Source: Pedobacter cryoconitis (GTDB lineage: Bacteria > Bacteroidota > Bacteroidia > Sphingobacteriales > Sphingobacteriaceae). Taken from it: a stretch of 64,000 nucleotides of DNA. The DNA lies in NCBI RefSeq assembly GCF_014200605.1, contig NZ_JACHCE010000004.1, positions 124,001 to 188,000 on the forward strand, in the 5' to 3' direction. The translations under genes and the position numbers were made by a program. Within the stretch, counting starts at the first letter, position 1; each line of letters starts with the position of its first letter. Shown here piece by piece: positions 1-64,000 of this stretch. A model generated the notes under the pieces. It worked only from the letters and a program-made list of their open reading frames with translations, was not told where the DNA came from and ran no database searches.

Positions 1-817
1 CCAGGGAGTTTGTCTCATTAATAATTAGAATTGCTTCATTATGACACCATGTAAATGGGTTATTAGATTGAGATATATCATAACCAAGGGTTTTATCTCT
101 GGCTGCTAAACGCGTTTTGATCTCCTCTTGTTTTTCTTTTGTAAGTGCAAGATATGCAGGGTTATTTGTAAAGATCATCAAATGGGTCAAAAAGGTCTGC
201 CCCATTAACAGTCCTTGTCTTATGGCCTGAAGACGCTGTGAGTTAGATGGATGTGTTTGATATGCCACTTCTTTTCTATTCATCTCCAAAACCATTGTTA
301 GTACATCCAGAATTAGGGTCGTATTCTCTTTAAAATAAGCTTCCTGATTAAATCCAGGTCTTTGTACAAGCTCCTTTAGTTCAACCTGACTGTAAACCTG
401 GGATATAATAAATCCGCTAAGCACATCTGCATAACATTCCAGAAAGACCCTTCCCTCTCCACTAGCTTTATTAATTACGTTTTTCTGATAGGTACCGAAT
501 TGTATCTGATGTCCCAGTTCATGTGCTATAATGTATTTTATAAAAAGTGATCTAAAACTATCACTCTTACCAATCAGATTTTTACTAATCTGTGCCAGAT
601 TTACAACAATATCATGGTTGTTATTCGCCAAATGAGTATTCTGACTGGAGAAAATGAGATCCCCCATCGTAAATTTAAAACCTTCCTGTAAAGGTTTGAA
701 TTTTTCATATTCCCTGAAGAATAGTTTCTTTAGTACTTCATTATCTGCGAATGTGTGCGCATATACTGGTACACAATTTAAGATAGCAATAAAAAAAAGT
801 GTGTATAATTTATTCAT
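1..817 (-). CDS. secreted HExxH zinc metallopeptidase-like protein (3' end outside window)
   Basis: My own translation from an ATG at 817 runs without a stop to the window edge (272 residues, C-terminus missing). Residues 1-20 form a signal peptide ending near VYA. The gluzincin signature is visible: HELGH with His99, Glu100, His103, followed by ECYAD (Glu127, Asp131) as the likely third-ligand helix. This fits an M48-like or related neutral zinc peptidase acting outside the cytoplasm; the exact family is not clear. The start codon overlaps the end of the upstream 180-residue gene by 8 bases (ATGAATAA), so translation is probably coupled. It is the third gene of a compact operon whose other members are unknown secreted or membrane proteins. 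Confidence 0.75.
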   Translation of the reverse strand, partial: MNKLYTLFFIAILNCVPVYAHTFADNEVLKKLFFREYEKFKPLQEGFKFTMGDLIFSSQNTHLANNNHDIVVNLAQISKNLIGKSDSFRSLFIKYIIAHELGHQIQFGTYQKNVINKASGEGRVFLECYADVLSGFIISQVYSQVELKELVQRPGFNQEAYFKENTTLILDVLTMVLEMNRKEVAYQTHPSNSQRLQAIRQGLLMGQTFLTHLMIFTNNPAYLALTKEKQEEIKTRLAARDKTLGYDISQSNNPFTWCHNEAILIINETNSL

Positions 818-1352
818 GAGAATTGATTTTGATAATTTCTCCGATAGAAATCAATAAGATAGTTAGAATAATAGCCGCTATTAAATACAAAATCAGCATT
901 CCATAATAAGGCATCCATAGTTCTGAAAAACCCCATAAATTCCTCGAATTACAGAAGTGTGATTCAAGCAGCAGGTTATAATAATCCGGATGATCTTTCC
1001 ATACAGTTGAATTAGAAATCTCATCACTTTTAAGTGGCCCATGACTGATGACAATTCTAAAGTCATTATAGCATAAAATTGAAAATTCAGTAATCAAATA
1101 CTGATAGAAAGCTATAACTACCATAAACAGTCCAAGCAACCCTAACATTATTTTCCTGATATTGATTATCCTGCATACATTATCAAAGATAAAAATGCTT
1201 AACAGGCCCGTAAAAAAGACGAATACGTTTCTCCAGCTTACTACCTGTGCATCTGCCGGAGAAAGCAAAGGGGGAGAAATAATAAAAGTTGTCAGGGTGC
1301 CTAAAATTACAGCTCCCAACCTTGTGATAAACAAAACTGTTTGATTATTCAT
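810..1352 (-). CDS. four-TM membrane protein of unknown function
   Basis: This 180-residue protein has about four hydrophobic segments (roughly 9-29, 42-60, 66-88 and 150-172) and a polar stretch between the third and fourth with two cysteines and several His/Asp/Glu residues, which probably lies on one face of the inner membrane. No family is recognised. It begins 2 bases after the stop of the upstream secreted protein and overlaps the metallopeptidase start by 8 bases, so the three genes are almost certainly co-transcribed. Its role may be to anchor or assist the secreted partners, but that is inference from position only. Confidence 0.7.
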   Translation of the reverse strand: MNNQTVLFITRLGAVILGTLTTFIISPPLLSPADAQVVSWRNVFVFFTGLLSIFIFDNVCRIINIRKIMLGLLGLFMVVIAFYQYLITEFSILCYNDFRIVISHGPLKSDEISNSTVWKDHPDYYNLLLESHFCNSRNLWGFSELWMPYYGMLILYLIAAIILTILLISIGEIIKINSHE

Positions 1353-1354
1353 AA

Positions 1355-2038
1355 CTACTGATTTATAGGTATAAAAACAACATCAAGACTTTTTTCTTTA
1401 ACAATCTTTTTATAGACAAAATCAGATTTATAAACCTGCTGAGAAGTCAAATCTTTCAGCCAAAAGGTAATGTATCCCGGCAGGTTAAGTTCTATTTCAT
1501 AAGGGTTTTTAAATAGACTTGAACTTCCGTCAAATGCATTTTTATAAATAATTTTTATGCGGTCTCCGCCAAGGTAGTTTGCCCAGTATATTCTGCACTT
1601 CTTAGGTACATTGCCAGAAATAAATTGTGCATTGATTTTAAATGGACGGGGCACACCAAAAGAGGCATCAGGAGATACACCAAGTGTGATAGAAGTATTT
1701 GCATCGATAAAGTCCATTTTTAATGTCAGATCTTCATTTATAATCCGGCTAACGCTATCTTTTTGTCTTTCATCTGCCTCAGCATAAACTTCATTTGCCC
1801 GCAAAAAATAATTCCTTAATCTTTGAAGTTCAACAGGATCACTCAGGCTTTTGGTTGTGTTGATCATAGTGTTAATTCTGGAAAGTAATTTTTGCTGGAC
1901 ACGGGAATTGTAGTTAAGCTGATCCCTGAATCCCCTGACTGCCTGAATTGTTTTTGTTTTGGTAAAGTCTTCCCCACTCTGTGCATTGGTTAGAGTGACT
2001 GTAAAAGACAATAAAATGAGAGGTAAAATAAATTTCAT
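1355..2038 (-). CDS. secreted protein of unknown function
   Basis: The 227-residue product has a clear signal peptide (cleavage near TNAQS, residue 19-20). The mature part starts with a helical, charged region (about 25-110) and continues with a beta-rich, probably Ig-like half (about 115-227). I do not recognise the family. It is the first gene of the three-gene operon ending in the metallopeptidase. The 245-base region upstream, between this gene and the divergent permease gene at 2284, would hold both promoters; no convincing TAnnTTTG box was found there. Confidence 0.7.
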   Translation of the reverse strand: MKFILPLILLSFTVTLTNAQSGEDFTKTKTIQAVRGFRDQLNYNSRVQQKLLSRINTMINTTKSLSDPVELQRLRNYFLRANEVYAEADERQKDSVSRIINEDLTLKMDFIDANTSITLGVSPDASFGVPRPFKINAQFISGNVPKKCRIYWANYLGGDRIKIIYKNAFDGSSSLFKNPYEIELNLPGYITFWLKDLTSQQVYKSDFVYKKIVKEKSLDVVFIPINQ

Positions 2039-2283
2039 AAAATAATTTTTATATACACTAAAATAATGATTAACAGTGTATTAATGTAATTTTTTATATA
2101 TTTCAGATTATTGTAATCTTTGATTATTACTAAATCGATTATTTATTTTCAATGAATCGCTGCTATAATTTCATCAATAATATTAAATAGTGTTTACTGA
2201 CTTCAACCCCATTAAAAAGATAGTCAAACATTCTTTTATTTTGCTTGTTAAGATTAAAACGCAACCCATTTAATTTTTACTAA

Positions 2284-3366
2284 ATGAATAATCAGAACGC
2301 CAGAGATCTTTATAAATTAATTACTTCAGTTATCCTTTACATATTTGGCCTTGTTATTCTCCTCTGGTTCCTTTATCAGATAGTGAGCGTATTTATACTT
2401 TCTATTTTTGCGGTTGTACTTGGCCTGATCATTAATCAGCCAGTTAGCAGGTTAGAGAAAAAAGGGATGAAAAGGTGGCTTGCCGCCCTAATCATTTTAG
2501 GGACTATTTTTATTGCATCTGCTTTATTGGGGTTTTTAATTGTACCACATATCAGTGAGCAGATAGATACACTGGTAGGAAATGTACCAGGTTATTTTGA
2601 AAGTATTTCTAATCACGTTTCACATATACTCAGGAAGTATCCCGAATTGAATAAAGAACTGCAGGATGGCGGAATGTCTATATCAGCGGCTGTTCCTACT
2701 TTGGGTAAAACAGTATTAGGTTTAGGAAGTATTTCCTTTACAGTAATTGGTGGGATATTTCTATTTATTGTATTTATATCTATGATTATCTTTTTTGTAG
2801 GAAACCCAAGGCCTGTAGTCAATATGTACCTTTCAGTATTTGAACCGGAAAAACGTCTAAAAGCAGAAAGAGCTTTACAGCATACCTCGGTAATGTTAGG
2901 CGGATGGATGAAGTCTAATCTGATTGGAGGTATGGTACAAGCCGTATTGGTTTATGTTTTCCTGACTATTATGAATGTTCCAGGCGCACTGGTTTGGGCA
3001 GCATTAGCTTTTTTCTCAGAGTTAATCCCCAAAATAGGTTTTTATATTATGGCGATTCCTCCTACACTTGTAGCTTTATCAGTAAGTCCGGTAACAGCTT
3101 TCTGGTGTCTGATATTTTTCTTGTTACTGAATGAACTGATTTCGGATTTTGTAATGCCTAAACTGAGGTCTTCAACGATGAATATCCATCCTGTTTCATT
3201 ACTTTTTCTTTTACTGGCAATGACTACTGCATTTGGATTACTTGGGGCACTTCTTGCTGCACCAATGGCTGCAATTATTAAAGCTTACTATGAAGAGTTT
3301 TATTTAAAGAGATTTCCGGAAGATCCGATCATGGAACAGAGAATTGATAACATTATCAATGTCTAA
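2284..3366 (+). CDS. AI-2E family (PerM-like) transporter
   Basis: The 360-residue protein has the layout of the AI-2E/PerM permease family (UPF0118): two N-terminal membrane helices (about 14-48), another near 62-84, a soluble segment of about 80 residues (85-165), and then five further membrane helices with the typical PxIGxxI-like segment (ELIPKIGFYIMAIPP) and the C-terminal LLGALLAAPMAAI motif. Members export small molecules; substrates vary, and autoinducer-2 export should not be assumed here, as no LuxS is in view. It is monocistronic, transcribed away from the metallopeptidase operon, and ends at a strong hairpin at 3377-3425. Confidence 0.9.
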   Translation: MNNQNARDLYKLITSVILYIFGLVILLWFLYQIVSVFILSIFAVVLGLIINQPVSRLEKKGMKRWLAALIILGTIFIASALLGFLIVPHISEQIDTLVGNVPGYFESISNHVSHILRKYPELNKELQDGGMSISAAVPTLGKTVLGLGSISFTVIGGIFLFIVFISMIIFFVGNPRPVVNMYLSVFEPEKRLKAERALQHTSVMLGGWMKSNLIGGMVQAVLVYVFLTIMNVPGALVWAALAFFSELIPKIGFYIMAIPPTLVALSVSPVTAFWCLIFFLLLNELISDFVMPKLRSSTMNIHPVSLLFLLLAMTTAFGLLGALLAAPMAAIIKAYYEEFYLKRFPEDPIMEQRIDNIINV

Positions 3367-3376
3367 TATACTATAA

Positions 3377-3425
3377 AAAAGGCCGGATAAATTCAATTGT
3401 TTCCAATTGAGCTTACCCGGCCTTT
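3377..3425. terminator. bidirectional hairpin terminator
   Basis: AAAAGGCCGG at 3377-3386 pairs with CCGGCCTTT at 3417-3425, and the inner TCAATTG / CAATTGA continues the stem. A-run on the left and T-run on the right suit termination of both convergent genes (permease at 3366 and lipoprotein at 3447). Confidence 0.8.
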
Positions 3426-3446
3426 AATGTTATAGTTTCTATAAAC

Positions 3447-3965
3447 CTATAAAGCTATTTTGAAAAAAGAAGCTTGCGTTAAAACAGAAGTCAAAGTACC
3501 TGTAGCTGCATAAGCAGTAGCTCTGATACCATAAACTTTACCAGCCACTAAATTCAGTTTACTAAGTTTAAGGATGATTGCTCCGCTGTAAACCTGAGTA
3601 TTTGGATAATTAGTATCCTGTAATACATAACTTATAGAGTGGTTAATTACCGCAGCGGTTGTACCCGTAGCAGGAACATAGGTTAAATCATAACCTGACC
3701 AGGCAGGGAAAGTTACCGTACTGATCACTGCGTTTCCATCCAGTACTTCTATTACAAATTTACCTACCGGCACTTTTGCTGTTGCACCAAAGTTTAATTG
3801 TAAGGTGTTTGTTAAACTAAATGGACTGCTTTGCTGATAACCTAAACTGCTCAATTGCAGGTTAGGCAACTTTGGCTCTATACCTGCTATATCTGCCTTT
3901 TTAGTACAGGAAAACAGTGTTAACGCTAAGAGCGAAGTTAAAGCGATACTTATATATTTTTTCAT
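3447..3965 (-). CDS. small lipoprotein, partner of the TonB receptor
   Basis: The 172-residue product begins with a lipoprotein signal peptide with lipobox LFSC (Cys20). The rest is beta-rich with no cysteines and looks like a small secreted beta-sandwich. No named family is recognised. It starts 32 bases after the stop of the large TonB receptor gene on the same strand, so it is probably the second gene of that transcription unit and sits at the cell surface or periplasmic face of the outer membrane. A binding role for the receptor's ligand is plausible by analogy with SusD-like partners, but it is not SusD-like in length or sequence. Confidence 0.75.
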   Translation of the reverse strand: MKKYISIALTSLLALTLFSCTKKADIAGIEPKLPNLQLSSLGYQQSSPFSLTNTLQLNFGATAKVPVGKFVIEVLDGNAVISTVTFPAWSGYDLTYVPATGTTAAVINHSISYVLQDTNYPNTQVYSGAIILKLSKLNLVAGKVYGIRATAYAATGTLTSVLTQASFFKIAL

Positions 3966-3997
3966 CTTATTATATTTAATTAATTAAGCCTGTCTGA

Positions 3998-6900
3998 TTA
4001 AAAAATGTATTTAGCTCCGATAAGTAAACTCCATGTTGTGTTTGAAGTTGCATTTTGGAACGGTTGATTTACTAATTTTCCATTGAACTGACGAAGTGTG
4101 TAAGAAGGCACTCCATTTGCATCAACACCACTAAGAGTTAACGGGCTATTTGTTGTATTGAATTGTTTAATACCCCAGTTTTTGCTTAATAAGTTAGGTA
4201 AGTTGATCACTACAGCACTTAATTGTAAGGTGTGTTTTGTATTACCTGACTGAATGTAGAAATCCTGAAGGATGTTTGCATCAACGCGGTGATACCATGG
4301 AGAGAATGCTGCATTTCTGTCTGCATATTCACCTCTGTGTTTACTTAGGTATGGAGAGTTGTTAATAAACTGCTCTAATGCTGCAGATTGCTGCTGAGCA
4401 GTATAAGTATAGGATACTCCATTAACAGTAGCAGAAAAAGGAACAAAGTTTACATCAGAACCTCTTTTTGGAATATACATTAAATCTGAGGATGCATTAC
4501 CATCACCGTTTAAATCTCCGTTAATGATATAACTGAATGGATTGCTTCCTGCCTGTCCCTCATAGAAAAGACCGATAGTAGTTGCACCATGTTTTAAATA
4601 GTTGAATTTGTAAGATGCATTAACTACGATACGGTGTGGTACATAGTTCGCTGAGTTTCTCAATTCAACATCATTTGTCGAACCTACGTTCGCTGTAGCA
4701 GCCCAAACTTGTGCAGCAGTTGAACCTGCTGTAGAGAAAGCTTCTTTTGATTTAGTGTAGGTATAAGCTGCTGAAGCTGTAAAACCATTGAAGAAGTTTT
4801 TAGTCAGTTGTGCTGTTAAAGCCGAAGAATAACCTTTGCTTGTGTTTTCTAAAACGATTACAGACCCTAAATTAGGATAGATAGATCTGTCAATATTCTG
4901 AACAGGAACATTTGTACCGCTAGCGTTTCCTGTACCTACATAACGAACTCTTGAGAAATCACCTTCATTAATTACACCAGTTGGTGATTTAAGATTCGCA
5001 TTTCTCATACGTGTTCCATTGATATCTTTCGTATAAATAGCCTCGAAAGTAGCAGCAAAACCATTACCAAGGTTTTTCTCAATAGCAAGATCTGCTCTGA
5101 AAACCTGTGGGAATTTATAGTTTTTGTCAATTACAACAGTTGAATTTTGTAAAGATGTACCTGCAGTTTGAGGGAATAAGTTTGCATATTCAGAAGGATC
5201 TGCTTTTAAAGTGATATTCTTTAACTGCTCTGCTGTAGCAACTCCACCAAAATTGTACATGGCACTGTTACTTGGGCTATTGGTTAAGAATACATAAGGA
5301 ATACGGCCTGTAAAGATTCCCATACCTCCACGGATAACCAGTGATTTGTCCTCTAACAGACTTGCTCTGAAACCAACTCTAGGAGAAAGTAAGATTCTTG
5401 ATTTTGGAAATTTACCAGTATTATAGTTAGTCATATTTCCGTTTGCATCCGGTAATTGTAATGCTGTGATCTGAGGGTTTTCTACCGGATCTTTCATATA
5501 CATACCTTTATCAGCACGTAATCCGAAAGTCAGTTTGAAGTTATCATTTACACTATACTCATCCTGTGCATATAAACTGATCGTACCAATTTTAAGATCC
5601 GCTGAGAATACCTGATCTACACCTGGAATCAAAGATTGGTTGTAAGTAAACTGGATTGGTGGTTTATCCCCTAAAAAGTCGCTTAATGAATTGTAGATAT
5701 AAGAACCTGCAGCACCTGGCATAAATGAGTTACCAATTTTCTGGAATTCATAATTTACACCTGCCGTAAAAGTGTGTTTACCTGCATAATAAGTAATGTT
5801 ATCATAAATACTAACTGTATTATCGATAATCTCATTGTATTTTGTATTCGGATCAGAACCAGCTGAGATATAGTTGTCACCTGCTCCGTTAAAGATATCA
5901 ATTGTTGGAAAGATACCACCTTTAGAAGTACGTGGGTTATCATATTTCTTAAAGGTAAGCAACAATTGGTTAGACAATTTTGAACTGATTGTACTGTTCA
6001 ACTCTGCAGTACCAGTAGTTACTTTGTTTAGGAAACCATAGTTAGAGTTTTCAAAGCCCATAGATTTCAAACCAAAACGACCGTTTGGCAAACCACCGTT
6101 TGCACGTGTTACTGGTTTTCCATCAATACCTGTAAAAGTATAAGAACCACTGTTTGGAGTACCTGTTGAATTGATAATCTGATCGGCTGTTGCATTTAAA
6201 TAACTGTATTTAACACTCAGCTTGTTTTTATCATTGATGTTCCAGTCAAGTTTTAACAATACTTTTGTATTCTTGTTCTGAAAAGAAGGGAAATTGTCAT
6301 AAACACCAGTTTTATAACCAAATTTCGAATCTAAATAATTAGAAACAGCCTCTAAATCTGCAACCGGAGTAGCTGATTTATTAGCCCCGCCTGCTCCTGT
6401 AGGAGAAAAGTTAACACCCGGAGAGGTTGAAACATCTCTCTCAACGTTAGCAAAGAAGAATAATTTGTTTTTAATAATCGGACCTCCTAATGTAAATCCA
6501 TAAGTTTTAGTACTTGCTTTAGCTACTGCACCACTAATATCATTCTCGCCGATTTTTGTACCATTGAAAGACTGATCTTTGTAATAACCATATGCTGACC
6601 CATGAAATGTGTTCGTTCCGCTTTTAGTAGTTGCATACACACCAGCTCCTGTAAAACCAGATTGTTTTACGTCAAATGGAGCAATATTGATAGAAAGCTC
6701 ATCATATGCTTCAATAGAAATTGGTTGTGCACCTCCACCTGGAAGTAAGTCTGATGAAGTACCAAAAGTATTGTTCAGGTTGGCACCATCTACAGTGATA
6801 CTGTTTGAACGGCTATCACGACCAGCAAAACTTGTTCCGCTTGCCTGTGGTGTTAAACGTGTAAAATCAGTAATGCTTCTTGAAAAAGAAGGCAAAGTTG

Positions 6901-7324
6901 CTAATGCAGTAGAGTTAATGTTAGTACTGGCACCCGATTTTGCGGTAACAATACGTTTTGTACCTTTAATTGATACTGCTTTTAATTCTACCCCGCCATC
7001 TGACAATACAGCATTCAGAATGAATGGTTGTCCAAGTTGAAGTACAATGTCTGTAGTCGTACTTTTATTGAAGCCGATGTAACTAACTTCAATAGTGTAA
7101 GGTCCACCAATACGCATACCTGGAAGATTAAATAATCCATCTTTGTTGGCAACTGCTGAGTAAGACGTTCCTGAAGGTACGTGAATCGCTCTGATTGATG
7201 CCCCAGGAAGCGGGCCTTGTTTAGCATCTTTAACACTCCCGGATACACTGCTTGAGGTTACCTGTGCATAGGTAACAGCGGCCGTAAACAGGAAAAATAG
7301 AAAAATGAGTAAAGATTTTCTCAT
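3998..7324 (-). CDS. Oar-like TonB-dependent outer membrane receptor
   Basis: The 1108-residue protein has a signal peptide (cleaved after VTYA), a carboxypeptidase-regulatory-like beta-sandwich (about 25-115, VSGSVKDAKQGPLPGASIRA), a TonB plug (about 125-245, with SRSITDFTRLTPQ and the SNSITVDGANLNN segment) and a long 22-strand barrel ending in an aromatic-terminated strand (LLIGAKYIF). The plug and PQASGTSFAGRDSRSN signature match the Oar/OmpA-related TonB receptors of Bacteroidota, which are linked to protein secretion and adhesion or to uptake of large substrates. A good -33/-7 promoter lies at 7374-7401. The lipoprotein gene follows by 32 bases. Substrate is unknown. Confidence 0.92.
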   Translation of the reverse strand: MRKSLLIFLFFLFTAAVTYAQVTSSSVSGSVKDAKQGPLPGASIRAIHVPSGTSYSAVANKDGLFNLPGMRIGGPYTIEVSYIGFNKSTTTDIVLQLGQPFILNAVLSDGGVELKAVSIKGTKRIVTAKSGASTNINSTALATLPSFSRSITDFTRLTPQASGTSFAGRDSRSNSITVDGANLNNTFGTSSDLLPGGGAQPISIEAYDELSINIAPFDVKQSGFTGAGVYATTKSGTNTFHGSAYGYYKDQSFNGTKIGENDISGAVAKASTKTYGFTLGGPIIKNKLFFFANVERDVSTSPGVNFSPTGAGGANKSATPVADLEAVSNYLDSKFGYKTGVYDNFPSFQNKNTKVLLKLDWNINDKNKLSVKYSYLNATADQIINSTGTPNSGSYTFTGIDGKPVTRANGGLPNGRFGLKSMGFENSNYGFLNKVTTGTAELNSTISSKLSNQLLLTFKKYDNPRTSKGGIFPTIDIFNGAGDNYISAGSDPNTKYNEIIDNTVSIYDNITYYAGKHTFTAGVNYEFQKIGNSFMPGAAGSYIYNSLSDFLGDKPPIQFTYNQSLIPGVDQVFSADLKIGTISLYAQDEYSVNDNFKLTFGLRADKGMYMKDPVENPQITALQLPDANGNMTNYNTGKFPKSRILLSPRVGFRASLLEDKSLVIRGGMGIFTGRIPYVFLTNSPSNSAMYNFGGVATAEQLKNITLKADPSEYANLFPQTAGTSLQNSTVVIDKNYKFPQVFRADLAIEKNLGNGFAATFEAIYTKDINGTRMRNANLKSPTGVINEGDFSRVRYVGTGNASGTNVPVQNIDRSIYPNLGSVIVLENTSKGYSSALTAQLTKNFFNGFTASAAYTYTKSKEAFSTAGSTAAQVWAATANVGSTNDVELRNSANYVPHRIVVNASYKFNYLKHGATTIGLFYEGQAGSNPFSYIINGDLNGDGNASSDLMYIPKRGSDVNFVPFSATVNGVSYTYTAQQQSAALEQFINNSPYLSKHRGEYADRNAAFSPWYHRVDANILQDFYIQSGNTKHTLQLSAVVINLPNLLSKNWGIKQFNTTNSPLTLSGVDANGVPSYTLRQFNGKLVNQPFQNATSNTTWSLLIGAKYIF

Positions 7325-7373
7325 AGTTGTCTTAATTTTTAAAAAAGTAAAATTTATTGTTTTGTTTGCGGCG

Positions 7374-7401
7374 CAAAAATATGTTATCCCTTCAGAACCA
7401 A
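7374..7401 (-). promoter_or_regulatory. Bacteroidota-type promoter of the TonB receptor
   Basis: On the minus strand TATTTTTG (7381-7374) matches the -7 consensus TAnnTTTG exactly. A TTG at 7401-7399 lies 17 bases upstream as the -33 element. The predicted 5' leader is about 45 bases. Confidence 0.6.
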
Positions 7402-7835
7402 GATTAAATTAATGTTAATTATTAACGGTTTTAGTATAAAATGCACAAAATATGACTAAACCGTGTCACAACTCAAATCGTCATGACCACGAAGCGTTAA
7501 AAGACGTATTAAACTGTTTTAACTGAAGAATTGCGTTAGAATATAATATCAATTAAAAAACAAAAAATCATTTAATTTTTGTATGAAGCATCATTTTAAC
7601 ACAATAACTGAACATATTATTAACATTAAAGTCACAAAAACAGCGGGTTGCACCAGTAATAATTAAATTAATTTATAGTTTAATCAAAGAGTTGTTTATT
7701 CTTCAAATTAACTATGATAACCCTGAGGTTATTTTATGGTATAGGTCTTAGTAAATCATTTTTTCTTGATTATTCACTATCTGCCAAGACAACAAAAAAA
7801 ATACATGCCCGGCCGGCAAAATATTAGCCAAAATC

Positions 7836-7843
7836 TATTTTTG
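7836..7843 (+). promoter_or_regulatory. possible -7 box for the DUF1080/oxidoreductase operon
   Basis: TATTTTTG matches TAnnTTTG and lies about 83 bases before the start codon at 7927. No matching -33 TTTG was found at the usual distance, so this is a weak call. Confidence 0.35.
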
Positions 7844-7926
7844 CTTATTATATTAACCTATATTAGATTACCTAAAACGATACAATACAGTCTTTTAGCA
7901 AAAGGAAATCAACTATAAAACCAAAT

Positions 7927-9288
7927 ATGAAAACAAAGCATCTTCTTATCATGGCAGGCCTGGCATTAACCGCCTTTCCTTCTGTCTTACTTGCACAAAA
8001 CCCCAAATGGCAAAACCTTTTTAACGGAAAAGATCTTAAGGGCTGGAAACAACTCAACGGACAGGCAAAGTATGAGGTCATCAACAATGAAATTGTTGGT
8101 ACAACAGTTTCTAATACACCTAACTCTTTCCTGGCTACAGAAAAAAACTACACCAATTTTATTCTGGAATTAGAATTGAAAGTCGATAATTCCATGAATT
8201 CTGGCATACAAATACGCAGCGAAAGCAAACAGGATTATCAAAATGGCAGAGTACACGGTTATCAGGTAGAGGTTGACCCTTCTGACCGAAAATTTTCAGG
8301 AGGTATTTATGACGAAGCAAGAAGAGGCTGGTTATATCCGCTGGATATTAATCCACTGGGCCAGCAGGCATTTAAAAATGAGCAATGGAATAAATATCGG
8401 ATAGAATGTATTGGCAATTCTATCAGAACTTGGATCAATGGTGTACCTGCAGCTAACCTGGTGGATGCACTTACCCCATCCGGGTTTATCGCTTTACAAG
8501 TGCATGCTATTGGCAAAGATGATCAACCCGGAAAACAAATACACTGGCGTAATATCCGCATACAGACTGAAAACCTTAAACCTTCAAAAGCAGACCATAT
8601 TTATGTGGTAAATCTGGTTCCGAATACGCTTTCTCCACAGGAAAAAACGGAAGGCTATGCGCTATTATGGGATGGAAAAACGACTAAAAACTGGAAAGGT
8701 GCTTATAAAAACACATTTCCTCAAAGCGGCTGGCTGATTAAGGATGGAGAATTGAGTGTTCAAAAATCTAATGGTGCAGAATCTACAAATGGCGGTGATA
8801 TCGTAACAGTGCAACAATACAGTGCTTTTGACTTAAAGTTCGATTTTAAGCTAACAGAAGGCGCAAATAGTGGGGTAAAATACTTTGTAACGCTTACCGA
8901 AGGTAATAAGGGATCTGCAATTGGTCCTGAATATCAAATATTGGATGACCAGAGACATCCCGATGCTAAATTAGGAAAGAATGGCAACCGTACGCTTGGT
9001 TCCTTATACGATCTGATTACCAGTAAAAAGATTCCTAATGCACAAAGGAAAATTGGAGAATGGAATAGCGGACTGATCAGGGTCTTTCCTGATAACAAAA
9101 TAGAATATTGGTTAAATGGCTATAAGATACTGGAATATGTCAGAGGATCTGCAGAATTCCTGGCCCTGGTTGCAGATAGCAAATATAAAGACTGGAAAAA
9201 CTTTGGTATGGCTCCAAAAGGCCATATTCTTTTGCAGGATCATGGAGACCAGGTATTTTTCAGAAGTATTAAATTGAAACAACTTTAA
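7927..9288 (+). CDS. DUF1080 (3-keto-glycoside hydrolase-like) protein, two domains
   Basis: The 453-residue secreted protein (signal peptide to about LLAQN, residue 24) carries two tandem DUF1080 concanavalin-like domains: one at about 27-218 ([15 protein letters not shown] opening) and one at about 238-452 ([14 protein letters not shown] opening). DUF1080 proteins (3-keto-disaccharide hydrolase family) cleave glycosides whose sugar has been oxidised at C3. The next gene, 11 bases downstream, is a Tat-exported Gfo/Idh/MocA oxidoreductase of the kind that does such C3 oxidation, so the two probably work together in the periplasm on an unknown glycoside. Sugar specificity cannot be read from the sequence. 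Confidence 0.9.
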
Positions 9289-9299
9289 TCTCTCTGGCT

Positions 9300-10658
9300 A
9301 TGTTATCATCAAGAAGAAAGTTTATTAAACAAACTGCTATAGCTGCTGCTGGAACTTACATGGGAACGATGGGGCTTACAGCCAAAAGTTATGGAAATAT
9401 AATTGGGGCAAATGACCGGGTAAGAGTTGGTGTGATCGGATTTTCTGATCGCTTTACAAATTCTCTGTTGCCTGGTTTTCTAAACCATTATAAAGAGTTG
9501 AATTTTGATATCGCTGCAGTATCTGATCTCTGGAATTATCGCAGGGATTTAGGTGAAAGCTTATTAAAAAGTAAGTTTGGACATGCGATCACAGCTTGTC
9601 GTAATAATGAGGAATTATATGGCTTGAAAGATATAGATGCTGTAATTGTAAGCACAGCCGATTTTCAACATGCTGTACATGCCATTGAAGCTGTGAATGC
9701 TAAATGTGATGTCTATTGTGAAAAGCCTTTTGCTGAAACAATGTCTGATGCCCGTGCTGCACTTAAAGCGATTAAAGCATCGAAACAGATTGTTCAGATT
9801 GGTTCTCAAAGAAGAAGCGGTAACAATTATAAAGCGGCAGAACAGTTTATCAGGGCTGGTAAGTTTGGCGATATTACAATGGTAGAGCTAAGCTGGAATG
9901 TAAATCAGCCGGGACGCTGGCGCAGACCAGACCTGGTAGCCAAATTAAAACAGGAGGATACAGATTGGAAACGTTTTCTGGTTAACCGTCCTTTTGAAGA
10001 GTGGGACCCGCGTTTATATCTTGAATATCGTTTATTCTGGCCCTATTCTTCTGGAATGCCAGGACAGTGGATGTCACATCAGATTGATACAGTGCATTGG
10101 TTTACAGGCTTAAAACATCCCCGGAGCGTAGTGGCTAATGGCGGAATTTACCAATGGAAAGATGGACGCAGAAATTGGGATACGACGACGGCTGTATTTG
10201 ATTATGGCCAGGAAAATGATCCTCAGAATGGTTTTCAGGTAGTCTTTACTTCCAGAATGCATAATGGTGATGAAAACCCGGCAGAGATTTATTATTCCAA
10301 TGGAGGAGAGTTAAACCTGAATACCAATACTGTTTCTTCTAAGGGCGGATTGAAAGCGGATGCTGCGAGTGCAATGCACATGAAACCAAATTTACTGCCT
10401 GATATGAAATTGACTGATATGACAGAAAAAGTTGCTGCTTCTGCGAATACCGGAGGTGATAAGCTAACCTCGGCTCATATGAGAAACTGGATGGAATGTG
10501 TCAGGAGCCGTGAGCAACCCCATGCCCCGGTAGAAGCTGGTTATTATCACTCTATTGCGAATATTATGACTAATGCAGCCGTTAGAACTGGGAAAAAAGC
10601 TTTTTTTGATGAAAAATCACAGGAAGTAACTGTAGATGGCGAGGTGTTTAAGTATTAA
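9300..10658 (+). CDS. Tat-exported Gfo/Idh/MocA family oxidoreductase
   Basis: The 452-residue protein opens with a twin-arginine type signal (SSRRKFIKQTAIAAAGTY), then a Rossmann domain (about 38-165, RVRVGVIGFSDR) with the family's CEKPF motif (YCEKPFAE) where the lysine is catalytic, and a C-terminal alpha/beta domain with the SHQIDTVHWF segment that carries the His/Asp of the sugar site. Periplasmic members carry a tightly bound NAD(H) cofactor and oxidise or isomerise sugars. Coupled by 11 bases to the DUF1080 gene. It ends just before a strong terminator. The likely role is glycoside 3-oxidation ahead of DUF1080 cleavage (inference from family and context). Confidence 0.9.
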   Translation: MLSSRRKFIKQTAIAAAGTYMGTMGLTAKSYGNIIGANDRVRVGVIGFSDRFTNSLLPGFLNHYKELNFDIAAVSDLWNYRRDLGESLLKSKFGHAITACRNNEELYGLKDIDAVIVSTADFQHAVHAIEAVNAKCDVYCEKPFAETMSDARAALKAIKASKQIVQIGSQRRSGNNYKAAEQFIRAGKFGDITMVELSWNVNQPGRWRRPDLVAKLKQEDTDWKRFLVNRPFEEWDPRLYLEYRLFWPYSSGMPGQWMSHQIDTVHWFTGLKHPRSVVANGGIYQWKDGRRNWDTTTAVFDYGQENDPQNGFQVVFTSRMHNGDENPAEIYYSNGGELNLNTNTVSSKGGLKADAASAMHMKPNLLPDMKLTDMTEKVAASANTGGDKLTSAHMRNWMECVRSREQPHAPVEAGYYHSIANIMTNAAVRTGKKAFFDEKSQEVTVDGEVFKY

Positions 10659-10664
10659 ACATGG

Positions 10665-10702
10665 GTTAACCAATCAAAAGAGATTTCTTTTGATTGGTTA
10701 AC
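10665..10702. terminator. bidirectional terminator overlapping the PAP2 stop codon
   Basis: A perfect 17-base inverted repeat, GTTAACCAATCAAAAGA / TCTTTTGATTGGTTAAC, with a 4-base GATT loop. The right arm includes the TAA stop of the PAP2 gene (10700-10698). It serves the convergent oxidoreductase and PAP2 genes. Confidence 0.8.
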
Positions 10703-11357
10703 TCTTTTCAGGTATGATCTCTGCCTCATATATTCCAAAAAACCGGATATCCCGGGACTGCCAGATATAATAATAACTTATCAGTCCAAATACAGAACCA
10801 ATCAGTGCACCTACCACAACATCTTCTAAAAAATGCTGCGCTAAATATATTCGGGAATAACCCGCAAAAACAGCTAGTAACATAAATAAAAGGCTAATCC
10901 ACTTTTGTTTGAAACAGAGTGTAAGTACAATTGCCATCGCAAACGCAGAAGTTGTGTGACCAGAAGGAAAAGATCCGGAATGCATTTGATGTATGCCTTT
11001 AACAAAATATGGATATTTAAAACCTATCTGATCAAAGTACAGAGAAGGCCTGGGATTATTTATGAATCTTTTTAGCAGCTGAACAAAAATACCAGAGCTT
11101 AAATAAGAAACCAATAGGATCAATGCAGGTTTTCTCTTTTTGATTAAGAATAAAGTAATAATAACCACAATACACATGACACCGTCTCCCATAAATGTAT
11201 AATAAGAGAAAAATAGATCCAGCCATTTGTCGTGATAGGAATTAATGAAAATAAAACTTATCAGCTTAGAGGTTAACAGACATGAACTAATACCAATAAC
11301 TAAAAGTATAGCTAATAGCGCAAAAAATACAGGACATTGTTTTAAAAGTTTCCACAT
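10698..11357 (-). CDS. PAP2 family phosphatase (inner membrane)
   Basis: The 219-residue membrane protein has about six TM helices and the three phosphatase motifs of the PAP2/lipid phosphate phosphatase superfamily: a KxxxxxxRP-like stretch (KRFINNPRPSLYF), PSGH (SFPSGHTTSAF) and SRxxxxxHxxxDV (SRIYLAQHFLEDVVVG). Such enzymes dephosphorylate undecaprenyl pyrophosphate, phosphatidate or lipid A precursors. The substrate is not predictable here. The gene is single and convergent with the oxidoreductase, sharing its terminator. Confidence 0.9.
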   Translation of the reverse strand: MWKLLKQCPVFFALLAILLVIGISSCLLTSKLISFIFINSYHDKWLDLFFSYYTFMGDGVMCIVVIITLFLIKKRKPALILLVSYLSSGIFVQLLKRFINNPRPSLYFDQIGFKYPYFVKGIHQMHSGSFPSGHTTSAFAMAIVLTLCFKQKWISLLFMLLAVFAGYSRIYLAQHFLEDVVVGALIGSVFGLISYYYIWQSRDIRFFGIYEAEIIPEKS

Positions 11358-11543
11358 ATTCGGGTTAAACGGGAAATTACCCCTATACCCCTACGCGATG
11401 CAATAACTTTTCTTTAAATTTCAAATATTCAATATAATTTCATTTACCAGGCCAAAGCTCATGATGTTTGTCTATTTTTAATAAACATATTCAGACAAAC
11501 TTATTGGCGAAATAAACTGGCCGGAAATATAAATTAATTTCAA

Positions 11544-13061
11544 ATGCCAATTAAAAACAATTATCAAACACCTAAAATTGCAATCATAGGCTCCGGATTT
11601 GCAGGTATCAGCGCGGCAGCTTACCTGGCTAAAAATGGTTACGAAGTTGACGTATATGAAAAGAATGCGACTATTGGTGGAAGAGCAAGACAATTAGAAA
11701 CTGATAATGGTTATGTTTTTGACATGGGGCCAAGCTGGTACTGGATGCCTGATGTATTCGAGAAATTCTTTAATGATTTTGGTTACAAGGCCAAAGATTT
11801 TTACGAACTGGAACTTTTAGATCCTGGTTTTTCTGTTGTCTACGGACAAAATGAGGTCATGGACATTCCTGCAGACTTTAAAGCGCTGTGTGATACTTTT
11901 GATGCTATTGAACCCGGAAGTGCAGTAAAACTTAAGCAGTTTCTGGAAGAAGCAGCCTATAAATACAAGATTGGAATTGAGAAACTGGTTTATAAACCCG
12001 GTTTGTCTTTGTTGGAATTTGCTGATCCGGATTTGATTAAAGGAGTTTTTAAACTGCAGGTATTTACGTCTTTCAGCAGTCATGTTAAAAAGTATTTTAA
12101 AAATCCAAAATTGATTGCCTTAATGGAGTTCCCTGTGCTTTTTCTGGGTGCTACGCCCGAAGACACACCTGCACTCTATAGTCTGATGAACTATGCCGGT
12201 TTAAAGCTAGGGACCTGGTACCCTAAAGGTGGTTTTGGAAAAGTAATCCTGGCGATGAAAACTGTAGCAGAGAAAAATGGGGCAAAATTCTATTTGAATG
12301 AGTCTGTTTCAGAATTAAAAATTGAAGGGAAAAGAATTAAAGGATTAATCTCTTCAACAAAAAAAAAGGAGTATGATGGCATTATAGCTGCCGCTGACTA
12401 TCATCATGTTGAAGAAAAATTATTGGGTGACAACTATCGGAATTATGGTGAGAAATATTGGAATAAACGCATCCTTGCCCCTTCCTGCCTGATTTTTTAT
12501 CTGGGTGTAAAAAGGAAAACTGAACGCCTGGGACATCATACTTTATTTTTTGATGAAAACCTGAAGCAACATGCTATTGAGATTTACAAAGAACCTCAAT
12601 GGCCAACAAAACCTTTGTTTTATGTATGCTGCCCATCTAAAACAGATACTACAGTTGCACCCGAAGGACACGAAAACTTATTTGTATTGATGCCGCTTGC
12701 CACTAATGTGGTGGATAATGACATTTTAAGAGAAAAATATTTCGCGATAATTATGGACCGCCTGGAGAACTATACAGGTGTACAAATCCGTAAATATATT
12801 GACTATAAAAGCAGCTATTGTGTGAATGATTTTGTAACAGATTATAATGCCTACAAGGGCAATGCTTATGGACTGGCAAATACACTTATGCAAACTGCCA
12901 ATCTAAAACCATCTTTGAAAAACAATAAAATTAAAAATATTTTTTACGCAGGGCAGCTTACCGTTCCCGGCCCGGGGGTTCCTCCATCGATTATTTCAGG
13001 CCATGTAGCGGCTATACAGCTGATAAAATACTTTAACGAAACCTATGAAAGAAATATTTGA
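11544..13061 (+). CDS. crtI: phytoene desaturase (carotenoid biosynthesis)
   Basis: The 505-residue flavoprotein has the N-terminal FAD-binding dinucleotide fold (IAIIGSGFAGISAAAYLAK, then EKNATIGGRARQ) and the C-terminal CrtI signature (FYAGQLTVPGPGVPPSIISG). CrtI desaturates phytoene, usually to lycopene, at the cytoplasmic membrane. It is the first gene of the carotenoid operon: its stop overlaps the crtB start by 17 bases. Length is typical of bacterial CrtI. No MerR/CarH-like light regulator gene and no GGPP synthase gene flank it. Confidence 0.95.
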   Translation: MPIKNNYQTPKIAIIGSGFAGISAAAYLAKNGYEVDVYEKNATIGGRARQLETDNGYVFDMGPSWYWMPDVFEKFFNDFGYKAKDFYELELLDPGFSVVYGQNEVMDIPADFKALCDTFDAIEPGSAVKLKQFLEEAAYKYKIGIEKLVYKPGLSLLEFADPDLIKGVFKLQVFTSFSSHVKKYFKNPKLIALMEFPVLFLGATPEDTPALYSLMNYAGLKLGTWYPKGGFGKVILAMKTVAEKNGAKFYLNESVSELKIEGKRIKGLISSTKKKEYDGIIAAADYHHVEEKLLGDNYRNYGEKYWNKRILAPSCLIFYLGVKRKTERLGHHTLFFDENLKQHAIEIYKEPQWPTKPLFYVCCPSKTDTTVAPEGHENLFVLMPLATNVVDNDILREKYFAIIMDRLENYTGVQIRKYIDYKSSYCVNDFVTDYNAYKGNAYGLANTLMQTANLKPSLKNNKIKNIFYAGQLTVPGPGVPPSIISGHVAAIQLIKYFNETYERNI

Positions 13062-13881
13062 CCAGTTATCTGCAGAATGCAGTAAGATCACAACAAAACG
13101 CTATAGTACCAGTTTTTCACTAGGCATTTATTTCTTAGGAAAAAAGCTGCGTAATCCCATTTATGCTATCTACGGTTTTGTAAGGCTGGCTGATGAAATT
13201 GTAGATAGTTTTCATGATTTTGATAAGCCGTTTTTGCTTGCAAAGTTCAGACAGGATTGTTATGAGGCTGTTGAACATAAAATAAGCCTGAACCCAATAC
13301 TGAATTCCTTTCAGTGCGTAGTCAATGAATATGCAATTGATAGAGAACTGATAGAACTGTTTCTAAAAAGCATGGCAATGGATCTGGATGGGAATAAATA
13401 TACTCCGGATCAATATGATGACTATATATTAGGCTCGGCAGAAGTAGTTGGATTAATGTGTCTGCATGTTTTTACTGAAGGTAATAAAACACAATATGAA
13501 ATGCTCCGTGATCCTGCTATGAAATTAGGCTCTGCATTTCAAAAAGTCAATTTCCTAAGAGATATCAATGCTGATTATTACAATCTGGGCCGCACTTATT
13601 TTCCAAACGTAGATCTCTCTGTGTTTTCTAACCATGAAAAGAAATTGATAGAGAAAGAGATAGAGGAAGAATTTAAACTTGCACTTATAGGGATCAAGCA
13701 ATTGCCAGCCTCATCCAGAAGTGGGGTTTACCTGGCATATATCTATTATAAAGAACTATTTAATAAGATTAAAGGCGCAACAGCAGAAAAAGTAATGTCT
13801 GAAAGAATCCGTATCTCTAATAGTCATAAATTTGGCCTGATGTGTGATTCGATCATCAGATATAAAATGAATGCTATATGA
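13045..13881 (+). CDS. crtB: phytoene synthase
   Basis: The 278-residue protein is a squalene/phytoene synthase: the substrate-binding aspartate motifs are DEIVD (in GFVRLADEIVDSFHD) and DINAD (in FQKVNFLRDINADYYNLGR). It condenses two geranylgeranyl-PP to phytoene, the substrate of the CrtI encoded just upstream. Start at 13045 lies inside the crtI end (17-base overlap), and its end overlaps the next gene by 4 bases (ATGA), so translation is coupled along the operon. Confidence 0.95.
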   Translation: MKEIFDQLSAECSKITTKRYSTSFSLGIYFLGKKLRNPIYAIYGFVRLADEIVDSFHDFDKPFLLAKFRQDCYEAVEHKISLNPILNSFQCVVNEYAIDRELIELFLKSMAMDLDGNKYTPDQYDDYILGSAEVVGLMCLHVFTEGNKTQYEMLRDPAMKLGSAFQKVNFLRDINADYYNLGRTYFPNVDLSVFSNHEKKLIEKEIEEEFKLALIGIKQLPASSRSGVYLAYIYYKELFNKIKGATAEKVMSERIRISNSHKFGLMCDSIIRYKMNAI

Positions 13882-14381
13882 AAGCTTTAATATTATTAAT
13901 CTTATCTATATATACTATTCCGGTAAACCGGGACCTTCCTGCAACAGCAGAATTAAGAAGTCTTTACTATCAGGCTGCATCCAGTAAGACAGCAGCAGAT
14001 GAACTTCAGAAATTGCTGTTAATGGTAGATGGCAATTCACGTCACCTTTTAATTTGTTATAAAGGAGCATCTGAGATGATACAGGCTAAATACGTATTAA
14101 GTCCGTTTACAAAATTCAGAAAGTTCAAAAAAGGTAAGTATTTTATTGAAAGTGCCATTGCCAGCGAGCCGGAAAATTTGGAAATGAGATTTTTAAGATA
14201 TACGATTCAAACCAATCTTCCCTCCTTTCTTGGCTATAATAACTGGATCACTGCAGATAAAAAAATGTTGCTTGAAAGAATTGATAACATACATGACAAG
14301 CATCTAAAACAATTAGTAATCAATTATTTGATGACTTCAAAATATACTACTGATAAGGAACGTAATAACATTAGAAAATGA
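13878..14381 (+). CDS. unknown protein in the carotenoid operon
   Basis: This 167-residue, mostly helical protein starts with a short hydrophobic stretch (about 1-18, probable signal peptide or anchor). It contains AKYVLSPFTKFRKFKKGKYFIESAIASEPENLEMRFLR, given here in effect as a TPR-like helical hairpin around residues 70-115. No enzyme motif was seen. It overlaps crtB by 4 bases at its start and crtZ by 4 bases at its end, so it is a firm member of the operon. Such a gene between crtB and crtZ may help organise membrane carotenoid enzymes, which is inference from position only. Confidence 0.75.
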   Translation: MKALILLILSIYTIPVNRDLPATAELRSLYYQAASSKTAADELQKLLLMVDGNSRHLLICYKGASEMIQAKYVLSPFTKFRKFKKGKYFIESAIASEPENLEMRFLRYTIQTNLPSFLGYNNWITADKKMLLERIDNIHDKHLKQLVINYLMTSKYTTDKERNNIRK

Positions 14382-14851
14382 ATAACCTGATAATTAATAT
14401 ACTTATTGTAACCGGAACTTTTATAGGTATGGAAGGTGTAGCCTGGTTTACACATAAATATATCATGCATGGGCTTTTCTGGTATTTCCACAAGGACCAT
14501 CACCATAAAGATCACGATGGCTTTCTGGAAAAAAATGATTTCTTCTTTTTAATTTTTGCCATTCCCGGTATTCTCTGCCTGGCTGCAGGCTCATTTTATG
14601 GGGATATAATTTCCCTTTGCATTGGAATTGGGATTACAATTTATGGTGCAGCTTATTTTTTTGTACATGATATTTTTATACATCAGCGGTTTAAGATCTT
14701 TAGAAACTCGAATCACTGGTACTTTAAAGCAATCAGAAGAGCTCATAAAATGCATCATAAACACATCAATAAAGAACATGGGGAGTGTTTTGGGATGTTA
14801 TGGGTCCCGTTTAAATATTTCCTGGAGAACAATAAAAAGCCTGAGATATAA
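14378..14851 (+). CDS. crtZ: beta-carotene hydroxylase (fatty acid hydroxylase superfamily)
   Basis: The 157-residue membrane protein carries the histidine boxes of the CrtZ-type non-heme di-iron hydroxylases: HKYIMH, HKDHHHKDH, HDIFIH and HKMHHKH, arranged around TM helices near 5-25, 52-72 and 75-95. CrtZ adds 3-hydroxyl groups to beta-ionone rings, giving cryptoxanthin and zeaxanthin. Ring substrate requires a lycopene cyclase, which is not encoded next to it here. Last gene of the operon; the serine hydrolase gene follows after 85 bases. Confidence 0.93.
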   Translation: MNNLIINILIVTGTFIGMEGVAWFTHKYIMHGLFWYFHKDHHHKDHDGFLEKNDFFFLIFAIPGILCLAAGSFYGDIISLCIGIGITIYGAAYFFVHDIFIHQRFKIFRNSNHWYFKAIRRAHKMHHKHINKEHGECFGMLWVPFKYFLENNKKPEI

Positions 14852-14936
14852 TGTACACATTTGATTCTTATTGATTTTTTTATCAGACGCTGCAACAATC
14901 ATTGTCATTTGGACTCTAACAATAAATCCATAACAA

Positions 14937-16331
14937 ATGAAAGTGATCAAAAAATCTGTTTTTACTATCCTGTTTTTAAGTAACCTGCTATTATTTAGCT
15001 CAGGAGCAAGCGCACAAATATCTAAAGCTGCACAAATTGATTCTTTGATACTGAATGCAAATCGGCTGGGTTTGTTTAATGGCAATATGCTGGTTGCAGA
15101 CAATAACAAAATAGTTTTTAGAACTGCTATTGGTTTCACTGATACATCTGGTAAAACAAAACTGACTGAACAATATCGCTTTCATATTGGTTCAATAGCT
15201 AAAGAATTTAACGCAGTAGCCATCATGATACTGAAGGAACAAGGTAAATTAAACCTTGAAGATCCGGTCTCAAAATATCTCCCTGAACTCCCTTTGTGGG
15301 CCTCGAAAATTCATATCCTGAATTTACTGCAATATACAAGCGGTGTGCCAGATGTAAAATGGAAAAGCGTTAAAAGTAATACGGACAATATGGAGAACCT
15401 TAGAAAAACGGAAAGGCTTGATTTTGAACCCGGCAGTCAATATGCTTATAACAACAATAATGTATTTCTGCAAAGGAGGATCATCGAAAAAATTTCAGGT
15501 TTATCATTCAATGATTTTGTAAAGCAGTACTTGTTAAAACCTTGCGGGATGAAAATGGCTATTGTAGATCCTGTTGATACAGATAAATTAATTGCAAGGG
15601 CTTATAATAATGATAAAATAGAGGATACACTGACTTATCCTATTGATGGATGGGTTGCAGTTACGCTTGACGATTTTTATAAGTGGGCCAAAGCAATTAC
15701 TGAATTCAGACTGATCAGCCCTGCTTCTACCAAACAAATTCTGGAAGCTTCCGGCCCTGATCAGCAAGCTGGATTAGGTGGCGGCAGTATGAATGGTATG
15801 CTGGTGGCAACACACAAGCATGATGGTACAGCAAGAAATTACCAGGCACTGCTGGTCAGTACAATAGCAAAAGGCAGAACTGTAATCCTGATGACCAATA
15901 ATCAACAGAATAATTTATTCGCTTTTAATACTTCAATACAAGCAATTCTGGATGGAAAACCTTATTCCCGGATTAGAAAATCAGTATTAAAAGATTTTGG
16001 AAGCCAGCTGGAGACTATGAATGGACAAGAGGTACTGACTTTCTTCGAAAAAATGAAAAAAGGTCATCAAAATGAATATGATTTTGATGGAGAAAATCCG
16101 TTAAATGAAATTGGTTACAACTTTTTACGTAAAAACAAGTTTGCTGATGCAGTCCTTATTTTCGAACAGAATACAAAACTTTTCCCTGAATCGGGTAATG
16201 CATTTGATAGTTTAGGGGAAGCCTATTATAAACAGGGAAATAAGAATAAGGCTTTGCTCAATTATAAGCACTCCTTAGCATTAAATCCGGACAATGCCGA
16301 TGCCAGGAAGATTATCAAATCTTTAGAATAG
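14937..16331 (+). CDS. secreted serine beta-lactamase-like hydrolase with C-terminal TPRs
   Basis: The 464-residue protein has a signal peptide (to about SAQI, residue 27) and a beta-lactamase/DD-peptidase (class C-like, family S12) domain at about 33-345. The catalytic set is visible: Ser86-x-x-Lys89 in GSIAK, Tyr171-x-Asn173 in YAYNNN, and a HxG-like motif (HKHDGTARN). The C-terminal 80 residues form two tetratricopeptide repeats (about 385-462, with SGNAFDSLGEAYYKQGNKNKA). Members cleave peptides or esters rather than antibiotics. The TPRs suggest binding to a partner. It lies 85 bases after crtZ and ends at a terminator hairpin. Confidence 0.88.
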   Translation: MKVIKKSVFTILFLSNLLLFSSGASAQISKAAQIDSLILNANRLGLFNGNMLVADNNKIVFRTAIGFTDTSGKTKLTEQYRFHIGSIAKEFNAVAIMILKEQGKLNLEDPVSKYLPELPLWASKIHILNLLQYTSGVPDVKWKSVKSNTDNMENLRKTERLDFEPGSQYAYNNNNVFLQRRIIEKISGLSFNDFVKQYLLKPCGMKMAIVDPVDTDKLIARAYNNDKIEDTLTYPIDGWVAVTLDDFYKWAKAITEFRLISPASTKQILEASGPDQQAGLGGGSMNGMLVATHKHDGTARNYQALLVSTIAKGRTVILMTNNQQNNLFAFNTSIQAILDGKPYSRIRKSVLKDFGSQLETMNGQEVLTFFEKMKKGHQNEYDFDGENPLNEIGYNFLRKNKFADAVLIFEQNTKLFPESGNAFDSLGEAYYKQGNKNKALLNYKHSLALNPDNADARKIIKSLE

Positions 16332-16370
16332 CCCAGGCAATCAGCTCCAACTGGAAAAGAATAGCAGACA

Positions 16371-16402
16371 GGGTAATTAGTTTAAAACTGATTACCCTTT
16401 TT
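16371..16402 (+). terminator. terminator of the serine hydrolase gene
   Basis: GGGTAATTAG at 16371-16380 pairs with CTGATTACCC at 16388-16397 (one G-U pair), followed by TTTTT. Confidence 0.7.
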
Positions 16403-16472
16403 ATGTTAAAAAGGATAAGGAATATGTAAAATAAAATATATCATTGTATCTTGTGAATAAATTCTAACCAAC

Positions 16473-18902
16473 ATGAAACTAATCTTACCAGCTACGTTCC
16501 TTTTTTTACTTTATCTTTCCCCCCTTAACTTATACGCTCAGCAAACTGCTAAGATCAATGGAATTGTAAATGATGGTAAAGAAACATTGCCTGCTGCCAC
16601 TATTTTACTTTATACAGCTAAAGATTCCATCCTTGTAACTACTGCCATGACTGACCAAAATGGAATATACAGCTTTACAACAGCTAATGGAAAATATTAT
16701 ATTGTATCCTCATCCATAGGGTATAATAAAGTGAAAACGCCATCTTTTGATTTAAATGGCACCATGGATTTTCAGGTTCCGCCAATAACTTTAAAGGAGA
16801 ATTCAAAAAAACTTAATGAGGTTAGTATTGTAGCTACGAAACCGGTTTTAGAAAGAAGGGCCGACAAATTGATCTTTAATATTGAGGCTACACCATCGGC
16901 TTCTGGCTTAACAGCACTTGAAGTTTTAAGAAAAGCCCCTGGAGTTACTATAGACCACAATGAAAATATATCTCTTGCCGGGAAAAGTAATGTATTGGTT
17001 ACTATCGATGGCAAACAAACTTACCTGAGCTCAACGGAAGTTGTTAACCTGCTGAAGTCTATGCAGAGTAATGAAATAGAAAGCATAGAGATAATTAATA
17101 ACCCTGGTTCAAAATACGATGCAAACAGTACTGGAGGTATTATTAATATAAAAACCAAGAAAAGCAAAGCTGAAGGGTTTAATGGCAGTGTGGCCTTAAC
17201 TGGTGGTTTTAACAAACACCTGCTCACTAATAATTCTATTAATCTGAACTACCGTAAAAAGGATTTCAATGTATTTGGTTCTTATGGAATTAACAGGCAG
17301 GAATATAATCAGGAACTTAAAATAGACCGTATAACCCCGGGGACAAATCCGCTCTATTTCAAACAAAGAAATAAAGATACCACCATTAATGCATCACAGA
17401 ATTTTAAAATTGGATCAGACTTCTTTTTATCCAAAAATCATACAATTGGTTTTTTGGTTAAGGGTAATATTTCGGATTATAAAGGGGGAAGTTTAAGCAA
17501 TGTAAATATTGGAAAATCTTTTGACGTAACTGATTCAGTATTGATAACACCAAGTTACACCAAATCGAACCGCAAAAACTTTTCTTATAATCTCAATTAT
17601 AAAGGAGTAATAGATACTGCAGGTCAGGAAATAAGTTTAGATGCGGATTATTCTACATTTGACGGGTCTAATAACTCAAATTACATCAACCGTTTTTTTC
17701 TTCCAGATGGCACTTTCTTTAAAAATGGTCAGATATATAGAAATTCTACCGCTTCAAACATTGATATTAAGGCTATAAAAGCAGATTATGTACTCCCATT
17801 AAATAAGAAATTCAAATTAGATGCAGGTGTTAAAATTGCAAATGTAAAAAGTGATAACAACTATATTTATGAGAATGATATTCAAGGAAGCTGGGTTTTT
17901 GATGATACTAAAAGTAACCGGTTTCTATATGATGAAAGCGTTAGTGCAGCTTATGCAACACTAAATATCACCATGGGAAAAACATCCATACAGGGGGGGC
18001 TGCGTGCGGAGCATACAAAATCAACAGGGAATTCAGTGACAACTAATCAGCTGACTGAAAAAGAATATACAGATCTTTTCCCTTCCTTACTGGTAAGTCA
18101 GAATTTTGATGCAGACAATAATTTAAATTTCTCTTATTCAAGAAAAATCAATAGACCAAATTATCAGAATTTAAACCCTTTTATATTTTTTCTCGATCAG
18201 TATACTTATAACCAGGGGAATCCTAATCTAAAACCTGAATACTCATCTAACCTGCAGGTGAGCTACCTGTTCAAACAAAAATATAGTGCTGCTTTGGCCT
18301 ATAGTCATACTTCTGATGTAATATCACAGGTATTATTACAAAACGAGGCTAAGAAATCAATGTACCAGACAGTTTTAAATCTTGCTTCTGAAAATGTGCT
18401 TTCATTAACATTGAATTTCCCGGTAACTCTTACCAAATGGTGGAACATGAACAATAATTTACTTGGATATTTCAAGCAAATTAAGTCACCTGATTTAAAT
18501 GGGGCTAACCTGAACTCTGAACAGGTCAGTGCTAATATTTATCTGCAAAACAATTTTAAAATAAATGATCTGTTTAGTGCTGATGCAGCCTTTGTGTTTA
18601 GCACACCTCAAATTGAAGGGGCTTTCAAAGTCAAAAGTATATTTACTACAGATGCCGGCTTCCGTTATAATTTTCCAAATAAAAACGGTAACCTGAAATT
18701 AGGCATAAGTGATATCTTTCATTCACAAAAGGCTTATATATATAGTACATTACCAGGCAATATATATAATCTTGAACAAGCTGGAACCACAAGAAGTGCA
18801 AGACTGACTTTCACTTACCGTTTTGGAAAAATGACTGTAAAATCTGCAAGAAACAGATCTACCGGGCTTGATGATGAACAAAAGAGACTTGGATCAAAAT
18901 AA
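16473..18902 (+). CDS. TonB-type outer membrane beta-barrel protein (barrel family 3)
   Basis: The 809-residue protein has a signal peptide (to about YAQQ), a carboxypeptidase-regulatory-like domain (about 25-105), a TonB plug-like domain (about 115-235, with ALEVLRKAPGVTIDHN and the NPGSKYDANSTGGIINI turn) and a C-terminal barrel with the RINRPNYQNLNPF motif of the Bacteroidota outer-membrane barrel protein 3 family. It resembles the paralogue at 38907-41378 in plug, barrel and C-terminal basic tail. The tail past the barrel (TVKSARNRSTGLDDEQKR) is unusual. Ligand unknown. Single gene; a TATCTTG stretch at 16447-16453 may be its -7 element. Confidence 0.88.
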   Translation: MKLILPATFLFLLYLSPLNLYAQQTAKINGIVNDGKETLPAATILLYTAKDSILVTTAMTDQNGIYSFTTANGKYYIVSSSIGYNKVKTPSFDLNGTMDFQVPPITLKENSKKLNEVSIVATKPVLERRADKLIFNIEATPSASGLTALEVLRKAPGVTIDHNENISLAGKSNVLVTIDGKQTYLSSTEVVNLLKSMQSNEIESIEIINNPGSKYDANSTGGIINIKTKKSKAEGFNGSVALTGGFNKHLLTNNSINLNYRKKDFNVFGSYGINRQEYNQELKIDRITPGTNPLYFKQRNKDTTINASQNFKIGSDFFLSKNHTIGFLVKGNISDYKGGSLSNVNIGKSFDVTDSVLITPSYTKSNRKNFSYNLNYKGVIDTAGQEISLDADYSTFDGSNNSNYINRFFLPDGTFFKNGQIYRNSTASNIDIKAIKADYVLPLNKKFKLDAGVKIANVKSDNNYIYENDIQGSWVFDDTKSNRFLYDESVSAAYATLNITMGKTSIQGGLRAEHTKSTGNSVTTNQLTEKEYTDLFPSLLVSQNFDADNNLNFSYSRKINRPNYQNLNPFIFFLDQYTYNQGNPNLKPEYSSNLQVSYLFKQKYSAALAYSHTSDVISQVLLQNEAKKSMYQTVLNLASENVLSLTLNFPVTLTKWWNMNNNLLGYFKQIKSPDLNGANLNSEQVSANIYLQNNFKINDLFSADAAFVFSTPQIEGAFKVKSIFTTDAGFRYNFPNKNGNLKLGISDIFHSQKAYIYSTLPGNIYNLEQAGTTRSARLTFTYRFGKMTVKSARNRSTGLDDEQKRLGSK

Positions 18903-18909
18903 ATCATAG

Positions 18910-19578
18910 TTATACTTTCATCAGGCTCTTTATTCCTGTAATAGCAATTTGTAAGCCTACACAGAATATAAGAAATGCAGAAATACGGTTAAAGATCGTT
19001 TCTGCATTGGAGCTTAGATAACGGATAATGTTTTTTGTATTCAGATAAAAAATATAAATCAATATGCACATGACAATGATGGCTGATAAAATAGCCGCAG
19101 TATTCATAAAATAGTTCAATCGGTCTGATGAGGCACCGTGTGCGCTCAGTGTGAACAATACAGAAATCGTACCTGCACCTGTGGTTACAGGAAAAGTGAT
19201 CGGATAAAAAAGTTTGTCTTCTATATTGCTGTATCCTGATAATTTGGCTTCTGGATCGGGAGTTATATCATTTTGTTTTTTATCGGAAGAGAGATTTTCC
19301 CACCCCATTTTACAAATCATAATCCCCCCTGCCAATTGAACAACCGGAATAGAAAGACCAAATAACTCCAGTATCCATTGTCCCGCAAATAGAGATACCG
19401 TACAAATTGAAAAGGCATACAAAGTAATTTTCCCTACCGCTTTTCTCTTTTCAGCAGAACTGAGTCCTGTAAGGAACGGGCTGATAATAAATGAAGATCC
19501 AATAGGGTTTACAACTGGAAATAAGGCGATAATACCAATAAAAAGCAAGTGGAAAAATGGATGATATAAAAGAGGCAT
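18910..19578 (-). CDS. MarC family integral membrane protein
   Basis: The 222-residue protein has six predicted TM helices and the MarC/UPF0056 hallmarks: NPIGSSFIISPFL near the N-terminus, GGIMICKMGWENL, and the FPVTTGAGTISVLFTL segment. The family's function is not settled; the early link to multiple antibiotic resistance was withdrawn. It is convergent with the upstream barrel gene (7 bases between stops) and faces away from the cytochrome peroxidase locus, with 79 bases to the next stop on the same strand. Confidence 0.9.
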   Translation of the reverse strand: MPLLYHPFFHLLFIGIIALFPVVNPIGSSFIISPFLTGLSSAEKRKAVGKITLYAFSICTVSLFAGQWILELFGLSIPVVQLAGGIMICKMGWENLSSDKKQNDITPDPEAKLSGYSNIEDKLFYPITFPVTTGAGTISVLFTLSAHGASSDRLNYFMNTAAILSAIIVMCILIYIFYLNTKNIIRYLSSNAETIFNRISAFLIFCVGLQIAITGIKSLMKV

Positions 19579-19657
19579 TATGAATAGAAATTAGATTGAA
19601 ATTAACTTATAGCAGGAATATCTGCATTTTTTATGAAAATTTCATACGCTATTTAAT

Positions 19658-20779
19658 TTACCCTGGTAATTTAGGTCTGGGCATATGGTATGAAGTTGCA
19701 GTTACTGCATTCATAAAAGCTACGATCGCTTTAATCTCCTGATCCGTTAATTTTAAGGGCTGAAGCAATTTATCTGTCCTGGGGAATAAATGATCGGCTG
19801 CTGCTTCCTTTTCACTGGGATTCATCATATGCATTCCTGTATTGTAAAGGTTGATTATACCTGTCATGTTATCGAGCAAACCATTATGCATCCATGGGGA
19901 AGTATTCATCACATCACGTAGTGAAGGTGTTCTGAACTTTCCTGTATCTTCTGGTTTTCCGGTGATGAGGTATCTTCCCAGATCTTCATATTCTCTTTTA
20001 TAATATGTGAGGCCAATATTATGAAAGTCTTCATCAGTGAGATACTTTCCATTATGACAGTTCATACATCTCGCTTTGGTCCTGAATAAATGCAGTCCCT
20101 GAATTTCCTGATCATTTAATGCCTGATATTCACCTTCCATAAAACGGTCAAACCGGCTTGTTCTGCTTGTAATAGTTTTCTGAAATTCGGATAAGGCTTC
20201 TAATATTTCAGGATAAGTGATTTGATCAGTGCCATAAGCCTGCTTAAAAAGTGCTTTGTAAGCTTTGATTTTACCCAGTTTCTTAGCCAGCAGACTCGTT
20301 TTCATATTCATTTCATGATGTGCAGTAAGTGGTCCTTCTGCCTGTTGTTCTAAAGTAGCAGCTCTGCCATCCCAGAACAAGCTTTTACGCGCTGCGACAT
20401 TCAGCAGCGAAGGGGTGTTTCTGTTCCCCGTCAGGTGATCATTTCCTAAAGCTACCGAACGTTTGTCAGCCCAGGAAATTTCAGGGTCATGACAGCTGCT
20501 ACAAGATATCTGGTTTGATCCAGATAGTAAAGGATCAAAGAACAAGAGCTGTCCCAGTTTTACTTTAGGCTGTTCCATCAGGTCAAAATACAAAGAGTCC
20601 AATGGTTTTAATGGACTAAATTCAGCCCAATTGACACCGCTGTCAATGGTTGGTGAAGGCCATTGGTTTACAGGTTTACTATATAAAGATCTCAATACAA
20701 CACCCTCATTTTCGCTTAAAAAGGCAGATGTAATTACAAAAATCAGTAAACAGAAAATAAGTGTCAATGTTCTAAACAT
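19658..20779 (-). CDS. di-heme cytochrome c peroxidase (MauG/CcpA superfamily)
   Basis: The 373-residue product starts best at the ATG at 20779 (MFRTLTLIF, a signal/anchor helix); a longer frame to 20848 would run 56 bases into the upstream gene and lacks a signal peptide. Two CxxCH heme-c motifs are present: CSSCH (Cys93, Cys96, His97) and CMNCH (Cys238, Cys241, His242), plus the family's FxTPSLRDV motif. Members reduce H2O2 or oxidise protein or metal-chelate partners in the periplasm. It is the last gene of a four-gene operon with a TonB receptor, DUF4876 and DUF6850, 13 bases after the DUF6850 stop. A role in processing an imported metal complex is inference. Confidence 0.9.
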   Translation of the reverse strand: MFRTLTLIFCLLIFVITSAFLSENEGVVLRSLYSKPVNQWPSPTIDSGVNWAEFSPLKPLDSLYFDLMEQPKVKLGQLLFFDPLLSGSNQISCSSCHDPEISWADKRSVALGNDHLTGNRNTPSLLNVAARKSLFWDGRAATLEQQAEGPLTAHHEMNMKTSLLAKKLGKIKAYKALFKQAYGTDQITYPEILEALSEFQKTITSRTSRFDRFMEGEYQALNDQEIQGLHLFRTKARCMNCHNGKYLTDEDFHNIGLTYYKREYEDLGRYLITGKPEDTGKFRTPSLRDVMNTSPWMHNGLLDNMTGIINLYNTGMHMMNPSEKEAAADHLFPRTDKLLQPLKLTDQEIKAIVAFMNAVTATSYHMPRPKLPG

Positions 20780-20792
20780 AATAAGTTGATAA

Positions 20793-22331
20793 TTAGAAGG
20801 TAATACCAGCAGAAAGGATGCATTGATTCCCTTTATGAAATGAATCAAATGTGGTATGTTCCCAGTTTGATTTCAGAAAAACGCCCATTCCTTTGATCAT
20901 AGGCCTATCCCAGCGCAGAAAGAGATTCAACTGGTTATAGTTTGATGTTAAATAGGCAAAATTTGTCAGCAGCATTTGCTGAGCTGCTGAAGCTGAAACA
21001 AGATCTGGCCAGGATTTAGTTCCTTTTGTATTTCTTAATAAGGTAAAACCAGCTCCAGCCTGAATAAGTGACTGACCTGCGGGCAGCGAAAATTGTGCAT
21101 CAATTGTGGTATGAATAGCTGAGAATTCCATACTCCTTGTTGGCTCAATATATTGTGTTTCATTAGATAATAAACCAAGGTTTGCATTCACTGTCCATGA
21201 AAGGTCTTTGTTTTTTTGCTGTCCGTAAATAAAGGCCAGATTTAAATCACTACGATCGTTCCGGTACCGCTTATCGGAAGAAATTTTCACATAGTTATCC
21301 GGGCCCCGGTTGTCAAATCTGGACTCTACCCCTATTCTTTGTTCCTTTAAAATACTTGCTTTTATACCGTAATGGTTTTGTCCGTTATTTTTAAGATAAG
21401 CAAACTCACCTTTGATTGTTGTTGCTGTCAGATCTGAAACCGGAAGGGCCTGCAAATCTCTGATCACCTTTTCAAAGCTGAATCTGTTGTATGCAAAAGA
21501 AGAAAAAAAGCCATTCTTATTCATGGGGATCAGCTGAACCTGTATACCGGAACCACTCCCATCATAAAATGCATTAAGCTTATTACCCGTCAGTAGTTGA
21601 TTAGCAACCCCCATACCTACCATGTGATATACAACCGGCCCACCCAGCTCACTAAAAAACTTCAACTGGTTATCCTGTGTATATTTTCTGGCAGATAAGC
21701 CTAATGCGATTTCATAGGCCCGATTTACAGGGTGTGAAACACCTATGGAGATTTCCAGATCGGAAGTTACATTTTTGGGCCTCGGATCTATATTCCGGTA
21801 TTCAATTAATGCCCGGTATTTACCAGTTATGCCTAATGTGGTCTGATTAAGTTTTAAAGCATAACCGCCACTAAAAGCATATTCTTCGTATGACAAGTCA
21901 CCACCTACAGTATCAGCCATTACATAAGGGTAAATCAATTGCAGATCTGAACTTTCATTCCAGTTTACCTGATATCTTTTACCATTCTGATAAGATGCAT
22001 TCCCCCAGACCACATCTTTTTTGTTTTTCTGATAGGCATCTGCCTCAAAACCAAATACTTTCTGACCACTTCCTTTCTGCACCTGGTATAGGTCCTGTTT
22101 ATATTGATTAAATCCCAGGCTTAATTGGGTCAGAGAGTTGTTACGGGCAAAATATTTAAGTGCCGGACTATTATAAAAAACATCAGTGAACAGGGATACA
22201 GGTGCATTATTTATCCTTATTCTTTCCCTAAGCCCAGTGGTATCTATCCTGCTTATACGCGTAGTATCATTGGCACAGGCAGTTCCTGTACCAATGATAA
22301 AACATAATGAAATGATATACAAACGTATCAT
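20793..22331 (-). CDS. DUF6850 family outer membrane beta-barrel protein
   Basis: The 512-residue protein has a signal peptide (to about ACAND) and a barrel-like repeat of amphipathic strands ending in an aromatic-rich C-terminus (CILSAGITF). Sequence and context fit the DUF6850 outer-membrane barrels. Its gene begins 7 bases after the DUF4876 gene and is followed after 13 bases by the cytochrome c peroxidase gene. Function unknown; it may be a second pore or a scaffold at the outer membrane for the lipoprotein partner. Confidence 0.75.
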   Translation of the reverse strand: MIRLYIISLCFIIGTGTACANDTTRISRIDTTGLRERIRINNAPVSLFTDVFYNSPALKYFARNNSLTQLSLGFNQYKQDLYQVQKGSGQKVFGFEADAYQKNKKDVVWGNASYQNGKRYQVNWNESSDLQLIYPYVMADTVGGDLSYEEYAFSGGYALKLNQTTLGITGKYRALIEYRNIDPRPKNVTSDLEISIGVSHPVNRAYEIALGLSARKYTQDNQLKFFSELGGPVVYHMVGMGVANQLLTGNKLNAFYDGSGSGIQVQLIPMNKNGFFSSFAYNRFSFEKVIRDLQALPVSDLTATTIKGEFAYLKNNGQNHYGIKASILKEQRIGVESRFDNRGPDNYVKISSDKRYRNDRSDLNLAFIYGQQKNKDLSWTVNANLGLLSNETQYIEPTRSMEFSAIHTTIDAQFSLPAGQSLIQAGAGFTLLRNTKGTKSWPDLVSASAAQQMLLTNFAYLTSNYNQLNLFLRWDRPMIKGMGVFLKSNWEHTTFDSFHKGNQCILSAGITF

Positions 22332-22338
22332 CCTTTTG

Positions 22339-23547
22339 TTATTGCATTAATGAAGGTCTTGCCTCCGCTTCAAAATCTACAGTAGAGTTATTGGTGTCCT
22401 TCAGGATTTGTCTGCCTTCTGCTGTAGTTGATAAAACTTTACGTTTTACACTCTTTCCATATCTTGATTTATCTCCCGCAACTTTACCACAGAATGTCCA
22501 GCCCATATCTAATGACGGATCTGTAACAATCCACTGAAATTCAGATTGTACACTTAGATTAACTGCATCTATTATCCAGCTGTTAGGAATTTTATATTCA
22601 CTTTCATCTATCGGATAAATAGTACCATCAAAAGTTTCATTATAGCTGTAATTATATTTATAGTTACTTAGGAAATCTGCTGAACCTTTAGGAAAACGTG
22701 CTAATACATAAGCTGCATAACCGCGGTTATTAGGAACCAGTTTAGAATATACGTTTTCCATATTAGGGACCTGAGGGTTATCTACATCGTCAGAATCTTC
22801 GTAATACATTTCGAAATCAGATTTTGACAGGTCTATAGATGCACTGTTAAATTCTTTATGATTAATGCCATCTTCACTGATAACAATGGATTGACCAGGC
22901 GCTACCGGATGTTCTTTGCCAGAACCAGGAATTTTGATAACTGCATCTACAGCTACGGCATCTGCCATAATATTCGGTTTATAGTCTTGTTTTATGGTTG
23001 TGAAGAATTTGGACTGAGCGATTACTAAACCATCAGCGTAAAGGATCTGATCAGAGTTGTTGTAGATTTTGAAATATTTATCACCCAGATATTGCTTGCC
23101 TTCGGGAGTTACTGTCCCAGTGTAAAAGATCTCCTGAATTACGAAACCTGATCCTCCCTGATATAAAAACAGTTTCATAGTTTGAGTTTGCTGTTTTCCT
23201 TTCAGAATTACGCCAGACTGGTAAGCCCTTGTTTTTCCTGTAATAGTTTTTCCATCTAACTGATAGGTTATATTACCTTCAAGATTGATATCATACGATC
23301 CATCTGCCAGTGAAATTTTCACCTGTCCATCTGAAACGTTAGTCGTAGTACTCTCTTTTCCACTATTCAGCTCTTTAAATGTAACTTTTAGATCAGAAAG
23401 TTTGATATCAGTAAGGCCTGGAGGGTTTTCCAGTTTAATAGTCAGGTCAACTAATGATAGTTCCTGGAGTTTATCTTTTTTACATGCATTTAAAAACGTT
23501 ATAGCAATTAATGCAAGGCATAAGGAAAGTAATCTTCTCTTCATCAT
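22339..23547 (-). CDS. DUF4876 lipoprotein with lamin-tail-like region
   Basis: The 402-residue protein has a lipoprotein signal peptide with lipobox LNAC (Cys22). Residues about 30-130 form a carboxypeptidase-regulatory/Ig-like sandwich; from about 140 the sequence (VIQEIFYTGT then YFKIYNNSDQILYADGLVI) resembles the lamin-tail domain fold, with a further region to 402. This fits DUF4876. It lies between the TonB receptor gene (21 bases) and the DUF6850 gene (7 bases), so it may be the SusD-like surface ligand binder for this receptor. That role is inference. Confidence 0.8.
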   Translation of the reverse strand: MMKRRLLSLCLALIAITFLNACKKDKLQELSLVDLTIKLENPPGLTDIKLSDLKVTFKELNSGKESTTTNVSDGQVKISLADGSYDINLEGNITYQLDGKTITGKTRAYQSGVILKGKQQTQTMKLFLYQGGSGFVIQEIFYTGTVTPEGKQYLGDKYFKIYNNSDQILYADGLVIAQSKFFTTIKQDYKPNIMADAVAVDAVIKIPGSGKEHPVAPGQSIVISEDGINHKEFNSASIDLSKSDFEMYYEDSDDVDNPQVPNMENVYSKLVPNNRGYAAYVLARFPKGSADFLSNYKYNYSYNETFDGTIYPIDESEYKIPNSWIIDAVNLSVQSEFQWIVTDPSLDMGWTFCGKVAGDKSRYGKSVKRKVLSTTAEGRQILKDTNNSTVDFEAEARPSLMQ

Positions 23548-23568
23548 TCTATTGTTTTATTGAAATTA

Positions 23569-26250
23569 TTATATATTAAAATTCAGTTCCATCCCAAAAT
23601 ATGGGCTGCTAAACCCAGACCGTCTGATTTTAACTCCTTTCACGACATAATCAGGTGCATAATTGAAGATTCTATTTACAAACATGGATACCCTGATTTT
23701 ATCTTTAAAATTCCTGGAGGCTTTGAAATTGACATTCATATTCATTGGAACACTGCTTTTTTCGAACACACCTTCACTATATTCTGTATTGAGCCATTGC
23801 AGCACTTTATCTTTTTTATCGGCTTCGGTATACGGAAACTGATTACCGTTTACGTCTATATAATGACTTGGTGTCCCGCTTTTACGTGCATTCTGTTTAC
23901 TTGAAAACCATTGACACTGAATGGCAGTTGAAAATTCAAATCCGATTTTAGGAATATAGGTATCTATAATCATGTTGGTATTTAGCTGCTGTCTGATAAA
24001 CCCATCATTATCTGGATAAAGACCTGCATATTGTGCCTTCTTTCCATCTATAATCAAGTCTTCTTTGATCCACTTATATACAGGCAGGCTATTTTCATAA
24101 ACAGATTTAAACCATGCCCCATTTAAGGTGATCCTTGTATTAATGTGTTTTATTCGCCTGGAGGTAAACTGATATTCTATACCTTCTTTTGTTAAAGCAC
24201 TGCCATTTACTGGTATATTATAAATAATCAATTCTTTTAAATTCTCATATTCCATCGCCTCAAGTGCAGGCGGACCTGTTAACAGATTCGGATCTATATT
24301 GGCAGTATTATACTTTTGATAAGCGAGTGATTTAAAGTCCGATCCTTTTCTGAATCCGGATGTTAGCCGTTCTTGAAAATAAGTTAGTGACAAACGGTTA
24401 CCGTCTATAGAGATATCAGTCCTTAGCTCCCATTTTTTATTCCTTGCTGCAACAAGGTCTTTATTAACAGGAAGGATTTTATAAGTCATCAGGTTAGCAC
24501 GTCTGTAGGCCGGGTTATTATGATAGTAATTGAGCTGTACCAAATCTTTGTAGTAATAATCAGGATAAAGCTGTTCCGTAACAGGAAACATAGTTTGCCA
24601 GCCAAAACCTCCTCCAAACCCGATAACCAACTGTTTTCTGCCTAAATCAATTTTAGGTAGTGTCCATTGTGCGTTGATACGGGGATCTGTATTAAACTGA
24701 CCATTCAATTTATAGTTTACAGGCAAATTGAACATCGCCATACTGCGTAGTCCGGCTGCCATTTTAAATTCGTGCCTCCCTATATTAAAATCCAGCTGAT
24801 CTTCGGCAAAGAAAGACAGGTCCTCACTTGCAGGAATATCATTATAAGCTCTTGGCCTGCTTGTCATTCCTGGTGATGGAGGAAATAAAGGATTATAAAC
24901 CTGTCCCAGACCATTGTTTTTACTATAATTACCTTCTGCGCCCAATAAGATGCGATGGTTAACCACTCCTGTTTTAAAACCAAGATTTGCCATTGCTTTC
25001 AGGTAACCGGTAACAGGTTTGCCATCTACTAATAAATGAGCAGTGTACTGTGGTGTCAGATAGGGAGCATCGTGAGCACCCTGTTCGGTTGTAATTGGTA
25101 ATATCTGTGCACTACCCGCCTGTACCCATTTAGTCTGATCAATTTTATCACGCTGCAAGCTCAGTGAAGAATAGATATCAATTGATTTAAGCAATTGAAC
25201 TTCATTAAATTTAAGAGTAAAATTATTATTGAATGCCATTCTGTTATTGGATGACTGATACCGGTCAACCAATTGATAACCTGCATCTGGGTCTGTACGC
25301 TGATTATCAAAAGAACCTCCATAATCCAGACTGCTATTCCATGACAGATTAAAGGAGTTGCTTTCCCAAAGTTTATGGAGTCTGACCGATGCATTTAACC
25401 GTTTATAGTTTTCAAAACGATCTCTTGGATCGGACACCGAATTCAAATAGTCAATTCCTGCATTAAGGGTAATTTTCTTTTCAGGAATCTCAAAACCTTT
25501 GCCCACATAGAATAATTTACTAAAACCATCAGCTTTGAATCTGGCTTCTAATGCACTTATCCCTTGTTTACGTTCTATTTTTACTAAACCGCTAGTCAGA
25601 TTTCCATATTGAACTGATGGAATACCGCGTACTACTTCTACTTTTTCTATCTGATCGGTTGAAAGTGAACGCATATCCACACCTTTACCTGTTATATTAC
25701 GTTTAGAGTTCAAATCAGATTTCGTATCAAACCCGGTAGTATACTGCATATTGGCCCTTGTATTAATTGGGGCCCCATCTATATAAAAAGCTGTACCTAA
25801 AGAGGAAATGTCATAGTTTTCATCAGCAATACCCACTTCTCTTAGCCTGATCAGGTTTGCAGAAGTCAGATTAGGATCTTTGGATCTTCCACCAGGTAAT
25901 AATTCCAGCAGATCTGCAAAACTTGAGGGCTGCAAATGCTGCATCGCCTTATGGTCAATAATAGATGAGCTGCTTAGACCTTTAGATTCTGAAGCTGTAA
26001 TGACTACTTCATTGAGCTCAAACTCATTTTTCTGTTCTTCCTGATTTCTTTTTAATGCTGCCTGAATCTTTTTCAGTTCTGCCGGAGTTATTTTTAAAGT
26101 GTCCGTGCTGACAGTCTTATGTTTTTGAGGCTTTGGATTTTTCTGCTGGGACAGCACTGGTAAACCAGAAAACACCAGCAAGAATGTAAAGACTACCCAG
26201 GGTCTTTTACTTGAATAAACACAAAAATAATCACCCCTACTCATGAACAC
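23569..26250 (-). CDS. TonB-dependent receptor of the DUF4876/DUF6850 locus
   Basis: The 893-residue protein has a hydrophobic export segment (about 18-36, WVVFTFLLVFSGLPVLSQQ), a short linker without a carboxypeptidase-regulatory domain, a plug (about 80-215, VVITASESKGLSSSSIIDHKAM, LLELLPGG, IEKVEVVRGIPSVQYGNLTSG) and a barrel ending FGMELNFNI. The VEVVRGIPSVQYG segment is the standard siderophore/cobalamin-type plug signature. It is the first gene of the four-gene unit; promoter box at 26314-26321 and an inverted repeat at 26321-26352 precede it. The ligand is unknown; a metal complex is suggested by the peroxidase partner. Confidence 0.9.
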   Translation of the reverse strand: MFMSRGDYFCVYSSKRPWVVFTFLLVFSGLPVLSQQKNPKPQKHKTVSTDTLKITPAELKKIQAALKRNQEEQKNEFELNEVVITASESKGLSSSSIIDHKAMQHLQPSSFADLLELLPGGRSKDPNLTSANLIRLREVGIADENYDISSLGTAFYIDGAPINTRANMQYTTGFDTKSDLNSKRNITGKGVDMRSLSTDQIEKVEVVRGIPSVQYGNLTSGLVKIERKQGISALEARFKADGFSKLFYVGKGFEIPEKKITLNAGIDYLNSVSDPRDRFENYKRLNASVRLHKLWESNSFNLSWNSSLDYGGSFDNQRTDPDAGYQLVDRYQSSNNRMAFNNNFTLKFNEVQLLKSIDIYSSLSLQRDKIDQTKWVQAGSAQILPITTEQGAHDAPYLTPQYTAHLLVDGKPVTGYLKAMANLGFKTGVVNHRILLGAEGNYSKNNGLGQVYNPLFPPSPGMTSRPRAYNDIPASEDLSFFAEDQLDFNIGRHEFKMAAGLRSMAMFNLPVNYKLNGQFNTDPRINAQWTLPKIDLGRKQLVIGFGGGFGWQTMFPVTEQLYPDYYYKDLVQLNYYHNNPAYRRANLMTYKILPVNKDLVAARNKKWELRTDISIDGNRLSLTYFQERLTSGFRKGSDFKSLAYQKYNTANIDPNLLTGPPALEAMEYENLKELIIYNIPVNGSALTKEGIEYQFTSRRIKHINTRITLNGAWFKSVYENSLPVYKWIKEDLIIDGKKAQYAGLYPDNDGFIRQQLNTNMIIDTYIPKIGFEFSTAIQCQWFSSKQNARKSGTPSHYIDVNGNQFPYTEADKKDKVLQWLNTEYSEGVFEKSSVPMNMNVNFKASRNFKDKIRVSMFVNRIFNYAPDYVVKGVKIRRSGFSSPYFGMELNFNI

Positions 26251-26313
26251 CTTTTTTGATCAAACCAATCATCCTTTCCAATTGGTTTATTTAGACTTAA
26301 TCCAATTAGATCG

Positions 26314-26352
26314 CAAAAGTAATTTTTATTCCTTATAAAAAGAATAAAAATT
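26314..26352 (-). promoter_or_regulatory. promoter and candidate operator of the TonB/DUF4876/DUF6850/peroxidase operon
   Basis: On the minus strand TACTTTTG (26321-26314) matches the -7 consensus. Abutting it is a perfect inverted repeat, AATTTTTATTC (26321-26331) and GAATAAAAATT (26342-26352), with a 10-base spacer, lying over the -33 region. Confidence 0.45.
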
Positions 26353-26424
26353 TATACATAGAATATATAATGTTTTTTGGGTTTGATTATCAGCTTAATA
26401 GCAAAATAATGGAAAATAGTCCTG

Positions 26425-27987
26425 CTATAGTCTTTGCAGATCTAAATCCTGAAAGTCAAAGCTAAAATCAATACTGGGAGAAATCCCCCTCATTTTAATA
26501 CTTTGTGCTTTCCCCTCTTCATCAAGACTGAAGACGGCAAAAGCATCAGCATTCTGGTCCTGATAATCCCATTTGATTGCGAAAGCATTTGCTTTATAAA
26601 AAGACATTGGTCCTGTGAGTTTTGGGGAACGGTACGACTTAAACCAAAGCTGCTTTCCCTTTAGAAAGATTTCAACCTTACCAAACCATTTATCTGCATA
26701 AATCCCAACATAGCTGGCAGGATCTATTTTTTGTTTACTGGAAGCAGCGACTACTTTCCATACGTCTTTAGAGACACCATTTATATCAAATTTCTCGGCC
26801 TGTGTGCGTTCATAGATAACGTCTGTCCATTTTCTATCTGCTAAGCCCAGATAACTGTCTCCAATGGTGTTAGCTATTGCAGAAAATAGTAAAGCTCCCC
26901 CATCTGCTGTATTAGTTAAGATGATAATTCCTAAATTTAAGTCAGGATACAGATTCGTAAATGATAACATACCAGGTAATCCACCACTATGTGAAACATG
27001 AAAACTCCCTTTTTTATCATCCAAAAACCAACCCAGGCCATAGCCGCTAAAATGAGAATTGTAAACTGGATTTCTACTAGTCTCCATCACTGTATGGATA
27101 GTCCACATTTCCTGATGATTAGCCTCAGAAAAAAGCTTTTTATCCAGTTTTTCACCATATTTACCCTTATTCAAATGTACCAGCATCCATTTGCAGATAT
27201 CATTTGAGCTTGAATAAATCCCCCCCGCAGCTCCATTGATCTGATCTCCAAAGCTTTCTATTTGCTTAAGCCTGCCATCTTCTTCTGAATGCGGCATGGC
27301 CAGATTACTTCTGTCCTTCAACGAGGCGAAAGAAGAATAACTACGATCCATACTTAAAGGTTTTAGAATACGGCTTTGAACAAATTCTTCCCAGCTCATT
27401 CCACTCACTTTGGCTATGACTTCTCCGGCCACAATGTATAAAAGGTTATCATAGTCAAATTTGGTTCTGAATGCAGTTTTAGGCTGGAAATATTGAAAAC
27501 TGGAATATATATCCTTAATCGTAAAATCACTGCCATTGGGAAAAATCATCAGATCTCCGACACCAAGTCCCAAACCACTGCGATGCGTTAGTAAATCCTG
27601 AATATTGAAATTCTCTGTTACATAATCATTATACATCTTAAATTCCGGAATATGATCTTTGACTTTATCTGTCCAGGATAATTTCCCCTCATCTACCAAA
27701 ATGGAAAGAGCTGCTGTAGTAAAGGCCTTACTATTCGAACCAATCGCAAACTGCGTATTTTCATCTACTTTTTCTTTGGTCACAATTGATTTAACCCCAT
27801 AACCTTTACTGTAGAGGATTTTACCGTCCTTTACAATCCCAACTGAAACGCCAGCCACATTAAACTTTTTCATTGCATTTTCTACCAGGGAATCTATTTT
27901 TACTGATGATAACTGAGCGTTTGCCACATTACAACAAGTAAATACAGCTAATAAAATAAAAATCAGTTTAAGGTAAGCTCTGTTCAT
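26425..27987 (-). CDS. secreted serine hydrolase (beta-lactamase class C-like) with C-terminal DUF3471-like domain
   Basis: The 520-residue protein has a signal peptide (to VANAQ) and a full S12/class C domain: Ser84-x-x-Lys87 (GSNSK), Tyr179-Asp-Asn181 and His333-Ser-Gly335 (SHSGGLPG). Residues about 420-520 form a separate beta domain (YVGIYADKWFGKVEIF) like DUF3471, common in these peptidase/esterase proteins. Substrate unknown; a D-amino-acid peptide or ester is likely. It is a lone gene with a terminator of the upstream aldehyde dehydrogenase gene 20 bases before its start, so it needs its own promoter very close to, or reading from, that hairpin. Confidence 0.9.
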   Translation of the reverse strand: MNRAYLKLIFILLAVFTCCNVANAQLSSVKIDSLVENAMKKFNVAGVSVGIVKDGKILYSKGYGVKSIVTKEKVDENTQFAIGSNSKAFTTAALSILVDEGKLSWTDKVKDHIPEFKMYNDYVTENFNIQDLLTHRSGLGLGVGDLMIFPNGSDFTIKDIYSSFQYFQPKTAFRTKFDYDNLLYIVAGEVIAKVSGMSWEEFVQSRILKPLSMDRSYSSFASLKDRSNLAMPHSEEDGRLKQIESFGDQINGAAGGIYSSSNDICKWMLVHLNKGKYGEKLDKKLFSEANHQEMWTIHTVMETSRNPVYNSHFSGYGLGWFLDDKKGSFHVSHSGGLPGMLSFTNLYPDLNLGIIILTNTADGGALLFSAIANTIGDSYLGLADRKWTDVIYERTQAEKFDINGVSKDVWKVVAASSKQKIDPASYVGIYADKWFGKVEIFLKGKQLWFKSYRSPKLTGPMSFYKANAFAIKWDYQDQNADAFAVFSLDEEGKAQSIKMRGISPSIDFSFDFQDLDLQRL

Positions 27988-28005
27988 TTAATTATGGATT
28001 ATAAA

Positions 28006-28038
28006 AAAGGGCATCAGGATTGTTTCCTGATGCCCTTT
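28006..28038 (-). terminator. terminator after the aldehyde dehydrogenase gene
   Basis: GGGCATCAGGA (28009-28019) pairs with TCCTGATGCCC (28025-28035), flanked by A6 on the plus strand, giving a U-tract for minus-strand transcripts. Confidence 0.75.
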
Positions 28039-28062
28039 AAATATACGATATAAATTCTCTTT

Positions 28063-29421
28063 CTACTTAGCTGCCGCTTTCATTTTTTGAAGTTTTTCTT
28101 CGGTATGCGGAGAATATTTAATATCAGGATCTTCTACAAGGGCTTTGTCAAGAACCCCTTTATAATGTGAAAATGCCCTGAACCCCGCTTCTCCATGATA
28201 ATTTCCCAATCCACTTGCACCTACACCGCCAAAAGGAAGATTACCATTAGTGATATGCATAATTGCCTCGTTTACACAACCACCACCAAAAGAAATTTCT
28301 CTAAGCACCTTTTTCTTAATAGTTTCATCCTGAGTAAATAAGTACAAGGCTAAAGGTTTTGGCCGGTCTTTTATTTCTTTAATCACAACATCCAGATCGT
28401 CAAAAGTCATGACCGCCATAATTGGCCCGAATATTTCATCTTTCATCACCTTGTCATCCCAGCTCACCTGGTGTAAAACTGTTGGCTCAATAAAACGGGC
28501 ATCTACATCGTAATTGCCTCCGGTATAAACTTTCGAGGGATTAATCAACCCCGAAACACGTTCCGTATTTCTTTCATTAATAATGTTCACGAAATTACCG
28601 TTCTCCAGTTTATAATCAGCTTTTTCTATCTCTTTGGCCACTTTTTGTAAAAAGGCTTCTTCTATACTTTTATGTACATACACATAATCTGGCGAGATAC
28701 AGGTCTGGCCAGAATTGAGATATTTAGCCCAAACCAATCTTCTTACCGATATATCCAGGTCACTGTCCGGCATGATAATAACCGGACTTTTACCCCCCAG
28801 TTCAAGTACAACCGGAGTAAGGTTTTTGGCTGCTGCCTGATAAATTATTTTTCCTACAGGTACACTTCCGGTAAAAAAGATAATATCAAATTTCTGCTCC
28901 AATAATGCAGTTGTTTCTGCTATACCACCTTCTACCACATAAAAATATTGCGCTTCAAAGTTTTCATTGATCAGCCTGGCCATTACTGCACTGCAGTTTG
29001 CAGTCAGTTCACTTGGTTTTAAAATAACCGTACAACCTGCAGCAATAGCAGCAACAACTGGTGCTAATGAAAGCTGGTATGGATAATTCCATGGCCCGAT
29101 GACAAGACTTACACCCAATGGTTCTGGGATAAGATAACTGGCAGCTGGTTCATTTCTTGAATTAGTAGCCACAGGTTTTATAGCAGACCATTGATCAAGG
29201 TCTCTTATTGCAATCTTTATTTCCTCATATACTGCTGCAAATTCAGTTTGAAATGTTTCAAAAGGAGATTTTCCATAATCCTTAAGAATAGCTTCTTCCA
29301 ATAACTTTTCATTAGAAACTAATAAGTTATATAGTTTATTTAATTGTTCAATCCTGAAAGTAACAGATTTTGTAATATTGGTATTAAAATAGTCTAACTG
29401 ACTTTTCACTAATTTTTCCAT
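28063..29421 (-). CDS. aldehyde dehydrogenase family protein
   Basis: The 452-residue protein lacks a signal peptide and has the NAD(P)-binding and catalytic signatures of the short class 3-like ALDHs: PWNYPYQLSLAPVVAAIAAG, TGSVPVGKIIYQAAAK, the Glu motif VLELGGKSPV, and the Cys motif NSGQTCISPDYV. Shorter than the usual 490-500 residues, as is normal for the class 3/fatty aldehyde group, which oxidise medium- and long-chain or aromatic aldehydes. Monocistronic; followed by a hairpin terminator. Confidence 0.93.
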   Translation of the reverse strand: MEKLVKSQLDYFNTNITKSVTFRIEQLNKLYNLLVSNEKLLEEAILKDYGKSPFETFQTEFAAVYEEIKIAIRDLDQWSAIKPVATNSRNEPAASYLIPEPLGVSLVIGPWNYPYQLSLAPVVAAIAAGCTVILKPSELTANCSAVMARLINENFEAQYFYVVEGGIAETTALLEQKFDIIFFTGSVPVGKIIYQAAAKNLTPVVLELGGKSPVIIMPDSDLDISVRRLVWAKYLNSGQTCISPDYVYVHKSIEEAFLQKVAKEIEKADYKLENGNFVNIINERNTERVSGLINPSKVYTGGNYDVDARFIEPTVLHQVSWDDKVMKDEIFGPIMAVMTFDDLDVVIKEIKDRPKPLALYLFTQDETIKKKVLREISFGGGCVNEAIMHITNGNLPFGGVGASGLGNYHGEAGFRAFSHYKGVLDKALVEDPDIKYSPHTEEKLQKMKAAAK

Positions 29422-29506
29422 AATAGTTATGTAATTGACGTATAAACGAATTTTTCGTCTTACTGATATAGCTTTAACAGAAATTCACTACAAATAGTTC
29501 TAAAAT

Positions 29507-29544
29507 AAATAAGCCGCTTCATTCAGAGATGAAACGGCTTATTG
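29507..29544 (-). terminator. terminator of the GH20 gene
   Basis: An inverted repeat of about 15 bases (AATAAGCCG..TTCAT / ATGAA..CGGCTTATT) with a 6-8 base loop. The single mismatch becomes a G-U pair on the minus-strand RNA, and a T-rich run follows on that strand. Confidence 0.7.
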
Positions 29545-29573
29545 AATAAAATTAAAATATCCAGATCGGGCCC

Positions 29574-32102
29574 TTAGTTTTGAATAGAGGTTGTATTTCC
29601 ACCTCTTCCTTTAGCATTATAAGCTTTAAGCTTAATCAGGCCCTTTTCTTTAATTGGTTTGGTATACAAATGATCTTTAGCAGATGGCTCTTTTCCATTA
29701 GTGGTATAATAAATATTAAATCCTGGAAATTCAGTATTTGCAGATATTTCGCCATCAGTAATCTTTACACCTACCGGCGGGATCCGGTAATTCCATCCGC
29801 CTTCATCTAATTTAGGAAATTCAATCAGACCAACCCTTGTCTTAAAATCAGCGTAACTGTCCTGATAAGCCAGTTCTGATTTAGCTTCGTCTTTTTCCAG
29901 TGCCCATGCCGGATCTTTTGCCCATGCCCGCTCAGCAAAACCTACCAGTCTTGGCAAAAGCATAAATTCAAGCAATTCAGTATTTCTGATCTTTTCTGTC
30001 CATAAAGCAGCCTTTAAACCTAAAATATTAGACTTTCCGAAATCAGTTAACCGGTCTTTTCCTACAAATAAAGATTTAGAGATCGCCTGGCCTCTTCTAT
30101 CTTCCTTTGCATTTTTATAATAGTCATAAGGAATGAAAGAGAAAAGTTTTTCCATATTCACAAAACCCGCCCAGTAATGCCCCGCCTCGGTTAATGAACG
30201 GTTATAGGCCATATCAAGATAGAAATTACTTGAACAGGTTAAAACTACTTTATATCCGCCATTAGCTAAACGGTAAGGTAAATCTTCGGTTCCACCGCCA
30301 ATTACATTATTCCAGACATCAAGTTGTAATGGGTCATTAGCAAATAAAGGATTAGGGACCATCAGCTTGTTCCCGTCTAAATAAGTCTTCATCATTCCGA
30401 ACTCTTCCCAGCCAGAAAGAATGATTCCTTTTGGTTTTAATATGTTTTGCAATTTTCCTACATAATAACCCCATAAATCATCAGTAGATTTCATTTTTGC
30501 CTGTTTTACCAATTCCAGGCACAGCGGAGATTTTTCCCAGACACCCTGCGGAACTTCATCTCCTCCAAAGTGAATCGTTGTTAAAGGAACTCCGGCAGCG
30601 CGGTACATATCCTGTAAACTTTCAGTAACCTTATCCAGAAAAGTATAAACCGAAGGTAGCGCTACACAGACAATATTATCATTCCAGTACTGTGCTGAAC
30701 TGTAAACGGATTTGTCATTGATATCCCTTAAAAGATATTTTTCAGCTTCAGCACGCATTCCCTTAGCCATGAATCTATTATAGCGTGTATCCATTGCCTT
30801 GATAGCAGCTCTGGCATGTCCCGGGGTTTCGATCTCCGGAATTACCTGTATATGTCTTTTTGCAGCATATTTTAAGATCTCAACAAAATCTGCGGTAGTA
30901 TAAAAAGCTTTATTCAGCACTTCTGTAGTATCAGGACCAGAACTATAGGTGGCCTGCAAAGATTTTTCATTGGTGAGTGTATGCCCTCTTTTTGCTCCGA
31001 TTTCTGTTAACTCAGGCAGCGCAGGGATCGCCAGTCTCCAGGCCTCATCATCAGTTACATGAAAGTGGAATACATTTAGCTTATATAAGGCCATCAGGTC
31101 CAGTATCCTTAATACTTCTTCTTTTGGATGAAAATTACGTGCTACATCCAGCATCAGCGCTCTGTATTTAAAACGTGGTGCATCTTTAATTGATACGGCC
31201 GATACAAGGAAAGCTTTTTCATTTTTCACCGGACTATTGGCCAGTATTAAAGATTTCAAAGATTGCAGTCCGTAAAAGACCCCTTCTGCATTACTTGCCG
31301 ACAAGGTAATAGATTGCGGGGTAATCTCCAGCTGATACTCATTTTCTGGCAAATTGGTCTTCACTAATCTGATACTCTTATCTTTTGAAGTGCCGGTAGA
31401 GACAGAAGTTTTGAATTTAAACAGCTTATATAATTCATCTGATAGATAATCGGCCTCTTTTTTAAAATCCGGATCAGTAATAATCGCTGTAGCCTGACTG
31501 ATAGAGAAATTTCCAGAACGGGCTTCATAAAATACAGGTGTAGGCAGAAGTTTTATCAGTTTGTTTTTCTCCAGGGAACTAAATTTGCTGTTCTTATTAT
31601 AGGTATCCAATGGAGTAACGACATTTTCAATGTATCGTTCTACATCTTCAACTACATAATGATCAATTTTAATTCCTTTATCTGGCATGTTATCCCAAAC
31701 AAGGTACAAACCACCCGGAGCGTCAGCAAAATTGACAATTTCATCATTGGCAGGGATATTAAGGACTACAGAATCACCCTTATTTATTTCTTTAAAACCT
31801 TTTCCCGGCCTGATCCGGAAAAGGTCTCCATTGACCTGTTCAACAATGAGCTGATCTGAAGTTTTCAATTCTATATCTTTCATAGAGTTGAAATACAGGC
31901 TCCAGTTACTGGCAGGAAATTTCTGTGCCGACTTGTTCAGAAAAGTAAGTAATGAAAGTGACTGTTTTTTACCGCCGGACTGGTTTTCTTTGAATGTCCA
32001 TTTGACATGGAGATCCTTTACGGGGTAAGAAGTGCTCCCTTTTTGTGCCGCAGCAACTAATGGAAGGAGAAAAGCAAGTAGTAAACATTTTTTAAATCTC
32101 AT
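29574..32102 (-). CDS. beta-N-acetylhexosaminidase, glycoside hydrolase family 20
   Basis: I place the start at the ATG at 32102 (MRFKKCLLLAFLLPLVAAAQ, a standard signal peptide), giving 842 residues; a longer frame to 32153 adds 17 residues before it. Domains in order: a CHB/HEX N-terminal beta-sandwich (about 30-150), the GH20b alpha/beta domain (about 185-310), the GH20 TIM barrel (about 315-680) with catalytic pair Asp515-Glu516 in HFGGDEVPQGVW, and a C-terminal chitobiase-like beta domain (about 765-842). Such enzymes release terminal GlcNAc or GalNAc from chitobiose, glycoproteins or peptidoglycan fragments in the periplasm. Monocistronic. Confidence 0.95.
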   Translation of the reverse strand: MRFKKCLLLAFLLPLVAAAQKGSTSYPVKDLHVKWTFKENQSGGKKQSLSLLTFLNKSAQKFPASNWSLYFNSMKDIELKTSDQLIVEQVNGDLFRIRPGKGFKEINKGDSVVLNIPANDEIVNFADAPGGLYLVWDNMPDKGIKIDHYVVEDVERYIENVVTPLDTYNKNSKFSSLEKNKLIKLLPTPVFYEARSGNFSISQATAIITDPDFKKEADYLSDELYKLFKFKTSVSTGTSKDKSIRLVKTNLPENEYQLEITPQSITLSASNAEGVFYGLQSLKSLILANSPVKNEKAFLVSAVSIKDAPRFKYRALMLDVARNFHPKEEVLRILDLMALYKLNVFHFHVTDDEAWRLAIPALPELTEIGAKRGHTLTNEKSLQATYSSGPDTTEVLNKAFYTTADFVEILKYAAKRHIQVIPEIETPGHARAAIKAMDTRYNRFMAKGMRAEAEKYLLRDINDKSVYSSAQYWNDNIVCVALPSVYTFLDKVTESLQDMYRAAGVPLTTIHFGGDEVPQGVWEKSPLCLELVKQAKMKSTDDLWGYYVGKLQNILKPKGIILSGWEEFGMMKTYLDGNKLMVPNPLFANDPLQLDVWNNVIGGGTEDLPYRLANGGYKVVLTCSSNFYLDMAYNRSLTEAGHYWAGFVNMEKLFSFIPYDYYKNAKEDRRGQAISKSLFVGKDRLTDFGKSNILGLKAALWTEKIRNTELLEFMLLPRLVGFAERAWAKDPAWALEKDEAKSELAYQDSYADFKTRVGLIEFPKLDEGGWNYRIPPVGVKITDGEISANTEFPGFNIYYTTNGKEPSAKDHLYTKPIKEKGLIKLKAYNAKGRGGNTTSIQN

Positions 32103-32406
32103 TTGATTTTTAATTTGGGGAACTAAAAACGAGCAATAACAGGAAAAATTCACAATCTGATCTGTATTGTCATTCTCGAAAAAGGGTTAATGATGAAAAT
32201 TAATTATTTGTCTATAAGTTTATAAATTTATTATTTTATTGCTAATAATCTAATTAAATGCCCTGAAAATTTTCACTATTAACAGCCTTTGACTAATATC
32301 CAGAATCCCCTGACTTATTTAACAGGAGACAATCTCTGTAGCTGGATTTGTTTTGATATTTTTTGCAGATTATTTTATAAATTGCACGTCTTAATAAAAT
32401 AATCTG
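32103..32406. other. intergenic region between GH20 and a small secreted protein
   Basis: AT-rich, with no ORF of coding character. It must contain both divergent promoters. I saw no exact TAnnTTTG box in it. Confidence 0.4.
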
Positions 32407-32856
32407 ATGAAAAAATCTGTTTTGACTGTTTGTATGCTTTTGGGAATAATATTTTTTGCTAAAGCACAAAAAGCACCTCCTACTGCCTCCGAAATGGCAA
32501 CTAAAAGTATAGAGGCCATGGATAAAAAGATAAAAATGAATGCTACCCAGAAAAATGTAATTTATAATTACACATTGGATTTATGCAAGGAGCAAGTAGC
32601 CCTGACTAAAAAACAGCAGGCTGGAATGTACAATGAAGATGATATTTCCAAATTTTACAGGAAACAGAATGAAACCAGCAAGAATATAAGAAATATTTTA
32701 AAAGGTGAACAGCAAACTCAATATGATCAATATTTAGAGGAAATGCTTCGTGGCGGAGATAAGAAGAAGAAAAAAGGAAAACATTCAAAAGAAGAAGAGG
32801 AAGAAGTGGTTACTGGTATTGATGGCTTAAAATTGCCTCCGGCCAGCAATCCCTAA
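32407..32856 (+). CDS. small secreted helical protein of unknown function
   Basis: The 149-residue product has a signal peptide (cleaved near AKAQK, residue 21) and a helical core of about 90 residues (TQKNVIYNYTLDLCKEQVAL to QYDQYLEEMLRGG) that recalls the short Spy/CpxP-like helical repeats often seen in Bacteroidota. It is followed by a lysine run and a glutamate run (DKKKKKGKHSKEEEEEV) and a short hydrophobic end. No enzyme motif. The gene is convergent with the sulfatase-modifying-factor gene, 25 bases between stops. Confidence 0.75.
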   Translation: MKKSVLTVCMLLGIIFFAKAQKAPPTASEMATKSIEAMDKKIKMNATQKNVIYNYTLDLCKEQVALTKKQQAGMYNEDDISKFYRKQNETSKNIRNILKGEQQTQYDQYLEEMLRGGDKKKKKGKHSKEEEEEVVTGIDGLKLPPASNP

Positions 32857-32881
32857 TCCGGGATTGCAGAATAAAGGTGGG

Positions 32882-34096
32882 CTATAGGGATTTCACATTT
32901 TTAACACACCGGAAACCAGTATGGTTAGCGGCAGATCTGTAATCTCCTTTCCCCCTGGTTCCTACCATGTAACGGGTGCAATATTGCTCAGTACACAAAA
33001 AAGAACCTCCGCGCTGTACTTTCTTTTTAATTCCTGGTTCGTCAGGATCAAATCCCTCAGATGGCCCTGCGGGATTTTTTGTAATCTGATGTCCTGTGGA
33101 GGATGTTTCATAAAAATCAGCACGGTACCAGTCATTGCACCATTCCCATACGTTACCGGCCATATCGTATAAACCATAACCGTTGGCAGGAAAACTTTTT
33201 ACAGGCGCAATACCAGCGTATCCATCTGCTGCGATATTTTTATTTGGAAAATTACCTTCAAATATATTAGCCATCCATTTACCCTCTGGCTTTAAGGTAT
33301 TACCCCAGCTGTAAAGATTCCCGGACAACCCTCCTCTGGCAGCAAATTCCCATTCTGCCTCAGCAGGCAATCGCTTACCTGCCCATTTAGCATAAGCTGC
33401 TGCATCTTCCCAGCAGACCTGTACAACGGGGTAATTATCTTTACCAATAATATTACTTTTGACACCTTCAGGATGTTTCCAGTCTGCACCTTTGAGATAA
33501 GCCCACCATTGTATGTAATTATCAAGCGGCACAGATTTTTCTGGCGGAGTAAAAACAAGGGACCCAGCCACCAAATTTTCGGGGGCTACATCCGGAAATT
33601 CTTCTTTCGACGGTTTTTGCTCAGCGACTGTCACATAACCTGTTGCCTTAACAAAAGCAGCAAATTCTTTATTCGTTACTTCTGTTGCATCCATATAGAA
33701 AGCATCCACATGCACCCTGTGGACTGGTCTGGCATCATTCATTCCTTCATGTCCTCCACCATCCATTCCTACAGAGTTTACACCTCCCATACTAAACTCC
33801 CCTCCATTGATATATTTCATCCCTTTGGGTTCATTTATTTCTGCAACAGGTTTATCGGCAATTGTCTCCTTAAATTCTTTTCCGCCTCCCTGCATGAATA
33901 AGATACTATCCGATCGCGTGAAACCGGCCGGCCGGCACATCGCAGCACCATTTGCTGGAAATGTTTTCACTTTGAGTAAGGAGACACTTTCAACATGCCT
34001 GTTTTTTTGTTCAGTGGTCTTTTTATCCTTCTTATTTTCACATGAAAATAAAACAGTTAAAAGAGATAAATAAACAAGATTGAATTTGAATTGCAT
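32882..34096 (-). CDS. formylglycine-generating enzyme (FGE/SUMF1)-like lipoprotein
   Basis: The 404-residue protein is exported as a lipoprotein (lipobox LFSC). From about residue 90 it is a full FGE-sulfatase domain: GGEFSMGG, the VHRVHVDAFYMDATEVTNKEF segment, CWEDAAAYAKWAGKRLPAEAEWE and GNVWEWCNDWY. Unlike most SUMF1-domain proteins it keeps both catalytic cysteines in the GGSFLCTEQYCTRY context (Cys368, Cys373), matching the copper-binding pair of true FGE, which oxidises a Cys to formylglycine in sulfatases. No sulfatase gene lies in this window, so its client is elsewhere or it has another target. Single gene. Confidence 0.9.
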   Translation of the reverse strand: MQFKFNLVYLSLLTVLFSCENKKDKKTTEQKNRHVESVSLLKVKTFPANGAAMCRPAGFTRSDSILFMQGGGKEFKETIADKPVAEINEPKGMKYINGGEFSMGGVNSVGMDGGGHEGMNDARPVHRVHVDAFYMDATEVTNKEFAAFVKATGYVTVAEQKPSKEEFPDVAPENLVAGSLVFTPPEKSVPLDNYIQWWAYLKGADWKHPEGVKSNIIGKDNYPVVQVCWEDAAAYAKWAGKRLPAEAEWEFAARGGLSGNLYSWGNTLKPEGKWMANIFEGNFPNKNIAADGYAGIAPVKSFPANGYGLYDMAGNVWEWCNDWYRADFYETSSTGHQITKNPAGPSEGFDPDEPGIKKKVQRGGSFLCTEQYCTRYMVGTRGKGDYRSAANHTGFRCVKNVKSL

Positions 34097-34161
34097 TTTA
34101 TAAAATCAGATTTGAATTTAGCTAATTATTTGATTTAAGAAAGCACTCCTGAATTAAAATA

Positions 34162-34192
34162 AACCAGTACCTGCTCAATTCAGGTACTGGTT
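34162..34192 (-). terminator. terminator of the encapsulin operon
   Basis: AACCAGTACCTG (34162-34173) and CAGGTACTGGTT (34181-34192) form a perfect 12-base stem with a 7-base loop, 6 bases past the desulfurase stop, with a T-rich run after it on the minus strand. Confidence 0.75.
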
Positions 34193-34198
34193 CTTTAA

Positions 34199-36013
34199 TT
34201 AACGAACATAAAACTGTTTTGAAGATTTTAATCCTCCCACGACATTAACTAAGGTATCAATCTCAGCGCAGGTATTGTAAAATGCAAGGGATGGTCTTAC
34301 TGTAGCCTCTACCCCAAATCTCCTCAAAATAGGCTGTGCACAATGATGACCCGAACGTACAGCAATACCTTCACGGCTCAATGCCTCTCCCACTTCTGCA
34401 GTAGTAAATCCTTCCAGTACAAAGGACAAAACGCTTGTTTTATTTTTTGCTGTTCCGATTGGCCTTAGTCCGGGTATCTGTGCTAATTTTTGACCCGCAT
34501 ATTCCAAAAGATAATGCTCATACTGGTAAATATTGTCAATACCTATTTTCTGCACATAATCAATTGCAGCACCTAAACCTACTGCATCGGCAATATTGCC
34601 TGTTCCGGCCTCAAAACGTGCCGGGGCTTTATGAAATTGAGTATGTTCAAAAGTAACATCCTGAATCATATTACCGCCCCCCTGATAAGGCTGCGTACTA
34701 TTTAGTAAATCTTCTTTCCCATATAAAACCCCAATCCCCGTAGGCCCAAAAATTTTATGCCCGGAGAAAACAAACCAGTCCGCATTCAAATCCTGTACAT
34801 CTGTACGGATATGAGAGACTGATTGTGCGCCATCTGCAAGCACTTTTGCCCCTGCAGCATGTGCCATAGCTACAATTTGTTTTGCGGGTGTTACTGTACC
34901 CAATGCGTTAGAAACAAGCGTAAAAGAAACAAGCTTTGTTCTTGGATTGAGCAATTTAGCATATTCATCAAGCAAGATCTGTCCGTCATCATCTACCGGA
35001 ATAACCCTGATTTTCAAACCTTTCTTTTGAGCAAGTATCTGCCAGGGAACAATATTGGCATGATGCTCCAGGTGGGTTAGAATAATCTCATCTCCCTGGC
35101 CAAGAAACTCATCTCCCCAGCTATTTGCAACCAGGTTAATTGCTTCGGTAGTACCGCGTACAAACACGACCTCATTTGGTGAACGCGCATTGATGAAGCG
35201 TTGTATTTTTTGTCTTGCCCCTTCATAAGCATCAGTTGAACGGGCAGCCAGTTCATGTGCTGCACGATGAATATTAGAGTTTTCGTGTGTATAGAAATAA
35301 TTCAGCCGGTCAATTACTTGTCTTGGTTTCTGCGTTGTAGCAGCATTGTCAAGCCAGATAAGCGGCTTCCCGTTGACCTGTTCCGAAAGAATAGGAAAAT
35401 CATTCCTGACAAGGTTAATATTAAACGAGGGATGTGGTTTCCCGGTTACAATTCCATTCCCATAGCGGGCGGCCTGATGATTATCACCTGCACCAATCGA
35501 AGAGACGAATTGAATCCCTGAAGAAAAGTAATAGGAATTTTCACTTAAAACACCCGAAGGATTAAAAGGTAACTGGGCCGAAGGTGTATATATACTTAAG
35601 CCAGCCAATGCCTTTTGCAATTCTTTTTCATAAGGCTGATCTGATTCAAATGGTAAGCTAAACGGAGAAATTTGCTGAAAAGGGTTAGGTGACTGCCCGT
35701 ATTTTTTGATATTTCCTGAAGGCCCGCCGCTTCCTGCTGTAGATACCGGAACATGGCCAAGTCCCAGGCCATTAGAATCTGGCAGACTGGTTTGCGGATC
35801 TGAAAGATCAATTGCATTTCCCTGATAAATAGCCGAGGGTGAATGATTAAAATCCTCTTCCTGAATTTGATGATTGCTTTGCGGAAGAATCTCTGGTGAA
35901 GACAAAGTTGCTGCACTATAGGTTCCAGGTAATGCAGAGAAATACGCATTCGCCAGCTTTTCTAAGGCATGCACATCTGGTAATCCTTGCGGATTATTCG
36001 TTGCATTACTCAT
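34199..36013 (-). CDS. family 2A encapsulin cargo: cysteine desulfurase with N-terminal targeting domain
   Basis: The 604-residue protein has two parts. Residues about 1-200 are a low-complexity, Ser/Pro/Gln/Gly-rich extension with short hydrophobic islands (LPDVHALEKLANAYFSALPG, ELQKALAGLSIYTP, YYFSSGIQFV), as in the cargo-loading domains of family 2A encapsulin systems. Residues about 200-604 are a SufS-type (group II) PLP cysteine desulfurase: LDNAATTQKP, NSNIHRAAHELAARST, the PLP lysine Lys420 in FSGHKIFGPTG, and the catalytic Cys558 in RSGHHCAQPILRRFG. It removes sulfur from cysteine as persulfide; in this system it works inside the shell and delivers stored sulfur. It starts 3 bases after the shell gene stop. 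Confidence 0.95.
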   Translation of the reverse strand: MSNATNNPQGLPDVHALEKLANAYFSALPGTYSAATLSSPEILPQSNHQIQEEDFNHSPSAIYQGNAIDLSDPQTSLPDSNGLGLGHVPVSTAGSGGPSGNIKKYGQSPNPFQQISPFSLPFESDQPYEKELQKALAGLSIYTPSAQLPFNPSGVLSENSYYFSSGIQFVSSIGAGDNHQAARYGNGIVTGKPHPSFNINLVRNDFPILSEQVNGKPLIWLDNAATTQKPRQVIDRLNYFYTHENSNIHRAAHELAARSTDAYEGARQKIQRFINARSPNEVVFVRGTTEAINLVANSWGDEFLGQGDEIILTHLEHHANIVPWQILAQKKGLKIRVIPVDDDGQILLDEYAKLLNPRTKLVSFTLVSNALGTVTPAKQIVAMAHAAGAKVLADGAQSVSHIRTDVQDLNADWFVFSGHKIFGPTGIGVLYGKEDLLNSTQPYQGGGNMIQDVTFEHTQFHKAPARFEAGTGNIADAVGLGAAIDYVQKIGIDNIYQYEHYLLEYAGQKLAQIPGLRPIGTAKNKTSVLSFVLEGFTTAEVGEALSREGIAVRSGHHCAQPILRRFGVEATVRPSLAFYNTCAEIDTLVNVVGGLKSSKQFYVR

Positions 36014-36016
36014 AGC

Positions 36017-36943
36017 TTAGTATTTATAAACGTGATAATTATTGATTTCTACCTCTTCCAGTACAGCAATTGCATCATCAACCAGAATAGCTAGTGAGCA
36101 ATACAAAGAAACCAGGTAAGAGGCTATTGCTTTTTCATTAATTCCCATAAAACGTACTGATAATCCTGGTGATTGTTCTCCTGGCAGATCAGGCTGATAA
36201 AGTCCAACTACACCCTGACGGCTTTCTCCTGTACGAATAAGTAATATTTTAGTTTTGTTATCTTCAATTGGCACTTTATCCGAAGGGATAAGTGGGATAC
36301 CTCTCCAGGTAATAAATTGTGAACCGAATAAAGATACTGTTGGGGGTGGAACACCTCTGCGTGTACATTCACGGCCAAATGCTGCAATAGCAAGTGGGTG
36401 AAGCAGAAAAAAACCTGGCTCTTTCCATACTTTTGTAATCAGTTCATCCAGATCGTCGGGAGTTGGCGCACCACTGCGTGTGACAATACGTTGTGAAGGA
36501 ACGATACTGTGTAATAAGCCATATTCTTTGTTATTGATCAGCTCACTTTCCTGTCTCTCTTTAATGGCTTCAATTGTTAATCTTAACTGCTCGCTGATCT
36601 GATTATAAGGTTTACTATACAAATCTGAAACCCTGGTATGTACATCCAGTACAGTATTAACTGCACTCAAAAGATACTCACGTGGCTGTTCTACATAATC
36701 AACAAAGGTATTTGGTAATACACGTTCATCTCTGTTTGAACAGTCAACATCTACAGACTCTCCTTCTTTTACTCTATTGACCCTGTAAATACCGGATTCT
36801 ACAGGAGTCCAGCTCAACAAATGCGGCAGCCATCTTGGCGTAATCCAGGGTGCTTGTGGTACTGTACGGGTTGCAATAGCCAACGGCCTTGCTGCAACAT
36901 CATTTAATGCGGTTTGTTGTGTGTTTTTAACTTGTCCAGCCAT
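36017..36943 (-). CDS. family 2A encapsulin shell protein (SrpI-like)
   Basis: The 308-residue protein is an HK97-fold family 2A encapsulin shell protein, the SrpI group. Visible family features are the N-arm (about 1-60, RTVPQAPWITPRWLPHLLSW), TFVDYVEQPREYLLSAVNTVL at about 92-112, the P-domain helix with NKEYGLLH, DDLDELITKVWKEPGFFLLHPLAIAAFGRECTRRG and WRGIPLIPSDK (these three given as landmarks around 160-235), and the C-terminal helix-strand with YLVSLYCSLAILVDDAI. It has no inserted cyclic-nucleotide domain, so it is 2A rather than 2B. It assembles into a cytosolic icosahedral compartment enclosing the desulfurase encoded next. Confidence 0.95.
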   Translation of the reverse strand: MAGQVKNTQQTALNDVAARPLAIATRTVPQAPWITPRWLPHLLSWTPVESGIYRVNRVKEGESVDVDCSNRDERVLPNTFVDYVEQPREYLLSAVNTVLDVHTRVSDLYSKPYNQISEQLRLTIEAIKERQESELINNKEYGLLHSIVPSQRIVTRSGAPTPDDLDELITKVWKEPGFFLLHPLAIAAFGRECTRRGVPPPTVSLFGSQFITWRGIPLIPSDKVPIEDNKTKILLIRTGESRQGVVGLYQPDLPGEQSPGLSVRFMGINEKAIASYLVSLYCSLAILVDDAIAVLEEVEINNYHVYKY

Positions 36944-36970
36944 GTTTTATATAATTAACGGTTTAGTAAT

Positions 36971-37426
36971 TCAGAGGTCTAAAGGCTCCTGTTTACTGAA
37001 TTTTCTGAGCAGAGAATACAACAGGCAGCCAGCGCAAAAAGCAAAAACAGATTCCAGAAAGGAAAAGAGCAAAATTAGGATCAGTAAATAAAATGTGAGT
37101 GTTGAAAAGCCAGCCCATAATAAGCCAAAGGCGATAAAAGTAAGTGTGACCCCAATTTTTGCTGCAAAACGTTTTGGAGCACGGTCAGTTGGTTTATAAT
37201 TGATATGGAATATTTTCACAATGAGGCCGCTCAGTAAGTTCAGCGGACTCAGTTTACCTTTATTGACCGCACGTAAAGTAAAATCAATTAGAAGAAACAG
37301 GATAATCCACCAATAGGCGGTCAGCAAATAAAGTAGTGTACTCAAAAATACACCGCCGGCAGTGAGCCTAACCTGGTTCTCATTAATTGTAATAAAGTCT
37401 ACCGGACATTGGGCTGATGTGGTCAT
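36971..37426 (-). CDS. DUF4395 membrane protein, first gene of the encapsulin operon
   Basis: The 151-residue protein fits DUF4395: an N-terminal CPVD (Cys7), then ENQVRLTAGG leading into a first hydrophobic region (about 22-50), a cytosolic loop with basic residues and Pro (52-87), and a C-terminal hydrophobic hairpin (about 88-135) that ends in a CAGC pair (Cys131, Cys134). The conserved cysteine at the N-terminus and the CxxC pair in the membrane suggest thiol or persulfide chemistry. It lies 27 bases before the shell gene, on the same strand and under the same promoter. A role in moving sulfur to or from the compartment is inference from motif and neighbours. Confidence 0.85.
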   Translation of the reverse strand: MTTSAQCPVDFITINENQVRLTAGGVFLSTLLYLLTAYWWIILFLLIDFTLRAVNKGKLSPLNLLSGLIVKIFHINYKPTDRAPKRFAAKIGVTLTFIAFGLLWAGFSTLTFYLLILILLFSFLESVFAFCAGCLLYSLLRKFSKQEPLDL

Positions 37427-37449
37427 CGTCTTTATATCTTTTGTGAAAT

Positions 37450-37486
37450 CAAATATAAAAACATAATCTACTAAATTAGTAGATTA
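37450..37486 (-). promoter_or_regulatory. promoter and palindromic operator of the encapsulin operon
   Basis: TATATTTG on the minus strand (37457-37450) is an exact -7 box, 23 bases before the DUF4395 start codon. A perfect palindrome, TAATCTACTAA (37464-37474), A, TTAGTAGATTA (37476-37486), lies over the -33 region. Its core TACT-AAATT-AGTA has the half-site spacing of Rrf2/IscR-type operators. Confidence 0.6.
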
Positions 37487-37507
37487 TTAAAATAAAGATG
37501 ATAATCA

Positions 37508-38746
37508 TTATTCTGGACTGATCTTCTCCGTAATTTCCCTGAGCGAATTAGTAGGTTTTATAAAGTTGTAATCTCCCCAATAATCATCTTTATACTCTGT
37601 TACATAGTTTTTGAAGACATAATTACGCGGCATTATTAATCTGCTATCATATTTTAGTTCAGGGATTTTATTCACTTTCGAGATAAACATTTCGGCATTA
37701 ATATATAAATTGCCCTCTAAATGTTGATACCTTGCTTTAAAATGATGAGCTGTTACAATTTTATAAAAATAAGGATACCACTTACCATCAATTTTGATAT
37801 ATCTTTCACTAAACTCTTCATTCAGTTTTTTTATACTGTAACCCAATAAACTAAATACTGGCCTTGCCAGAAAAGAAATATCAGCTTTAGCATATTCAAT
37901 TCCTTTAGGGCTTAACGCAAAATCAATGGAGACAATAGCAAAACTACTTTTGATAATTACCATAGTCCCTTTATACAGGGCCTGTTTGACTCCATCTCTT
38001 TGATCAAATTGAATTAACCAGGCATCTTCACCATATATTTCCGTAGAGCCAGCTATTTCAAATTTATATTTTTCAGCATAATCTTTACCTAAAGTATGAG
38101 CCGGGTTTTTAATGATATCGCTTAAAAGAATAGTATAAGGTGCACCATCTACACTCAGGTGCAATGGATTATTAACTTCTTTTTCTCCTATCTTTTTTAG
38201 ATTTCTTTCTTTGTTAATTACAATCAGATCTCTTTTATCAGTTGTATATCCAGGGTTTAAGATATGAAGTGAAGCTTCCGCGAAAGAAAGATAATTTGTA
38301 TCAACCTTTCCGGATTCACGATAAAATCCCTTCATTTCAAAAGGACTTGTATCATAATTTTTAGGGATATCTTTGATGGCCTGCCGGATAATTGACTCTG
38401 CACTGATTCCGGTAATTACAACTTCCTTTAGATTGACTGCTGCTGGTTCCAGTCTGATCTTCATGCTGGTATGCAAAGCCGAAAATGGGATGCTAAGATT
38501 TTTATATCCGATATAGGAAACCAGGAGTGAATCTTTATCAACCGTCTGTTTATATTTAAATACAAAACCGCCATCAGCATTCGTCATTGTTCCTGCCCGC
38601 CCGGTAATCCTTAAACTTACATACGGCAGGGTCTCCCCCTTTTCGTCTATAACGACACCATCAATTACATGGTAGGTTTGAGCAGAAACTATACTGCCAG
38701 TCAACAAAGTAATTATGGAAATCAGAAATAAAATTGTCTTTTTCAT
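37508..38746 (-). CDS. carboxypeptidase-regulatory-like domain surface protein
   Basis: I choose the ATG at 38746 (MKKTILFLISIITLLTGSIV signal peptide, cleaved near VSAQ); a longer frame to 38791 adds 15 residues without export features. The 412-residue product has a carboxypeptidase-regulatory-like domain (about 24-105, IDGVVIDEKGETLPYVSLRI) with the following LKEVVITG linker, then about 300 residues of beta-rich sequence (AESIIRQAIKDIPKNYDTSPFEMKGFYRE) typical of Bacteroidota surface proteins with an outer-membrane lipoprotein-like fold. Function unknown. It is divergent from the barrel protein at 38907. Confidence 0.8.
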   Translation of the reverse strand: MKKTILFLISIITLLTGSIVSAQTYHVIDGVVIDEKGETLPYVSLRITGRAGTMTNADGGFVFKYKQTVDKDSLLVSYIGYKNLSIPFSALHTSMKIRLEPAAVNLKEVVITGISAESIIRQAIKDIPKNYDTSPFEMKGFYRESGKVDTNYLSFAEASLHILNPGYTTDKRDLIVINKERNLKKIGEKEVNNPLHLSVDGAPYTILLSDIIKNPAHTLGKDYAEKYKFEIAGSTEIYGEDAWLIQFDQRDGVKQALYKGTMVIIKSSFAIVSIDFALSPKGIEYAKADISFLARPVFSLLGYSIKKLNEEFSERYIKIDGKWYPYFYKIVTAHHFKARYQHLEGNLYINAEMFISKVNKIPELKYDSRLIMPRNYVFKNYVTEYKDDYWGDYNFIKPTNSLREITEKISPE

Positions 38747-38906
38747 TTTTAAAAGATGTAATGGATGTAAAACATCAAAGGTATTTATCATTGTTGTTAA
38801 AAATTGTTAACCTCGGTTAAAAAATGTTAAATATATTTTTCACTTCAAGAAACGATATATTTTAGCGAAGCACAACTAAAAAACGTATTAGAAATCATCA
38901 GAACAA

Positions 38907-41378
38907 ATGAAGAAAAAAGCTGCTCAATTCTTAATCTTTATACTTATTATTATTATTCATGTTATCCCGGGTTATTCACAGCAGGCAAAACCTGGTGGAA
39001 TAGGAAAAGGTCAGTTAAATGGGAAAATAACCGATGAGAAATCAATTCCGGTTATGTATGCTGTCGTAAACCTGATCAAGGCATCCGATTCTACCCGCGT
39101 CAAATCTGTGATCACTACAGAAAATGGGGCATTCACCTTTAATCAGCTGGATGAAGATGCTTACTTCGTTACCATAGAGTGGATTGGTTATCAAAAGAAA
39201 TTCAACGGACCTTTTGTTATTGATGCAAACCATCAGCTTTTAAATATTGAACAGCTTGTCATTTTACCAGAAACAAATCAGTTAAATACAGTCAGTATAG
39301 TTGGGAAAAAACCATTAATAGAAAGAAAAAGTGATATGATGATTATGAATATAGCCAACAGTACTTTAGCTGCTGGAAATACCGCACTGGAAATAATCAC
39401 TAAAGCACCAGGAGTTACAGTTGATAACAACGGTAATATTAGTTTGAGAGGAAAAGCTGGCGTAAATATAATGATTGACGGTAAACTAACTTACCTGTCT
39501 AACTCACAGTTAACCAATTTACTGCGCACCACTGACGGAAATTCAATTCAGGCTATCGAGCTCATGACTAATCCATCTGCCAAATATGACGCCGCAGGTA
39601 CCGGAGGCATAATCAATATCAGGTTAAAGAAAAACATGAATTACGGTACTAATGGTACACTTACCGCAGGTGGTGGTTATGGTAAATATTATAAAAGCAA
39701 TGGGGGCATAACTTTAAATCACCGAAGTAAAAACATCAATGTATCTGGCAATTATAATTATGTGAATACTAAAGATTTTGAAACTTTAAATATCACAAGA
39801 AGTATAACCTCCGAAAATGAAAATACTTATTTTGATCAGCGGGGCCGGGAGGTAACGCTTAGAAAAAATAATAGTTATAAAGCTGGCATTGATTATTATT
39901 TAAATAAAAAAAATGTGATAGGATTTTTGATAAGTGGGTATGCGAACAATGGAAATACCACCAATAATGTCAGCACATTAATCGGTAGCCGTCCGGGCTC
40001 AACTGACTCTACTATCACAGGGCTTAATCCTGGAAAAAGCAAATACAGGAATCAGACTTATAATCTGAACTATAAATCAGTACTGGATACCTCTGGCCAG
40101 GAATTAAATATCGATTTTGATTATTCCAGGTTTAGCAGTAATCAGAATATCATTTACAATAATAACTTTTATGATGCTTTGGGAATAGTCAATAAGCCGC
40201 CATTTATTTTCAGAAATATCACCCCGACGAAAGTAAAAATATGGGCTGGCAAAATAGATTACACCTACCCTATTCATCCTAAGCTGAAACTGGAAACCGG
40301 CATAAAGAGCAGCTATGTGAATACTGACAATGACTTCCAGTCACAAAATTTCGAAAATAGCAATTGGATAAACGACAGGACAAAAAGTAATAGGTTCACT
40401 TATAAAGAGCAAGTCAATGCGGTATATGCAAACCTGCATAAAGAATTTAAATCTACGAACCTGCAGTTTGGTTTACGTGCAGAAATGACGCATTCAGAAG
40501 GTGATTCTCCAACCACAGGAGATCTCGTGAAACGGAACTATACAGATCTGTTTCCTACATTATCTATTCATCAGAATTTATCAAAAGACCATGAAATTGG
40601 TTTTTCATACAGCAGCAGAATCAACAGACCTGATTATCAGTCATTAAATCCATTTTTGTATTTTGCTGATTTGTACACTTACTCAAAGGGTAATCCGCAG
40701 TTAAAACCAGAATACGCCAATTCATTTGAATTATCTTATGGATATAAGAAAACTACAAATGTTACTTTTGGGTATACACATACCAGGGACGTAATGACCA
40801 CTACCCTGTTAACAGATCCTGTTAAAAAAACGTTATTCATATTTGAGCAGAACCTTGCTTCCCGCAGCACGGTGAGTATGAATATTAACAGGCCACTGGC
40901 TATCACCAGCTGGTGGAATACAAATAATGATGCAACAACTTATTATAGCCGTTTTAGTTCACCAGACTTATCAGGAGTTCCATTTGAAAATAAGAAATGG
41001 ACTTATATGATCAGTTCCATTCATACTTTCACCATTAATTCATCAGTAAATGCAGAACTTTCTGCAAATTATCAATCAGCTCAGGTATTTGGGACTTATG
41101 TAGCCAAACCAATTTATAGCATAGATCTGGGAATTAGTAAATCATTTGCAGACAAAAAAGCTAATATTAAATTATCGGCAGATGATCTCTTTAACACCAG
41201 GCAAATCAATGTTAAAAGCGCCATTCCTTTACAGGATTATAAGCTCTCCCAAAAACAGGAAAGCAGAATATTCAGGCTTTCATTTTCTTATAATTTTGGG
41301 AACAGCGGAATTAAAGCAGAAAGACAAAGATCAAATAGCTCTTCGAATGAACAAAACAGGATAAAATCCGGAAACTAG
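38907..41378 (+). CDS. TonB-type outer membrane beta-barrel protein (barrel family 3), paralogue of 16473-18902
   Basis: The 823-residue protein has a signal peptide (to about GYSQQ), a carboxypeptidase-regulatory-like domain (about 35-120), a plug (about 130-250, ALEIITKAPGVTVDNN, MIDGKLTYLS, TNPSAKYDAAGTGGIINI) and a barrel with RINRPDYQSLNPF and GNPQLKPEYANSFELSY. The order and motifs closely match the protein at 16473, including a polar tail after the last strand, so the two are paralogues by duplication. It ends at a terminator. The nearby ECF sigma/anti-sigma pair is convergent, so a regulatory link is possible but not shown. Confidence 0.88.
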   Translation: MKKKAAQFLIFILIIIIHVIPGYSQQAKPGGIGKGQLNGKITDEKSIPVMYAVVNLIKASDSTRVKSVITTENGAFTFNQLDEDAYFVTIEWIGYQKKFNGPFVIDANHQLLNIEQLVILPETNQLNTVSIVGKKPLIERKSDMMIMNIANSTLAAGNTALEIITKAPGVTVDNNGNISLRGKAGVNIMIDGKLTYLSNSQLTNLLRTTDGNSIQAIELMTNPSAKYDAAGTGGIINIRLKKNMNYGTNGTLTAGGGYGKYYKSNGGITLNHRSKNINVSGNYNYVNTKDFETLNITRSITSENENTYFDQRGREVTLRKNNSYKAGIDYYLNKKNVIGFLISGYANNGNTTNNVSTLIGSRPGSTDSTITGLNPGKSKYRNQTYNLNYKSVLDTSGQELNIDFDYSRFSSNQNIIYNNNFYDALGIVNKPPFIFRNITPTKVKIWAGKIDYTYPIHPKLKLETGIKSSYVNTDNDFQSQNFENSNWINDRTKSNRFTYKEQVNAVYANLHKEFKSTNLQFGLRAEMTHSEGDSPTTGDLVKRNYTDLFPTLSIHQNLSKDHEIGFSYSSRINRPDYQSLNPFLYFADLYTYSKGNPQLKPEYANSFELSYGYKKTTNVTFGYTHTRDVMTTTLLTDPVKKTLFIFEQNLASRSTVSMNINRPLAITSWWNTNNDATTYYSRFSSPDLSGVPFENKKWTYMISSIHTFTINSSVNAELSANYQSAQVFGTYVAKPIYSIDLGISKSFADKKANIKLSADDLFNTRQINVKSAIPLQDYKLSQKQESRIFRLSFSYNFGNSGIKAERQRSNSSSNEQNRIKSGN

Positions 41379-41385
41379 TTCAAAT

Positions 41386-41421
41386 AAAAAGCCTGCTTAA
41401 TTGTATATCAGCAGGCTTTTT
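41386..41421. terminator. bidirectional hairpin terminator
   Basis: AAAAAGCCTGCT (41386-41397) and AGCAGGCTTTTT (41410-41421) form a perfect 12-base stem, between the convergent barrel gene and the anti-sigma gene. Confidence 0.85.
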
Positions 41422-41445
41422 ATTCAATTTTCCCTTTATCTTTAG

Positions 41446-41964
41446 CTATCTGAAATCAGAATGATCTACTTCCTGTCTTTCGTATCTTTCTAACTGTGTT
41501 TTCAGTTTTAATACTTCTTGTTTCAACTGGCGGTTTTCCAGATAAAAATATATAGCAAAACCAAGGAATATCTTTCCAAGAATAAATACGCCAATAAATA
41601 ACCATCTCCATATTTTATGCACGCGCATATGGCTGGATGAGGCATCTACGTCAATAAACTGTCCACTTTTACGATGTTCACCACCTTTTCTTTCTGGTTG
41701 TCTTCTAATTGGTATGGATTCAAAATCTGGTATTTCAGCTAATTCATTAAGCTGGCTCTCAATCTTCAGCCAGGTATCAGCAGGAGGAATAATAGCCATA
41801 TTTTCGGCTATTCGTTCCATATCTATTTCTAAATCCACTAAAGCATCTTGTATCTCCGGATGCTTTGCCTTAAGATATAGCAGTTCCCTGGCTTCTGCTT
41901 CTGAGGCTGCGCCTAATACATAGGCTTCCAGTATTCCGCTTTCTATGTACTCGTTAATTTTCAC
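41446..41964 (-). CDS. anti-sigma factor-like single-TM protein
   Basis: The 172-residue protein has an N-terminal helical sigma-binding-like region (about 1-65, YIESGILEAYVLGAASEAEARELL, LVDLEIDMERIAENM), a polar linker, one TM helix (about 122-144, WLFIGVFILGKIFLGFAIYFY) and a short periplasmic coiled coil (about 145-165, ENRQLKQEVLKLKTQLERYE). This is the layout of RskA-like anti-sigma factors without the zinc-binding ZAS His/Cys motif. It overlaps the ECF sigma gene by 11 bases, which fixes its role: it likely holds that sigma factor at the membrane until an envelope signal arrives. Confidence 0.8.
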   Translation of the reverse strand: MKINEYIESGILEAYVLGAASEAEARELLYLKAKHPEIQDALVDLEIDMERIAENMAIIPPADTWLKIESQLNELAEIPDFESIPIRRQPERKGGEHRKSGQFIDVDASSSHMRVHKIWRWLFIGVFILGKIFLGFAIYFYLENRQLKQEVLKLKTQLERYERQEVDHSDFR

Positions 41965-42436
41965 AACTGTTCCTCATGATTGTGAAAGCCTCTTTTAAAG
42001 CCTTCCGGGTTGATTCCTCTGTTTTATTTAATTCCTTTGAAATTTCTTCAATTGATTTTCCGTAGTAGTAAACACCATAAAATATCTGATGCTGCTCTTC
42101 TGAAAAAAGATCGGGATATTTATGATGAGAATCGGCAGGGTTCACAAATCTATGTATATCTGAATCTTTTACCAGATTTCCGGAATTTATGAGCTGGCTG
42201 ATCTTATTCTTCGCAAATCTTTGCAGCTGACACCAGCTATTTGTATCATCCCAATTTATTTCATTAAAATGCTGTGAAACATCACAGAATATTTTTACCA
42301 GATATTCTTCAGCTAAATTGCGATCCTTTACAATTTCAAAAAGATAACCTAACAAGGTGCTTGCATGCCTGTCATACAGGACGCGCACACTTGCTTGTTT
42401 ATTTTCTATTAATGCCTGTGGTTCAGTTTTCAGCAT
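41954..42436 (-). CDS. ECF-type RNA polymerase sigma factor
   Basis: The 160-residue protein has sigma region 2 (about 15-80, LYDRHASTLLGYLFEIVKDRNLAEEYLVKIF) and region 4 (about 105-155, FYGVYYYGKSIEEISKELNKTEESTRKALKEAF), which bind the -10/-7 and -35/-33 elements. It is short and the region 2 is divergent, as in many Bacteroidota ECF factors paired with RskA-like anti-sigma proteins. The downstream anti-sigma gene overlaps by 11 bases. Its targets are unknown. Confidence 0.85.
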   Translation of the reverse strand: MLKTEPQALIENKQASVRVLYDRHASTLLGYLFEIVKDRNLAEEYLVKIFCDVSQHFNEINWDDTNSWCQLQRFAKNKISQLINSGNLVKDSDIHRFVNPADSHHKYPDLFSEEQHQIFYGVYYYGKSIEEISKELNKTEESTRKALKEAFTIMRNSCEN

Positions 42437-42868
42437 ATGCTATTTTCTTCATTTTGGTCTTATTTTTTAATAGGCAACAACCAATAAGCTTTTGTTTTGT
42501 TAGCTCTAATTTATGCAATTTTCAGTTGAATCAAAGAAATATATCTCTTTAAAATAAAATACAATAACAAAAAAACAGCTAAACTGCATTTACAGGCCTT
42601 AAAAACGATTAAATGCTTATTTTAAAAATATAACAAGCAAATTTCTTTCCTTTGTCATCAAATACATATCTTATTACCAGAGTTAAAATCATATACTGAT
42701 TTCAAAAAAAATTATACCTGGTAACATTTGTGGCCGTTTTTCTTAAAGAATTGGCTTTTTCAAAAATAAATCGTTTTTTCTATTAGAAATAATATTCACC
42801 GCCTCAGATGATGATTAAACTGTGATTATTTATTTTTCACATCTTAGAATAATCTGAATTATTCTTAA

Positions 42869-42931
42869 AATTTATAGCAACCAGGAATATATTTATTCCC
42901 AATAGGAATAATTTATAGCAACCAGGAATAT
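42869..42931 (+). repeat. 22-base direct repeat pair with internal inverted repeat
   Basis: AATTTATAGCAACCAGGAAT (plus AT) occurs at 42869-42890 and again at 42910-42931, a period of 41 bases. Between the copies, GGAATA..TATTCC forms a small inverted repeat. Its place about 125-190 bases before the -7 box at 43054 suggests an operator array. Confidence 0.6.
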
Positions 42932-43053
42932 TTGCTGATTTTAACCATTATAAATAGCTACATCCATATTCAGATCTGATATTTTTAAATGCTTTTAGCA
43001 AAAAAGAAACACATTTAACTACTAAATTATTTTCCATAAGTAAAACAAGTATA

Positions 43054-43061
43054 TAACTTTG
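43054..43061 (+). promoter_or_regulatory. -7 promoter box of the second ECF sigma gene
   Basis: TAACTTTG matches TAnnTTTG and lies 34 bases before the start codon at 43096. No good -33 TTTG lies at the usual distance, which suggests use of an alternative sigma factor or an activator. Confidence 0.5.
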
Positions 43062-43095
43062 TATCATACACATAACTCAAAAACATGATAGATTA

Positions 43096-43674
43096 ATGTT
43101 AGTAAAACATAGTACATATACTTCATGGAATGATACACAATTGGTGGCATCAATGACAGCAGGTGATAAGGCTGCTTTCGATGAGATTTACGAAAGGTAT
43201 TGGAAAAAACTCTACAATGAGAGTTTTAAGAGATTAAGAAGTATGGAACAGGTTGAAGAGCTTGTTCAATCTGTCTTTGTAGACCTATGGACAAAGAAAG
43301 AAAGAAAAAATATCCAGAATATTTACGCATATCTTTTAACAGCCGTACGATACCAGGTATACATGTTATATAAAAAAGGCAGGACACTCCCCCAATTTGA
43401 AGAGCCTCTGGAACATATGGCCCTTTCCTACAGTAGTGCCGACTCTTTATTGAATGAGAAAGAAATCAGAAATTACATTGCTGTCTGGCTGGCCCTTCAA
43501 CCAGAAAAGCGTGGAGAAATATTCAGAATGAAGTTTATGGAAGAGCGTACAACTAAAGAGATCAGTGAGCACTTAGGAATAAGCCAGAAAACAGTTCAAA
43601 ATCAGATAATCACCAGTCATGCCAGTTTGAGAGAGTTCCTGCAGAAAATAATGATCATGATGACAATATTATAA
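43096..43674 (+). CDS. ECF-type RNA polymerase sigma factor without its anti-sigma gene
   Basis: The 192-residue protein belongs to the FecI-like Bacteroidota ECF sigma factors: region 2 (about 26-92, AAFDEIYERYWKKLYNESFKRL, VEELVQSVFVDLW) and region 4 (about 128-180, FRMKFMEERTTKEISEHLGISQKTVQNQI). Such genes are almost always followed by a FecR-type anti-sigma gene and a SusC/SusD pair, but here only decayed sequence with a (CCAG)8 repeat follows (43675-44228). It may be an orphan left by loss of its regulon. It faces the ECF/anti-sigma pair at 41446-42436. Confidence 0.88.
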   Translation: MLVKHSTYTSWNDTQLVASMTAGDKAAFDEIYERYWKKLYNESFKRLRSMEQVEELVQSVFVDLWTKKERKNIQNIYAYLLTAVRYQVYMLYKKGRTLPQFEEPLEHMALSYSSADSLLNEKEIRNYIAVWLALQPEKRGEIFRMKFMEERTTKEISEHLGISQKTVQNQIITSHASLREFLQKIMIMMTIL

Positions 43675-44228
<554 letters not shown>

Positions 44229-45137
44229 ATGCAATCAACAGAAAGTGTCGAAGAGTTTTATACCCGTATGCCTCATGCGAATCCATTAGGTTTAACAATC
44301 AATAATGCAGGTGCTGGTCATTTCAATGTGTTTTCGAGGGCAAACTGTTCAACAATTACGCCTTATAGCAGACGTGATTTCTATAAAGTCTCCATAATTC
44401 TTGGTACCGGCAAAATACACTATGCAGACAAGTGGATCTATATAGACAAGCCAGCATTGCTATTCTCTAATCCCATCATTCCTTATTCGTGGGAAGCAGA
44501 ATCAGAAACACAGGAAGGCTGGTTTTGCCTTTTTACTGAAGAATTTATACAAACAGGGGAACGCAAAGAGTCATTACAAGATTCTCCTTTGTTCAGTATT
44601 GGCAGTAATCCTGTTTTCTTTATTGATGAAATTCAGCAAAAGGAAATATCTGGTATATTCATGAGGATGATCAAAGAGATATCCTCAGATTACTTACACA
44701 GATACAATGTGTTACGCAATTATCTTCATTTGATTATTCATGAAGCGATGAAGATGAATCCAACAGAGAGTTTTGAAAAGCACACCAATGCCTCCTCACG
44801 TATTACTTCGCTTTTTATGGAACTTTTAGAAAGACAGTTTCCAATAGATACCCATCATCTGTCCCTGAAATTAAAAACAGCAAATGATTATGCCAAGAGT
44901 CTTTCTATACATGTGAACCACCTTAACCGGTCTGTCAAAGAAACTACCGGAAAAACAACTACAGAACATATTGCAGCAAGAATAACCAGAGAAGCAAAAG
45001 CCTTACTACAGCATACAGACTGGAATATTTCAGAGATAGCCTATGGTCTTGGATTCGAATACCCTGCATACTTTACTAATTTCTTTAAGAAAAATACAGG
45101 AACATCTCCAATTGAGATTCGCCATATGGCAACCTGA
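44229..45137 (+). CDS. AraC family transcriptional regulator
   Basis: I choose the ATG at 44229 (MQSTESVEEF, 302 residues) over a TTG seven codons earlier. Residues about 25-150 form an AraC-type cupin-like ligand domain and 205-302 the double helix-turn-helix DNA-binding domain, with the second recognition region ISEIAYGLGFEYPAYFTNFFKKNTGTSPIEIR given here as residues about 270-300. The aldo/keto reductase gene starts 103 bases downstream on the same strand and has its own -7 box and a palindrome before it, so it is the natural candidate target. Confidence 0.92.
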   Translation: MQSTESVEEFYTRMPHANPLGLTINNAGAGHFNVFSRANCSTITPYSRRDFYKVSIILGTGKIHYADKWIYIDKPALLFSNPIIPYSWEAESETQEGWFCLFTEEFIQTGERKESLQDSPLFSIGSNPVFFIDEIQQKEISGIFMRMIKEISSDYLHRYNVLRNYLHLIIHEAMKMNPTESFEKHTNASSRITSLFMELLERQFPIDTHHLSLKLKTANDYAKSLSIHVNHLNRSVKETTGKTTTEHIAARITREAKALLQHTDWNISEIAYGLGFEYPAYFTNFFKKNTGTSPIEIRHMAT

Positions 45138-45159
45138 TAATTTTGCCGGACAGCAATTT

Positions 45160-45220
45160 GATTATTATAATAATCTGTTTGAATAGTATAACTACTTCCC
45201 TTTTCTGCACGATAACTTTG
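45160..45220 (+). promoter_or_regulatory. promoter box and palindrome before the aldo/keto reductase gene
   Basis: TAACTTTG at 45213-45220 matches TAnnTTTG, 20 bases before the start codon. A perfect 16-base palindrome, GATTATTATAATAATC, lies at 45160-45175, about 37 bases further upstream, where an activator such as the adjacent AraC protein would bind. Confidence 0.5.
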
Positions 45221-45240
45221 TTTCATCAAATCTGATAATT

Positions 45241-46245
45241 ATGAAATATAGAAATCTAGGAACAACTAAAGAACAATTATCCGCTATTGGACTTGGCTGC
45301 ATGGGAATGAGTTTTGCTTATGGTCCTGGCGATGATACTGAAAGTATTGCAACTTTACATAAAGCCCTCGATCTTGGTGTTAATTTCTGGGACACTGCAG
45401 ATATGTATGGAAATGGAATTAATGAAGAACTAATCTCAAAAGTACTGGCTCCAAACAGGAATAAAATATTCATCGCTACTAAATTCGGTTTTCGTTTTCA
45501 AGAGGATGTTAATGGCTCCGGCACCCCCAATGCAACTTATTTTGATGGCTCGCCCAAATGGATGAAGATTGCTGTTGAGAAAAGTCTGAAAAGATTAAAT
45601 ATCGATACTATAGACTTATATTATGTACATCGTGTTGACCCGAATATACCAATTGAAGAGACTGTAGGTGCAATGGCAGAATTGGTAAAAGAAGGTAAAG
45701 TACGTTATCTTGGACTTAGTGAGGCTTCTCCGGCATCTATCCGAAAAGCACATGCCGTTCATCCTATTGCAGCTTTACAAAGTGAATACTCTTTACTGAC
45801 AAGAGATGTAGAAACTGAAATATTAGCTACAGTAAGAGAATTAGGTATTTCTCTGGTACCTTATTCGCCATTGGCAAGAGGCCTGGTAACCAGTACTCTT
45901 AACGTAAACAGCCTGGCGGACAATGATTTTCGCAGATCACTTCCACGTTATCAGCAGGAAAACCTGGACAACAATACGAAACTGATTAGTGGTTTTGCTG
46001 CTGTTGCAGCGGATAAAAACTGCACACCTGCACAACTTGCGCTTGCCTGGGTACTAGCTCAGGGTGAAGACATTATCCCTATCCCTGGTACTAAAAAGAG
46101 AAAATACCTGGAGGAAAATGCTGGCGCAGCGGATATTAATTTATTAGCAGCAGATTTAAAAGCTATTGATGAACTTCTGGTACGTTTTCCAGTTGCTGGT
46201 GAACGCTATAGTGAAGGGGCAATGAAGAAACTGGTCAATAACTAA
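45241..46245 (+). CDS. aldo/keto reductase
   Basis: The 334-residue protein is an NADPH-dependent aldo/keto reductase (AKR13-like): [12 protein letters not shown], the catalytic [13 protein letters not shown] with Asp and Tyr, IFIATKFGF with the catalytic Lys, [19 protein letters not shown] with His, and the C-terminal coenzyme-binding [19 protein letters not shown]. It reduces aldehydes or ketones in the cytoplasm; the physiological substrate is unknown. The AraC regulator gene upstream on the same strand likely controls it. It ends at a strong terminator. Confidence 0.93.
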
Positions 46246-46282
46246 TAAGATTAGTCAGGCCCTTTTATCTATTATAGTGAAA

Positions 46283-46321
46283 AAAAACTCAGACAGTATG
46301 ATAAACTGTCGGAGTTTTTTT
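46283..46321 (+). terminator. terminator of the aldo/keto reductase gene
   Basis: AAACTC-A-GACAGT (46285-46297) pairs with ACTGTC-G-GAGTTT (46305-46317), followed by a run of T. Confidence 0.8.
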
Positions 46322-46383
46322 ATGCGTAACATTTTTTTCTCATCTTGTTCTAAATTTCAAATTCTCTATCAATCAGCCATAGT

Positions 46384-48177
46384 ATGATCAAAGCACAATC
46401 AATTAAATATAGCCTGAGTGCCTGTTTATTTATTATCATCCCATTCGCAGTAAATTCTCAGACAAAACCCGCACATACGGATAAAACATGGATAACCCAA
46501 TCTAATCAATATACAGAACAATTGATTAACCTGGATAAAAAATACTCACCAGAATATGGTTCTGCACAAGGTTTAGCTGAATATGATACATTGATTGTTG
46601 TTCCAACCCTTGCTAATCTGATGGCGGAAAGAAAAGAAGAGGAAATATTGAACGGAAAATATAAAACCTCTTTACAAACAGAAAAGGACTTAGCGGTTAA
46701 ACAGGATCTCAACATTCTGATTGCACACCTGAATTTGGGATTCAAAAGACAGGATTTTGAGCATTTAAGAAAAATACCTTTTTTAAATGCAGCAAATATA
46801 ATTTATGAGGGTTTGCAGGTATTGCTGGATGACCAGACTCCAGAGAAAAGACGTAGCGCAGCAGTTGTCCGTTTGCAAAAATATACTGGCTTGGCACACG
46901 GATTTAATCCTTTGACATCAATTTTAAAAGACAGGGTATCAGCACAAATGAGAGGTAAAGAAATGATCTACCCTTCTAAACAGGAAATGGAGGTCACCTT
47001 ATCCCGTAATGCAAGTATAATCAATGGTATAGAAGATCTCTTTAAGAAATATAAGCTCACAGGATGGGAAAATGCCTATACTGTACTCAAAAAGCAAGTC
47101 CAGGATTACGACCAGTGGACACGCGAAAATGTACTTCCTAATGCCCGTAAAGATTTTAGAATGACCCCCGAAGAATATGCCTTGCAGCTTGAAGATTATG
47201 GAGTAAATATTGCGCCCGACCGATTGGCACAAATGGCGCACATGGCCTTCACTGAAATCCAGCAGGAGATGAAGCCTATTGCTGAGCAGATCGCGAAACA
47301 GAGAAACTGGCCTTCTTCAGACTATCGTGATGTCATGCGTAATCTTAAAAAAGAGCAGATTCACGGTGATTCTATCATCCCGGTTTACGAAAGACATCTG
47401 AAAGATATAGAAGCGATCATTCTTGACAACCACCTGGTTACTTTACCATCCCGTCCCGCTATTATCCGTTTGGCAAGTGCTGCAGAAACGGCCAGAAGTC
47501 CCGCCCCTCATATGGTTCCACCCCCATTTCTAAATAATACAGGTCAGCGGGGTGTATTTGTTTTACCTTTAAATATGCCTCCTGCACCTGGAAAAAAGGA
47601 AAGTGATCAATATGATGACTTCACTTTTGATGCTGCTTCATGGACGATTATTGCACATGAAGCACGTCCCGGTCATGAATTGCAATTTGATAAAATGGTA
47701 GAAGAAGGAGTTTCCCAGGCACGCAGTCTATATGCTTTTAATTCTACCAATGCCGAAGGATGGGGATTATATGCTGAATATATCACTAAACCTTATATGC
47801 CGCTTGAAGGCCAGCTGGTTTCACTGGATTACAGATTATTAAGAGCAGCACGTGCTTTTCTTGATCCGGAAGTACAATCCGGAAAAATTACACAGCAAGA
47901 AGTTAAAAGGGTCCTGATGGAAGATGTAGTGCAGTCATCGGCTATGGCACAGCAGGAAGTTGAGCGTTACACAATTAAAGCACCGGGTCAGGCCAATAGC
48001 TATTTCTACGGTTTTACGAAGATGATTGCATTGAGAAAAGAGGCAGAAGATGCCTTAGGTAGTCAATTTAATGCACTGCGTTTCCACGACTTTATTCTAT
48101 CACAAGGTTTGCTCCCGCCTGCATTGATCAGAGAAGCAGTAATTACAGATTTTATTCCGGCAGAAAAAAATCTGTAA
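46384..48177 (+). CDS. secreted DUF885 family protein (peptidase-like)
   Basis: The 597-residue protein has a signal peptide (to about VNSQT) and the DUF885 fold of mostly helical M32/thimet-like metallopeptidases. The signature HExxPGHE is present as HEARPGHE (His425, Glu426, His431), followed by NAEGWGLYAE, whose Glu is the likely third zinc ligand, and by a C-terminal YTIKAPGQANSYFYG. Members are predicted zinc peptidases acting outside the cytoplasm, but few are characterised. Monocistronic or followed by the small gene at 48203, whose promoter overlaps the DUF885 stop codon. Confidence 0.9.
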   Translation: MIKAQSIKYSLSACLFIIIPFAVNSQTKPAHTDKTWITQSNQYTEQLINLDKKYSPEYGSAQGLAEYDTLIVVPTLANLMAERKEEEILNGKYKTSLQTEKDLAVKQDLNILIAHLNLGFKRQDFEHLRKIPFLNAANIIYEGLQVLLDDQTPEKRRSAAVVRLQKYTGLAHGFNPLTSILKDRVSAQMRGKEMIYPSKQEMEVTLSRNASIINGIEDLFKKYKLTGWENAYTVLKKQVQDYDQWTRENVLPNARKDFRMTPEEYALQLEDYGVNIAPDRLAQMAHMAFTEIQQEMKPIAEQIAKQRNWPSSDYRDVMRNLKKEQIHGDSIIPVYERHLKDIEAIILDNHLVTLPSRPAIIRLASAAETARSPAPHMVPPPFLNNTGQRGVFVLPLNMPPAPGKKESDQYDDFTFDAASWTIIAHEARPGHELQFDKMVEEGVSQARSLYAFNSTNAEGWGLYAEYITKPYMPLEGQLVSLDYRLLRAARAFLDPEVQSGKITQQEVKRVLMEDVVQSSAMAQQEVERYTIKAPGQANSYFYGFTKMIALRKEAEDALGSQFNALRFHDFILSQGLLPPALIREAVITDFIPAEKNL

Positions 48178-48182
48178 TTTTG
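48175..48182 (+). promoter_or_regulatory. -7 box overlapping the DUF885 stop codon
   Basis: TAATTTTG matches TAnnTTTG; its first three bases are the TAA stop of the DUF885 gene. The next start codon is 21 bases downstream. Confidence 0.45.
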
Positions 48183-48202
48183 CAAGTATTCAAAGCCAAA
48201 TC

Positions 48203-48913
48203 ATGAAGTTAACTTTAACGTGCCTTTTTCTTTATTTATCCACCATTGCTTTTGCACAGCATATACCCTATCCGGATAAACCATCAACTCATGGCATGAT
48301 GCTAATGGGCAATGAAGTGATTTATGCTTCTCATCTGCCTATGTTCCACAGTCCGCACGACTATCAGATTATATCAATCCTGGAATTATCAAAAGAGGAT
48401 CAGGAAAAATATGTTCAGGATAAAAGAAAACACCCTAAGGAACTTGTATATACAATTGAGCCGGAAACATTTGTACTTCCTGAAATGATTAACCACACTA
48501 AAGTATTCAAAGCTAATATCTATCGCGGCCATTTTGAGAGAGGCGGCACTAAATTCCTTGAAAACATTCCGGTAAGGATAAAACAAGTGATTTATTATAA
48601 ACAATTTGATAAGAATGCAGTAAAACCGGCCAACCTTCAATACCTGCTTTTCGGTAACGAGCGGGAACAATTTCTTGTTCACAAAATCACTTCCAAGCCA
48701 GATTTTGATGAAAGTTTAATTGTTAGGGTACACGATAAAAACACATTAAAAGCAATAGTTGACAATCTTTATATTACGGTTTCTTTTCCTGAAAAGGACT
48801 TAGGCAAGCCCTTTTCATGGAAAGAAAACATTGGAGAGCGGAAACACACGCATGAACCTGTTCCATTTTCAGCTCATCAAACATTTTATCTGGAATATGG
48901 TGACTTAGAGTAG
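48203..48913 (+). CDS. secreted protein of unknown function with a His/Met-rich N-terminal motif
   Basis: The 236-residue product has a signal peptide (to AFAQ) and begins with a conspicuous segment HGMMLMGNEVIYASHLPMFH (residues about 30-49), then PHDYQIISILEL. The rest is alpha/beta without enzyme motifs. I do not recognise the family. His and Met in this spacing could bind a soft metal such as copper, which is inference. It sits 25 bases after the DUF885 gene and its stop overlaps that of the convergent SDR gene by 9 bases. Confidence 0.75.
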   Translation: MKLTLTCLFLYLSTIAFAQHIPYPDKPSTHGMMLMGNEVIYASHLPMFHSPHDYQIISILELSKEDQEKYVQDKRKHPKELVYTIEPETFVLPEMINHTKVFKANIYRGHFERGGTKFLENIPVRIKQVIYYKQFDKNAVKPANLQYLLFGNEREQFLVHKITSKPDFDESLIVRVHDKNTLKAIVDNLYITVSFPEKDLGKPFSWKENIGERKHTHEPVPFSAHQTFYLEYGDLE

Positions 48914-49918
48914 CCTGTCACTATTTGCTTTTAAATAAAGCATAGCCTCTTTTACAGTTTGAACCGGGCTTTTAGGATTAAATCCGAGTTCAGACTGTGC
49001 TTTTGAAATATCAAAGTCCTGCTGCAAACCAGAGAACATAGCGATATCTTTAGTCGTTAATAAAGGTGCTTTCCCTGTAATTTTACTTCCAGTCTCCATC
49101 AGCCATGCAGCAAAGAACAAAAGAGGTTTTGGCACAGCCAAGGGAAGCTTAAGCTTTAATTCAGGGAATAAGTCTTTTGCAATTTGTGTGGTTTGCCTGA
49201 TCGAAGTACATTTTTCATTTGCTAAAATATAACGTTCCCCACTCCTGCCTTTTACAGCGGCCAGATAACATCCCTCAGCCACATCTTTAACATCCACCCA
49301 GTTTAAGGCAATATTTGTTTCAACCGGAATTTCTTTATTCAAAATCAGCTTTATAATATGATAAGAGACATTTAAATTCCCAAAGGCCTCTGCTCCGATC
49401 ATTGCAGAAGGCAATACCGCGACTAATTCAATACCATATTGCCTGGCCAATTCAAAAGCCAGCGTTTCGCCATCATTTTTAGAATTATAATACATATCCC
49501 TGCGATCTGGATTTTGTCCGCTACTTTCCTTCACCGGCAATACTGAATAATTCAAAGCTGCTATAGAACTCACATAAACAATTCTCTTAACTCCGGATTC
49601 GGCAGCTGCCTCAATTAGATTTTTTGTCCCCAGCAGATTAACATCATATATTTCTTTCTTAGGGTCTTTTGCCCATAACTTAAAAGCAGCACCTACGGCA
49701 TAAACAACCTCTACGCCTTGCATAGCAACTATTAATGACCTTTTTTCAGTAATATCTGCCTGTACCATTTCACAATTCAGCTTAGCAAAAGAGCTGTTAT
49801 TTTTTAAATCCCGGACCGATCCTCTTACCGGAACCCCTTTATCAAGGAGCAATCTGATCAGGTTATTTCCTAAATGTCCATTTGCACCGGTAACCAATGC
49901 TAAATTTTGATGTATCAT
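48905..49918 (-). CDS. NAD(P)-dependent epimerase/reductase (extended SDR)
   Basis: I choose ATG 49918 (MIHQNLALVTGANGHLGNNL, 337 residues); a longer frame to 49939 adds seven residues before the nucleotide-binding fold. The extended SDR features are TGANGHLG (cofactor loop), VYAVGAAF, the catalytic Tyr-x-x-x-Lys (YNSKNDGE reads as YxxxK with Asp-Gly following) and IGAEAFGN. It resembles dihydroflavonol-4-reductase-like epimerases that reduce or epimerise small carbonyls. A Crp/Fnr regulator gene lies just upstream on the same strand with 65 bases between, so the two may form a unit. Confidence 0.88.
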   Translation of the reverse strand: MIHQNLALVTGANGHLGNNLIRLLLDKGVPVRGSVRDLKNNSSFAKLNCEMVQADITEKRSLIVAMQGVEVVYAVGAAFKLWAKDPKKEIYDVNLLGTKNLIEAAAESGVKRIVYVSSIAALNYSVLPVKESSGQNPDRRDMYYNSKNDGETLAFELARQYGIELVAVLPSAMIGAEAFGNLNVSYHIIKLILNKEIPVETNIALNWVDVKDVAEGCYLAAVKGRSGERYILANEKCTSIRQTTQIAKDLFPELKLKLPLAVPKPLLFFAAWLMETGSKITGKAPLLTTKDIAMFSGLQQDFDISKAQSELGFNPKSPVQTVKEAMLYLKANSDRLL

Positions 49919-49983
49919 ATTCTTGTCTGTTAAGCACACAAATCTGAGTATTGTGTGTCCTGCTTACACTTGACATTTGTTAG

Positions 49984-50592
49984 TTAATGATGCATTCTTT
50001 TTCTGCGGATACGGCTCAGGCTTTCGGCTTTCATGCCTAAAAAGGAAGCAATATATTGTAAAGGGACATACTGAATAATAGCCGGATAATTTGATTCCAG
50101 CCTTTTATAACGCTGCTCTGCAGTTAAAGTGGCCAATTCGCGGGATCGGGTTTCATTGTAAGCAAGCGCCATCTGGAAGACCATGATGCTGTAGTCCTTA
50201 AAAGCCAGACTCTGTTCACAAATAATATCCAGATTAGCTTTGGTAATTCTTAACAGCTCGCAATCGGTAATACAGGCTACATTTTCAACAGATTCTGTAC
50301 AATTATTAAAAGATGTATAAGAGGTAATAAATCCGGGAGGACAATTGATATGTGTGGTGATTTCATCTCCTTCTTCGCTGTAATGAAATAATCTGACAAA
50401 GCCAGAAACCACATAATAAAGATAGCAGGGTATACTGTTCTCTTTCTCTATAATTGTATTTTTAGTAAAAAACACAGGTTCAAAATACTTCATACAAAGT
50501 GTTAGGTCTGCGTCTGTTAATTTGATATGAGCAGCTGCATTATTTAATAAATGCTGATATAGTTTGTCTGAAAACATCTGATTTATTGACAA
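49984..50592 (-). CDS. Crp/Fnr family transcriptional regulator
   Basis: The 202-residue protein has a cyclic-nucleotide-binding-like beta-roll (about 20-135, FTKNTIIEKENSIPCYLYYVVSG, GDEITTHINCPPGFI) and a C-terminal winged helix (about 150-200, YIASFLGMKAESLSRIRRKR). It lacks a Fnr-type four-Cys cluster. Ligand is unknown; many Bacteroidota members do not bind cAMP. It is divergent from the Vat-type acetyltransferase gene (114 bases) and directly precedes the SDR gene. Confidence 0.9.
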   Translation of the reverse strand: MSINQMFSDKLYQHLLNNAAAHIKLTDADLTLCMKYFEPVFFTKNTIIEKENSIPCYLYYVVSGFVRLFHYSEEGDEITTHINCPPGFITSYTSFNNCTESVENVACITDCELLRITKANLDIICEQSLAFKDYSIMVFQMALAYNETRSRELATLTAEQRYKRLESNYPAIIQYVPLQYIASFLGMKAESLSRIRRKRMHH

Positions 50593-50705
50593 GGTTATAA
50601 AATGATAAAGGTCAGGATTTTTATTTAATTGGTTTTTCTATTAATTTAGCGTGATTGCAAACGCTCAGCTGAAGATCAAACCTTCTTCTGCAAGAAAAAT
50701 ATATA

Positions 50706-51329
50706 ATGATGAAAGGACCCGATAAAGACGAGAAATATCCGATAAGCCACTATAACAGACTCTGTTTTTTGAAGAATATCATCACAAGTCCTAATATCAT
50801 TGTAGGTGACTACACCTATTATGATGATTTTAAGGATGTATATAATTTTGAAAGGAATGTAAAGTATCACTTCGACTTTATAGGAGATAAGCTCATTATA
50901 GGTAAATTCTGCATGATTGCTTCGGGAGTCACATTTATTATGAACGGCGCTAATCACAAGATGGATGGTATAACGGCCTATCCATTTAATATTTTTGGCA
51001 ATGGCTGGGAAAAGGTTACACCAAAAATGGAGGAACTTCCTTTTAAAGGCGATACGATTGTCGGCAATGATGTCTGGATCGGATCGAATGCTACAATAAT
51101 GCCCGGAGTGCACATTGGAGATGGTGCCATTATAGCTACAAATACAACAGTAACCAAAGATGTCCCTCCTTACACCGTTGTAGGAGGTAATCCCGGCAAA
51201 GAAATCAGGAAGCGCTTTTCTGAAGAAAAAATTGAAGAGCTTTTAGAATTGAAGTGGTGGGATTGGAAAATAGAGCGGATTACAGAAAATCTGCATGAAT
51301 TAACGGGTCCTAAATCCCGATTTCTGTAA
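50706..51329 (+). CDS. Vat-type (CatB-related) hexapeptide O-acetyltransferase
   Basis: The 207-residue protein closely follows the Vat/XAT class: a left-handed beta-helix of hexapeptide repeats (about 62-175), the catalytic His84 in IMNGANHKMDG, FGNGWEK, GDTIVGNDVWIG and PGVHIGDGAIIATNTTVTKDVPPYTVVGGNP, with KWWDWKIERITEN at the end. Vat enzymes acetylate the hydroxyl of group A streptogramins; CatB-like ones act on chloramphenicol. Whether this chromosomal copy confers resistance is not shown by the sequence. It is a single gene, divergent from the Crp/Fnr regulator. Confidence 0.9.
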   Translation: MMKGPDKDEKYPISHYNRLCFLKNIITSPNIIVGDYTYYDDFKDVYNFERNVKYHFDFIGDKLIIGKFCMIASGVTFIMNGANHKMDGITAYPFNIFGNGWEKVTPKMEELPFKGDTIVGNDVWIGSNATIMPGVHIGDGAIIATNTTVTKDVPPYTVVGGNPGKEIRKRFSEEKIEELLELKWWDWKIERITENLHELTGPKSRFL

Positions 51330-51437
51330 TGCCGGAAAACCTCCGGAAGCAACCTGCTGTCAACGCCTGATTGCAATTGGTCAAATTGTTTTCTGAACCC
51401 TATTGTTATTCCTTTTTTTTGAGGAAAATAAATAAAT

Positions 51438-52046
51438 ATGAGAACACAATTTAACAAAAGACTGCTATTTCTTATCCCTATGGTAGCACTGGCATTAATT
51501 ACCACTAAAGCAAAATCACAAAACTCTATACCTTTCCATATTGGTTTGAAGGGAGGGGCGAATTTCACTGATTTAAGTCTTAATTATGGTGATTTAAAAA
51601 ACAAATATTCAGCAGGCTATTCTGCAGGGGCCTTTACAAGAGTTGATATTTCTAAACTGTATTTACAAGGAGAACTATTGTATTCGCACAAATCTTCTAA
51701 ATTAGAATCCAATGCATTAGGTTCAGAAAAAACTTCATGGAATAGTATTGATGTTCCTGTAACCATCGGGTATAAAATATTAAAATCCGACAAACTAAAT
51801 CTAAGAGTCTTTGGAGGCGGCGTTTATTCTTATGTATTAAATGATAAAGCCCGGATTTTACATGAGGTAAAAGAATCATTTAATAAGTTTGACAAATCAA
51901 ACATCGGTTACATAGCCGGAGCCGGAATTGATCTGGGTAAAATAACCATTGACCTGAGTGCCCAGGGATCACTAACCAAAATGAGCAGTGATTTCAAATC
52001 ACGCCCCCTTACCTTTCAGGCAAGCGTTGGTTTCATGATCTTCTAA
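51438..52046 (+). CDS. porin-like outer membrane beta-barrel protein
   Basis: The 202-residue protein has a signal peptide (to about AKSQ) and an eight-strand barrel of the small OmpA/OmpX-like (PorT/outer-membrane protein beta-barrel) type, starting IPFHIGLKGGANFTDLSLNYG and ending VGFMIF with an aromatic C-terminus. Such proteins are common in Bacteroidota; function is mostly structural or unknown. Single gene. Confidence 0.85.
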   Translation: MRTQFNKRLLFLIPMVALALITTKAKSQNSIPFHIGLKGGANFTDLSLNYGDLKNKYSAGYSAGAFTRVDISKLYLQGELLYSHKSSKLESNALGSEKTSWNSIDVPVTIGYKILKSDKLNLRVFGGGVYSYVLNDKARILHEVKESFNKFDKSNIGYIAGAGIDLGKITIDLSAQGSLTKMSSDFKSRPLTFQASVGFMIF

Positions 52047-52153
52047 AAATTCTTACTAATTTACGCCTTTTGAAATTCATATATTCATTTGTTTATGCAT
52101 CATTTTAGCTAAAAACAAATAGAGATGTGGATTTTAAAAGCTAGAAAGAAATA

Positions 52154-52199
52154 CGGGAAAGCTTCAAGGGCTAAATTAAGCTTTTGCGAGCTTTCTCGC
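52154..52199 (+). promoter_or_regulatory. possible leader with alternative stems before the LytS-type kinase gene
   Basis: The AAAGCTT at 52158-52164 can pair with AAGCTTT at 52178-52184, or GAAAGCT (52157-52163) with AGCTTTC (52189-52195); the latter overlaps a hairpin GCGAG-CTTT-CTCGC at 52186-52199. These are mutually exclusive, as in an attenuator. There is no long T-run after it. Confidence 0.3.
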
Positions 52200-52221
52200 A
52201 TTTAAAAACAATTATATACCG

Positions 52222-53280
52222 ATGAAAACCCTGATTTTCAATAAACACTGGCTGATTACAGCAACCTTCTGGATTATCCTGGAAATTGCTTTCTGGACTC
52301 AAATGATCCGGGATTACCCGCTGATCTTTGCAACCTATGTATCATTTGTGATCATGATAGGTTCTATGATATCAGCTCATACTTTAAGTGACTTTTTGCT
52401 GCCAAAGGCCATGGCGACAGGAAAAATGAAAATTTTCGCTATTCAATGTACTATGATAAGTCTTCTGCTCGCATCAGTATTATCTGGCGCAGCAGTAAGC
52501 TGTTACTGGTTATTTTTGCATGGGACAAAATATGATAGTATGGGAAGGATGCTTGCTTATAGTAATTTCTGGCTGAAACTGGGCAGTGCCATTCCCTCGG
52601 CTATACTTATTAATGCTACAGCATGTGGCCTGCGCTTTTACCAGGAACATGGGAAAATAGAAAAAAACCACGCCCTCTTACAGCAGGCGCATCTTGAAGC
52701 ACAACTCAGAATTCTTCAGGATCAGATTAATCCGCATCTGATGTTCAATGTATTGAATCACATCCATATCCTGATGCAGAAAAATGTGGAACTCGCTTCT
52801 GTTCTGCTGGTCAAATTTTCTGACATCCTCAGGTACCAGCTTTATGAATGCAACAGAGAGTCTGTATTACTGGAGCGCGAAGTACAATATCTGAAAGATC
52901 TGGTAGCAGTCGAAAAAATACGCTGGGGAGAAGAACTTAAAGTAGTTTGCATCTGGAATATACAGGATGGAAAAAAGGATATAGTCCCTCTTTTGCTGGT
53001 CCCATTTGTTGAAAATGCATTTAAACACGTATCCCGTTTACCTATGGAAAAAGGCTATGTAACTTTAATTTTGAAGCAGGAAAATAATGAACTGATTTTT
53101 ACCATGGAAAATTCAAGTTCTGTACAGCAACCAAGAAAAGGCACTAGCCATGGCCTTGGTCTTGAAAACGTAAGAAAAAGGCTTGGTCTGTTATATCCGC
53201 AGCAGCATGAACTCAGCATTGAAAAAACAAATAGCCTATTTAAAGTTGCATTAATTATTCAATTACATTCAAAGAAATAA
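52222..53280 (+). CDS. LytS-type sensor histidine kinase
   Basis: The 352-residue protein has four N-terminal TM helices (about 10-28, 38-60, 74-96, 118-134), then a HisKA-like LytS domain with the phospho-acceptor His172 in LQDQINPHLMFNVLNH, and an ATP-binding domain (about 245-350, VPFVENAFKHVSR as N box, GTSHGLGLENVRKRL as G box). This is the Bacteroidota 2TM/LytS-like kinase type. It is 2 bases before its LytTR response regulator gene. Signal unknown. Confidence 0.93.
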   Translation: MKTLIFNKHWLITATFWIILEIAFWTQMIRDYPLIFATYVSFVIMIGSMISAHTLSDFLLPKAMATGKMKIFAIQCTMISLLLASVLSGAAVSCYWLFLHGTKYDSMGRMLAYSNFWLKLGSAIPSAILINATACGLRFYQEHGKIEKNHALLQQAHLEAQLRILQDQINPHLMFNVLNHIHILMQKNVELASVLLVKFSDILRYQLYECNRESVLLEREVQYLKDLVAVEKIRWGEELKVVCIWNIQDGKKDIVPLLLVPFVENAFKHVSRLPMEKGYVTLILKQENNELIFTMENSSSVQQPRKGTSHGLGLENVRKRLGLLYPQQHELSIEKTNSLFKVALIIQLHSKK

Positions 53281-53282
53281 AA

Positions 53283-54032
53283 ATGGCACTTATTCCTTCA
53301 GGCAATACCAGCGAGGCACCTTTACAGTGCCTTGTTATTGACGACGAGCCTTTAGCCAGAGATGGCATCATAGATTTTTGCAGTAAACTTGATTTTCTGC
53401 AAGTAGCAGGTTCTTGCTCCACTGCAATGGAAGCATCAGATTATATACAACAGGGAAATATAGATTTACTATTTCTTGATATCAATATGCCTTATCTTTC
53501 AGGGCTTGAATTTCTGGAATCATTAGAGCATCCTCCCCTTACTATTTTAACTACAGCTTATTCAGAACATGCGCTGGAGGGATATAGATTGCAAATCGTT
53601 GATTATCTGTTAAAACCCATTACTTTCAAACGTTTTTATCAGGCGGCACTAAAAGCCAGACAACATCATTTGATGAATATCACTCCTAAGCACCCCCAGC
53701 CAGTTGATACTTTTTTATATATACGCCAGGGGGATAGCTTTCAAAAGATATCGTGGGTTGATATCTTATTTATTGAAGGAATGCAGAATTATGCAAAGCT
53801 TCATTTTAAAGACCGCGAACTGGTGATTCATCAAACTATGATATCCCTGGAAGAAACCCTGCCTAAAGATAATTTTTTCAGAATACACAAATCTTATCTG
53901 ATTAATATTTCTCATATCGATTCAGTATCAGGAGGCCGCGTTTTTATTAATGGCAATGAACTTCCAATCTCCAGAAATCGCCGTGAAGACCTGTTAAAAG
54001 AAGTGGTCTATACTAAATTGCTTAGCAGATAA
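53283..54032 (+). CDS. LytTR-family response regulator
   Basis: The 249-residue protein has a CheY-like receiver (about 14-128) with phospho-acceptor Asp66 in LLFLDINMPYLSG and a LytTR DNA-binding domain (about 145-245, FLYIRQGDSFQKISWVDILFIEG, NFFRIHKSYLINIS, ISRNRREDL). It is the partner of the kinase encoded 2 bases upstream. The last codons and stop lie inside a perfect 23-base inverted repeat. Confidence 0.93.
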   Translation: MALIPSGNTSEAPLQCLVIDDEPLARDGIIDFCSKLDFLQVAGSCSTAMEASDYIQQGNIDLLFLDINMPYLSGLEFLESLEHPPLTILTTAYSEHALEGYRLQIVDYLLKPITFKRFYQAALKARQHHLMNITPKHPQPVDTFLYIRQGDSFQKISWVDILFIEGMQNYAKLHFKDRELVIHQTMISLEETLPKDNFFRIHKSYLINISHIDSVSGGRVFINGNELPISRNRREDLLKEVVYTKLLSR

Positions 54033-54084
54033 GCAATTTAGTATAGACCACTGTTAATTTCACCTCTTTTAAAGAGTTTTTTTT
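54002..54084 (+). terminator. terminator region with a long perfect inverted repeat
   Basis: A perfect 23-base inverted repeat (54002-54024 and 54030-54052, 5-base loop, right arm starting TAAGCAATTTAG) overlaps the stop codon at 54030-54032. It is followed by a second hairpin CTCTTT-T-AAAGAG at 54064-54076 and eight T. Confidence 0.8.
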
Positions 54085-54089
54085 GTCTT

Positions 54090-55013
54090 TTATTTCTTGG
54101 CCTTTCCCTTACTCAAACTCCATTTGATAGCCACAGCCCCATAAGCTGTGGTGGAGAAGCTTGGATCAGCCTGTTCTTTTCTTTTAAAGAAATCCTTAAG
54201 TTTTCTGCTTGTTGTAGAAAATTGCCTCGTAAGCGTTGCGCCTCCTGTCAATTGTAAGGTAACCGATTTTCCCAGTTTAAATTCTGGCCTCAGACCAGCC
54301 ACTACCTGCAAATAACCTAGCAACATAGATTGATCATCCCTGTTTACTACGGCAGTCATTCCACTAAGCTCAACAACCGATTTAAGTTCAAAAGCAGGAG
54401 TCAGCTGCGCACCAAACTCTATGTTTTCAGGGAAATTGATATGCAAATGATAACGTCCGGGTGTAAGCCAGTTAAAATAGATGCCAGGCAATACCATCGG
54501 TACACCAAAAGTATTAGACACCACTGGTCCAAGTCCTAATGCCAGGCGGGGATTGAAATTTTTGATAAACAAAACTCCTCCCTGCACTAAAATATTGTCT
54601 CCGTTTATCTTTTCCATATCAGTATAAACACCGACAGAGGCCATCGCCATAATTGACCATGTTCTGCTTATCGGACGCATATGGACCAGTCCAACCTGAG
54701 CGTTTAACAATTCTGCAGGGAATAACTTAGTTTCATAATCCCGGTTTTCTATCTTCGCATAGGAACCTCCAACATTCACCGACCATATTTTTGGCCTTCC
54801 CAACGAATCTATTTTAGCAGAAAGAGGAATACTGAATCCTAACTGCATCCGTTTAAAATTACTTGTCGAACCAGTTTTGACACTGTCTGGTCTGATATAA
54901 TTAGAAAAAGGAACGTAATCTGCCTTAATTGTACCAGAGATGCCAGTTTGGGCACTGGCTTTCAAGTTTAAGCCCAATCCAACGATAATCAGGCAATAGT
55001 GTAAAGTTTTCAT
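54090..55013 (-). CDS. DUF6268 family outer membrane protein
   Basis: The 307-residue protein has a signal peptide (to KASAQ) and repeated amphipathic strands of a beta-barrel (DYETKLFPAELLNAQVGLVHM, WSIMAMASVGVYTDM, LALGLGPVVSNTFGVPM, given as landmarks about 95-175). Sequence and length fit the DUF6268 barrels. Function unknown. It ends at the shared terminator with the LytTR gene. The gene faces the two-component pair, which may control it. Confidence 0.8.
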   Translation of the reverse strand: MKTLHYCLIIVGLGLNLKASAQTGISGTIKADYVPFSNYIRPDSVKTGSTSNFKRMQLGFSIPLSAKIDSLGRPKIWSVNVGGSYAKIENRDYETKLFPAELLNAQVGLVHMRPISRTWSIMAMASVGVYTDMEKINGDNILVQGGVLFIKNFNPRLALGLGPVVSNTFGVPMVLPGIYFNWLTPGRYHLHINFPENIEFGAQLTPAFELKSVVELSGMTAVVNRDDQSMLLGYLQVVAGLRPEFKLGKSVTLQLTGGATLTRQFSTTSRKLKDFFKRKEQADPSFSTTAYGAVAIKWSLSKGKAKK

Positions 55014-55403
55014 ATTTCTTTTTTAGCTGTGATTTGATTTATAAATCTTCGCGAAGAACATATGATGTAAACTTTTAAGGGAAATTAATTGACCACCTGT
55101 CCTGTCCTTTTGACAAGAGGTAAATAAGGAGTGTTAAACCAGATCAACCCTTATGAATTGATAGGATTTATAAAAGGAGAATAAAGAGATCTTATATAAG
55201 ATTGTATCGTCATCTGGAAAAAATGGTAGATTTAACAAAAGAATTAAATACGATTATCCGCTTCTGTACACCGATGTACGCTCATGAACATATCCATTTA
55301 ACAAAATATAATTAACAAACTAATATATAAGCCATTAAATAATTTTAAATCATGGTACAAAATTAGACATGATGGAACAGGAAAGAACAAAATACTGATC
55401 AGC
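55014..55403. other. 390-base intergenic region
   Basis: AT-rich sequence between the divergent barrel gene and the permease pseudogene. No ORF with coding character, RNA gene or repeat was found. Confidence 0.4.
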
Positions 55404-57788
55404 ATGTTTAAATTAAACCTCATTACAGCCCTGCGCAATCTTTGGAAACACAAGGGATTTTCATTAATTAACATCGGAGGACTGGCAATTGGACTTGCCA
55501 GTTGCTTAATGCTGCTGCTGTACGTAATTATGAATGGAGTTATGATAAACAATTCAAGAATATAGACCACATTTATGGCGTTTGCAAAAACATTTCCGCC
55601 GATAGTTTAAAAATCACTGGCACCCGCGGAACATTTAGCAATAGTCTGTGCTGCTGTTTTATCTGAAACCGCAGCACAGACTTTACCAGGCATAGCGCAT
55701 GTCAGCAGAATACAATTTGGCTATAAACTGGTTAGCTACAGGCAAAATAGTTTCAATCTGGGTGCAGCATTTGTTGACCCTGGTTTTCTTCAGATCTTTG
55801 ACTATAAATATTTAAAGGGAAGTCCGGCCTCTGCCCTTTCCGACCCGGGTTCTGTACTCCTTACAGCGACCACTGCCAAAAAACTATTTGGCCGTACAGA
55901 TCCATCCAATAGGAAAAGTTATCAAATGGGATAATCGTGAAGGATTAAAGGTCACAGCCGTTATAGAAGGTTTGCCAGGAAATCAAACCATTCAATTTGA
56001 TGTCTTACTAAACTGAGCCTTATTTATCAAAGAAAATACCCAGTTTAAAGATGCGCAATGGGATTGGGGTTTTACAAATACCATTGTACAGCTAAAAAAC
56101 AATCAAAGTTTCCCGGCTGCCGATGCTTTAATGCGAAAGATGATCCGCAGTCATGCCAATGATCCAAATAATTATCTTTCTGCTTTTCTGTTTCCATATG
56201 CCAAAAATCATTTATACACAGATTTTAAGAATGGAAAACCTGTTGGCGGTAAAATAGATCAGATTAAATTTTTCCTGTTTCTGGCTTTTGGCGTCCTTTT
56301 GATTGCTTTTATAAATTACATGAAACTTAGTACTGCACAATCGGAAAGAAGAGCAAGAGAAGTTGGTGTCCGCAAGGAATTCAATTGCTGCCCAGTTTTT
56401 GACTGAATCTTTATTGATTTCTTTTCCTGCAATGATTCTTGCTTTTGCTTTACTGGAATTATTTTTGCCCTATTTCAATCATCTGCTGTATATCCATATG
56501 GTAATTGATTACGATTCCGCTTTAACCCGGGCCGTACTGGCAGGACTTATAGTCATTTCAGGCTTACTGGCAGGAAGTTATCCATCGCTTTATTTATCTT
56601 CTTTTACCCCCGGTTAGAGTTTTAAAGGGAGCGCTCACAATCGGAAAACCGTCCTTAACTGTACGCAAAGCACTGGTTGTGTTACAGTTCACGTTTTCTT
56701 TCTGCATGATTATCTGTGCAATACTGGTTTACAGTCAAATCCAATATGTCAGGAATAAACCTTTGGGCTTTAGTAAAGATAACCTGATACAGATAGAAAA
56801 AGCCGGTGAATTTACTAATCCTGTCAAAACAGAATTGTTCAGGCAGGAATTACTTAAAGCTGGTGTAATCACTGCTGCCACTGAATATTATGCCGGTTTA
56901 ACAAATGGAGGTGACAATTCAGCTGATATTACCTGGCCCGGACATGATCAGCACTGGCTGTATTCATGGAATAACAGGGTTGCTGGTTACGATTTCACGC
57001 AGACCCTGGGTCCGAAAATATTAGAAGGAAGGGATTTTTCAAGAAATTTCAGTTCAGATACCAGCAGTGTATTGCTGAACGAGGCGGCTGTTAAAAGTAT
57101 GGAACTCCAGAAACCTTTAGGCAAACAGTTTAAAAAGAGCGGAAAGTTATTTACAATTATCGGTGTGCTGCAGGATTATAATTATGAATCAGCATCCTAT
57201 AGGACCGCATCTACGATTACTTATCTTTCTAACCATACCCATGAAGCGGACAGAACAATATTATTGAGGCTCAACCCAAAACATAACCTGAGCAGCGCTA
57301 TTCAAACCATCAATGAATGGAACAGACGCTTAAATCCGGCTTATCCATCAGAATTAATTTTTATAGATCAGGAAATGGAAGATAAGCTTGCCAATGAAAA
57401 ACTTCTCAGCAGCCTCTCCAATTTATTTGGTGGGTTTGCAATTTTCATCTCTTGTCTGGGTTTATTGGGTTTAGCTTTATACATAGCCGAACAGCGCAGT
57501 AAAGAAATCAGTATCCGTAAAGTATTAGGTGCCGATCTGAGCAACATCCTATTCTTATTAAACAAAGATTTCCTGATACTTGTTGTCCTGTCCAATCTGA
57601 TTGCCTGTCCCCTTGCCTATATCATTTCATACCAATGGCTGCAGAAGTTTGACTACAGCATAGAACTCACTATTTGGCCAATGCTGACTACAACAGGTCT
57701 ATCTTTACTGATTGCCATATTTACTGTGGGTATCCAAAGTTTTAAGATTGCAAAGGCAAATCCAATTGATGCATTAAAATATGAATAG
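55404..57788 (+). pseudogene. FtsX/MacB-type ABC transporter permease, multiply frameshifted
   Basis: Read across frames, the stretch encodes a protein of about 790 residues of the MacB/FtsX type: start LRNLWKHKGFSLINIGGLAIGLAS, the periplasmic MacB_PCD region (YEWSYDKQFKNIDHIYGVC, KLFGRTDP), QSERRAREVGVRK, a second TM pair with FLTESLLISFPAM, a second MacB_PCD region and the C-terminal AEQRSKEISIRKVLGADLSNI..KANPIDALKYE end. Defects I see: frameshifts near 55526, near 55620, near 55905 (between LFGRTD and HPIGKVI), near 56376 and at a C5 run (56607-56611), plus a TGA at 56014-56016 where the family has Trp. The 369-codon piece from 56679 is open but is only the C-terminal half. Confidence 0.85.
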
Positions 57789-57861
57789 ACAATTCATGTA
57801 CAGTATCAGTACCGGAATCTGCACTTTTCTGTCTACTTTGCGTTTATAATTAAACCTATAA

Positions 57862-58440
57862 ATGATTAACAACGTAAAAATATTAAAATCAGAAGTTCTT
57901 TCTGACAACTGGTACACGCTTAAAAAGATAACCTATCAATATTCATTAAATGACGGAACCGTTCAGACACAGGACAGAGAAGCTTATGACCGGGGAAATG
58001 GTGCAGTTATTCTATTATATAACCAGGAACAGCAAACTGTAATCCTGACCAGACAATTCAGACTTCCAACTTATATTAATGGAAATAGTTCAGGACTGCT
58101 GATTGAGGCCTGTGCCGGTTTACTGGACAAGGACAATGCAGAAGACTGCATTAAAAGAGAAACAGAAGAAGAAACAGGATATAAAGTTACCGAAGTACGT
58201 AAAATATTCGAGGCCTATATGTCTCCGGGTTCAGTAACCGAGATTTTATATTTCTTTATTGCAGCTTACTCTAAAGCTATGAAAGTGCATGAAGGAGGTG
58301 GACTGGAACATGAGCAGGAAAACATTGAAGTTCTGGAACTTTCTATTGATCAGGCGATGAAAATGATAAACAATGGAGAAATTAAAGACGGAAAAACCAT
58401 TATGCTGCTGCAATATATAAAATTACATCAGATCCTGTAA
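57862..58440 (+). CDS. nudK: NudK-type Nudix hydrolase (GDP-mannose pyrophosphatase)
   Basis: The 192-residue protein matches NudK: LLYNQEQQTVILTRQFRLP, the AGLLDKDNAEDCIKRETEEETGYKV Nudix region, and the MSPGSVTEILYFF and GEIKDGKTIMLLQYI segments that in E. coli NudK mark the sugar-nucleotide site and C-terminus. It hydrolyses GDP-mannose and similar sugar nucleotides to GMP and sugar phosphate. Single gene with TACTTTG at 57834-57840 as a possible -7 box. Confidence 0.88.
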   Translation: MINNVKILKSEVLSDNWYTLKKITYQYSLNDGTVQTQDREAYDRGNGAVILLYNQEQQTVILTRQFRLPTYINGNSSGLLIEACAGLLDKDNAEDCIKRETEEETGYKVTEVRKIFEAYMSPGSVTEILYFFIAAYSKAMKVHEGGGLEHEQENIEVLELSIDQAMKMINNGEIKDGKTIMLLQYIKLHQIL

Positions 58441-58613
58441 TGAGAAGCAATGGCGTTTTTAGTTACATATTTAGCAAATAAGAAGATAATGCATTAGCTG
58501 ATCGTTAAGGGCATTCTTTAAAAGAAACGCCATAATACACATCTTTAACAAGTAAACGCGGGACAAGGTCTCAAAACGCCTTCTCCTGCGTAAAAACAAC
58601 AGACAAGAAGAAC

Positions 58614-58817
58614 ATGACATCAATCACTCCTGTTTTTAGAATATTTGATTACGCTAAAGCAATTGAATTCTACATAGACTGGCCTGGTTTTTCGATTGAC
58701 AGTATTCTTTTAAACCTGTCCGAACATCATGGAGACTGCACTCCTGGTGCAAGTGCCTGTATTGATGGTTTTGAAAATCTGCAAGATTACCACCATTTAC
58801 TGATTAAAAAGAGTTAA
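58614..58817 (+). pseudogene. glyoxalase/bleomycin resistance-like gene with internal deletion
   Basis: The 67-residue frame starts like the glyoxalase-superfamily proteins of this group (TSITPVFRIFDYAKAIEFYIDWPGF), but jumps from FSID directly to SILLNLSEHHGDCTPGA, where the family has about 15-20 more residues, and ends after LLIKKS, well short of the second half with its metal-site residues. The reading frame is preserved across the deletion, but the truncated C-terminus argues for a dead gene. Its end overlaps the convergent methyltransferase gene by 4 bases. Confidence 0.75.
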
Positions 58818-59488
58818 ATCAGGGGCTTTACAGCGTTGATAATTATAATATCACGCTCCACATCCATACCAGCATTGCTTCTCACCTTTTCGGTCTGAAG
58901 ATTTACGCTCCTGATTTTAAAACCACTGCTAAGTAACAACTCTTCTGCTTCCTGCTGACTATATAGCTGAAAATCATATTGTGTAAAAGGGAGTTTCTCC
59001 ATGAATTCACGTGATCCGAAGGTCAAACTAAATAGGCCACCAGGTTTAAGTACTCTTAAAATTTCGGCAGCATAAGCTTTGGGATTCCTCCAGAAATACA
59101 ATGTATTCACCGTAAATATCCTGGTAAAAAAATCAGCCGCAAAATTCAGCTTTTCTCCATCTGACAAAGAGAAATCAGCCCTGCCCGATGTTACAAATGA
59201 CTCGTTTAATTTGACAGCTTCACTGATCATCAGGGAGGAAATATCAACCCCGTAATAAAGTAAATACTTAATATCTTTTAAAAGCTGGATAACATGAGAG
59301 CCATTGCCCGGCCCGATTTCCAATACAACATCATTAGGTTTCAGATTCAGTTCCGAAATAGTCAGTGTAATCATATTGCCATTATTAATAGCCATTGATT
59401 CAGCTGTCCTTAATCCCTTATCTCCGCTTGGGCAACCTAATTGACCTGCTATTTCCTTAAAATCTGGCTTATTAGGAGTTTCAGACAT
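58814..59488 (-). CDS. class I SAM-dependent methyltransferase
   Basis: The 224-residue protein carries the Rossmann methyltransferase fold with motif I VLEIGPGNGSH, acidic post-I YGVDIS, motif II-like FTVNTLYFWRNP and LRVLKPGGLFSLTFG. It is in the UbiE/Methyltransf_11 group. The N-terminal region (about 1-50) includes a cysteine and the motif QLGCPSGDKG. Substrate is unknown. Upstream there is a perfect 10-base inverted repeat with a 6-base loop (59534-59559). Confidence 0.88.
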   Translation of the reverse strand: MSETPNKPDFKEIAGQLGCPSGDKGLRTAESMAINNGNMITLTISELNLKPNDVVLEIGPGNGSHVIQLLKDIKYLLYYGVDISSLMISEAVKLNESFVTSGRADFSLSDGEKLNFAADFFTRIFTVNTLYFWRNPKAYAAEILRVLKPGGLFSLTFGSREFMEKLPFTQYDFQLYSQQEAEELLLSSGFKIRSVNLQTEKVRSNAGMDVERDIIIINAVKPLI

Positions 59489-59533
59489 GTTTTTACCGAT
59501 TATGTTTAGAATTCTTTAGGATTTGTACCTGTA

Positions 59534-59559
59534 TTACCCGTGCTCTTTTGCACGGGTAA
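59534..59559. repeat. perfect inverted repeat upstream of the methyltransferase gene
   Basis: TTACCCGTGC (59534-59543) and GCACGGGTAA (59550-59559) with a 6-base loop. No T-run on either side, so a terminator is unlikely; operator or leader hairpin is possible. Confidence 0.6.
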
Positions 59560-59684
59560 CCAGGATTTAATAAATATTAAGAACACAGTATTTCCCTGCT
59601 TTGGTAGCACAAAGGTACATTATTTAGAATCATTCTACACTAATTAAATCTTTGTTACACTTTGATGACAAAGAAACCTGAAAC

Positions 59685-60161
59685 CTATAACTGAATCAGA
59701 TTAATGATCTGGTTTAAGTAAACTTTATCAGTTTCATCAAATTGAGAAAGATCGGCACTATCTGCATCAAGCACTCCGATCACTACATCTCCACTGAACA
59801 GTGGTAAAACAATCTCTGACCTGGAAGCAGAGCTGCAGGCAATATGACCTGGAAATTTATCAACGTCTTCAACAATGATAGTTTCAGCGTCCTGCCATGC
59901 TTTACCACATACACCTTTTCCCAATTTTATTCTTGTACAAGCTACAGGCCCCTGAAAAGGCCCCAAAACCAATTCATCTTCTTTAACCAGGTAAAAGCCT
60001 ACCCAAAGCCAATCAAACTGCTCTTTCAATGCGGCAGAGATATTTGCAAGATTCGCAGTTAGATCATCCTCTCCACGTATTAAAGCTTCAATCTGAGGTA
60101 TCAGGGACTGATATTGTTCTTCTTTACTTTCAGTTTTTATAATTATTAAATCTTCTGCCAT
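59685..60161 (-). CDS. free methionine-R-sulfoxide reductase (GAF domain, fRMsr)
   Basis: The 158-residue protein is a single GAF domain with the fRMsr cysteines: Cys75 in GPVACTRI, Cys85 in GKGVCGKAW and Cys109 in GHIACSSASRSE. The spacing (10 and 24) is the same as in the E. coli enzyme (Cys84, Cys94, Cys118). It reduces free L-methionine-R-sulfoxide with thioredoxin in the cytoplasm, part of oxidative-stress repair. Single gene. Confidence 0.93.
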   Translation of the reverse strand: MAEDLIIIKTESKEEQYQSLIPQIEALIRGEDDLTANLANISAALKEQFDWLWVGFYLVKEDELVLGPFQGPVACTRIKLGKGVCGKAWQDAETIIVEDVDKFPGHIACSSASRSEIVLPLFSGDVVIGVLDADSADLSQFDETDKVYLNQIINLIQL

Positions 60162-60324
60162 TTTCTATTTTATTTATGAAGGCTTAAAACTAAACAATCG
60201 GACATAAAACGATGTAAAGTATTCGTAATATTCCTTAAGTCATTTAAATTTATCTAATAATTTGTTTGTATTTATTTTTAGCTGCAACTTCGCCAGATTT
60301 AAAGCCATTAATTTAATTCGTCTT

Positions 60325-60576
60325 ATGAGAGTAATTGCAGAACTGCCACATCCGGAATGTAAAATTACATTGTTCAATATGAACCAAAAATATATTGTCA
60401 AATTTGAGCAGGGAACTTTTGAACAGAGCTATAAATTATCTGAACTGGACTTGACAGGAGGTGGGGCAAATGAGATTTTCCAACTCCTTGACGAAACCTT
60501 TATTGCAACAGTTGTAGCCCGTTTCAAGGCTATGCGCTCAGATTTCTCCGCAGCCTATAAAAGACAGGAGTACTAG
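60325..60576 (+). CDS. small conserved cytoplasmic protein
   Basis: I choose the ATG at 60325 (MRVIAELPHPECKITLFNMN, 83 residues) over a start at 60262 that would add 21 hydrophobic residues not in keeping with the rest. The pattern of a small alpha/beta protein is KYIVKFEQGTFEQSYKLSEL. It looks like a conserved hypothetical of Bacteroidota; I know no function. It is divergent from the fRMsr gene. Confidence 0.7.
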   Translation: MRVIAELPHPECKITLFNMNQKYIVKFEQGTFEQSYKLSELDLTGGGANEIFQLLDETFIATVVARFKAMRSDFSAAYKRQEY

Positions 60577-60879
60577 CTTAGATAAACATCATAAGTCACT
60601 GTAATACAGAGCTAATTTTACTTTCACAGAATAATATTCCGTATTTTAAGCCTTATTACAGTGATTTTAACAACTATTCAAATCCAAAAAAGAATAAAAA
60701 CTTCAACACAACAATCTCAATAATAAGAAAAACAATAAGTTATAAATCATAACAATATTATATTCTGCGCCCATAAACTACAAAATATAATATTGTTTAC
60801 CCTTAAACAAGTGTAATTGCTCTTATTTGATTTAATCAAAACGACCGGAATAACATAGGATTATTCTTCCTGAACTGAA
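60577..60879. other. 300-base AT-rich intergenic region
   Basis: Contains no ORF with coding character, no clear terminator and no repeat beyond scattered short AT runs. Confidence 0.4.
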
Positions 60880-62877
60880 TTAGTTTTCTACTCGAAATTT
60901 AGGCAGATCGAAACACAAAACTACGCATCCGTCCACTTTACTCACCAGTAGCTGACCTTTATTTCTTTCTACAAAGTCTCTGCATAATTGCAATCCCAGA
61001 CCTACCCCACGCTCGTTAGAAGTCCCGTAGGCAGGCTGTAAATTTGTATCCTCAGAGAGCCTGTCAATATTTACCGCCCCTAATACAGGATTGCTTACAT
61101 CTATAAAAAGAGAGTGCTCATTACCGTATATCTTAATAGAAATATATGCGCCTAAAGGTGTAAACTTAATGGCATTATCAATCAGATTACGCATAACAAG
61201 ATTAATCTGATTTAAATCTGCATAGACATCTGCATCCTCACTCACTTCAAGCTTTATTGCAATATCCTTTTTCACAATTAAAGGCTGATAAACCTGCATC
61301 AGCTCATTTGTCAGGTCAAGCATACTAAACTTTACAGGCTCGTTATTAATCCCCTTCAATTGACTTTGGGCCCAGTAAAGCAAGTTATTCAGTGTATTAT
61401 GAATATGATCAAAACTTTTACGGCTGTCATTGAGCAGCATCTTAACTTCATCAAGCGACAACATATCAAGATCATTCAGGGAATATAAGCTGATCAGACT
61501 ATTAAATGGACTACGCAAGTCATGTGCAATAATAGAAAACAGCCTGCTTTTATCCGTATTTGCTTCTTCAAGTGACTTGACAATCTTATTTAAAGCCCTG
61601 GTCCTTGATTCAACTATCTTCTCTAAACGCTCTTTCTGTGTTCTGATCAGGTACAGATTTTCTTCCTGCATCCTTAGCCTGTCAGACTGGATTGCCAGCC
61701 TTCCGGTATTCAGATCCTTTAGCCTATCTCCTAAAGCAAGGGAAAGCAAGAGCAATTCAAAAATAAAACCAAGGGGCGCAATATCCATCAATAACTCACT
61801 ATAAACAAATACATTAGCAAAGCTCAGCACAACCCATACTGAAGTTAAACAAACGAATGCCCACGCAATTATATAATACAATGCTGGTTTATATCCTTTG
61901 AAATAAGCAATGAACCCTAAAAACCAAACTACCAGAGAGGTGGTTGCCGCTAACACCTGTACCAAAGCAGTACTATAAGATTTATAACCCAGTAAACAGA
62001 TCAGCATGGTCAGCAGCCAGCAAACCATCAGCAATTGAATTATACGCTTTGATTGCGGCAATAGAACTGATAAATTCAGGAAGCTACATGAAAATGCGAT
62101 TCCTGCGATACTGCCTAAGCTTATAAAAACATAAGGATAAGTATTGATAAAAATACGAAAGCTATCGCCTAAATAATACCCGTATCCCCTAAAATAACAC
62201 ACCATGTAGATAAAAAGAGATAGAATATAAACACTATAATAAAAATATGTTTTATCCTTTGATCGTATAAATACAAATAGATTAAAGAAGAACAGCGCAC
62301 TTAATATCCCAATATAAACAGACTCTAAACGTTCCATCAAACTTAAGCCGCCGGCCAATCGCTCTGAAACAGTTATTTTCAGTGGAACAAGAAGAATATT
62401 ATTAGTCTTCAATCTTAAGTATACAGTCTGTACAACAGAATTATAAACACTATCAGATAAAGTAAAAATATAATTAGTAGAACCAATTACTTCAGGGTTT
62501 TTCGGGGCAAGACTCCCTGTATGAATTTTAACAAATTTACCTGAATCTGCCGGCCTGTAAAAGTCTATATCATCTATACAGGAAGCATCAAGTACAAGAT
62601 AAGCTTTACGATGAGTTTGATTCAGATAAGAGATTTTTATCCAGAAGGCAGACTTAGAATTTCCAAAATTAAGAATGTCTGCATCAGCTCTTAAAAACCT
62701 ACCCTGATTATCTTTTTCTGTCACCTGGGCTATATCCAGAACCCCTTGTCGATCAACCAAATAACCAACTGATTTACCCAGGCTCTGGTAAGACAAATTA
62801 CGATCAACAGTAATTACCTGACTGAAAACAGCTGTTGACAATAAAAACAGAAAGAAAAAGAGTGAAACGCGCATCAA
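60880..62877 (-). CDS. 7TMR-DISM sensor histidine kinase
   Basis: The 665-residue protein has a signal peptide (to VFSQV), a 7TMR-DISM extracellular 2 domain (about 25-165, beta jelly-roll), seven TM helices (about 185-390, the 7TMR-DISM_7TM domain), a coiled-coil segment (about 395-440), a HisKA dimerisation domain with phospho-His452 in FSIIAHDLRSPFNSL, and a HATPase (about 545-660, NLVMRNLIDNAIKFTP, GVGLGLQLCRDFV). Signals for this class are often carbohydrate-like or unknown. No response regulator gene is adjacent. Confidence 0.93.
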   Translation of the reverse strand: MMRVSLFFFLFLLSTAVFSQVITVDRNLSYQSLGKSVGYLVDRQGVLDIAQVTEKDNQGRFLRADADILNFGNSKSAFWIKISYLNQTHRKAYLVLDASCIDDIDFYRPADSGKFVKIHTGSLAPKNPEVIGSTNYIFTLSDSVYNSVVQTVYLRLKTNNILLVPLKITVSERLAGGLSLMERLESVYIGILSALFFFNLFVFIRSKDKTYFYYSVYILSLFIYMVCYFRGYGYYLGDSFRIFINTYPYVFISLGSIAGIAFSCSFLNLSVLLPQSKRIIQLLMVCWLLTMLICLLGYKSYSTALVQVLAATTSLVVWFLGFIAYFKGYKPALYYIIAWAFVCLTSVWVVLSFANVFVYSELLMDIAPLGFIFELLLLSLALGDRLKDLNTGRLAIQSDRLRMQEENLYLIRTQKERLEKIVESRTRALNKIVKSLEEANTDKSRLFSIIAHDLRSPFNSLISLYSLNDLDMLSLDEVKMLLNDSRKSFDHIHNTLNNLLYWAQSQLKGINNEPVKFSMLDLTNELMQVYQPLIVKKDIAIKLEVSEDADVYADLNQINLVMRNLIDNAIKFTPLGAYISIKIYGNEHSLFIDVSNPVLGAVNIDRLSEDTNLQPAYGTSNERGVGLGLQLCRDFVERNKGQLLVSKVDGCVVLCFDLPKFRVEN

Positions 62878-63050
62878 TTATTCTATCCGGCAAATGTAAT
62901 GTAAATATATTTAAACAGAAATAGAATGCAAACAAGATTAACGCAACAATATAAATTATAAAAAGAAGAATGTTCTTTTAAGTGGTAACACACAAAACAC
63001 TGAATAGCAATATATTATATAGATAAAAACCAAATTAACTGCACAAAAAA

Positions 63051-63111
63051 GCCCGGCTTAAAACCTGTGATTAAACTATTTTGAATAGAAAAATCAGGTT
63101 TAAAGCCGGGC
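63051..63111 (-). terminator. terminator of the ribonucleotide reductase small subunit gene
   Basis: GCCCGGCTTAAAACCTG (63051-63067) and CAGGTTTAAAGCCGGGC (63095-63111) pair with one mismatch; the minus strand then runs into TTTTTT. Confidence 0.85.
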
Positions 63112-63125
63112 CATAATATGTTATT

Positions 63126-64000
63126 TTAAAAAACAGGATCGGTATCCATTTGGAAATCTTCATCTCTCAAATAGAGTATTTCTGTACTTTTTTCATAGTT
63201 TGTTGACTTCTTAGAGAAGAAATCATGCTGAGTAGTCTCTCCATTTAAACCATTCAAAACTATAGAGTTAACAGCTTTTATCTCAAACAGCTCTTCAAAA
63301 CCAAGGTTCATCATTGCCTTATTTGCGTTGTAACGGACATATTCTTTTACATCGGCAGTAAGACCTACTTCTGTATATAATTCATCTGTATACTTCAACT
63401 CATTTTCGTAAAGTTCCATTAACAGCTCAACAAGCTCTGCTTTGCTTTTTTCAGGATCAGGCAATTTCTTATAAACATCCTGTGCCAGTAATCCGACAAA
63501 CACTCCATGAATGGATTCATCAGCAACGATTTTTTTGATAATATCAGCACTCGCTACCATCTGCCCCTGGCCAGCAAGCCACAAAGGCATAAAGAATCCG
63601 CTATAGAAAAGAAACGACTCTAATAACACAGATGCAGCAAGCCCCATAAATAAGTCTTCATTACTCACCTTAGCCGCATCCAGGCTTATGTAATACTTAT
63701 CAATCGTAGCTGCCTTAAACTGAAGCAGTTTATTACTTTCTACCCATTCAAACAACTCATTGATCTCAGCAGTACTGTTTACTGTCGTAAAAATAGTAGA
63801 GTATGACTTGGCATGAATAGCCTCCATCATACACATAAAAGATAATACCGCTTTATTCTGTAATCCATCGATATGGTCCAGTAATTTAGGCATACCAGTA
63901 TGACTCTGTATGGTATCAAGCAATGTTAAGCCGCCTAATGCCCTTTTATAAGCTTCCTGAATTTCGGGAGTTAAAGATTTCCAGCTATCTATATCTTTGG
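63126..64000 (-). CDS. nrdB: class I ribonucleotide reductase small subunit (5' end outside window)
   Basis: The frame is open through the right edge: reading the minus strand from 64000, KDIDSWKSLTPEIQEAYKRALGGLTLLD joins the 265-residue stretch, so the start lies outside. Iron-ligand and radical motifs are visible: MEAIHAKSYS (Glu, His and the radical Tyr position) and ADESIHGVFVG (Glu, His), with YSGFF for the helix in between. It reduces ribonucleotides to deoxyribonucleotides together with NrdA. The C-terminus ends DFQMDTDPVF, like the peptide that docks on the large subunit. The NrdA gene would be expected upstream or elsewhere; it is not in view. Confidence 0.92.
   Translation of the reverse strand, partial: KDIDSWKSLTPEIQEAYKRALGGLTLLDTIQSHTGMPKLLDHIDGLQNKAVLSFMCMMEAIHAKSYSTIFTTVNSTAEINELFEWVESNKLLQFKAATIDKYYISLDAAKVSNEDLFMGLAASVLLESFLFYSGFFMPLWLAGQGQMVASADIIKKIVADESIHGVFVGLLAQDVYKKLPDPEKSKAELVELLMELYENELKYTDELYTEVGLTADVKEYVRYNANKAMMNLGFEELFEIKAVNSIVLNGLNGETTQHDFFSKKSTNYEKSTEILYLRDEDFQMDTDPVF

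Follow-up and report, generated by a model that had tools for sequence, protein, structure and literature searches.

Loci that encode a DUF4876 lipoprotein rank among the more strongly iron-starvation-induced loci in gut and oral Bacteroidota. Under iron depletion, PG1019-PG1022 of Porphyromonas gingivalis rises 20.8-214.5-fold, while in Bacteroides thetaiotaomicron BT3625-BT3633 rises about 37-128-fold and the BT1933-BT1939 block, which holds BT1938-BT1939, 3.5-7.4-fold (PMC10434189). A PG1019 homologue rises also under hemin limitation (PMC10470040). Common to BT3625-33, BT1938-39 and PG1019-22 is the combination of a TonB receptor with one or more DUF4876 lipoproteins, and the literature searched gives no defined substrate for any of the three.

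The Pedobacter cryoconitis operon discussed here has the layout of the BT3625-33 type, in which DUF4876 comes after a TonB receptor in the same operon. It occupies positions 19658-26250, on the minus strand, of the window (the whole stretch of 64,000 nucleotides that was analysed), and two further genes, for a DUF6850 barrel and for a CxxCH enzyme with two hemes, complete it. We propose that it represents an iron-starvation-induced acquisition operon of Bacteroidota, in which an optional MauG/MbnH-type enzyme would oxidise the imported iron chelate. To this reading as a whole we give about equal belief and doubt.

The four genes and their products

Between consecutive genes lie 21, 7 and 13 bases. 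The open reading frames, the Pfam matches and the recurring order bear out the sequence-only reading that four genes of these families form a single operon (Table 1). A second complete four-gene copy is present in the same genome (L026, C1 at about 333-340 kb). Judging from relatives, the receptor probably starts at the ATG at 26244 rather than at the GTG at 26250, and for the di-heme enzyme an ATG start at 20779 is favoured. The Pfam neighbours of the enzyme are DUF6850, DUF4876 and MarC. No stable hairpin was found between the enzyme gene and MarC (z −0.39), so that read-through into MarC is possible. At another place in the window, 11544-14851, overlapping genes encode a CrtI-type amine oxidoreductase, a squalene/phytoene synthase, an unassigned 167-aa protein and a fatty-acid/carotene hydroxylase, which is likely a carotenoid cluster.

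Table 1. Features of the operon, in window coordinates.
Feature	Position	Strand	Basis
TonB-dependent outer-membrane receptor, 891-893 aa	23569..26250	-	Plug PF07715 3.4e-10 (Pfam); conserved first gene of operon
DUF4876 lipoprotein, 402 aa, lipobox Cys22	22339..23547	-	PF16215 205 bits; BT_1938 (PDB 4q1z) homologue
DUF6850 outer-membrane beta-barrel, 512 aa	20793..22331	-	PF21012 310 bits, full length
MauG/MbnH-type di-heme c-type enzyme, 373 aa, CxxCH at residues 93-97 and 238-242, predicted axial Tyr312	19658..20779	-	PF03150 6.6e-54
Putative iron-regulator box TTGGATTAAGTCTAAATAA, half-sites TTGGA / TCTAA	26287..26305	-	Also before second operon copy and relatives

With the siderophore-receptor model TIGR01783 the receptor reaches 31.9 bits, far under the cut-off of 223.5 and over the plug region only, and the siderophore-type plug that had been assigned to it is thus not upheld. 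A search by sequence found no solved relatives of the receptor. The DUF4876 lipoprotein covers the PF16215 profile in full (205.3 bits against a curated cut-off of 27.9, E 1.1e-60). Its lipobox Cys22 is invariant in the A2 and A4 sequence sets, and BT_1938 (4q1z) is a full-length solved relative, with E-values of 3.5e-20 by sequence and 5.5e-16 by Foldseek. The predicted model is poor (pLDDT 64); its N-terminal part resembles CnaB/transthyretin-like domains found in surface proteins of Bacteroidota (Z up to 9.2). A lamin-tail-like domain had also been suggested for this protein; no Pfam match to one and no such fold among the listed structural matches was found, in a model too poor in its C-terminal half to speak against one.

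The third protein matches PF21012 with 310.5 bits against a curated cut-off of 27 (positions 1-464 of 464, E 3.2e-92). In its AF2 model (pLDDT 80), about 18 strands form a barrel and helices stand at the N-terminus, in agreement with the second outer-membrane barrel that had been read from the sequence. The model matches porin-like outer-membrane barrels generally (Z up to 17.9), with no specific relative among these generic matches. No solved relatives of DUF6850 were found by sequence, and the literature search gave no paper naming the family.

In the fourth protein, Pfam finds CCP_MauG and a second cytochrome c domain. Its scores are under the cut-offs of the MauG equivalog TIGR03791 (217.3 bits, cut-off 443.85) and of the MbnH model TIGR04039 (208.6 bits, cut-off 362.85). 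The nearest solved structure to the C-terminal half is 6e1c, an entry titled 'Di-heme enzyme' that we take to be MbnH. Tyr312 sits at the column of the classical CCP axial Met; it is conserved without exception in 18 homologues and aligns with a Tyr of 6e1c. Tyr is a heme ligand in both MauG and MbnH, the axial-Met position of MauG being held by Tyr294. The enzyme is of the MauG/MbnH type in the broad sense, with two CxxCH hemes and a Tyr instead of Met as the predicted axial ligand. A classical bacterial cytochrome c peroxidase was considered and rejected, as the axial column of the high-potential heme holds Tyr, not Met. Of the periplasmic CxxCH/CxxCH peroxidase named earlier, the two CxxCH motifs and the CCP_MauG assignment are therefore retained, while the class changes to MauG/MbnH-type.

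Members of the enzyme's subfamily share a conserved Y..P..WP.P-like motif at the N-terminus. An MbnP partner (PF20243) is absent beside the enzyme; MbnP is found elsewhere in the genome, in an MbnP-MbnH tandem that is separate from the operon (L058 and L060, C3 at about 381-384 kb). The genome carries further CCP_MauG proteins as well. Two di-heme proteins of ca 600 aa (L061:649-2436 and L062:553-2427) have a long N-terminal extension before the CCP_MauG domain, and the gene of the former adjoins a TonB-receptor-like gene.

Conservation in Bacteroidota

Of 395 evenly sampled Bacteroidota genomes, 37 have DUF4876. In 35 of them DUF6850 scores above its Pfam cut-off, and a home-made profile recovers it in the remaining two (L035, L041). 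As a rule it lies in the DUF4876 operon, immediately downstream of DUF4876. The order receptor-DUF4876-DUF6850, all on the same strand, is seen in about 50 neighbourhoods, with a spacing usually within a few dozen bases; in a few exceptions (L006, L037, L038 and L053) there is an additional DUF4876 gene, another gene is inserted, or DUF6850 follows some genes further on. This gene order recurs in Pedobacter, Flavobacterium, Riemerella and others, far beyond chance, and the receptor, DUF4876 and DUF6850 are the core of the operon, travelling together throughout Bacteroidota.

The di-heme enzyme stands directly behind DUF6850 in only 19 of the 49 loci used for the tree. It is therefore an optional fourth gene, and not the integral part of the operon that the sequence-only reading had made of it; the conserved order which that reading had proposed to look for in Bacteroidota holds for the triad. 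Enzyme-bearing operons occur in Pedobacter, Flavobacterium, Riemerella columbina and several further families, and the named genera, in a sample of ca 400 genomes, do no more than suggest a tie to aerobic life. On a tree of the concatenated triad, made with a quick method and with its root and some branches unsure, the enzyme label changes 6 times as compared to a shuffled mean of 15.3, all changes being inside one half of 28 rows. In other loci the triad is accompanied by HEAT-repeat or T9SS-sorted proteins, by unrelated genes, or, in L003, by PepSY, ABC and DUF4857 genes, a cassette that there occupies the slot held elsewhere by the enzyme.

Outside DUF4876 operons, the enzyme subfamily is found as orphan genes and, in at least 7 genomes, behind SusC/SusD/lipoprotein operons. 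The sister enzymes of L129-L134 and L137 end SusC-SusD operons whose lipoproteins are unrelated to DUF4876.

The upstream box and the probable link to iron

The box pattern TTRGA-N5-TCTAAATAA, with TCTAAAT as its second half, is present before both operon copies of this genome and before Pedobacter operons, and its TCTAAAT half upstream of Flavobacterium operons. In the window, a Bacteroidota-type −7 element, TACTTTTG (26314-26321), lies immediately upstream of the box; it is of the TAnnTTTG pattern, which is common by chance. Of the 50 receptors, 19 have the half-site upstream where shuffles predict 4.9, and for the two-part box the corresponding figures are 8 and 0.2. Genome-wide there are 5 exact matches to the box, at both operon copies, at an imelysin gene, at an acyl-CoA dehydrogenase-like gene and in the vicinity of IucA/IucC, the last being ca 230 bases past the 3' end of this siderophore-synthesis gene. 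Allowing one mismatch adds a siderophore-interacting protein (SIP), aconitase, sdhC, an ECF sigma factor and several TonB receptors.

It is important to point out that the raw matches, 54 against 50 for the reversed control, are not above the control, and the case for the box rests therefore on position and neighbouring genes. Intergenic genome matches amount to 26 of 31 for the box pattern and 3 of 30 for the reversed control, in a list that was classified after viewing and in which some matches overlap (two strands of one site). We read the box as a putative iron-regulator operator. A canonical Fur box (GATAATGATAATCATTATC) was also considered, but upstream of nearly all loci it does no better than shuffles, and the literature search on the TCTAAA box recognised no fitting paper.

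In G002, where the enzyme gene stands detached, a box-like site lies 47 bases before it and hints at joint control; by chance, such a half-site is expected in about a tenth of upstream regions. Of the SusC/SusD-MauG operons, 1 of 7 has a possible site upstream. Small Cys-rich proteins (MCKT...HC..C...IW), which have no Pfam or NCBIfam match where tested, are encoded directly behind a box at L071:1610-1930 and L085:1089-1427 and are possible further members of the iron regulon. In the window, a one-mismatch copy at 59620-59638, upstream of a methyltransferase gene (58814-59488), may be there by chance.

The operon can thus be described as a candidate outer-membrane acquisition system for a metal source. 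Iron is the most likely metal, because the box is common to iron genes of the genome and because homologous loci are induced by iron starvation. The uptake of a metal chelate that had been suggested from the sequence is in this way supported, and given its likely metal.

Proposed mechanism and alternatives

In the mechanism that we propose, the surface-anchored DUF4876 lipoprotein would catch the iron source and pass it to the TonB-dependent receptor, and the DUF6850 barrel may act as a second outer-membrane channel that cooperates with these two. The periplasmic di-heme enzyme would then oxidise the imported iron chelate or ligand, using peroxide or oxygen, and iron would be freed. It would fill the slot that the PepSY/ABC/DUF4857 cassette has in related operons. 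A more far-reaching version is that the enzyme is the oxidative counterpart of a PepSY-type cassette, which destroys or oxidises the imported iron chelator in the periplasm and frees the iron. We consider this version rather doubtful, and iron release by such chelator oxidation is not described for TonB systems in the literature searched. Of the "uptake-and-oxidation system" originally envisaged, the uptake is consequently the supported half, while the oxidation step is kept here in conditional form.

The enzyme could instead be involved in protein maturation, that is, create a metal or ligand site by oxidising a Trp or Tyr in one of the three neighbours (receptor, DUF4876 or DUF6850), as MbnH does on MbnP. 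Its nearest characterised relatives, MauG and MbnH, have proteins as their known substrates, which counts against a chelate, and the predicted Tyr ligand is shared with MbnH. Moreover, MbnP/MbnH pairs also adjoin TonB receptors (PMC3621798). The best candidate residue for maturation, W324 of DUF4876, is present in 79% of the enzyme-bearing operons and in 0% of the distant ones. However, it is also present in 56% of the same-clade operons that lack the enzyme, and none of the aromatic residues in the three candidate partner proteins follows the presence of the enzyme. An invariant Trp like that of MbnP was sought in DUF4876 across the enzyme-bearing loci and is absent. The triad without the enzyme, the lack of any Trp or Tyr that tracks it and the different lipoproteins beside the sister enzymes argue for chelate oxidation over maturation of a neighbour, which we regard as improbable; with modest confidence, the substrate would be the imported chelate.

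Two further options leave both the ligand and the partner proteins unprocessed or unlinked to the enzyme. Membership of the di-haem peroxidase superfamily and occurrence in Pedobacter, Flavobacterium and Riemerella operons would be consistent with a protective role, in which the enzyme clears peroxide formed as iron enters an aerobic periplasm. Against this, the genome has other CCP_MauG proteins, and Tyr stands where classical peroxidases have their axial Met, as is typical of MauG-type oxidases, whose peroxidase activity is poor; we find this role quite unlikely. The other option is that the triad constitutes the system and the fourth gene is loosely attached, being co-transcribed without a functional link. 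The limited number of enzyme-bearing loci, the copies elsewhere and at least 5 label changes on the triad tree point in this direction. Several orphan copies (G253, G210, G300 and G359) are without the box and have no clear transport operon nearby, so that the enzyme may serve a job unrelated to uptake. However, the enzyme gene always has its slot immediately after DUF6850, in distant families and in the two copies of this genome alike, and the label is clustered on the tree, which makes a mere passenger very unlikely in our view.

Finally, the operon, with chelate oxidation as the preferred reading of its enzyme, can be compared to known systems. MauG, which matures the cofactor of methylamine dehydrogenase, resembles the enzyme in di-heme fold, length and the Tyr replacing the axial Met, but the enzyme has only 217 bits against the cut-off of 444 and no methylamine dehydrogenase context. 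In MbnT-MbnP-MbnH, a TonB receptor, a partner protein and a MauG-like di-heme enzyme with a Tyr ligand are likewise encoded together; the differences are the copper context, linked to methanobactin, and a partner that is MbnP (PF20243) and not DUF4876. The xenosiderophore system XusABC (BT2063-2065) is similar in having an iron-regulated TonB receptor, a surface lipoprotein and a redox-type accessory protein. Its own parts are, however, a DUF4374 lipoprotein and a PepSY protein, neither of which is among the Pfam matches of the four genes here, and it is without DUF4876, DUF6850 and a di-heme enzyme. The iron-starvation loci of B. thetaiotaomicron and P. gingivalis have PepSY/ABC/DUF4857 or other genes where the MauG-like enzyme stands here, and the BT3625-type layout also occurs with DUF6850, as seen in L003. 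To the picture of DUF4876 loci the analysis adds DUF6850 as a constant third part, the operator-like box and a MauG-type oxidase in some of the operons, which opens a direct test of the iron source of the triad and of whether the substrate of a MauG-like enzyme is a small molecule or a partner of the receptor.
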